Below, one piece after another: positions 1 through 28,689 of a stretch of DNA of 28,689 nt. Source of the stretch: a virus. The translations under genes and the position numbers were made by a program. The stretch is taken from positions 1 through 28,689 of IMG/VR virus record IMGVR_UViG_3300025669_000156; one strand, 5' to 3'. Position 1 is the stretch's first letter. Every line of letters begins with the position of its first letter. The notes beneath the pieces are model-generated. The model was not told the DNA's origin, searched no databases, and saw only the letters and a list, made by a program, of their open reading frames with translations.

Positions 1-123
1 CTTCTGCAACATGACTATCATCTTGGCAATTTGCGAATCAGGGTGACTTCGCGGGTTATCGGGATGCGGGATTAGATCCGCAATCGTCCGCTTCTCAATG
101 TTTAGCTGTGCGTATTTTTCCAT
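1..123 (-). CDS. ParB-like N-terminal domain protein (partial, runs off window)
   Basis: The gene starts with ATG at 121-123 and is cut by the window edge after 41 codons. The visible part contains LIPHPDNPRSHPD, the opening of the ParB/Srx-like nuclease domain, in which the first strand is followed by an 'I.p..~NPR.h' segment. In phages such domains usually sit at the N-terminus of DNA methyltransferases or ParB-like DNA-binding proteins. It follows the PD-(D/E)XK-like gene after 17 nt. The SD is weak (GAAAGCGG). Whether a methyltransferase domain follows cannot be seen. Confidence 0.7.
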   Translation of the reverse strand, partial: MEKYAQLNIEKRTIADLIPHPDNPRSHPDSQIAKMIVMLQK

Positions 124-140
124 AAGCCGCTTTCGTTATG

Positions 141-644
141 CTAATCTATTTGAATTATACTTGCGTCCTTGACGGCCTTTAATAGCGTATGTATTGGAAC
201 AGGAACGCCCCACGTTCTATAACCTTTATTTTGCGCTGGCTTTTTCGGATACTTTTCCATCCATTCGCTTTTATAACACACCCACGCCCTGCGAAGCATT
301 TGCCAGTTGAACAGATAGCACCGTCTACTTGGGAGAAAAGCATAGGCCAAGAAATCTATCAGTAAATCTTTTTCCATCCAGCCATCTGCGCCAGTTTGGT
401 CGTTTGATAAATATTCCAAAAATATATCGTTATAATCTTCCTCCCGAAGCTTCTCATCTATCATAAGTACCTTACTCGATCCGAGATAAACCACACGGTC
501 AACCCCCAAGTACTGCCCTTGACATTTCTTCGTAACCGCTGTGGCGAATTGCATGTCGGGGAACGCCTTCTCGTAAACTGCCTGCCAGAAATCCTCATGT
601 TTGTGCTCTTGGCTGAATTCTAATCGCTCATGGAAATCATGCAC
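141..644 (-). CDS. Phage protein with PD-(D/E)XK-nuclease-like core
   Basis: This is a protein of about 167 aa. The preferred start is GTG at 642-644: it overlaps the upstream methylase stop (GTGCATGA) and has GGGGGA about 7 nt before it. The same frame stays open to 728, which would overlap the methylase by about 90 nt. Visible features are a GVDRVVYL strand followed by KVLMIDEKLR, an order resembling the D...(D/E)xK core of PD-(D/E)XK nucleases, then DYNDIFLEYLS and a Trp-rich C-terminal half (FNWQMLRRAWVCY). I infer a nuclease-like fold from this motif only. The activity is unproven, and the protein may simply be a conserved phage protein that pairs with the methylase. Confidence 0.6.
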   Translation of the reverse strand: MHDFHERLEFSQEHKHEDFWQAVYEKAFPDMQFATAVTKKCQGQYLGVDRVVYLGSSKVLMIDEKLREEDYNDIFLEYLSNDQTGADGWMEKDLLIDFLAYAFLPSRRCYLFNWQMLRRAWVCYKSEWMEKYPKKPAQNKGYRTWGVPVPIHTLLKAVKDASIIQID

Positions 645-2529
645 TTTGATTCCCCCAAACCATCCAGCCTTCCCGCTTCTGTCTCGCGAAAAGCTCAATC
701 TTTGGTAGTTCAGGATACATCCGCTCAATTATCTCGTATACACGGTCGGGCTTCTTGCTATGTTCCTCTCTCGGCGACTCTACCACTGAATCCGGTCGGT
801 TCTCTGGAAGTGGTGTCGGGATACTGCCCTTGGTTGCGATTAGCAATAACTCATGCCTTTGCCTAGCATAATACCCCATGCCCCAATGTTGAGTACCGAA
901 TAAAACCTTATCAGAATCGCCCCATTTATAAGCATAATCTACAACACGGCAATGACCAATGTATGCCAAAAATTTCTGAGCAGCTAGTTTCCCTAATACG
1001 ATATAGTTACTTCCGTCTTTTTTAGTAAGAATTTTAGCATCTATATCAATTTCGTCTAACCGCTGCACTAAAAACTCGTTGTCTGATCTCGTAAAGCCAT
1101 GTGTACATAAATCAATTCCGCCGGATTTTTGCAAGTAACCGTCACCGATATACCAATGAAAACAGATTAACGGGGTAAGTTGTAGATCACGCGGTACTGT
1201 CTTGATTTTATTGATATACCACCTTATATGTTGACTCGATAGTTCCTGATTAACCCTTGTCCATAAACTCCAACCTTCTCGATCCTTCCTTTCTTTATAA
1301 ACAGGCTCGAACTCACTAAATTCATCGGCCAACAATTGAGTATGCCCCAAGCTTTTAAGGTTCCACTGCAACCTAGCGTTTTTATTTCGGATTCCCTTGG
1401 CCAAACAGCCATCACCTAACATTTCTCCATCGAGAATTTGGTGTTGGCGGTCGGTAAGAGATTCGCGATTTATGACTTCTCTGTGTGGTTCAAGCTCAAT
1501 TCCTTGATTATTTAGCCAGTAACGGATCGTGCTTTCCGGTCTCCGCATTAGATTGGCTACTTCCTTGACAGCGTATCCGTTCCTATATAAATGAGCCTCT
1601 CTACTGTATCCTTGTCGGTCTGGGGTCTGTAATTCAAATTGTCCGACACTAGGGGATTCTTTAACCCAAACCATACACGTCCGATAATTAAAGCCCCACG
1701 ACTCAATAACGCGCATCGCTTCAGCCAGCTTCGGACTTGTTGCCCACATAAAAAGAATACAGTCATCGGTTGTTATATCAGAAACTTTAAGATTGCATAT
1801 ACCATCCAGTGACATGGTCGGATACTGGTTCTCTATCTTCCGATTATCTGACTGACAGTGTTCGTATTGCCACGGTGGATCGGCATAGATAACGGGATAT
1901 TGCCGTAAGGCTTCAAGCGACTCAACAGGCTTCTCGGATATTGCCTTAAGTTTTTCAACCTTCTCTTGCCGCCGTTCTTTCGTGCGAACCTGTTTGTATA
2001 CCTGATTTATCGAAGTTTCGCTCTTTTCAAGCTTCTCTTTCTGTTCAGGTGTGGCTTCTTTCTGTATCTTGTCCGCCTTCGCTATGGTGTCATGTGATAC
2101 GCCAGCGGCTTTTGCCAATTCTTTCTTGGTAGACACTTCGTCAGATTTCTGACTAAGTGTTTTTGGTCTTCCGGGTGCAGTGTTCCCATGTTCCCGCTGC
2201 TTTTCCTTAGCCTTTGCCGCTATCAGCGGTTTCAATATCAACGCCAGCTTTGACCGCTGCCATGCGTTCAAGTTACGTCTTGCAAACTGGTTCTGGATTA
2301 TCCAAACCTTAGCCGCATCCCGATCCGCAAACGCCCGCTCAACCGTCTGGAATTCAATACCGTGCTTCTGGCATATCGCATATCGGTTATGCCCGTCAAC
2401 TATGCGGTTATCCCAGACCACAAGCGCATCGCGGCAGCCTTCAGCGATAAGGCTTGCTTCCAGTTGTTCTCGTTCTTCAAAAGAAGGTATTAAGTCCTGA
2501 AACTCAGTGTCAATTAGTAGTTCTTTCAT
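637..2529 (-). CDS. ParB domain-MT-A70 adenine methyltransferase with in-frame LAGLIDADG homing endonuclease
   Basis: The product is 630 aa. The start is ATG at 2527-2529, with GGAGG 4 nt upstream. Residues ~8-65 are a ParB-like nuclease domain (IVDGHNRYAIC). A charged helical linker with an HTH-like segment (KKELAKAAGVSHDTI) follows. Residues ~210-291 are the first half of an MT-A70 N6-adenine methyltransferase with the catalytic DPPW at ~217-220 and the MVWVKE strand. At ~292-547 an unrelated block interrupts the domain. MT-A70 resumes at GMGYYARQRHELLLIA and continues to the ELFARQKREGWMVWGN C-terminus. The inserted block has an HTH (EVANLMRRPESTIRYWL) and two LAGLIDADG-type motifs (ILDGEMLGDG, CFHWYIGDGYL). 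The host protein would methylate adenine in DNA. Activity depends on whether the insert is removed or tolerated. Confidence 0.9.
   Translation of the reverse strand: MKELLIDTEFQDLIPSFEEREQLEASLIAEGCRDALVVWDNRIVDGHNRYAICQKHGIEFQTVERAFADRDAAKVWIIQNQFARRNLNAWQRSKLALILKPLIAAKAKEKQREHGNTAPGRPKTLSQKSDEVSTKKELAKAAGVSHDTIAKADKIQKEATPEQKEKLEKSETSINQVYKQVRTKERRQEKVEKLKAISEKPVESLEALRQYPVIYADPPWQYEHCQSDNRKIENQYPTMSLDGICNLKVSDITTDDCILFMWATSPKLAEAMRVIESWGFNYRTCMVWVKESPSVGQFELQTPDRQGYSREAHLYRNGYAVKEVANLMRRPESTIRYWLNNQGIELEPHREVINRESLTDRQHQILDGEMLGDGCLAKGIRNKNARLQWNLKSLGHTQLLADEFSEFEPVYKERKDREGWSLWTRVNQELSSQHIRWYINKIKTVPRDLQLTPLICFHWYIGDGYLQKSGGIDLCTHGFTRSDNEFLVQRLDEIDIDAKILTKKDGSNYIVLGKLAAQKFLAYIGHCRVVDYAYKWGDSDKVLFGTQHWGMGYYARQRHELLLIATKGSIPTPLPENRPDSVVESPREEHSKKPDRVYEIIERMYPELPKIELFARQKREGWMVWGNQSA
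889..1656 (-). mobile_element. LAGLIDADG homing endonuclease insertion inside MT-A70
   Basis: About 256 codons of LAGLIDADG_2-type homing endonuclease lie in the same frame as the methyltransferase on both sides. The edges are approximate and inferred from where MT-A70 similarity stops (MVWVKE) and resumes (GMGYYARQ). No intein block A or terminal His-Asn is visible: the block begins SPSVGQFELQ and ends FGTQHW. The 5' part contains a perfect 6-bp inverted repeat (TGTCGG...CCGACA on the minus strand, about 1613-1648), which might be part of an RNA fold. It is either an intron with a fully open reading frame or a protein-level insertion. Confidence 0.75.
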
Positions 2530-2548
2530 AAAACCTCCGTGGTTAAAA

Positions 2549-2597
2549 GCGGGCGACACCACGGAACGGACACTCGCGAAGCATCCTTGCCGCCCGC
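2549..2597 (-). terminator. GC stem-loop followed by TTTT: attenuator or terminator candidate
   Basis: On the minus strand GCGGGCG and CGCCCGC form a perfect 7-bp stem around a 35-nt loop, followed at once by TTTT. It lies 20 nt before the ATG of the ParB/MT-A70 gene. The position fits a transcription attenuator or a terminator after the tRNA cluster. The T-run is short and the loop long, so termination may be weak. Confidence 0.4.
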
Positions 2598-2602
2598 AAT
2601 AT

Positions 2603-2615
2603 TGTAAACTTTACA
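2603..2615. promoter_or_regulatory. Palindromic operator-like site
   Basis: TGTAAA-C-TTTACA is a perfect 6-bp inverted repeat around one base, about 75 nt upstream of the ParB/MT-A70 start in an otherwise gene-free leader. Such symmetry is typical of dimeric HTH repressor operators. No regulator can be assigned. Confidence 0.3.
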
Positions 2616-2625
2616 GGTGTTAGAG

Positions 2626-2654
2626 CCAGCACCCACTTGGGCGGTAGGTGCTGG
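2626..2654 (-). other. 8-bp perfect stem-loop in the gene-free leader
   Basis: CCAGCACC and GGTGCTGG form a perfect 8-bp stem with a 13-nt loop. No T-run follows. The 2530-2826 stretch holds further short stems (CCACCG/CGGTGG near 2686-2706, CCGC-AAGA-GCGG near 2749-2760) and no convincing gene. It is probably a structured leader between the tRNAs and the methylase. Confidence 0.4.
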
Positions 2655-2826
2655 AAGAAAGGAAGTGAAAAGGGCTGATATTATCCACCGCAGCCCCCGC
2701 CGGTGGGGAAATTCCTCGTCGCAGACACCGACTTGTATACCGCACAGCCCGCTCTTGCGGAAGCAAAACCTACTTTGCACCCCTTCGGGCGGTTCAGTTC
2801 AGCACTTTAATATTGTAATATAAGTC

Positions 2827-2900
2827 AGCCGATGATAGGAATCGAACCTATAACCTACTGGTTACAAATCAGTCGCTCTGCCTAGTTGAGCTACACCGGC
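2827..2900 (-). tRNA. tRNA-Thr (UGU)
   Basis: Read on the minus strand, this folds as a cloverleaf. The acceptor GCCGGTG pairs with CATCGGC with one G-U. The D stem is GCTC/GAGC and the T arm is TAGG-TTCGATT-CCTA. The anticodon loop TTTGTAA gives anticodon TGT. The top of the anticodon stem has one A-C mismatch. CCA is not encoded. Confidence 0.88.
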
Positions 2901-2902
2901 AA

Positions 2903-2979
2903 TGGGGCGAACGGTGGGGGTTGAACCCACGACAACCAGAGCCACAATCTGGCATTCTCCCAACTGAATTACGCCCGCC
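2903..2979 (-). tRNA. tRNA-His (GUG)
   Basis: The cloverleaf has acceptor GCGGGCG/CGTTCGC preceded by the tRNA-His-specific extra G (position -1) facing discriminator C73. The anticodon stem is CCAGA/TCTGG with loop TTGTGGC (GTG). The T arm is GTGGG-TTCAACC-CCCAC. The 3' CCA is encoded. Confidence 0.93.
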
Positions 2980-2985
2980 AAGTAA

Positions 2986-3060
2986 TGGCTGCCCCGGTAG
3001 GATTTGAACCTACAGCCATGCGATTAACAGCCGCACGCTCTACCGTTGAGCTACAGAGCA
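2986..3060 (-). tRNA. tRNA-Asn (GUU)
   Basis: The acceptor TGCTCTG/CGGGGCA has two G-U pairs. The D arm is GCTC/GAGC, the anticodon loop CTGTTAA (GTT), and the T arm GTAGG-TTCAAAT-CCTAC. The discriminator is G, as usual for Asn, and CCA is encoded. It lies 6 nt from the tRNA-His gene. Confidence 0.92.
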
Positions 3061-3142
3061 ATAACGATCTGTCCACGCCCTACTAGGAAATCGAACCCTC
3101 CCGCTATAGCCGTTGTCTGTCGCGCGAATTCGGATCGTCTAT
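3061..3142 (-). other. tRNA-sized remnant with T-arm-like sequence
   Basis: The segment contains GGGTTCGATTTCC (about 3086-3098), which resembles a T arm. It is bounded by a near-perfect 9-bp inverted repeat (ATAACGATC at 3061-3069 against GATCGTCTAT at 3133-3142, one bulge). I could not fold a standard D arm, anticodon arm and 7-bp acceptor. It may be a decayed tRNA or another small structured RNA. Confidence 0.25.
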
Positions 3143-3157
3143 AACGCCCCATAAAAT

Positions 3158-3229
3158 ACGCGGGTGAGGGATTCAAACCCCCTGTCTCCGGGGTCTAACC
3201 CCGACAAGCTATCTTTGCTCCATCCCGCC
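3158..3229 (-). tRNA. Atypical tRNA with predicted UAG anticodon
   Basis: The arms have normal spacing. The D stem is GAGC/GCTT around a 7-nt loop lacking the usual GG. The anticodon stem TCGGG/CCCGG has loop GTTAGAC (anticodon TAG, reading CUA Leu). The variable region is 5 nt, and the T arm is GGGGG-TTTGAAT-CCCTC. The acceptor pairs only at five central positions (GCGGG/CCCGC). A Leu tRNA should have a long variable arm, so identity and function are uncertain. It is not an amber suppressor, since that would need CUA. Confidence 0.5.
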
Positions 3230-3306
3230 ATGAATAGCAGCCCCTACCGCCTACGCGTTCACACCGCGCTTACGCCACCCAAATGGTAACGAGGTTATAA
3301 TAGGAC

Positions 3307-3561
3307 TTACCCGCTGTGTTTTCGAATCTCATCCAGCACCATGCCAACGCAAAAATCAAGGTCCACGCACGATTCCTTGATTTGGCCTAACAGCTTGATA
3401 CCCTGTTCGGTTGTCAAGTCCATGTGAACATGAAAGCGCCCCTTGAACCAGACGCCGAGAAAACTACCATGCCCGCGAAACTCAACGCCATCACTGCCAA
3501 GATAATCATTGAGATATTCTGCTATCTTTTTGTTAGTGCCAAAAACTTCACCATCTGCCAT
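3307..3561 (-). CDS. Hypothetical small protein
   Basis: The product is about 84 aa and its family is not recognised. The start is ATG at 3559-3561, with GGAG 5 nt upstream. A GTG two codons earlier is too close to the SD. The start lies inside the last codons of the metallophosphoesterase gene, so the two are translationally coupled. The protein is soluble, with a Gly/Phe/His-rich middle (GHGSFLGVWFKGRFHVHMDL) and a helical C-terminus. It is the last protein gene before the tRNA cluster; a 76-nt spacer without a visible gene follows. Confidence 0.65.
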   Translation of the reverse strand: MADGEVFGTNKKIAEYLNDYLGSDGVEFRGHGSFLGVWFKGRFHVHMDLTTEQGIKLLGQIKESCVDLDFCVGMVLDEIRKHSG

Positions 3562-4243
3562 CTTCACTCCACCATTCCAGCGTCAGCCTGTCCTCGGTCA
3601 TCACCGCGTAGGGATAACCATACTCAAACTTTCGCGTCCACGTCCCGCAGTCAAGCCCGATAATCCCATCACGGCTTGCAACATGCGGCAAGTGATCGTG
3701 ACCGTGTATAAAAGCATTGCAGCCAAGCTGAGAAGCAAGCCCAAAACACGCATCATCTATTGAATTGACCTGCCCTATCACTTTGGACCATAATCGCCCA
3801 AGAACATCATCGGCCCCCTGCCAGCCGTGCCGCTCAACCCAACCAGCTAGTCGAGTCACTATCTGTCCGATGCTCGCATTGCCGCGATTGAAATAATCAA
3901 ACTTATCGCCGTGCAAGACTAACGCCCGCCACTTGCCGTACTCGATAACATACACAGGGGGCAATATCGTGAACCCCAAAGCCGCCAGTGCGCCTATGTC
4001 GCGGTCGTGGTTCCCCGGAAGTAGCCAAAGCAGGTTACGGTCTGCGTATATCGCGCAGAACAATTTATGATATGCTTTTATAATGCACTCAAGCGGCGTC
4101 TCTAATGACAGGAAATCACCAAGCACAATTTTGATGTCCGGTGCGTAGAATTCCATAAATGACAGAAACGGCTTCTCGGCGTGCCAGCCGTCGTCGGCAA
4201 CAGACTTGTCTTGAAAATGTAAATCGCTAGTAAAAATATACAT
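3548..4243 (-). CDS. Calcineurin-like metallophosphoesterase
   Basis: The product is 231 aa and has the full metal-binding set of the family: SDLHF (6-10), GDF (42-44), GNHD (77-80), HGD (111-113) and HGHDH (180-184). The family hydrolyses phosphomonoesters or phosphodiesters with two bound metal ions. The size and spacing recall LpxH or YfcE-like enzymes, but the substrate is not readable. The start is ATG at 4241-4243 with a weak AGG upstream. It follows the sigma-like pair and overlaps the next small gene. A role in nucleic acid, cyclic nucleotide or cell-envelope phosphate turnover is inference. Confidence 0.88.
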   Translation of the reverse strand: MYIFTSDLHFQDKSVADDGWHAEKPFLSFMEFYAPDIKIVLGDFLSLETPLECIIKAYHKLFCAIYADRNLLWLLPGNHDRDIGALAALGFTILPPVYVIEYGKWRALVLHGDKFDYFNRGNASIGQIVTRLAGWVERHGWQGADDVLGRLWSKVIGQVNSIDDACFGLASQLGCNAFIHGHDHLPHVASRDGIIGLDCGTWTRKFEYGYPYAVMTEDRLTLEWWSEDGRW

Positions 4244-4358
4244 GAAAAGGAAACCTATCTATCGTCAAGTCTGCGGGCAAGTCCAAAACACGCTGAATAT
4301 ATCTAATCGTTGACTCGCCCGACTGCTTGACTCTAAGCCCTTCCTCGCACCCACACAC
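4227..4358 (-). CDS. Possible small protein, 43 aa
   Basis: The frame is open from GTG at 4356-4358, with GAGG 4 nt upstream, to TAG at 4227, overlapping the metallophosphoesterase start by 17 nt. The peptide looks protein-like (EEGLRVKQSGESTIRYIQRV then LDLPADLTIDRF), and the frame continues upstream of the GTG with plausible residues but no ATG. It fills the only gap in this cluster. Family unknown. Confidence 0.3.
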   Translation of the reverse strand: MCGCEEGLRVKQSGESTIRYIQRVLDLPADLTIDRFPFHVYFY

Positions 4359-4390
4359 CCTACCTCGGCTATATTTGCCGAAAAAATCTT

Positions 4391-4669
4391 TTATGGTAAC
4401 GACTCTTCTGAATAGTCGTCTTCAGCATCCTGCCCTACAACCAAGCCCACCAATACGTGCTTGTCATAGAACCGGCTCTCTTTCTTGAAAAACCGTTTCG
4501 CCGCATTCTTTGCTACGGTTTTATAATACCGCTCTGTATGACCGTCTTCGGCTTCTAACAGCGCAATATATATCTCCTGAATAACATCATCGAAGTCTTG
4601 CGGCCTCGTAATGCACTCAGCTTTTGCCACCATTTGAACTATACTTTCATGTTTCAATACATCTTCCAT
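4391..4669 (-). CDS. Sigma70 region 2-like protein
   Basis: The product is 92 aa. The start is ATG at 4667-4669, with AAGGAG 5 nt upstream. The segment DFDDVIQEIYIALLEAED, followed by YYKTVAKNAAKRFFKKESR, has the pattern of ECF sigma region 2: an acidic DDxxQE core-binding helix, then a basic aromatic -10-recognition helix. No region 4 is present. The gene just upstream encodes a region-4-like protein. Together the two may make a split sigma factor or a pair of transcription activators. Alternatively it is an anti-host RNA polymerase-binding protein. Confidence 0.62.
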   Translation of the reverse strand: MEDVLKHESIVQMVAKAECITRPQDFDDVIQEIYIALLEAEDGHTERYYKTVAKNAAKRFFKKESRFYDKHVLVGLVVGQDAEDDYSEESLP

Positions 4670-4733
4670 AGAAACTCCTTCTACTCTATAAGGGTGTTTT
4701 TGCCTCCCTTTTTAGACAACAAAATAACACATT

Positions 4734-5063
4734 TCATCGTATCACCACCGTTTTTTCTTCCTGCCGCCGTAAATAATAAAATGCAAACGCCGGAATCTGG
4801 CGATTAAGTTTATGAATTTGCCGACTCACATTCCGCTGATACGTTCCACAATAGCCCGCTACTTCTGACTCCGTATACCCCGCAAGATATAGCATGACGA
4901 CTTTCTGCTCCATTGCGGGCAGCCGGTCAGTCACTTGCAAGAATGTTAGTTTGCTATCTAAATCGCCCAACGCTGCTGACGTGAATACAATCTCGCGATA
5001 GCTTGCAGGCTTGCCCAGCTCCTTCGCGTTCTGCTTTGTGATAAAGACTACATTTTGTTCCAC
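4734..5063 (-). CDS. Sigma70 region 4-like HTH protein
   Basis: The product is 109 aa. The start is GTG at 5061-5063, with AAAGGAG 5 nt upstream. Residues ~40-92 (DRLPAMEQKVVMLYLAGYTE, then SEVAGYCGTYQRNVSRQIHK) match sigma region 4 or ArpU/RinA-type phage activators: 'LP..E..V..LY..GyT..E.A' followed by a recognition helix. It would bind -35-like DNA. It is followed after 64 nt by the region-2-like gene. The N-terminal ~40 aa are not recognised. Confidence 0.65.
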   Translation of the reverse strand: MEQNVVFITKQNAKELGKPASYREIVFTSAALGDLDSKLTFLQVTDRLPAMEQKVVMLYLAGYTESEVAGYCGTYQRNVSRQIHKLNRQIPAFAFYYLRRQEEKTVVIR

Positions 5064-5078
5064 GAGCTCTCCTTTGGT

Positions 5079-5945
5079 TTATTTTTGTGATAACTCTAGC
5101 TCTGGCTGTGACTGTGCCTCTACTATACGCTGTCTGGCTATCCCGCAAGCCCTCTCGCTTATGTCTACACCAATCCACTTCCGGCCCAGCTTCTCCGCCA
5201 CCGCCGCCGTGGTGCCAGAGCCAACGAAGAAGTCAGCCACGATGTCGCCTTCGTTGGAAGAGGCTTTGATGATTCGTTCCAACAGGGCTTCGGGTTTCTG
5301 CGTAGGGTAATTTTCGCGTTCAGATGCCATGGCGTTTATTGTTGCAATATACCAAGTATCTGAAGGAAGAGTTTTCTCGCGTGGAATATCACCATCCTTC
5401 CCTTCTCTATGATGGACTAACGCACCTTTATATTTGACACGATCTCTTGCAGAATCACTCATAAGTTGATGGTCGTCCAATACATCCAAGCAATTGAAAA
5501 TCCATCGCCTGCCTTTCGTGTAGAAAAGTATCATATCATGCTTCTTATTCCACGCTTCTCTTCCACGACCGCCCCACAAATACCACCAGATGATTTCACT
5601 TCGCAGATTCTCCTTGCCGAACGCAAATCATCGAGCTAGACGGATTAGCGAATTCACCCGCCAATCACAATGCACATAAATACTACCGTCCTCGGCCAGT
5701 ATTCGGTACATTTGTTCTAGCCTATCAAACAACCAGCGCAAATAATTCCGCGTGCCAATGTCATGGGGGATAATTGGTAATATATCGTCAATGCGGTTTG
5801 CAGGATAGTCAAGGGTTGACCATTTTGGCATACCGAAGAATTTAGAATCCCCATCGAAACCGAATGGCGGATCAATGTAAATTAGGTTTATGCTCTCCAC
5901 CGGAACCCCCGCCATCACATCAAGACAGTCCCCACAAATTATTTT
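5079..5945 (-). pseudogene. Adenine-specific DNA methyltransferase (beta class), disrupted
   Basis: One frame carries a complete beta-class (Mod/CcrM-like) N6-adenine methyltransferase: KIICGDCLDVM, INLIYIDPPFG (catalytic DPPF), the LAEDGSIYVHCDW strand, KKHDMILFYTKG, YPTQKPEALLERII and the AdoMet-binding DFFVGSGTTAA near the C-terminus. The frame is broken by TGA at 5628-5630, between NSLIRLAR and FAFGKENLRSEIIWWYL. Deleting one G before and two T after CTCGATGAT would restore the expected RLLDDAFGKEN, which points to small compensating indels. No ATG/GTG/TTG precedes KIICGDC in frame. The ATG beside the AAAGGAG at 5971-5977 is out of frame, so the 5' end also looks damaged. It may be a pseudogene, an assembly error or two re-initiated fragments. 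Confidence 0.8.
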
Positions 5946-5986
5946 ATTCGTAAATCTTTCGATATTGCATCTCCTTTATGGCAAAT

Positions 5987-6030
5987 AAAAAAGGCCACTG
6001 ATCCCGACATCTCTGCCAGAACCAGTGACC
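5987..6030 (-). terminator. Intrinsic terminator or attenuator
   Basis: On the minus strand GGTCACTG pairs with CAGTGGCC (8 bp, one G-U), with a 22-nt loop, followed by TTTTTT. It lies about 10 nt before the AAAGGAG ahead of the methyltransferase remnant and about 90-130 nt after a strong promoter. It either ends a small RNA or attenuates the methyltransferase. Confidence 0.75.
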
Positions 6031-6117
6031 TCAATTTGTTTCGCTGAGTTGTGATTCCCCGCGCACTGTAATCTACCATACAGGGGCGGTTAGTTTGATT
6101 GCTATTCAACGTCCGAC
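5987..6117 (-). ncRNA. Putative structured leader or small RNA, about 130 nt
   Basis: The segment runs from the expected start point of the promoter at 6124-6152 to the terminator T-run. It holds several small stems: CTGTA/TACAG flanked by CCC/GGG, CTCA/TGAG around a 10-nt loop, then the terminator hairpin. It does not match any riboswitch I know. The only reading frame across it has no SD. It could be a regulatory RNA, a cis-acting leader, or both. Confidence 0.45.
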
Positions 6118-6123
6118 ACTTTA

Positions 6124-6152
6124 AGTATACCACAAATGACGGCAGAATTCAA
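6124..6152 (-). promoter_or_regulatory. Sigma70-type promoter
   Basis: On the minus strand: -35 TTGAAT, 17-nt spacer, -10 TATACT (5 of 6 consensus), with the spacer ending TGTGG. Transcription should start near 6117. It lies in the gene-free stretch 5946-6180, just after the stop of the upstream gene, and reads into the leader/terminator. Confidence 0.7.
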
Positions 6153-6180
6153 GGCGATTTTGGCAGCACGTCCTTTCGCA

Positions 6181-6480
6181 TTAAGTGTCTTTATATATCC
6201 GCAGCCCAACAGCTTCCTTTGGGCAATGATACTGCGCTCCCAAAAACTGCCTGTCTAACCCCTGTTTCATTTCTTCGTCTGATATTATAGTGTTAAACAA
6301 TTCGGGGGTATATGCGCCTTCTATTTGCAATAACAATTGACGCGCCATTGCGGTTATTATCTCCAGCGCATTTCCCTTTGTCGTTATAGCTTCCGTACTG
6401 TACTCAATTGCCTTCGCACCTGTTTCAATAGATAGCTTAATTTTGTATTTCAATATCACCCTGATTTCCACCCCCTCCAC
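6181..6480 (-). CDS. Hypothetical protein, about 99 aa
   Basis: A soluble protein of unknown family. GTG at 6478-6480 is the longest start. GGAGGGGG lies just inside the frame, so initiation at a GTG or TTG a few codons later (about 6450-6471) is as likely. It begins with beta-rich residues (VILKYKIKLSIETG), has a helical middle (NALEIITAMARQLLLQIEG), and ends near VGLRIYKDT. It is followed by the promoter at 6124-6152, so it closes an operon. Confidence 0.6.
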   Translation of the reverse strand: MEGVEIRVILKYKIKLSIETGAKAIEYSTEAITTKGNALEIITAMARQLLLQIEGAYTPELFNTIISDEEMKQGLDRQFLGAQYHCPKEAVGLRIYKDT

Positions 6481-6489
6481 ATCAAATGT

Positions 6490-6549
6490 CTAGCATATAT
6501 ATTCGCCGCCCAATAACCGGCGTTGATGTCTGCGCTTGAATTCAACCAT
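6490..6549 (-). CDS. Micro-protein, 19 aa, basic
   Basis: ATG at 6547-6549 overlaps the upstream stop (TGATG) and is preceded by the strong SD GGAGGAGGGG. The peptide is very basic (VEFKRRHQRRLLGG) and ends at TAG 6490. The SD strength and exact coupling suggest it is translated. It could instead act as a leader coupling the next gene. Function unknown. Confidence 0.45.
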   Translation of the reverse strand: MVEFKRRHQRRLLGGEYIC

Positions 6550-6965
6550 CACCCCTCCTCCCACATCTTCACCGCGTCAGCCTCGGTCATACGCCCAATC
6601 TCGATCTTGTGTTGATACCGCGAATCATCCCGCCAAGTATAACCGGCGGCGCGAAGTATCTTACTGAGCACCACTATTTCGTCATCTATCGACTGATCCT
6701 CCGGCATAATCATAGACTCGTTGGTGTCGCCTTCCCATTCAGCGGTAAACTCCAACCGCTTAAACCCCTTGTTTGCTGTAAGCCACTCAACAATATCACG
6801 GATTATATTACCAATACCGTTAATGTAACGCTCTCCGGGAATTATCGCAATTACTGCTTCATGTATCTGGGCGGCAAACTCATCTTTGGTGAATTTCCGC
6901 TCATGCATCAACTGCCAGTCTTCCCCTGAATCATAGCCATAATACCCGATATTGTAAAAGTACAT
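6549..6965 (-). CDS. Hypothetical phage protein, 138 aa
   Basis: Family not recognised. The start is ATG at 6963-6965 with AGGAGG 4 nt upstream, overlapping the previous stop as TAATG. The N-terminus is Tyr-rich (YFYNIGYYGYDSGEDW), and the middle is amphipathic with HEAVIAIIPGERYINGIGNI. The C-terminus is acidic (MTEADAVKMWEEG). No signal peptide or membrane helix. It is part of a coupled run with its neighbours on both sides. Confidence 0.72.
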   Translation of the reverse strand: MYFYNIGYYGYDSGEDWQLMHERKFTKDEFAAQIHEAVIAIIPGERYINGIGNIIRDIVEWLTANKGFKRLEFTAEWEGDTNESMIMPEDQSIDDEIVVLSKILRAAGYTWRDDSRYQHKIEIGRMTEADAVKMWEEG

Positions 6966-7183
6966 TATTCCTCCTTCCTTGCTTCATCAAGCCGTATCAG
7001 CCGCCAGCACTCGACCTCTGCGTCCTGCGCCGCCGCAAGTGCCACCTGCGCCTTCTCGACACACTCCATACAGCGTTTCGTATCATCCTGTACCCGCGCA
7101 TACCGCTCATCCAGATCCGCCCGCGTCTTCGCGTGTAAACCCTTTCCGCTATCTAATATTTGAGCTATCTGCTCTAGTGTCAA
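6965..7183 (-). CDS. Small helical protein, 72 aa
   Basis: The start is TTG at 7181-7183 with AAGGTGAAGA ahead, overlapping the upstream stop as TTGA. The peptide is almost entirely helical with heptad-like spacing (DLDERYARVQDDTKRCMECV, then EKAQVALAAAQDAEVECW), so a short coiled coil is likely. It has two Cys in CMEC and one further. Function unknown. Confidence 0.65.
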   Translation of the reverse strand: MTLEQIAQILDSGKGLHAKTRADLDERYARVQDDTKRCMECVEKAQVALAAAQDAEVECWRLIRLDEARKEE

Positions 7184-7371
7184 TCTTCACCTTCCTTGCC
7201 GCGTATAGAGTGAGCGAATATCGTACCCAAGAGCATCCCGTAAGCCATCTCTGCCTCTTCCGCCCGCTCGTTGGCTTGCTCAAGCTGCCGTTCTAACCCC
7301 TTCGCATAGTCAACGGCATACCGGAACTTCTGCCGCCAAAGTGCGCCACTAAGCGCTTTTCGTTTCTTCAT
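7180..7371 (-). CDS. Small basic/coiled-coil protein, 63 aa
   Basis: The start is ATG at 7369-7371, with AAGGAGCGGA just upstream, in preference to a further upstream start with no SD. It opens with a basic stretch (MKKRKALSGALWRQKFRYA) followed by a coiled-coil-like helix (KGLERQLEQANERAEEAEMA). It overlaps both neighbours by a few bases. Possibly nucleic-acid binding; function unknown. Confidence 0.65.
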   Translation of the reverse strand: MKKRKALSGALWRQKFRYAVDYAKGLERQLEQANERAEEAEMAYGMLLGTIFAHSIRGKEGED

Positions 7372-7624
7372 TCCGCTCCTTTTCTTCGATAGTAGGCCTC
7401 GGACACCTTCCCTCCATAAAAATATCAACAGCTAATGGAGGAAGATTACTTGTACGCGACTCACAAGAAATCTGTCTGTGCGCTGGCCGTATTTCCCCCT
7501 TCATCATAACGCGCGTCTCTCGTTGTCTTATCTTGCGTATCAACGTATAGAGAACCCTGAGAGCCATCCTGCTGGCCGCTTTTTCCGCGCGTATTGCCAT
7601 GTATTTTAACCGCAGTTTAATCAT
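7349..7624 (-). CDS. Hypothetical basic protein, 91 aa
   Basis: The start is ATG at 7622-7624 with AAAGGAG ahead. The N-terminal 45 residues are strongly basic and helical (MIKLRLKYMAIRAEKAASRM, then RKIRQRETRVMMKG). The rest is Pro/Glu-rich. Its tail overlaps the next gene start by 23 nt. No family recognised. Confidence 0.6.
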   Translation of the reverse strand: MIKLRLKYMAIRAEKAASRMALRVLYTLIRKIRQRETRVMMKGEIRPAHRQISCESRTSNLPPLAVDIFMEGRCPRPTIEEKERNEETKSA

Positions 7625-7708
7625 CACCGCTCCTTTCTCAAACCCTCATCGGCATAACCACACACTCTTGCCCGCCTTCATCTTTCGGCGTCATTCGCTT
7701 TCATAAGG

Positions 7709-8311
7709 TTAAAGCCCCCACATATGATTATCCATGATATTCTTTATCCGCTCCGTCCAGTGCGGATCCTCCATTGGTATTACCCCTCCATGGCAAACAA
7801 TATCGCCTGACGGCTCAACCAGTTCCAGATATTTCTTGAACGACGCCGAACCCGTGTCTATCGAGACAATATAGGCGTCTCGCTCGGCATCATATAGCAC
7901 GGCACCAAACGTATCCCACAATAGCGACTTGCATGGGTGTAAGTCGTCTAAATAGAATCTTGTAATCCCTTCACTTACAGGAAAATGGGCAAGCAGCGGT
8001 ACGTGAGTCAATCTCGGATATGCTTGACGAATACGACTATCTATTTTATCCACTTTCACCATACACTTCTCCGCCGCTCCCTTTGCTATCGCTTCCGCCC
8101 GCTCTCTGATAAAGTCATCAACGGGATTCTGGATACTCATACCCGCAAAATGATTCCCGTCCTTATCGGTGAGAATACATATCGTCATCGCGGGCGTGTG
8201 CGTCACCACTCGATGAAACACGACCGACTTAGTATTTCTGTCCACCCGCTTCCCCCACCAATACTCTTCAGACACTATTTTATCCTTAACTTGCTCGTGA
8301 AACTTTTGCAT
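7709..8311 (-). CDS. Hypothetical protein, 200 aa
   Basis: The start is ATG at 8309-8311 with AAAGGAG 7 nt upstream. It is a soluble mixed alpha/beta protein with no motif I can assign. Notable segments are EEYWWGKRVDR, TICILTDKDGNHFAGMSIQN, FYLDDLHPCKSLLWDTFG and a C-terminal HGGVIPMEDPHWTERI. Spacers of 26 nt (upstream) and about 85 nt (downstream) flank it. The downstream one contains a possible 18-codon frame (7638-7694) without a good SD. Confidence 0.75.
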   Translation of the reverse strand: MQKFHEQVKDKIVSEEYWWGKRVDRNTKSVVFHRVVTHTPAMTICILTDKDGNHFAGMSIQNPVDDFIRERAEAIAKGAAEKCMVKVDKIDSRIRQAYPRLTHVPLLAHFPVSEGITRFYLDDLHPCKSLLWDTFGAVLYDAERDAYIVSIDTGSASFKKYLELVEPSGDIVCHGGVIPMEDPHWTERIKNIMDNHMWGL

Positions 8312-8337
8312 TAGTTATCTCCTTTCGTCATGTTTTA

Positions 8338-8556
8338 CTACCATGACTTGCTGTCTGCGTCAGCCACGTCAAAACGTATGCCATGCGAGATAGCTCTGTA
8401 TTCGGTGTGACATTTAGGACACTCGACAACATTCCCGTGCGCTACTCCCTCTCCGCCAAACCTTGCCCTACACGAGCAACCTATCTTCCACCCACCGGCA
8501 CTGAATAGCTCCGTCCACTTGAAGGCTTGCGTGAACTTGCCTTTATTATCAGCCAT
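8338..8556 (-). CDS. Small zinc-ribbon-like protein, 72 aa
   Basis: The start is ATG at 8554-8556, just after the upstream stop. Cysteines are arranged as CSC...ECPKC (CxC, about 16 residues, CxxC), which fits a zinc ribbon or knuckle. A long Gly/aromatic N-terminal part (FKWTELFSAGGWKIG) precedes it. It likely binds nucleic acid or a protein partner through zinc; the role is unknown. Confidence 0.65.
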   Translation of the reverse strand: MADNKGKFTQAFKWTELFSAGGWKIGCSCRARFGGEGVAHGNVVECPKCHTEYRAISHGIRFDVADADSKSW

Positions 8557-8558
8557 AC

Positions 8559-8792
8559 TCAAATACCCGCCTTGTCCATTTCGCCCACCCAACCACTATA
8601 ATCTTCCCATTCAGCATAGCCGCCCCTTTCACAGAAGACAAATACCGCACAGCCTTCGCAGGAACTTTCTGGATAACCTCCCTTGTATCCATCATAAGCC
8701 ATGCAAACATCCTTCAGTATTGCCATGAATTTGGTCACATCCGCGCCAGACATGCTATGCTTTGAAAATATCTGTTGAATCTCGTCTATCAA
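8559..8792 (-). CDS. Small protein with Cys motif, 77 aa
   Basis: The start is taken as TTG at 8790-8792, at the position where the other copies of the recurrent SD cassette place ATG. A GTG three codons earlier (8801) lies too close to GGAG. The N-terminal helix is amphipathic (LIDEIQQIFSKHSMSG). Cysteines cluster in SCEGCAVFVFC, and the tail is aromatic (YAEWEDYSGWVGEMD). It may bind a metal. Function unknown. Confidence 0.6.
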   Translation of the reverse strand: MIDEIQQIFSKHSMSGADVTKFMAILKDVCMAYDGYKGGYPESSCEGCAVFVFCERGGYAEWEDYSGWVGEMDKAGI

Positions 8793-8793
8793 A

Positions 8794-8810
8794 TCAATCA
8801 CGCTCCTTTT
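8794..8810 (-). promoter_or_regulatory. Recurrent SD cassette (copy a)
   Basis: Minus strand AAAAGGAGCGTGATTGA. It is one of about a dozen copies of the same stop/SD/start junction in the window. Others are at 9236-9252, 13724-13740, 14610-14625, 14818-14836, 15003-15019, 15445-15462, 15811-15826, 16285-16299 (partial), 18297-18313, 18846-18861 and 19028-19043. It resembles the 16S 3'-end complement AAAGGAGGTGATCC. Confidence 0.6.
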
Positions 8811-8811
8811 A

Positions 8812-9234
8812 TCAATACAAAAATAGGTTTTCCTTTATGAACCATTCAAATATACCCCTTTGGATTTCTCCCATCCTGATCTTGTTCTCCCTTTTCAGAG
8901 AAAACCTTCCAGTCGCCACCTTTAGAATATCAAGCAGCTCTTTCTCCGTCTGCGTTACCGCACTTCCACTGTTCTTTTGCAGCGCGTCAACGAGAGGCGT
9001 CATCTCCTTGACTTCTGCCGCCGATATCGACTCTTTAGCCTCGCGCTCCTTCTTAACCGCAATATACTTGAGATAGCCGCCTTCTTCCATATCGATAATG
9101 ATGTCGCCCACGCCAAGCCCCTCCATCGCCGTATCTGCCGGGACATTCGCCGAACTTATGTCTTTGCAAAATCCCGACCAATCGCATCCATTCAGGAAAA
9201 ACCTCACATGCCCGATGTAAATCTTCGTATCCAT
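8812..9234 (-). CDS. Hypothetical protein, 140 aa
   Basis: The start is ATG at 9232-9234, 11 nt after the GGAG of the recurrent cassette. The N-terminal half is beta-rich (KIYIGHVRFFLNGCDWSGF, GLGVGDIIIDMEEGGYLKYI). The C-terminal half is helical and charged (SISAAEVKEMTPLVDALQ, EKELLDILKVATGRFSL). It is soluble and of no recognised family. The small Cys-motif gene follows 19 nt later. Confidence 0.68.
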   Translation of the reverse strand: MDTKIYIGHVRFFLNGCDWSGFCKDISSANVPADTAMEGLGVGDIIIDMEEGGYLKYIAVKKEREAKESISAAEVKEMTPLVDALQKNSGSAVTQTEKELLDILKVATGRFSLKRENKIRMGEIQRGIFEWFIKENLFLY

Positions 9235-9251
9235 TCTCAATTACGCTCCTT

Positions 9252-9605
9252 TCACTCCACGACATACCGCACTAGCCAACCCCGTTTCATGAAGCTATCG
9301 CGCAGTTTGTCAAACTTCTCATCATAATTTATCATCAGCGGCAACGTAACGCACAATTCCAGCGTTTCGCCACCCGTCATCCAGTCGAATGATAGGTAAA
9401 ATATACCGGCGGCCTGTAGCTCCATAGCTGTCTGCGTGTCGGTTATCGGCGGCTTGTCTGCAAGCAAACATTCCACCTGTTGACCTAGAGACTCCCTTTC
9501 TGATACGCCTTCTCGATAACCCACACTAAAGCCCAAAAGCAAACTTCCGGCTATCATGCAAATGATACCAATTGCCGTCCATAACGATCTCAGATTACCC
9601 GTCAT
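9252..9605 (-). CDS. Membrane-anchored hypothetical protein, 117 aa
   Basis: The start is ATG at 9603-9605 after GGGAGGGTGATTTGGG, an extended SD. Residues ~9-29 form a transmembrane helix (AIGIICMIAGSLLLGFSVGY) followed by a charged region, so a type II-like anchor is likely. The C-terminal part (GIFYLSFDWMTGGETLEL) is soluble. Function unknown. Phage membrane proteins of this size include lysis or superinfection factors, but nothing specific supports that here. Confidence 0.65.
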   Translation of the reverse strand: MTGNLRSLWTAIGIICMIAGSLLLGFSVGYREGVSERESLGQQVECLLADKPPITDTQTAMELQAAGIFYLSFDWMTGGETLELCVTLPLMINYDEKFDKLRDSFMKRGWLVRYVVE

Positions 9606-9623
9606 CCCAAATCACCCTCCCTT

Positions 9624-9992
9624 CTAAAACGGTATATCATCATCCGCACCGTCGCCAGCTTTCTTCTTCCCGCCCAAGAACTGCACACGGTCGGCAACCA
9701 CGCTCAACTTACTATGCTTCTGCCCTTCCTTCTCCCACGAGTCGAACTTAAGTCGCCCCTCAACAAATACCGCCCGACCTTTCTCGAGATAATTCGCGCA
9801 GTTCTCAGCCGTCTTATTCCATGTCGTTATGTCAATGAAGCAGACCATCTCGTGCTTTTCGCCGTCCTTGTCGGTGTAGGTCTCATTCACGGCAAGTCCG
9901 AAATCGCACACAGGCGCACCGGAAGGAATATATTTCAGTTCCGGGTCGCGGGTTAAGTTACCGATAAGAAACACTTTGTTCAGATTTGGCAT
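9624..9992 (-). CDS. ssb: Single-stranded DNA-binding protein
   Basis: The product is 122 aa. The start is ATG at 9990-9992 after AAAAGGAG. It has the OB-fold signature (LNKVFLIGNLTRDPELKYIP, FGLAVNETYTD, FIDITTWNKTAENCANYLEK, GRAVFVEGRLK, VVADRVQFLGGKK) and ends in the acidic tail DDDIPF that recruits partners such as helicases and nucleases. It is shorter than cellular SSB (about 150-178 aa) because the Gly/Pro linker is minimal, as is common in phages. It binds ssDNA during phage replication. It starts right at the stop of the DHH phosphoesterase gene (TAAATG), so the two are coupled. Confidence 0.96.
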   Translation of the reverse strand: MPNLNKVFLIGNLTRDPELKYIPSGAPVCDFGLAVNETYTDKDGEKHEMVCFIDITTWNKTAENCANYLEKGRAVFVEGRLKFDSWEKEGQKHSKLSVVADRVQFLGGKKKAGDGADDDIPF

Positions 9993-10862
9993 TTAGCTCT
10001 CCTTTTCTGTTACCAAAAACGGTGGGTAGTTACATTGGAAGCCAGCCGCCCCTTTGTGTCCACCACCGCGCTTGCCGTTCCATTCGTATTCCTTCGCTAT
10101 CTCAGATACATCAATGTCGGGCTTGTTGGAATACAGCGATACTGTCCAGCATCCGTTCTTGCCTTCATAAGAGAACGCCAACCAGACATCCGCATCAGGT
10201 TCTATAACTTCAAATGGCTCACTGCCCCTGAAATAGTTGGACGCATAGCATTTATAGCCTTCAAAGTCTACCCAGAAACCGTTTGTTTCAACGATAGACG
10301 CCGCCTCGCCTTCAAATGCAGCACGAATTACCCTGCCGTTTCTGAGCGTATCGCTCAAGGTATTCTCAACCCTTAGCCTATCTCTCCAGAAAGACAAGTT
10401 ATCAGGACTCTTATCTATACCCTTCAAACCATAGTATAAATCCCGCGTTGTATCGCCATACTCAAATCTCCATACATCTCTATCCGCAATGAGCTTCACT
10501 ATCTGAGGTATTTCGCCCCAAGTGTCAAAGTATCGCCATGTCAACTGACACGCCGCAACGCCACTCTGCCTGATACCTTTGATATTTCCAGCAAAGTCAA
10601 TAAACTGGTCATACTTCTCAATAGCTGTCTTGTGGTGATCTATCCAAATTACATCTTCAGTTATCGCCAACAGTTCCGTCATTTCCTCTGGTTCGATTGA
10701 GTAATCAACGATATAAACTCTCTCATTATCTGCAATCGTATTCAATGGAAATTCATCACCATACTGACACTTTATAAACTCAATACCATCACACCTTTCA
10801 AATTTTCGGACAATCGCCGCCGCACACTTACCGTCATTATCGTTGTGATAAAAGACTTTCAT
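9993..10862 (-). CDS. DHH-family phosphoesterase
   Basis: The product is 289 aa. The start is ATG at 10860-10862 with AAAGGAG 7 nt upstream; an in-frame extension to 10895 lacks an SD. Motifs are HNDNDGKCAA (6-15), DYS (53-55), IDHHK (74-78) and a C-terminal DHHA1-type GGGHKGAAGF (266-275). Together these define a Mn-dependent DHH-DHHA1 phosphoesterase of the oligoribonuclease/NrnA or cyclic-dinucleotide phosphodiesterase kind. The substrate could be short RNA, pApA/c-di-AMP or inorganic polyphosphate. It is adjacent to ssb, which favours a nucleic-acid or nucleotide recycling role. Confidence 0.9.
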   Translation of the reverse strand: MKVFYHNDNDGKCAAAIVRKFERCDGIEFIKCQYGDEFPLNTIADNERVYIVDYSIEPEEMTELLAITEDVIWIDHHKTAIEKYDQFIDFAGNIKGIRQSGVAACQLTWRYFDTWGEIPQIVKLIADRDVWRFEYGDTTRDLYYGLKGIDKSPDNLSFWRDRLRVENTLSDTLRNGRVIRAAFEGEAASIVETNGFWVDFEGYKCYASNYFRGSEPFEVIEPDADVWLAFSYEGKNGCWTVSLYSNKPDIDVSEIAKEYEWNGKRGGGHKGAAGFQCNYPPFLVTEKES

Positions 10863-10922
10863 TTCAAGTCTCCTTTCCCTTTGTAATTGTTGCAAACTTA
10901 ATCATAGGCCGGAAAATTGCGG

Positions 10923-11201
10923 TTATATATTTGGGCTTTTCGGTGTTGCAGGTAAGCCCGCTTCTTTACACTTCTCCAGAAGGGCTTTCCCGTATCCATC
11001 CATATCTATCTCTATATAGTTAAATTTGCGCTCTTCACGAAGTTCCTTAATCTGTCTAACTACAGCGCCTAGCGCGGCCGAGCTTCGGTCAGCATCTCCT
11101 TCCACTAACACCGTCCGTTCCTTAACTTCGTATGCAACGTGAATCAGACTACCCAAAACGTTATTCGCAAGAACCGTTAATTTCCTATAATGTACGTTCA
11201 T
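10923..11201 (-). CDS. Hypothetical protein, 92 aa
   Basis: The start is ATG at 11199-11201 with AAGGGG 6 nt upstream. It has an alpha/beta pattern (RKLTVLANNVLGSLIHVAYE, then a VLVEGDADRSSAALGAVVRQ helix), a second strand (FNYIEIDMDGYG) and a helical end. No catalytic motif is recognisable. Its position between a DHH phosphoesterase and a deoxyribosyltransferase-like gene suggests nucleotide metabolism by association only. Confidence 0.65.
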   Translation of the reverse strand: MNVHYRKLTVLANNVLGSLIHVAYEVKERTVLVEGDADRSSAALGAVVRQIKELREERKFNYIEIDMDGYGKALLEKCKEAGLPATPKSPNI

Positions 11202-11214
11202 AATATCCCCTTTT

Positions 11215-11667
11215 CTATGGTGTCAGAATCGCTCTCACAACAGCGATCCCCTTTTCCAACTCATCCACAATCCGCATAGCCGTCTCCGTGACTTCCCAAC
11301 TATCGTGAACGTTCCCTTTATCCATCACGGCGACAACCGGCTTCTGCCAACACTTTGCATATGCCAGTTCAGCAAGAGCGCCGCCGCTCTTGCACTGAAC
11401 ATCACCTTCAACAATGAAATTCGCCAGGATCGCATCACACCGCTGGACATTGAAGAACGCCCGCGCCGCTATCGCCTTCGGGTTATTCATGAGCGAGTCC
11501 GTGTACTCAGCCGCAAGCGCATCAACGCCCACGATATCGTCGCCAGCCAACGTAGGGATAGCCTTAATATGCGGCGGCAAGCTGTCAATGACGTGCTTCT
11601 GCCAGCCCCAGACGGCATCATAACTGCGCCCTAACATCGGGCAGACCAAATAAACTAAGTGTTCCAA
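11215..11667 (-). CDS. Nucleoside 2-deoxyribosyltransferase-like protein
   Basis: The product is 150 aa. The start is TTG at 11665-11667 with AAAGGA 8 nt upstream. It shows the NDT fold signature: an N-terminal strand (VYLVCPM), an RCDAILANF segment, then a GGALAELAYAKCWQKPVVAV segment, whose Glu is in the position of the catalytic nucleophile. The family transfers 2-deoxyribose between bases or hydrolyses nucleotides. In phages it may serve nucleotide salvage or modified-base metabolism. A second, divergent member is at 15003-15443. The assignment is by motif pattern. Confidence 0.72.
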   Translation of the reverse strand: MEHLVYLVCPMLGRSYDAVWGWQKHVIDSLPPHIKAIPTLAGDDIVGVDALAAEYTDSLMNNPKAIAARAFFNVQRCDAILANFIVEGDVQCKSGGALAELAYAKCWQKPVVAVMDKGNVHDSWEVTETAMRIVDELEKGIAVVRAILTP

Positions 11668-11680
11668 GATTGTGTTCCTT

Positions 11681-12385
11681 TCAAAAATTGAATGTTATTT
11701 GTAATTGTTCCCACTCAAATTGCAACCTAAAGCTTTCGATGCTTCGGTCTTCCTTAAACGTGCCGCGCGTCCTTGCGTCCATCACTTCCAGCCGCTTCCA
11801 GAGCTTAGGGTAATACAGATATAACGCCCTGAGTTCCGACTCTCTTTGCAACGGGCAACAGAAGCACGACACGCGCTTGAAATGGTGATACAGACCGCTC
11901 CAATCAAAACCTTTCTCGTAACAACAGGCAAGGCAATCGGCTTCAGTCCAGCCCCAATCAACCAACGGATAACGCGCATTCGGTCGCTGTAGCTCCGCGC
12001 TGGACTCAATACGGCCAGCTTCATCGGCGGCAATGCCAATATATTCGAGGCATCCTTGGGCTTTCTGTTTCAGCATATTCAACTTCAACCGCGTACACCA
12101 GCGGCTATTAGGTCGCGCCCATCCATAGCCGGTCTTCTTCTCGCCGTTCCGGGCATTGACAATGTGTTCGGATAGCATGTGGTCAAATGACTGCTTGTAT
12201 TTCAACCGAGTTATCTCCCGCCCGATATACCGCTCAACCTTGTCAACATGCTCAAGCAACTGCGGAAACTCCCACCCGGTATCGAAGAACAATATCTGGT
12301 CAACTGGCATGTTGAGTTCCAGCATACGCAAAAGCATTGCCGTCGAGTCCTTGCCGCCGCTGAATGATACGGAATGCCGTGTCAA
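11681..12385 (-). CDS. PAPS-reductase/ATP pyrophosphatase (N-type) family protein
   Basis: The product is 234 aa. The start is TTG at 12383-12385. Its SD (AAAGGAGCA) lies inside the last codons of the upstream gene. SGGKDS at 9-14 is the PP-loop that binds ATP, and FFDTGWEFPQ follows. Cys residues in RWCTRLK, ADCLACCYEKG and VSCFCCPLQ could hold an iron-sulfur cluster or zinc. Phage members of this superfamily are not necessarily sulfate reducers. Related PP-loop enzymes sulfur-modify DNA (DndC) or RNA, so a modification role is possible. Confidence 0.87.
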   Translation of the reverse strand: MTRHSVSFSGGKDSTAMLLRMLELNMPVDQILFFDTGWEFPQLLEHVDKVERYIGREITRLKYKQSFDHMLSEHIVNARNGEKKTGYGWARPNSRWCTRLKLNMLKQKAQGCLEYIGIAADEAGRIESSAELQRPNARYPLVDWGWTEADCLACCYEKGFDWSGLYHHFKRVSCFCCPLQRESELRALYLYYPKLWKRLEVMDARTRGTFKEDRSIESFRLQFEWEQLQITFNF

Positions 12386-12387
12386 AT

Positions 12388-13338
12388 CTATGCTCCTTTC
12401 GCCTCAATCTTCCGTTCGTGAATCTTATCGCCAAATATCGCAAACATACGCCCTTCTTCTGTCTGCACTATCGGTATCTGCTGCACCTGAAACTCGCCGC
12501 CGGGGAATATTGTAATCGTGCAAACGCCCTGCTGCCAGTCTACGTGCTTTTTGTATGTCGCGTGCAGGTCACAGAGGCAGCCGCCCTCATACCCCACAAG
12601 CTGATGCTTTGCCTGTGTCTTGAAATGCGAGCCGAGCCGGTGAGTATGCCCCTGTATCAATGACACTCCCATATCTTCTACCAACGACTTGGCTGTATAT
12701 GCGCTTTGCTTCCGTACCCTATCCCAATGCCCAACGATTATCTTCCCTAAATCGTATTCGCTCTCTTTGTTGACCGCTGGATTAAATACGATACCCAATT
12801 CTTCCAGCCCCAACAAACCGTCAATTCTGCTTTCGGCAAACCCAAGAAATGCGGGTGCATGTTTGGCTATATAGCTCAATATCCGCCAGTCATGATTGCC
12901 TTCATTGTATATATATTTCGCATTCGGAAAAGTCTCGCGCCAGAGCTTCAACTGTTCTTTCTTAGACTCAAGCTGCGCTTTCAGCTTTGGCGGATCTGGC
13001 TTAGTCTTGCAAAAGGCTGACACCTCGTAGCAATCGCACCCATCGCCATTATCAATAATTACATGCGGATTAAAATGTTTCGCTATTTCCAACGCCATGT
13101 CGAGTGCGTTCTGGTCATGGAAGTCGTGATGCGTATCACCATAGACAAATACCAGCTTGACTTCAGAAGCTTCCAGCTCTCGACCCTTGTCGTTAAAAAC
13201 AATATTTCGCACTGAGTCAACAGACGTATCGAACCCGAACTCAACCTTGACCAGCTCGACTATATTGCGATATGTTGTACCTTCTTTTTTCAACGCACAT
13301 ATTCGCGCTTTCTCTTTATCAGTCCAGTTATGTGTCAT
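12388..13338 (-). CDS. HTH-metallophosphoesterase fusion
   Basis: The product is 316 aa. The start is ATG at 13336-13338 after AAAAGGAG. Residues 1-50 resemble a helix-turn-helix (WTDKEKARICALKKEGTTYR, then DTSVDSVRNIV). Residues ~60-290 are a calcineurin-like phosphoesterase with GDTHHD (67-72), NGD (97-99), GNHD (147-150), GHW (203-205) and GHTH (230-233), the complete two-metal site. The HTH suggests a DNA- or RNA-directed phosphatase or nuclease. It ends in AKGA-stop, whose codons double as the SD of the next gene. It is distinct from the smaller phosphoesterase at 3548-4243. Confidence 0.88.
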   Translation of the reverse strand: MTHNWTDKEKARICALKKEGTTYRNIVELVKVEFGFDTSVDSVRNIVFNDKGRELEASEVKLVFVYGDTHHDFHDQNALDMALEIAKHFNPHVIIDNGDGCDCYEVSAFCKTKPDPPKLKAQLESKKEQLKLWRETFPNAKYIYNEGNHDWRILSYIAKHAPAFLGFAESRIDGLLGLEELGIVFNPAVNKESEYDLGKIIVGHWDRVRKQSAYTAKSLVEDMGVSLIQGHTHRLGSHFKTQAKHQLVGYEGGCLCDLHATYKKHVDWQQGVCTITIFPGGEFQVQQIPIVQTEEGRMFAIFGDKIHERKIEAKGA

Positions 13339-13353
13339 ACTTTCTCCTTTTCG

Positions 13354-13722
13354 TTAATTGTCAAACCAGAACACCAACCGCACAGGGTACTCAGCCGCTA
13401 TAGCCTCCATCGTAGATAGAACTTTATCTAGTATTCTGCAACCTTCCAGCACAAGAAGGCGTAACGCCGCAACACTCACTTCGTCAAGCGTCAACCATGA
13501 CGGCGTATGCCGGTCGGGGTCATTATACCACCAATCAGCAACTTCTATACTCATATCATTGGGAATACCTTTAGCTTCAATGACTGGCTCAATATCCGGC
13601 CTTCGAAGCGTCCCCGCCATGAGCGCAAAGAGTGTATAGCTCTGGTCAATATCTACTTCTTGAAAGAACTTCCACTTATCGCCGTCTTTGCGTTCCAGAA
13701 ATGCGTGTATATCACAACCCAT
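13354..13722 (-). CDS. Conserved phage protein with MGCDIH start, 122 aa
   Basis: The start is ATG at 13720-13722 in the recurrent SD cassette. The sequence begins MGCDIHAFLERKDGDKW and continues with YTLFALMAGTLRRPD, GIPNDMS and HTPSWLTLDEV. I recognise this combination from uncharacterised phage and prophage proteins, usually written MGCDIH. Function is unknown. It is the first gene after the promoter at 13773-13801, with a leader of about 45 nt. Confidence 0.75.
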   Translation of the reverse strand: MGCDIHAFLERKDGDKWKFFQEVDIDQSYTLFALMAGTLRRPDIEPVIEAKGIPNDMSIEVADWWYNDPDRHTPSWLTLDEVSVAALRLLVLEGCRILDKVLSTMEAIAAEYPVRLVFWFDN

Positions 13723-13772
13723 TCTCAATCACTCTCCTTCCATTTAACCAACAAGATATATACCCTCTATTT

Positions 13773-13801
13773 ATTATACTGCATTTATAGGTAAAAGTCA
13801 A
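13773..13801 (-). promoter_or_regulatory. Strong sigma70 promoter
   Basis: On the minus strand: -35 TTGACT, 17-nt spacer, -10 TATAAT (perfect). Transcription would start near 13766, about 45 nt before the ATG at 13722. The -35 overlaps the stop codon of the small gene at 13798-13941. It should drive the phosphoesterase, PP-loop, NDT-like, DHH and ssb genes. Confidence 0.85.
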
Positions 13802-13941
13802 GCAAAAGGTGGCGGTCGAGCCTTCTCGATAGCTGCATCCTGCCAATTTTTATGCAACCCTTTTTGAACATCTATTTTGCCATGCACCTGTTCCAACTTC
13901 GCAACGCGACTTTCCATATCCAACGTCCGGTCTCTTGCCAT
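13798..13941 (-). CDS. Small helical protein, 47 aa
   Basis: ATG at 13939-13941 has GAGG 5 nt upstream, in the same GAGGTYGATATGG context as the next upstream gene. The peptide (MARDRTLDMESRVAKLEQVH, then GKIDVQKGLHKNWQDAAIEK) is a likely short coiled coil with a Pro-rich end (RPPPFA). It sits 14 nt after the stop of the 67-aa gene. Function unknown. Confidence 0.65.
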   Translation of the reverse strand: MARDRTLDMESRVAKLEQVHGKIDVQKGLHKNWQDAAIEKARPPPFA

Positions 13942-13955
13942 ATCAACCTCGCTCT

Positions 13956-14159
13956 CTATTTCTGTACCGAATGCCACACGAAGTCCATTATGATGTCGCT
14001 AAGATCGCCAACTGCCGTATCCAAATCAATCATTCTGCTTTGGATTTCCTTGAGCGTGTTAGTATCATCAGTACAGAAATCATTCTCGGTAACTTCATCC
14101 TCGATAGCTTCACACGCATCCTTAAGCAACTTTAACGCTCTTTCCAATCCTCTACCCAT
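13956..14159 (-). CDS. Small acidic helical protein, 67 aa
   Basis: The start is ATG at 14157-14159 with GTGAGG 5 nt upstream; the longer open frame to 14255 lacks an SD and would overlap rusA. It is helical and acidic (LERALKLLKDACEAIEDEV, DTNTLKEIQSRMIDLDTAVG, DLSDIIMDFVW), with coiled-coil character. It shares its start context with the following 47-aa gene. Function unknown. Confidence 0.65.
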   Translation of the reverse strand: MGRGLERALKLLKDACEAIEDEVTENDFCTDDTNTLKEIQSRMIDLDTAVGDLSDIIMDFVWHSVQK

Positions 14160-14208
14160 ATCGACCTCACTTTCTTGTGTGCTATCACCCCAACAACCTC
14201 GTCTCAAT

Positions 14209-14616
14209 TCAATTCGTCCAAATTCGCACCTTAATGCAATCGCTTTCAGCACCACGAACCCGCTTCTTGTGAACCTCCGCGAACTGCTTGTCGTCCCAAA
14301 AGTCAGAACAAAACGCCAGCCCCGCTATCCTACCGCGCCACTTGGAAACCTGACCAGCATCAAAAAATGCCTTTTCCAGATTATCTATGTCACGCCAGCG
14401 ACGGTCTTTCGTGTGAAACTCTATCTCGATACCAAGCTCAACCGGTGCAGCAGGCGCGGCACGCATCCCCTCATCTAACATAGTCATATAAACCGTTTGG
14501 TAGTATTCGCGCTGTGTCTTCGGTGTGAACCTGAGACGGCCATTGCCCCCTGTGCGCTCCCAAGAACGCGGCTTGACGTTTAGTACCTTCTCGAATAAAA
14601 CCGCTATCTTAATCAC
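14209..14616 (-). CDS. rusA: RusA-family Holliday junction resolvase
   Basis: The product is about 135 aa. The start is GTG at 14614-14616 in a cassette copy where the usual ATG position reads ATA. The upstream open frame to 14736 would overlap the membrane gene. It has the RusA core: IAVLFEKVLNVKPRSWERTG strand, RFTPKTQREY, EIEFHTKDRRWRDIDNLEKA with Asp 76 and Asp 78, and FFD (Asp 86), giving the metal-binding acidic cluster, then WDDKQ. RusA dimers cut four-way DNA junctions made during phage recombination and replication. Its length is typical (120-140 aa). Confidence 0.9.
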   Translation of the reverse strand: MIKIAVLFEKVLNVKPRSWERTGGNGRLRFTPKTQREYYQTVYMTMLDEGMRAAPAAPVELGIEIEFHTKDRRWRDIDNLEKAFFDAGQVSKWRGRIAGLAFCSDFWDDKQFAEVHKKRVRGAESDCIKVRIWTN

Positions 14617-14629
14617 ACTCCTTTTCTTG

Positions 14630-14815
14630 TTACACACCCTGAAAGATAATCCTGACAAGCAACGCCAGTATACCAACCAGCACCGCCCCCATCCAAAATG
14701 TACGAAATGCCGCCCAATCGGACTGCGTGTCTGCATATTCTTTATAGTTCCTCATTAAGACCATACCTGTAAATCCACAAATAAGCGCCAGTGCAAAAAA
14801 CCATATAGCTACCAT
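14630..14815 (-). CDS. Small membrane protein with two TM helices, 61 aa
   Basis: The start is ATG at 14813-14815 in the recurrent cassette. Two hydrophobic segments (VAIWFFALALICGFTGMVL near the N-terminus, FWMGAVLVGILALLVRIIF near the C-terminus) are separated by a polar loop of about 22 residues (NYKEYADTQSDW). The topology resembles class II holins or small inner-membrane proteins. No lysis gene is adjacent, so holin is only a possibility. Confidence 0.65.
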   Translation of the reverse strand: MVAIWFFALALICGFTGMVLMRNYKEYADTQSDWAAFRTFWMGAVLVGILALLVRIIFQGV

Positions 14816-14817
14816 TA

Positions 14818-15000
14818 TCAATCACACTCCTTTTTCGATAACATAGCGATTGCCAACTTGACAACGTTATCCGCAAACCATGACACAGGGAGTTTGCCAA
14901 AATCCTCTACGTGCTTTTCGCAATACAGGGGAAGTATGCGGTCGGCCTTATCTAAATACGAACTCATGCTATCCGCCGTTGTTCTGAAACTATTACTCAT
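14818..15000 (-). CDS. Small hypothetical protein, 60 aa
   Basis: The start is ATG at 14998-15000 in the cassette. The C-terminal residues KKECD-stop are written by the next copy of the cassette (AAG GAG TGT GAT TGA). It is a soluble, mainly helical protein (SMSSYLDKADRILPLYCEKH, WFADNVVKLAIAMLSKK). No family recognised. Confidence 0.62.
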   Translation of the reverse strand: MSNSFRTTADSMSSYLDKADRILPLYCEKHVEDFGKLPVSWFADNVVKLAIAMLSKKECD

Positions 15001-15002
15001 CC

Positions 15003-15443
15003 TCAATCACGCTCCTTTATTTGTTCCGCTAGTTCTTCTAAAGAACATGCGATGCGGATTTCAGGCCGTACTAGTCCAGTTTGAATCTTAACGTCTTGAC
15101 TCCGCGTGTATTCTGGATGAACGCCAACATAAAGCAACTTCCGTGTCATAGACCATGCGCCCAATTCATATAAAACGATAGGGCATAACGTCTCGCATGG
15201 AAACCAAAACAGTATTGAACTAGCCTTTCGTAAGGCTTCATGTTCCCACGTAATCTGAGCCTGCGCTGCATCTGGATTACCAATCGAGAAGTTCTTGCGG
15301 CGCGGGTTTAGTAAGCTCAAACCAGTATCGCTCAATAAGCGAACCATCTCTTGCTGCCAGTCAGGACAACCCGTTATTCCACCTGCTAGAAAAACAGACT
15401 CATCAACATAATGCCAGTCATTTGGGGCTTCGATATATTTCAT
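15003..15443 (-). CDS. Nucleoside 2-deoxyribosyltransferase-like protein
   Basis: The product is 146 aa. The start is ATG at 15441-15443 in the cassette. Features are SVFLAGGITGCPDWQQEMVR, GLSLLNPRRKNF, AQAQITWEHEALRKASSILF, the FWFPCETLCPIVLYELGAW segment with a Glu in the catalytic position, and RKLLYVGVHPEY. This pattern matches a widespread phage and bacterial NDT-domain family with a Rossmann-like fold. It likely acts on a nucleoside or nucleotide; the substrate is unknown. It ends KERD-stop through the cassette. Confidence 0.8.
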   Translation of the reverse strand: MKYIEAPNDWHYVDESVFLAGGITGCPDWQQEMVRLLSDTGLSLLNPRRKNFSIGNPDAAQAQITWEHEALRKASSILFWFPCETLCPIVLYELGAWSMTRKLLYVGVHPEYTRSQDVKIQTGLVRPEIRIACSLEELAEQIKERD

Positions 15444-15449
15444 TATCAA

Positions 15450-15809
15450 TCACGCTCCTTTCGCGGCGTCTTCGGGCTTCACTGGCAACGCCACAAACCC
15501 TATTGCTGTAAACCACTCCGCATGGTGATTTTTGCTCACTTCAGGATAGACATTGCAAAGCACAGACCCCAAACCATCTAACGTTCTACAACGTTCATCA
15601 TGCTCAAAATCCTGAACCCGCTTCGGTATATCCCGAAAACCTGTATAAATGACTTCCGTTATTACCGCCTCCCCTACAACTCCTTTATCTATTTGCTCAA
15701 GCCAAACATGCTGGCCCACCTTAATCCGCTTTAGCCATTTATCACCCAAACGGACGGTATAATTTAGGGCATCATTGAAATTTGCATTAACAAATACCAG
15801 CCTTTCCAT
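15450..15809 (-). CDS. ASCH/PUA-like domain protein, 119 aa
   Basis: The start is ATG at 15807-15809 in the cassette. The segment LGDKWLKRIKVGQHVWLEQ, followed by AVITEVIYTGFRDIP, FEHDERCR, GLGSVLCNVYP and AIGFVAL, has the ASCH layout: a 'GdK.....~G..v.l' entry, central strands, then a helix and a final strand. ASCH domains are predicted to bind RNA or act on nucleosides, and one group hydrolyses N4-acetylcytidine. The assignment is by pattern. It ends AAKGA-stop through the cassette. Confidence 0.62.
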   Translation of the reverse strand: MERLVFVNANFNDALNYTVRLGDKWLKRIKVGQHVWLEQIDKGVVGEAVITEVIYTGFRDIPKRVQDFEHDERCRTLDGLGSVLCNVYPEVSKNHHAEWFTAIGFVALPVKPEDAAKGA

Positions 15810-15811
15810 TC

Positions 15812-16282
15812 TCAATCACGCTCCTTCATCTTGGTGCAAGTGTGAGGCCGTATCTGGTGACGATATTGCACCACGCAATAGTCACAATAATCGACTAAAT
15901 CTGTTATTATCGCGACTCTATCAGAAAGCACTTTCACACCAGATATATATTGACAACCCATAGATTTTCCACGCTTAAACCCGCGACTTTCACCGTAATT
16001 GGCAACCCAGAGTACAGTTTCTTCACACATCAGAAAATCTCCACCCTTGTATCCCTCGTACTCCGATCCTATGGCGCGCTTCAAGATATACAGCAAAGAG
16101 TCAACTGTATGTATAGACTTATTATCTCCGTAGTTAAACCTTATCGCCAAATCACAATACTTCCCGCGCCAACTACCTAGTGTAGTGGGGTAAAACTTGC
16201 CATCATCGAATACAACGATAGTTTTTTTGTTCTCGACACACTCAAGCCGTTCTATTAACCAGCCAAGCGTTATCGCTTTCAT
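15812..16282 (-). CDS. Conserved phage protein, 156 aa
   Basis: The start is ATG at 16280-16282 after GAAAGGAGCGTCAAA, a variant cassette. The sequence VVFDDGKFYPTTLGSWRGKY, then CDLAIRFNYGD, EYEGYKGGDFLMCEETVLWV and ANYGESRGF, matches an uncharacterised phage family defined by a SWRG motif and a GYKGG...VWVANYG motif. The C-terminal tail contains a Cys/His cluster (DYCDYCVVQYRHQIRPHTC) that may bind zinc and ends KERD-stop. Function unknown. Confidence 0.72.
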   Translation of the reverse strand: MKAITLGWLIERLECVENKKTIVVFDDGKFYPTTLGSWRGKYCDLAIRFNYGDNKSIHTVDSLLYILKRAIGSEYEGYKGGDFLMCEETVLWVANYGESRGFKRGKSMGCQYISGVKVLSDRVAIITDLVDYCDYCVVQYRHQIRPHTCTKMKERD

Positions 16283-16313
16283 TTTGACGCTCCTTTCACG
16301 GTGTCTTGCCGCG

Positions 16314-16865
16314 TTATATCGCCTTCCTTATCAGCCATTCACATTGGCACGCTTCCCACTGCTTCAGATAATGCTCGACAGCCCCGCCAGCATTGTACCA
16401 TTGCCCCCAATATACCGCCTGTTCTTCTGGCGTTGACGGTATACGCTCTTTCACCATCTTGTACCTTATCCTTGCCATGACCAGCGCAAAGTCGTCAAGA
16501 TTCTGAAGCCGCGCATCTATCACCGACCAAGGTAACCCGAACCACGGAGCTTGCTCGGCTATGCTCATCGTGTCCATGAGTGCTGCCCAATACTTCTCCC
16601 TACTTCGATAGAACCATTTCAGCTTCAGATACCTATTCCAAATATCCATAGCCGTCGTGCCCTCCATCTGCCACAAACCGCGTGCTGGCCCGCCGCGCTA
16701 TACTCTGTCACGCAGGGAGCTTTCCGCCGCCGCCGTGCCAATCATCAGCCGGATAGCGTCAATGCCGTGCTGTGTGTTGATAAATGCGTTTATGTCCTTA
16801 CCGTCCACCTGAGCGCAGCGGACGGCAATCATCTGAGCGAGTTTAACGGGGTCATCATAGGTCAT
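16314..16865 (-). pseudogene. Lysozyme/transglycosylase-like protein interrupted by in-frame TAG
   Basis: A single frame of 184 codons runs from ATG 16863-16865 (SD GAGGGGGTGA) to the stop at 16314, but codon 56 is TAG (16698-16700). The N-terminal part has IRLMIGTAAAESSLRDRV with a Glu at 48 in the position expected for catalysis. After the stop comes RGGPARGLWQMEGTTAMDIW, typical of a phage lysozyme-like family, then APWFGLPWSVIDARLQNLDD and a C-terminal YWGQWYNAGGAVEHYLKQW. The stop sits where Gln (CAG) would fit. No SD precedes the downstream half. It may be a real nonsense mutation, sequencing error or amber readthrough. The enzyme would cleave peptidoglycan. Confidence 0.78.
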
Positions 16866-17301
16866 TCTGATTCACCCCCTCGACAACGGCTTCCAGCAAA
16901 TCATCACGCCGCTTCTTTCCCTGTGCCGCTATCTCGGCTATCTGTTCCTTAAGCATTTTCAATACCTCTATGGCTTCATCTACCGTGCGATATATTGGTT
17001 CAGGGGCAACCAAGCCCCAAGAAGAATCAAAATACCCTCCACGGTACTGCCCCAAATATTGCAGAGCAATTTTACTCCCTTGCCTTACCGTGATAGTCCT
17101 TGCCTTGTAGTCACCACTATATCTAACCATATACCCGCTCCATTCAACATCTTTACCGCTATCAAGTACCCCTGATATATGGTCATAAACCCACTGCATC
17201 AAGTCTCGCCCGACAACGATTTTCGGCTTAGGTTCAACAACTACCGGCTTCGCCCGTCTCCCAAATAGGGATTTCCACCAACTCACATTCTGTCTTGTCA
17301 T
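16855..17301 (-). CDS. Hypothetical protein, 148 aa
   Basis: The start is ATG at 17299-17301, with AAAGGAGAGCGGG ahead. The N-terminus is basic (MTRQNVSWWKSLFGRRAKPV), followed by a Val/Pro/Lys linker. The middle contains strands (MVRYSGDYKARTITVRQGSK, GQYRGGYFDSSWGL), and the C-terminus is a helix (EAIEVLKMLKEQIAEIAAQG). The tail overlaps the lysozyme-like gene by 11 nt. No family recognised. Confidence 0.65.
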   Translation of the reverse strand: MTRQNVSWWKSLFGRRAKPVVVEPKPKIVVGRDLMQWVYDHISGVLDSGKDVEWSGYMVRYSGDYKARTITVRQGSKIALQYLGQYRGGYFDSSWGLVAPEPIYRTVDEAIEVLKMLKEQIAEIAAQGKKRRDDLLEAVVEGVNQNDL

Positions 17302-17317
17302 AGCCCGCTCTCCTTTC

Positions 17318-17383
17318 TCAATGCGCTCTCGCGCGTCCACCCAACCATTGCGTTACCCACTCATACGGCTCACCGTCAATCAT
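17318..17383 (-). CDS. Micro-protein, 21 aa
   Basis: ATG at 17381-17383 overlaps the upstream stop (ATGATTGA) and has GGAGG 6 nt upstream, a near-perfect SD. The product reads MIDGEPYEWVTQWLGG then RARAH. It fills the gap between two confident genes. The strong SD and exact coupling support translation; function unknown. Confidence 0.5.
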   Translation of the reverse strand: MIDGEPYEWVTQWLGGRARAH

Positions 17384-17582
17384 CACTTACCTCCAATTCC
17401 CCGATAGCCTGTTGCGCTATCCGCTGTGATAACTTCGCTATCTCCTGCAAGGCCACCACACACACGATAAGATTGTTGTTCGCCTTCGATAACTCATCTT
17501 TTACTCGCGCCAGTTCGCCCTTAAGCCGGAGTCCTTCGCTTCCATATTTATCCTCATCTTCCATCCAACGATCTCTACCCAT
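17376..17582 (-). CDS. Small coiled-coil protein, 68 aa
   Basis: The start is ATG at 17580-17582 after AAAGGCGGTG. The middle (GLRLKGELARVKDELSKANN) is a clear heptad-like helix leading into a hydrophobic segment (LIVCVVALQEIAKLS) and an acidic end. It resembles short phage coiled-coil proteins such as Rz-like or holin accessory factors, but has no signal or lipobox. Function unknown. Confidence 0.6.
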   Translation of the reverse strand: MGRDRWMEDEDKYGSEGLRLKGELARVKDELSKANNNLIVCVVALQEIAKLSQRIAQQAIGELEVSDD

Positions 17583-17583
17583 C

Positions 17584-17886
17584 TTACACCGCCTTTCGTA
17601 TATTCAACCACCGCACGGCCTGAACCTTCCGCCTGTCCAACCGCAACACAAAACCACCATGCTCGCGCTCGAATTGCCGCATATCGGCTTCCGGTATTGT
17701 GAACGCGACTACATGGACGTACCGCTCTGGTTTCCACCGGCTACTGTTAAACTTGCCATCCATAACGCGACTGCGAATAAAGCCCTCGTCAGTTGAAAAC
17801 CATTTGAACCGCTTCAGGAACGCGGGGCGCGTCGTGGTCTTGCTTGCTTCAGCTTCGGACATTGCGCGGTAGATACAAGTCATCAT
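17584..17886 (-). CDS. Hypothetical protein, 100 aa
   Basis: The start is ATG at 17884-17886, overlapping the previous stop and preceded by GGATGGTGA. The protein is soluble and basic (SKTTTRPAFLKRFKWFSTD, then ERYVHVVAFTIPEADMRQFE, GGFVLRLDRRKVQAVRWL). It could bind nucleic acid. No family recognised. It lies 1 nt from the coiled-coil gene. Confidence 0.65.
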   Translation of the reverse strand: MMTCIYRAMSEAEASKTTTRPAFLKRFKWFSTDEGFIRSRVMDGKFNSSRWKPERYVHVVAFTIPEADMRQFEREHGGFVLRLDRRKVQAVRWLNIRKAV

Positions 17887-18293
17887 TCACCATCCACCCG
17901 CGTCATCCAGAAATAACCGAGAAACTTGCCGCGCCAATAAAACATGCCGAGATATACCCCATCTTGCACCTCCATGATCTGATCGGTTATCCTTCTCTTT
18001 GTGTATCTCAGATCAGAGACTTTCCACTCTCCATCTCTGTATATTCCAGACAAGACCCGGAATCGACCCCACTTGATTGTCCAGAACAATATCCGCGTGG
18101 TGTTATGTCCAATAGAACCGTCTATAACCTTGTGGTGTGTCTTGAAAGCTGGCAGAAGGCCAGTCGCCATCTCGATTTTATACATCGTATGCCCAGTGAC
18201 AATTTCATAACTATTTGTGCCAGCGGGAATGTCAAACCTCCTTGCTTTATACCATATCTGTTTCAACGCCGCCGATTCTCTATGCCAGTTCAT
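17883..18293 (-). CDS. Hypothetical protein, 136 aa
   Basis: The start is ATG at 18291-18293 in the recurrent cassette (GATTCGAGATG, so the alternative TTG start is absent here). The sequence is aromatic and basic (KQIWYKARRFDIPAGTNSYE, RILFWTIKWGRFRVLSGIYR, YLGMFYWRGKFLGYFWM) and likely beta-rich. No family recognised. Confidence 0.65.
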   Translation of the reverse strand: MNWHRESAALKQIWYKARRFDIPAGTNSYEIVTGHTMYKIEMATGLLPAFKTHHKVIDGSIGHNTTRILFWTIKWGRFRVLSGIYRDGEWKVSDLRYTKRRITDQIMEVQDGVYLGMFYWRGKFLGYFWMTRVDGE

Positions 18294-18299
18294 CTCGAA

Positions 18300-18842
18300 T
18301 CACGCTCCTTTCAATGCTGACGGATTCCAGTGTACCATCTTGCCGATGTTAATCTCGCCCAATTCAACTAGCCCGTACAACATCGTTACCTGATAATCCA
18401 ATTTGTCTGCGCGATCAAGGGATTCCTGCCAATCCTTTCTGTCTACCAATAGCTGATCGCGAAGATTGTACATAAGCTTCTCCAACCGTGCGCGGGTATA
18501 AAAGCCCAGCGTACCGCCGCTGTCTATTGCCTTTCTCGCTTCTGCAATCTCAGCGTCTATGTCTAGCTCTTTCCGCGCTGCCTGATGCTCCGCCAACACC
18601 GCTTCCAGCTTCGGGATGTGGTCACTGATTATCTGTTGACGTACAGCTTCAGCTTCTTCCCTTGTGGCGTATATATTCGGCGGATCGAGGTATCCATATT
18701 CCCCGCCAAACATATTCACATAGTATGTATCATCAAGAATTTCATCCAATACCCCTTCGCGAATGCTCGGACAAAGTAAAAACGTACTCTCTCCGCAACC
18801 TACATGAAGCCAGAAAACCGTTTGCCCTATCTTGAATGCCAT
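18300..18842 (-). CDS. Hypothetical protein with GQxxxW start motif, 180 aa
   Basis: The start is ATG at 18840-18842 in the cassette. The N-terminal 60 aa form a beta-rich module (FKIGQTVFWLHVGCGESTF). After a PPNIYATREEAEAVR hinge the rest is helical (IPKLEAVLAEHQAARKELDI) with coiled-coil character. The gene at 22673-23137 has the same architecture (FKVGQIIYWI, then REGIRTNIKALESERVELQ), so the two are probably paralogues. It ends ALKGA-stop through the cassette. Function unknown. Confidence 0.68.
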   Translation of the reverse strand: MAFKIGQTVFWLHVGCGESTFLLCPSIREGVLDEILDDTYYVNMFGGEYGYLDPPNIYATREEAEAVRQQIISDHIPKLEAVLAEHQAARKELDIDAEIAEARKAIDSGGTLGFYTRARLEKLMYNLRDQLLVDRKDWQESLDRADKLDYQVTMLYGLVELGEINIGKMVHWNPSALKGA

Positions 18843-18845
18843 CTC

Positions 18846-18861
18846 AAATCACGCTCCTTTC
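18846..18861 (-). promoter_or_regulatory. Recurrent SD cassette (copy k)
   Basis: Minus strand GAAAGGAGCGTGATTT. In one frame it writes the last residues KGA and the TGA stop of the 58-aa gene upstream. In the same bases it supplies the SD for the ATG at 18842. Confidence 0.6.
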
Positions 18862-19025
18862 AATGCGCGTTTCAATCTACGCTTGAAGTTCCGCATATCC
18901 TTCTTTGCCATCTCCCGCCCCTGCTCTCTTGGCGAAAGCACATCAAACTCCTTCTGCAAACGCTCTTCGGAAATACCGGGGAAGAACTTGCGCTCAATCT
19001 GCCTTATAGTGCGGGAGTGCTTCAT
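18849..19025 (-). CDS. Small basic protein, 58 aa
   Basis: ATG at 19023-19025 lies in the cassette (AAGGAGCGTGATTAGGG ahead) and the frame ends at TGA 18849. The protein is very basic and helical (MKHSRTIRQIERKFFPGISE, LSPREQGREMAKKDMRNFKR, RLKRALKGA). It is probably nucleic-acid binding. It fills a gap that would otherwise be empty. Confidence 0.7.
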   Translation of the reverse strand: MKHSRTIRQIERKFFPGISEERLQKEFDVLSPREQGREMAKKDMRNFKRRLKRALKGA

Positions 19026-19027
19026 CC

Positions 19028-19171
19028 CTAATCACGCTCCTTGTCGTAAAACGAATCACGCTCTTCGTATCTTATACTGTCAGTCCACCCTATTGCATGG
19101 AATATCCACAGAAACATAAACCACATCCCACCAGTTCCCAGATCGTTAAGTCGTTCATAATCCCAATCCAT
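19028..19171 (-). CDS. Small membrane protein, 47 aa
   Basis: ATG at 19169-19171 has AAAGGGG 6 nt upstream. The product begins MDWDYERLNDLGTGG, has a short aromatic hydrophobic helix (MWFMFLWIFHAIGW) and ends FYDKERD-stop, where KERD is written by the cassette. It overlaps the preceding TM protein by 17 nt. A single-pass membrane peptide is likely; function unknown. Confidence 0.6.
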   Translation of the reverse strand: MDWDYERLNDLGTGGMWFMFLWIFHAIGWTDSIRYEERDSFYDKERD

Positions 19172-19361
19172 GTGAATCCCCTTTCTTTTGTGACGGCAAA
19201 CCCTCTGTAGCCTTGCCTATTACCATTACCGTACCTGCGCTTAATCCAAACGCTATACCCATTCCCATAAACAAACCAGCGGTATACTCTTCCTCTAAAT
19301 GAAGGAACAGTACCGACAGCAATAGAAACAGCACCAGCACCCCCAAAACAATCCATCTCAT
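19155..19361 (-). CDS. Small membrane protein, 68 aa
   Basis: The start is ATG at 19359-19361 with GAGGGGG 6 nt upstream. It has two hydrophobic helices (WIVLGVLVLFLLLSVLFL and AGLFMGMGIAFGLSAGTVMV) joined by a short acidic turn (HLEEEYT). It ends with a basic hydrophilic tail. The topology is a two-helix hairpin. Function unknown. Confidence 0.62.
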   Translation of the reverse strand: MRWIVLGVLVLFLLLSVLFLHLEEEYTAGLFMGMGIAFGLSAGTVMVIGKATEGLPSQKKGDSHGLGL

Positions 19362-19362
19362 A

Positions 19363-19653
19363 TTATTCCCCCTCGCTTTCTTTGTTCTCTATCCCCGGAA
19401 TATCGGGGGTCAACCTCTCAAATTCCGCTTTATCTTCCGGCGATACATATCCGGGTTTAGCCTTCTCGATTGCCTCTTCAACCTCGCTCAAAGCGTTTTG
19501 CAGTAGAGACAATTCCGATTGAATCTGCGATAATAGCGGACTGTCTTCTTCGTAGTCAAAGTAGTCGCTGTTATCAAACGATTCTATAGCTTCGTATTGA
19601 AGCGCTTCCCTCGATTCAGTTATACGTCTCAATACAATTGATAATTCAGACAT
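19363..19653 (-). CDS. Acidic coiled-coil protein, 96 aa
   Basis: The start is ATG at 19651-19653 after GGGGAG. The sequence is mainly helical and acidic (SIVLRRITESREALQYEAIE, LLSQIQSELSLLQNALSEVE) with a heptad pattern, then a Pro/Glu tail (GYVSPEDKAEFERLTPDIPG). It probably oligomerises. Family unknown. Confidence 0.65.
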   Translation of the reverse strand: MSELSIVLRRITESREALQYEAIESFDNSDYFDYEEDSPLLSQIQSELSLLQNALSEVEEAIEKAKPGYVSPEDKAEFERLTPDIPGIENKESEGE

Positions 19654-19982
19654 TACTCCCCACATCCTTTCAGCTTGTCAACTTGTTTCGTAAATTCTGC
19701 ACACAACTCCGGCAATGGGCGCCCACTTCCGATAGCCTTATTCAACGCAACGAGTGCATCGACTATCTTGATATACTCCGAATCCCCCGCAACTGATTCC
19801 AGCCACATCCCCAACTCAGCAGCCCCCGGCTTATCGAGGATAACAACTATGCCCTCACCCTCGTCAACAAGTGGCTCATCGTCCGTTGCGTCAATCCGAA
19901 ACATTGCCCCGCCAGTTACGGAATCAGTAATACCCACCAGCCGCATATCAAATTCTGCATTTATCTTTATCGTGTCCGTCAC
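19653..19982 (-). CDS. Hypothetical protein, 109 aa
   Basis: The start is GTG at 19980-19982 with GGAGGCGGGGG upstream, overlapping the previous stop. The N-terminal half is beta-rich (KINAEFDMRLVGITDSVTGG, GEGIVVILDKPGAAELG), and the C-terminal half is helical (EYIKIVDALVALNKAIGSG). The helix resembles the end of the next upstream gene (EYIKATDALAILDRIIDNA), so the two may be distant duplicates. Function unknown. Confidence 0.63.
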   Translation of the reverse strand: MTDTIKINAEFDMRLVGITDSVTGGAMFRIDATDDEPLVDEGEGIVVILDKPGAAELGMWLESVAGDSEYIKIVDALVALNKAIGSGRPLPELCAEFTKQVDKLKGCGE

Positions 19983-20278
19983 TTTCCCCCGCCTCCTCCC
20001 GCTAACTCCCCAATAGCCTTTTTGAATGAGAGGTATATCCCGGGTGCAGCATAAAGAGCGTTGTCGATTATCCTATCCAGAATAGCCAGTGCATCAGTCG
20101 CCTTGATATACTCCGTCGCGTCCACCAACGGGCAGCCTTCCGGCGGCGGGGAATCTGGGTCGTCAGCTTGGACTCTACAGCGCAATATTTGTCTCTGCCA
20201 ATCTCCCCCGCTGACTATGACGTATTGGTTATATTTTGGACAATCTCCACACACATCAACTATGATTATCTTCCTCAC
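19979..20278 (-). CDS. Hypothetical protein with N-terminal Cys motif, 99 aa
   Basis: The start is GTG at 20276-20278, 7 nt after GGAGGTG. It contains VCGDCPKY (CxxC), a later C-R and EGCPL, so a small metal site is possible. The second half (ATEYIKATDALAILDRIIDN) resembles the end of the following gene. It ends in a Gly run. It overlaps the zinc-ribbon TM gene by 23 nt. Function unknown. Confidence 0.6.
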   Translation of the reverse strand: MRKIIIVDVCGDCPKYNQYVIVSGGDWQRQILRCRVQADDPDSPPPEGCPLVDATEYIKATDALAILDRIIDNALYAAPGIYLSFKKAIGELAGGGGGK

Positions 20279-20534
20279 AGGCGCACACCTCCCATTCGCT
20301 CTCGGTTATGACATACTTGCACTTCTCGCATTCATGTACATAGGTCGGGAACGGGTCGCCCTTGAACCACTGAGCTACCGCTATCTGCTCTCTACCACAT
20401 TCAGGGCAGATGATTCGGTCTACGCGTCTGCGCCTTTGCCAATAGGCAAGATGTAGCGAGTATGCGACAAGCGAACATAAAATCGTGGTGGCAATAGACA
20501 CCAATAACCATGTTGGGATAAGACCTTTAAGCAT
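20256..20534 (-). CDS. TM-anchored zinc-ribbon protein, 92 aa
   Basis: The start is ATG at 20532-20534 with GGGAGGGG ahead, at a TAATG overlap with the upstream gene. One N-terminal TM helix (WLLVSIATTILCSLVAYSL) is followed by a basic stop-transfer (YWQRRRR). A CPECG...CEKC zinc ribbon and acidic Cys-containing tail (VCACEEDNHS) follow, predicted cytoplasmic. Function unknown. Confidence 0.65.
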   Translation of the reverse strand: MLKGLIPTWLLVSIATTILCSLVAYSLHLAYWQRRRRVDRIICPECGREQIAVAQWFKGDPFPTYVHECEKCKYVITESEWEVCACEEDNHS

Positions 20535-20857
20535 TACTTTTCCCCTCCCCGGTAGTGATGAATCCAAGTTACGACAACCTCGCTCTCTTGGTCAATCTTC
20601 TTGGCCGTATAGGTCACATGGATGTTCATTTGTGCTGAGAACTTCCTACTGCAATCTCCACATTCAAAGTCGGATTCAGCGCCGTCTCTCCAATAATAAC
20701 CAAAAGTATAATCTGAGTCTGACGGATCAACGGTTTCCCCGCAATACGGACAGACAACCTCGCATGTGTATTCGTGGTCAATTTGCTTTGACCTTGCGGC
20801 TTTCTTTGCCGCCCTAGCCTCGTTCGCTTCTGCTTCCAGTGCCTTAATGTTTTTCAT
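20534..20857 (-). CDS. Zinc-ribbon protein, 107 aa
   Basis: The start is ATG at 20855-20857 with GAGGGG ahead. A basic Ala-rich helix (KALEAEANEARAAKKAARSK) leads to VVCPYCGETVDP...FECGDCSRKFS, a CPxC/CxxC zinc ribbon of about 35 residues, then a beta-rich end (IHVTYTAKKIDQESEVVVTW). It probably binds nucleic acid. Confidence 0.68.
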   Translation of the reverse strand: MKNIKALEAEANEARAAKKAARSKQIDHEYTCEVVCPYCGETVDPSDSDYTFGYYWRDGAESDFECGDCSRKFSAQMNIHVTYTAKKIDQESEVVVTWIHHYRGGEK

Positions 20858-21140
20858 CTTTCCCCTCGCTTTCTTTCGACAACGGCCCATATAATACCAT
20901 CACCGCATCTCCTCCACCTTCTTCGCTATCGTCCGCCTCACACACTAGAGGGCAACTACCGCCAATACAGCGGGCATGAACCGGGCAGTTCTCTGAGTCC
21001 CGATCTTCGTTATCAGGATGAGAGCATCCATACCCATTATTGCAATAATAGCCATGTGAAAAATACCAGCAATCCTCGACAAAATACCCGCAACGCTCTG
21101 ACAGCACCCATAAAGTCATTGTTTCACGGTTACCTATCAT
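20844..21140 (-). CDS. Cys-rich protein, 98 aa
   Basis: The start is ATG at 21138-21140, with GAGGGGAGGG directly upstream. At least eight Cys and several His lie between residues 15 and 70 (ERCGYFVEDCWYFSHGYYC, NNGYGCSHP, ENCPVHARCIGGSCPLVC). This suggests a multi-zinc or iron-binding module, or a disulfide-rich fold if exported; no signal peptide is seen. The C-terminus is acidic. Family unknown. Confidence 0.62.
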   Translation of the reverse strand: MIGNRETMTLWVLSERCGYFVEDCWYFSHGYYCNNGYGCSHPDNEDRDSENCPVHARCIGGSCPLVCEADDSEEGGGDAVMVLYGPLSKESEGKDEKH

Positions 21141-21618
21141 CCCTCCCCTCGCTCTCCTGGAGTACGTTCAAAAATATCCCTATCCCATGCAGTATTGCGT
21201 ACTCAACATCCGTTGTATCAAGGTCTGAAGCTGGCAATCTGAAAACCTCTTCTCTGCCCCCGCCTGATACGTTTCTCCAAACCACGAAAGCCCATTCCTT
21301 TTTCTCGCAGTTGTCGCAACAGGCGTCGTTACCGTGAAGCGGGCATGTAGTATATTCATACCCAAAATAGAATCGATATGGCTTGCATCGCAACACAGCA
21401 TAGTCATCTGATAGAAAAGCCTTGCTGTCGCCCCTGGGTCGCACTATGCTCCTTTCGGCAGACTCTAGCAGATTTTCCCGTGAAACTATCTGGGCTTCAA
21501 TCTCTAGCATGTCATCTGTTTTCATTTCCGATAGCTGGCCTTTTAGTTCTCGGATTCTTGCCTTGTCTCCATTCCGCCTATCAATACATTTTTGTAATTC
21601 CGATGTCTTATCCATCAT
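21130..21618 (-). CDS. Coiled-coil protein with Cys/His cluster, 162 aa
   Basis: The start is ATG at 21616-21618, overlapping the upstream stop (AATGATG). The N-terminal ~60 residues form a coiled coil (RIRELKGQLSEMKTDDMLEI, AQIVSRENLLESAERSI). A cluster TTCPLHGNDACCDNCEKKEW follows and probably binds zinc. The C-terminal part is beta-alpha (EVFRLPASDLDTTDVEYAIL). Function unknown. Confidence 0.65.
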   Translation of the reverse strand: MMDKTSELQKCIDRRNGDKARIRELKGQLSEMKTDDMLEIEAQIVSRENLLESAERSIVRPRGDSKAFLSDDYAVLRCKPYRFYFGYEYTTCPLHGNDACCDNCEKKEWAFVVWRNVSGGGREEVFRLPASDLDTTDVEYAILHGIGIFLNVLQESEGRDDR

Positions 21619-22309
21619 TCCCTTCCGGCCATTCCTGAATCACTTCAGGGTAGCCATAATTCGATTTCACCCACACCGGCACGTTATATTCCCGCGCAGC
21701 TTCAATCAACATGTCCGCCCACTCCCTCGGTGGCTTCTTTGCACCGCGTCGTGAGTCTGCGCCGATGATGATCCAGTGAAGGTATTTATTAGCATACAGT
21801 ACGCCACTTGTTGGTTCAGAAAGTAACGGCTCGAATGAAATAAACCGCGTTCTATCCATGTCCGCGCCCCATATCAGATCTGTAGCGCTTCTTTTAGTAA
21901 ATGGCAATCCGTCCCAAGTCGTTCCTAGCCAGCAATTTTCAGGAAAACGGAACTTAACATATCTCCCCGGTTTCTTGGTTAGAAACTGGAACACATGTTG
22001 CGGGTTCTTTTTCGCCACATCTATGATCCGTTTTATCCATTCGTCTGGTATCTCTTTGGCAAAAATGTCAATCGTCGAGCAGACGAAAATCCTCGACGGC
22101 TTCTTTGGCATACCGCAGTTGAGTGTCTTTTTGTCCAGCCGGATAGTCGGGTCTAGCTTGAACCGCTTGTATATCGCCCGTGCGTAACAATACGATTCAC
22201 CTTGCGGGTCTTTGCAGTCATGCGGACACATGCCCTTGATAGGATTCCATGTACGTTCACACCAACCAATTCCGCCTTCGCTTTCTGGTTTTTGTTTATT
22301 CATACCCAT
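21608..22309 (-). CDS. DUF5131 / phage Gp37-Gp68-family protein
   Basis: The product is 233 aa. The start is ATG at 22307-22309 with GGGGAG 7 nt upstream; ATG two codons later is also possible. The signature is WCERTWNPIKGMCPHDCKDP then GESYCYARAIYKRFK, with the Cys set CxxxC...CYA. It continues with PSRIFVCSTIDIFAKEIPDE, VFQFLTKKPGRY, NCWLGTTW, RFISFEPLLS and WIIIGADSRRGAKK. This is the widespread phage/mobile-element DUF5131 family, thought to be radical-SAM-like because of its Cys arrangement and TIM-barrel-like strands. The biochemical role is not established. Confidence 0.85.
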   Translation of the reverse strand: MGMNKQKPESEGGIGWCERTWNPIKGMCPHDCKDPQGESYCYARAIYKRFKLDPTIRLDKKTLNCGMPKKPSRIFVCSTIDIFAKEIPDEWIKRIIDVAKKNPQHVFQFLTKKPGRYVKFRFPENCWLGTTWDGLPFTKRSATDLIWGADMDRTRFISFEPLLSEPTSGVLYANKYLHWIIIGADSRRGAKKPPREWADMLIEAAREYNVPVWVKSNYGYPEVIQEWPEGNDG

Positions 22310-22547
22310 CCTGCCACTCCCCTTTCTCTGGATAATCAATCGTACCATCCATGTCTTTCACAAATGGGTATGTCTCCGGGCCGCCAGTCTTGCTATTCTC
22401 GATAGTGATATTCTTCTCCACAGTATCGACTTCGACAAGCTGATGGGTATCAATACCGTAAACATCCAACGTCAGATCAACCTGTTCGGCTTGCTGTCGG
22501 CTCAGAATAAAACAGCCCATAATGTATTCGATACAGTATCTAGCCAT
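22296..22547 (-). CDS. Hypothetical protein, 83 aa
   Basis: The start is ATG at 22545-22547 after AAAGGGGAGTGATAGG. The small soluble protein has a beta-rich middle (QVDLTLDVYGIDTHQLVEVD, EKNITIENSKTGG). No family recognised. It overlaps the DUF5131 gene start by 14 nt. Confidence 0.63.
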   Translation of the reverse strand: MARYCIEYIMGCFILSRQQAEQVDLTLDVYGIDTHQLVEVDTVEKNITIENSKTGGPETYPFVKDMDGTIDYPEKGEWQDGYE

Positions 22548-22551
22548 CCTA

Positions 22552-22737
22552 TCACTCCCCTTTCGTTGGCTTGTATCCCTCGAATTCAGGACATTCCCAA
22601 ACCGGAGTTACTAAATCATGCTCAACGCAAATCGCATATAGCTTGTTGGCTATTGGGCAGTTGCGCTCCCTGTCACTCGGCGCAAATATATCCGGCCTCG
22701 CATTGGTGGCATACAACCGTCCATTCAGAACCATCAT
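22552..22737 (-). CDS. Small Cys-containing protein, 61 aa
   Basis: The start is ATG at 22735-22737 after AAAAGGG, overlapping the end of the upstream gene by 65 nt. It has a few dispersed Cys and His (RNCPIANKLYAICVEHDLVT, VWECPEFEGYKP) that may bind a metal. The long overlap lowers confidence in the exact start. Confidence 0.52.
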   Translation of the reverse strand: MMVLNGRLYATNARPDIFAPSDRERNCPIANKLYAICVEHDLVTPVWECPEFEGYKPTKGE

Positions 22738-23137
22738 ACGTCAACCCTTTTGGCTCGGTAGCAAAAGTACGTCGCTGATCAATTTCCGACATGGCTAACC
22801 ATATACTCCTTTTTTCTTTCTTCTTTTGTAGCTCTACTCGCTCTGACTCTAATGCCTTTATGTTGGTTCTAATACCCTCGCGACATACACGAAAAACATC
22901 TTCCGGTTGTATATAAGTTTGCTCTAAAACGCCTGCAAGATGCCCAAGTGAACATGCAGAACCACCTACCAACCCATACGACATTCTCTGTACAATAACG
23001 CGCTCTGAGCTGCCCCGCGCATCGGGGTTAAGGCTATGCACCATACCCACCTGCACTAGCGGCCATTCCGTTGCACTCGGCCGTTGGTCTATCCAATATA
23101 TTATTTGTCCTACTTTGAACTCGCTATAATCCATCAT
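22673..23137 (-). CDS. Hypothetical protein, paralogue of the 18300-18842 product
   Basis: The product is 154 aa. The start is ATG at 23135-23137 with GGAGGT 4 nt upstream. The N-terminal beta-module has EFKVGQIIYWIDQRPSATEW. A hinge (YIQPEDVFRVCREGIR) leads to a basic coiled coil (TNIKALESERVELQKKKEKR), and the C-terminus has CHQCEAGYIC (CxxC). The first two parts mirror the architecture of the 18300-18842 product. Function unknown. Confidence 0.66.
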   Translation of the reverse strand: MMDYSEFKVGQIIYWIDQRPSATEWPLVQVGMVHSLNPDARGSSERVIVQRMSYGLVGGSACSLGHLAGVLEQTYIQPEDVFRVCREGIRTNIKALESERVELQKKKEKRSIWLAMSEIDQRRTFATEPKGLTYDGSEWTVVCHQCEAGYICAE

Positions 23138-23178
23138 AATTACCTCCATCGAATTCCCGGCGGCGGGCAGGTGACTCT

Positions 23179-23433
23179 TTACAGCCCCAAATATACGCCT
23201 ACAAGCACATACCCGCCCAGATTCGCAGCCCAATCACCAAACGGCCTATAGCTTTTATCTGCCCGATAATTCGCCCACGTCTTAAACACCTGCGCCACTA
23301 TCATAGCCGGAAGGCAAATATATATCGGCAACCATTTTGCAAAAAACACTATACCGAAAAACGTCATTGATATATGCAGCAGCTTGTCGTAATGCCGCGG
23401 CAATGCTGATAATAATTTGACCAAGTGTTTCAC
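23179..23433 (-). CDS. Small membrane protein with DKxxH and DxxAN motifs, 84 aa
   Basis: GTG at 23431-23433 is the longest start. TTG at 23422-23424 better fits the SD AAAGGGGGTGA. It has about three hydrophobic segments (ISMTFFGIVFFAKWLPIYIC, LPAMIVAQVFKTW, LGGYVLVGVYLGL). It starts near HYDKLLHIS and has RPFGDWAANLGG, an arrangement reminiscent of DUF2279/VanZ-like small membrane proteins. Function unknown; a holin is possible but unsupported. Confidence 0.62.
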   Translation of the reverse strand: MKHLVKLLSALPRHYDKLLHISMTFFGIVFFAKWLPIYICLPAMIVAQVFKTWANYRADKSYRPFGDWAANLGGYVLVGVYLGL

Positions 23434-23439
23434 CCCCTT

Positions 23440-23640
23440 TCAGTACCCCACATATTCAGCAGCCACCTTGACCGCGGCTTCGTAGTCAAAGTCGCCATAT
23501 CCCCACTCATCCTGCAAGTCGCGAATGACCACCACGGCCGCGTTGTAATCGCGCGTCTGGCCTGTGCCTGAGTGGACGCCCGCAGCTTCTAGTTCGCGCC
23601 GGACAGCCTCGGCGAGAGTCATCTGAGTCGCTACCGCCAT
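23440..23640 (-). CDS. Hypothetical protein, 66 aa
   Basis: The start is ATG at 23638-23640 after GGGGGTATCGG, overlapping the dnaB stop by 10 nt. It is a soluble helical protein (MTLAEAVRRELEAAGVHSG, NAAVVVIRDLQDEWGYGDFD, AAVKVAAEYVGY). It may accompany the helicase by position. Family not recognised. Confidence 0.62.
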   Translation of the reverse strand: MAVATQMTLAEAVRRELEAAGVHSGTGQTRDYNAAVVVIRDLQDEWGYGDFDYEAAVKVAAEYVGY

Positions 23641-24998
23641 TCCGATACCCCCAATTCGTGAAAGCGCATGTGCGCGGCATCAAAGCCTAGTTTCTCTACC
23701 CCTTTTGGGCCACTGCGCTGCTTCCCAATAATAACCTCTGTTGTCATGTCTTTAAGGCTTTTGTCATAATACCAGTCGCCATATAGGAACATTACCAAAT
23801 CAGCGTCTTGCTCAATCGCGCCGGATTCGCGCAAGTCAGATAACTGCGGTCGCTTGTCCGGCCTTCCTTCTGGGCCACGGCTCAACTGAGACAGGGCGAT
23901 AATCGGTATATCGAACTCAACGGCCATCCGTTTAAGTTCGCGCGTTATTGAACTCATATCCTGAGTCCTGTTTTCGCTACGATTATCAGACGCCATCAAC
24001 TGGAGGTGATCCACATATACCGCATCAATCTCGTGTTTCATTTTCATGCGCCTGATTATCGACTGCATCAAACGCGGGGATAAGCTTTCTTTGAACCTTG
24101 AAACGGGATATATAGGCGCGGCTGATAATACTTCCCGCGCGTCATGGACATCGCTCCATTTTTCCGATACCAAACACCCTGATCGTAAACGCTGCAAGTC
24201 TACATTTGCAACATCGGCAATCATGCGCTCTGCAAAGGAAATCTGCGAGGTTTCTAAACAAAAAGGCAAAACGCCTTTCGGATCAGGTCGGTCAATGCAG
24301 GTATGTCGAATGTTGTTTTGCATCAGTGTACTTTTCCCCATTCCGGGCCTGGCGGCTATGATAATCAAGTCGCCTGATACATATCCCAGAGTCAGTGCAT
24401 CCAACTTTGGAAACCCCGTTGATAATCCCAAAAGCTCTCCGGGATTGTCATGCACGCGCTGTAAGTGCCTCATTGTCCTTACCATGACATCGGACATTTC
24501 TGGCGATTCGTCATCTTCCATCGTATTCAATGACAGAAGACCAGCTTCCGCGCTTGCTATCGTTTCATCAATCGGGATCGTCCTGTCTCTTGCGTCCTGA
24601 TACATCTGTGCCGATATACGCGCCGCCTTGCGTCTCTGTGCTTCAGCCCTAACCATTTCAGCGTAATATTCCACATTCGCCGCTGACGGCGTACTGTCAA
24701 TCATCTCGTCAACATATAACACACCACCAATACGCTCAAGGTCTCCTGCCCCATCAAGCGCGTGTACAACAGTCAATAAGTCAGAAGGCTGCCCCGCGTC
24801 AAACAACCCCATAATCGCGCGATATATCTTTATGTGCGCCTCGCGATAGAACTGCTCTGCTCCGTTTATGCCGAGAACGGCCACCACGTCAGCTATAGCT
24901 TGATTGCTTTCGTTCCCTAGCATCATCGCGCCGAGAACCGCTCTCTCAGCGTCTATATTCATCGACGGCACTCTATCGAGGTCAAGCCCGATACTCAT
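23631..24998 (-). CDS. dnaB: Replicative DNA helicase, DnaB family
   Basis: The product is 455 aa, a full-length DnaB. The N-terminal primase-interacting domain (NIDAERAVLGAMML, FYREAHIKIYRAI) spans ~15-110. A linker helix leads to the RecA-fold ATPase: RPGMGKST Walker A (217-224), the YVDHLQL Walker B region (328-334), IIALSQLSRGPEGRPDKRPQ, LRESGAIEQDADLVMFLY and the C-terminal GKQRSGPKG. The hexamer unwinds DNA at the phage fork and loads with primase. The start ATG overlaps the upstream stop (ATGA). Unlike many phage dnaB genes, this copy has no intein; the intein in this window is in the neighbouring helicase. Confidence 0.96.
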   Translation of the reverse strand: MSIGLDLDRVPSMNIDAERAVLGAMMLGNESNQAIADVVAVLGINGAEQFYREAHIKIYRAIMGLFDAGQPSDLLTVVHALDGAGDLERIGGVLYVDEMIDSTPSAANVEYYAEMVRAEAQRRKAARISAQMYQDARDRTIPIDETIASAEAGLLSLNTMEDDESPEMSDVMVRTMRHLQRVHDNPGELLGLSTGFPKLDALTLGYVSGDLIIIAARPGMGKSTLMQNNIRHTCIDRPDPKGVLPFCLETSQISFAERMIADVANVDLQRLRSGCLVSEKWSDVHDAREVLSAAPIYPVSRFKESLSPRLMQSIIRRMKMKHEIDAVYVDHLQLMASDNRSENRTQDMSSITRELKRMAVEFDIPIIALSQLSRGPEGRPDKRPQLSDLRESGAIEQDADLVMFLYGDWYYDKSLKDMTTEVIIGKQRSGPKGVEKLGFDAAHMRFHELGVSEWR

Positions 24999-27900
24999 TT
25001 CACTACCCCCGTTGCGCTCGACTTGACATCGCTATTAAACAAGGAATTCTGCCTATTGTCTATTTCGGCAGCTTGAAGATTCCTGAGCGCAACATCAAAA
25101 TACTCCCGCTTGAGTTCGATACCCACGAAGCGGCGACCCATCTTGATTGACTGATACCCCTCACTCCCAATCCCCGCAAATGGTGATAATACTACATCGC
25201 CCGGATTCGAGTATAGCCTGAGCAAATCCCGGATCGTGTCAAGCTGTAATGCCGATATGTGCCGTTCATCGTTTTCAGGTTTAATCGTATTTAATGTGTT
25301 TGTCTGGCGTATGTGCCACCATACAGGTGATGCTACTTTCGCCCATTCATCGACGGGAAAGTCGTTGTCGGTATGGGTTATGCGTTCTAAGTTTTCTCCG
25401 GGCTTCCGCATTATCAAAACGTAGTCAGGCATTCCAACACGACATCGGCCTGAGTCCTTCTTCAACTGCCGATGTAGCAAAACATGGGTTTTCGTCCTCA
25501 CGACTTCAATCACCGGACTTTTCCAAATAGTAATCCTTGAGTAGTAGATAAATCCGACATCCTGCATTACTTGCCGCAGCATAGCGGGGAAGTCCTTTAA
25601 TCCAACATAATTATCGCGCCCTAGCATAGCCGGTATGTCCATGCAATGCAGAGCTACTGACCGACCGGGCATCATCACTCGATATAATTCACTTGCTAGA
25701 AACTTAAAATTGACCACGAATTCATCTTCGTCTGTCACGTTTGCCATATCTCTTTTAGAATCTGAGAAAACGTATAATGACGCAAACGGCGGAGAGAAGA
25801 TGGAAAAGTGTATTGACTCATCGGCAATAGTTTTAATCTCTTCCACGCAGTCACCGTAAATCATCTTCCAGCCGCCCTGCTCTTTCACTGTGCTGATATA
25901 CTGTTCATCCATCTGGCTCTTATCCTTTCCCAGTTCCTTTCTGAAATGCCTCAACCCGCTTGCTACTGCTTGCTCAAACATCTCTTTGAATCTCGCTTCC
26001 TTGCCTTCGATATTCTGCTTGATGCTGATTTCCCTATCCGCTGTCACGATATGCACATCAACGGGCTTCTCCTGTCCGAATCGCCAGCATCGACGAGTCG
26101 CCTGATAGAACTGCTCAAACGAATCAGAAAGGCCGACGAAAGCCATATTGTAACATATCTGCCAATTCATCCCAAATCCGGCTATGCTCGGCTTCGTTAC
26201 CAGCCGCTTGATCTCGCCAGTAGCGAAAGCTTCCAACGCCCACTCCTTATGCTCTGACTTATCCGACCCCTTCACTTCCACCGCGCCGTCAATGGCTTCT
26301 GTCAGATATTTCGATTCATCGTTTAGGTTACACCAGATGACCCATGACTCATCCGCTGGCCGCTGATTGATTATATCCGCTGTATAGTCAGTCCGGTCTC
26401 TAATCGTGTCACGCTTTGCCGACCTGCGCTCATTCAAAGTCAACGCTGGCATGTGGAAAAGCATATCTGACGGCGGCTCGGTTGACTCAATAACGTGTTC
26501 GATATATCGGATCGCCGGTAGCTGAAAGAGCTTATTATCATACCCATACTGACCCGGAGAACGCATCAGTATCCCCCACGTCGCCAGCCATCGCCAGAAT
26601 TCATCTTGCGCATGACCCTTCAACCGCCACGATGCGGAATGACTGGCATCGTTGACAAAGAATTTCGCCAGCATTTCAGAGTATGAACAGATGTTGAGAA
26701 ACTCTGCATGGTTTCCAAGCTCCATGTAATCGTTGGGGGCCGGAGTCGCTGTGCAACAGAGCTTATATGGTATGTCTGCCGCCCCTTCCGTTATCGCTTG
26801 CCGAAACTTCCCAGAAAAGCTTTTGAGAATACTCGACTCGTCTAACACGATCCCCGAGAACTGCATTAAATCGAACTTGTGCAACATCTCATAATTCGTG
26901 ATGTTGACCCCGTCAGTCGTCCCCGACTGCTCTCGGCAGATGTTGACTTCAATATCAAACTTCTGACCTTCACGCACGGTCTGCTTTGATACTGCCAGCG
27001 GAGCGAATATCAACACCGGAGCGTCAGTATGTTCGATAACATGACGCGCCCATTCAAGTTGGATTGGCGTGTTATGCGTAACTATAAAATGCTCAGCAAC
27101 ATAGCTTTGGTCTGGACTATCCACTGATATACATATAGTCTTTTGCTGGCCTTCATATTCAATCCTGTCTATCCAACGGCCATTATCTCTGGGATTAGGG
27201 TTCCACTTCTTAGCCTTATACTCGACCCAGAATGGATTATATGTTTTCAAAGAAAACGTTACCGTATAGCAATCTCTATGCCGCTTTCCTTGAAACATTC
27301 CCTTTTTCATGCTCAACGTAGGAATGCCACCTAATGATCTGACCAAAAACATGACATTATTGGCTAGTTGCTTACTAACAGTATAGTATTGGCTTGTGCC
27401 ATAATCCATTATATATCCGTCAGTATCCATCAGCCCTTGCAGCAGCATGATTCTGAATTCTGTTGAAGAGTGCACCAGGAAATCATTTGGAATAAACTTC
27501 TCATGGCTCAATTTGCCATACAATCCTAAATCAATGAATTCCTGTCGGAACGGATGCCTTTTATTCCCAGTACAGCCAGAGTGTATTCTATAATCATATA
27601 AGCTTCCTTTCTTTTTGATGAGTGCCATATCATACGGTAGCTCACATCTAACTCTTTGGAGAATACTCTGGTCTGCACTGGAAATACAAATATTTCCTTT
27701 CAAATATCCATCCCCTAGCAATGCACCCATTACATAAGGGGAAATCAGGCCATCATAATAACCGGCAAAGGCAACTGGATTCACGACGGGAATATCATAA
27801 TTTCTTGATTTGCCATCTGCACCGTATCTTAGATTCCCGCATTTCAATAAATCATCCGTAGACATAACTCTCCACTTCTTGTTTCTCTGTCTATCATTGT

Positions 27901-28303
27901 TTGTTCTTACAATGTGAAGATGATCAATATCTACTACATAAGATACTCCATCACTAAAATGGAATCGATACGTGGCAAGTTCCTGCTTAGGATAAACACC
28001 TGACACATTATATGCTTTGCCATCACTGGCAATCACCTTGCATCCAACAGTCAGGCTTTCTATGTTTACATACCCAGTGGGAGTTAATATCTGGCTTCCA
28101 TATGGCTGACCTTTTCCTGTACCGCAATCGAGAAATAACGCCGCTCTTCCCTTTCTTAACGCCCATTTGAGTATGTCGCTCTGGAACTCATAGAGCATGG
28201 GGTTAATCTCTAGTGACGGTTCAAATCCACTATCGACTCTATGCTGTATTTTATTATTCAGGAATTCAAGATAACTGTCATTTCTCTCCGGTATTGCACT
28301 CAT
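24995..28303 (-). CDS. SNF2-type helicase-DNA methyltransferase fusion with intein
   Basis: The product is 1102 aa. The start is ATG after GGGGGG, overlapping the upstream stop. Residues 1-64 and 412-~800 form an SF2/SNF2 ATPase: FLDCGTGK|T (Walker A, split by an intein), VLDESS (486-491, Walker B), CTATPAPNDY (517-526), and FYQATRRCWRFGQEKP (732-747, motif VI with arginine fingers). Residues ~810-1102 are a DNA methyltransferase with IYGDCVEEI, FSPPF (836-840, of the SPPY/F kind typical of N4-cytosine enzymes) and SPFAGIGSEG (1040-1049, AdoMet site). Such fusions in phages probably couple translocation on DNA to base methylation. The intein occupies 65-411. Without the intein the protein would be 755 aa. 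Confidence 0.93.
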   Translation of the reverse strand: MSAIPERNDSYLEFLNNKIQHRVDSGFEPSLEINPMLYEFQSDILKWALRKGRAALFLDCGTGKGQPYGSQILTPTGYVNIESLTVGCKVIASDGKAYNVSGVYPKQELATYRFHFSDGVSYVVDIDHLHIVRTNNDRQRNKKWRVMSTDDLLKCGNLRYGADGKSRNYDIPVVNPVAFAGYYDGLISPYVMGALLGDGYLKGNICISSADQSILQRVRCELPYDMALIKKKGSLYDYRIHSGCTGNKRHPFRQEFIDLGLYGKLSHEKFIPNDFLVHSSTEFRIMLLQGLMDTDGYIMDYGTSQYYTVSKQLANNVMFLVRSLGGIPTLSMKKGMFQGKRHRDCYTVTFSLKTYNPFWVEYKAKKWNPNPRDNGRWIDRIEYEGQQKTICISVDSPDQSYVAEHFIVTHNTPIQLEWARHVIEHTDAPVLIFAPLAVSKQTVREGQKFDIEVNICREQSGTTDGVNITNYEMLHKFDLMQFSGIVLDESSILKSFSGKFRQAITEGAADIPYKLCCTATPAPNDYMELGNHAEFLNICSYSEMLAKFFVNDASHSASWRLKGHAQDEFWRWLATWGILMRSPGQYGYDNKLFQLPAIRYIEHVIESTEPPSDMLFHMPALTLNERRSAKRDTIRDRTDYTADIINQRPADESWVIWCNLNDESKYLTEAIDGAVEVKGSDKSEHKEWALEAFATGEIKRLVTKPSIAGFGMNWQICYNMAFVGLSDSFEQFYQATRRCWRFGQEKPVDVHIVTADREISIKQNIEGKEARFKEMFEQAVASGLRHFRKELGKDKSQMDEQYISTVKEQGGWKMIYGDCVEEIKTIADESIHFSIFSPPFASLYVFSDSKRDMANVTDEDEFVVNFKFLASELYRVMMPGRSVALHCMDIPAMLGRDNYVGLKDFPAMLRQVMQDVGFIYYSRITIWKSPVIEVVRTKTHVLLHRQLKKDSGRCRVGMPDYVLIMRKPGENLERITHTDNDFPVDEWAKVASPVWWHIRQTNTLNTIKPENDERHISALQLDTIRDLLRLYSNPGDVVLSPFAGIGSEGYQSIKMGRRFVGIELKREYFDVALRNLQAAEIDNRQNSLFNSDVKSSATGVVK
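27071..28111 (-). mobile_element. Intein with LAGLIDADG endonuclease, class-3-like, Gly at position 1
   Basis: The intein is 347 residues and interrupts the Walker A motif as GTGK|intein|TP. It opens GQPYGSQILTPTGYVNIESL, with Gly instead of Cys/Ser at position 1. It has a block B-like segment (VSYVVDIDHLHIV), two LAGLIDADG motifs (VMGALLGDGY at 127-136, LQGLMDTDGY at 224-233), a block F-like TICISVDSPDQSYVAEHFI with Cys at 327, and ends VTHN before Thr+1. Cys in block F and Thr before the final His-Asn match class 3 inteins, which use the block F Cys as first nucleophile. The usual block B Trp appears to be His (DHLHIV). Confidence 0.88.
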
Positions 28304-28689
28304 TCCGATCCCCCCGATTCTGTCACAGCCGCATAAAGCGCGGCAAAATATTCACCTGCTGGAACTCCTGCGTTATCTAAGGCCTTACACTGCGTTTCAA
28401 TATCTTCAAGCGTGTGATTTTTGGCTAAGTCTTCGAGTCGGTCTATCTGGTCAGAAAAGTATTTACTGGCTAATCCCTTATGGCAGGTGTTTACCATGTC
28501 AACTACCCGCCCCATCTTGTCGTTGAGTTCGTCAATTCGCCCCCCTGCTTTCCCCGCATTGCTCTTGGTAATAAAATATCCATTCCGGTAATAGCTCTGC
28601 ACTTTATTCAAGCATGGCCGCCCGTGATCAAACCGCAACGGCATCCCCTTGATGCCATCTATCAGGTATTGACCGGCTTCTTCCGGCGT
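28300..28689 (-). CDS. Hypothetical protein, N-terminus beyond window
   Basis: The frame is open through the right edge (residues TPEEAGQYLIDGIKG precede the first internal ATG at 28642-28644), so the gene probably begins outside the window. The 129 visible residues are soluble: a basic front (GYFITKSNAGKAGGRIDELN), a helical middle (DQIDRLEDLAKNHTLEDIET) and an Ala-rich helix at the end. Its stop overlaps the start of the helicase-methyltransferase (ATGA), so they are coupled. Family not recognised. Confidence 0.6.
   Translation of the reverse strand, partial: TPEEAGQYLIDGIKGMPLRFDHGRPCLNKVQSYYRNGYFITKSNAGKAGGRIDELNDKMGRVVDMVNTCHKGLASKYFSDQIDRLEDLAKNHTLEDIETQCKALDNAGVPAGEYFAALYAAVTESGGSE

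Follow-up and report, generated by a model that had tools for sequence, protein, structure and literature searches.

An HTH-LAGLIDADG endonuclease in frame within a viral MT-A70 methyltransferase gene, with no recognisable intron or intein

When a homing endonuclease lies within a gene, the usual explanation is a self-splicing intron or intein that conceals the insertion. A literature search led us to PMC11855218 and, through the works cited there, to a paper on mycobacteriophage Taj and eight relatives, whose methylase contains a LAGLIDADG endonuclease that lies outside the intein and is predicted to form a domain of its own (PMC9957025). We scanned the Taj gp79 sequence and found a single LAGLIDADG_1 match (PF00961, about 100 aa) within the N6_N4_Mtase domain (PF01555), just after the TDPPYN motif. 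The locus described here lies on a linear viral record of 28,689 bases, the whole of which is referred to below as the window. It resembles Taj gp79: in both, a LAGLIDADG endonuclease is read in frame with a phage methyltransferase, there is no HINT domain and no detectable intron, and the endonuclease is predicted to form its own domain. In the window, however, a helix-turn-helix (HTH) and a two-motif LAGLIDADG_2 domain (PF03161) are inserted into PF05063, at the loop between VWVK and GMGYY. The site differs as well as the endonuclease family and the host gene class, so that the two insertions do not appear homologous; because the endonuclease families and methyltransferase classes differ, they are, judged by sequence comparison, the same kind of arrangement of independent origin.

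The ShiLan domain (PMC11855218) is likewise a stop-free insertion in a phage methylase that lacks a splicing element and behaves as a mobile element. Its endonuclease, however, is an HNH enzyme that has its own GTG and TAA and is encoded in a different frame, whereas that of the window is in the methylase frame and has neither a start nor a stop of its own. Free-standing viral HTH-LAGLIDADG_2 endonucleases (loci L095-L118, phiNIT1 orf197b and that of Acinetobacter phage IME285) show the domain order and conserved residues seen in the window, but they are separate genes, while the one in the window is fused into another protein. I-WcaI and I-SceI, which ranked top when a model of the insert was searched with Foldseek and were also the top sequence matches in the PDB, share the two-motif LAGLIDADG fold but are intron-encoded and only about 20% identical to the insert. 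The MT-A70 enzymes of the phage clade, METTL3 and Tetrahymena MTA1 share invariant residues and the predicted fold with the window protein but are free of the insert.

The gene and its insertion site

The gene, of which one copy was found in the window, is an ORF of 641 aa plus a stop codon on the minus strand (637-2562), as are all parts of it given below; the original prediction had named no strand. It comprises a ParB-like N-terminal part (aa 28-209, 1936-2481; phrog_4715, E 2e-11), the first half of MT-A70 (aa 220-302, 1657-1905; phrog_359/15877, PF05063), the insert (aa 303-560, 883-1656) and the second half of MT-A70 (aa 561-641, 640-882), which begins GMGYYARQRHELLL and matches PF05063 positions 93-172. 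The first half contains DPPW at aa 228-231 and ends in VWVKE at the junction with the insert, and all invariant residues are kept in both halves. The DPPW motif and the conserved residues on either side of the insert place the protein in the MT-A70 family. PF05063 matches thus flank a PF03161 match, and, as originally predicted, an in-frame LAGLIDADG endonuclease does lie inside an MT-A70 gene.

Two other features of the window were recorded. A cluster of three tRNAs (Thr, His, Asn) is located at 2827-3060 on the minus strand, just upstream of the methyltransferase gene. On the same strand, a 166-aa ORF at 5079-5579 matches the second half of N6_N4_Mtase alone (PF01555 positions 93-220) and is possibly a truncated or split methyltransferase.

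To define the insert, viral MT-A70 loci free of it were gathered by joined-flank and DNA-pattern searches. The loop between W-x-K and G-M/L-G was exactly three residues long in 116 of the 118 clade homologues with a readable loop, and was 6 and 10 residues long in the two exceptions. In the window it measures 259 residues, so that the net gain is exactly 256 codons (768 nt), which equals the length of the segment 889-1656 that had been proposed from the sequence. A near empty allele (L093) reads FNYRTCMVWVKDAIGMGYYARQRHELLLIA, and the window reads FNYRTCMVWVKE-insert-GMGYYARQRHELLLIA. Since two of the three loop residues may fall on either side, the alignment with insert-free homologues fixes the edges to within two codons (883-1656 or 889-1656); in the longer version, two edge codons belong to the host loop. 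The predicted placement between the VWVK strand and GMGYY is correct. Because the loop also varies in length among other phage MT-A70s and in MTA1, where it is somewhat longer than three residues, this position tolerates changes in length. Its equivalence to the METTL14-contacting loop of METTL3 is plausible.

No direct repeats of at least 7 nt are shared by the two edges. The G+C content of the insert is 41%, compared with 44% and 51% in the methyltransferase halves, which is in keeping with a foreign origin. A likeness between the N-terminal linker and the sequence following the empty site, a feature reported for the ShiLan domain, was attributed to chance, because shuffled sequences do as well in 5% of cases and the alignment that scores best is out of register.

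A further MT-A70 gene bearing such an insert was seen neither in the roughly 200 viral loci read nor in the annotated phages sampled, and no close relative of the full protein or of the insert was confirmed in viral and genome contig collections. In annotated phages, at least 80% of the MT-A70 domain lay in one place in 347 of the 350 matched records; the 60 MT-A70 records listed were all single pieces, that of Mosig being cut by the record edge. The occurrence of the insert in a single metagenomic record with no second copy found would be expected of a chimeric contig in which misassembly joined an endonuclease into the gene. However, misassembly is very unlikely to place two in-frame junctions in one three-residue loop, with a net length divisible by three and with the start and stop of the endonuclease lost, and we consider this origin extremely improbable.

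The endonuclease and the integrity of the fused protein

The LAGLIDADG_2 domain (aa 375-528, 979-1440) matches PF03161 with 72-75 bits, against a curated cut-off of 25 bits (E = 7e-20 in the whole protein and 1e-20 with the insert alone). It contains two LAGLIDADG motifs, LDGEMLGDG (1408-1434) and CFHWYIGDG (1138-1164), with catalytic-type Asp384 and Asp474, respectively, both of which are invariant across 20 relatives. Assignment to the LAGLIDADG_2 family is supported by the profile score, the two acidic LAGLIDADG helices and the predicted fold. Ahead of this domain, an HTH (aa 324-352, 1507-1593) was matched by PF13936 and PF13384 below their cut-offs; its helices are present in the model, and the free-standing relatives also have an HTH. 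The module is bounded by an N-terminal linker (aa 303-317, 1612-1656; SPSVGQFELQTPDRQ), modelled with low confidence, and a C-terminal linker (aa 549-560, 883-918; DSDKVLFGTQHW), in which pLDDT is below 50 from aa 553. AlphaFold modelling of the insert with its relatives gave a mean pLDDT of 86, mostly above 90 in the core and below 50 in both linkers.

A two-sequence profile search recovered relatives of the endonuclease at 24 viral loci, all of them separate ORFs. Most have one or more HTHs ahead of the LAGLIDADG domain, and they either stop at or soon after a YKW motif or continue into a tail of their own. Among annotated phages the best relative was phiNIT1 orf197b (34% identity). The insert keeps 20 of the 21 positions conserved at 85% or more, including both catalytic-type Asp residues, and no convincing MT-A70-like motif was found near the free-standing relatives. 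Because these relatives are separate ORFs of the same layout, the insert is seen to hold a complete endonuclease of the free-standing type (aa ~318-548), flanked by linkers of about 15 and 12 residues.

Across the insert the coding frame contains no stop codon, compared with 13 and 27 in the other two forward frames, and the probability of 256 stop-free codons arising by chance at its base composition is about 1e-8. Up to aa 339 the insert has no in-frame ATG, GTG or TTG, which means that the complete endonuclease can be produced only together with the methyltransferase. When 36 insert-free homologues were aligned with it, the methyltransferase proved to keep, in both of its halves, every one of the 28 invariant positions and of the 50 that are conserved at 90% or more.

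The endonuclease and methyltransferase parts were modelled on separate alignments because their combined rows misaligned. In the model of aa 205-641 built with methyltransferase rows only, the strands of the methyltransferase were well predicted, while the insert was of low confidence because no alignment row covered it. Foldseek matched this model to METTL3 and MTA1 chains, which have about 200 residues, in alignments spanning about 422 columns, indicating that a METTL3/MTA1-like fold was recovered across both halves.

One alternative is that the insertion inactivated the methyltransferase, leaving the endonuclease in a dispensable gene whose open frame and intact residues merely reflect recency. 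Orphan methylases of phages come and go and can be dispensable (PMC9957025), the insertion loop lies near the active-site side of a compact domain, and a frame could remain open by chance for a short time. The insert-bearing allele is known from one sequence, so that selection on the fused protein is not measurable and a recent insertion would look equally intact. However, an insertion that breaks a gene needs neither two in-frame junctions without a stop nor an endonuclease deprived of its start and stop. Every conserved residue downstream is also preserved, and the methyltransferase fold is predicted to re-form around the insert. We therefore regard inactivation as rather unlikely.

The endonuclease might instead have been recruited as a working part of the enzyme, where it would provide target recognition or restriction in a modification system made of one chain. 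The loop lies beside the catalytic pocket, the insert supplies an HTH and a DNA-binding saddle, and a one-peptide restriction-modification system has been suggested for Taj (PMC9957025). Yet no LAGLIDADG enzyme is known from a restriction-modification system, and the sites that these enzymes recognise are long (PMC9957025). The insert is also unique among the roughly 200 viral MT-A70 loci read, and we regard such recruitment as highly improbable.

Splicing elements

The original prediction had offered three readings of the insert: a group I intron, an unusual intein, and a protein insertion without a HINT domain that the enzyme tolerates. The third is supported by our analysis, but neither the intron nor the intein is.

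Consistent with the claimed absence of intein splicing blocks, neither Pfam nor NCBIfam detected HINT blocks in the insert or in the ORF. As a control, the NCBIfam model TIGR01445 detected the N-terminal intein region of E. coli phage AN_ECEAS with 33 bits. The insert has no block A nucleophile and no terminal His-Asn, ending in GTQHW, and the residue that follows is Gly561 in place of a +1 Cys, Ser or Thr. An intein, or another protein-level excision without recognisable HINT blocks, would fit an in-frame insertion at a conserved site, and Ser303 could act as the nucleophile. However, a HINT domain would not fit into the roughly 27 residues left outside the endonuclease, and an insert with plain intein features is visible elsewhere in the window. 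Taken with the ends described above, this leaves protein splicing with next to no probability.

That other insert comprises 347 aa (27071-28111, minus strand) within the ORF at 24995-28303, and it sits in the Walker A motif (CGTGK|...|T) of a SNF2-type helicase that is fused to an N6_N4 methyltransferase. Its end reads IVTHN|T and it has a LAGLIDADG_3 match, but its first residue is Gly (GQPYGSQILTPTGY) and not Cys, Ser or Ala. It looks like a genuine intein and illustrates how an intein appears in the same virus. In AN_ECEAS (L004, PP944860.1, 1688-3200), a helicase carries an intein N part (CLTGDTMITT, TIGR01445) and C part (VAHN|C) that share one frame but are separated by stops, and between them lies a LAGLIDADG ORF that uses a different frame; this locus has the appearance of a split intein in which an endonuclease gene is nested.

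Searches with Infernal and Rfam gave no intron match at an E-value of 5 (positions 500-2700) or 10 (870-1690); the sole Rfam match on the insert, a snoRNA on the opposite strand, was taken as a chance match. Rfam silence alone is weak evidence on a diverged core, because RF00028 scored the likely intron of phiNIT1, our control, at 19 bits only. In that phage (L002, 2277-4047), a DNA polymerase gene is in two pieces with LAGLIDADG and HNH genes between them, and a weak RF00028 match overlaps the end of the LAGLIDADG ORF.

A group I intron would have to have a strongly diverged core overlapping the endonuclease coding sequence, with the ORF open through both junctions. In its favor, the closest annotated relative of the endonuclease, phiNIT1 orf197b, is the LAGLIDADG gene between the polymerase pieces, and the junction choice CCT|AGT ... 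TGG|GGC gives group I-like end bases and restores an in-frame ESP loop of the usual length. On the other hand, only about 48 and 36 nt (about 84 nt in total) lie outside the endonuclease module, leaving no room for a group I core. The 789 nt folded showed no excess of RNA structure over shuffled sequences (z = -0.76), no P7-type GACTA/TAGTC strings were found, and relatives of the endonuclease are encoded at many loci without an intron. Together with the absence of an Rfam match, these observations make an intron very unlikely.

Proposed mechanism and significance

We consider it probable that an HTH-LAGLIDADG_2 homing endonuclease gene has been fused in frame into a permissive MT-A70 loop and is not spliced out. 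A gene of the free-standing type would have inserted at the short loop that separates the VWVK strand from GMGYY and, having lost its start and stop codons, would now be read straight through in the methyltransferase frame. The product would most likely be one chain of 641 aa, with the endonuclease as a domain of its own on two flexible linkers and the methyltransferase folding around it. We infer that neither the RNA nor the protein is spliced, that the methyltransferase and the endonuclease both stay active and that the latter is directed at its own empty site. The insert would spread as other homing endonucleases do: the cutting domain would cut MT-A70 alleles that lack it across the insertion site, and the break would be repaired from the occupied copy. 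For a stable two-enzyme chain with both parts working unspliced, in which the endonuclease spreads without a splicing element and is protected only by its choice of a permissive loop, we see about even chances.

Given the independent cases of the window and Taj gp79, our data suggest that a length-tolerant protein loop can replace splicing. If such a chain exists, the two would represent a third way, alongside introns and inteins, for selfish endonucleases to spare the host gene, and one reached independently in unrelated methyltransferase classes. This view predicts a stable full-length protein of 641 aa that retains methylation activity, and it marks a loop in MT-A70 enzymes at which an entire additional domain may be accommodated. 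With Taj gp79 published earlier, the locus would be the second case, of separate origin, of a poorly known means by which selfish genes can reside within other genes.
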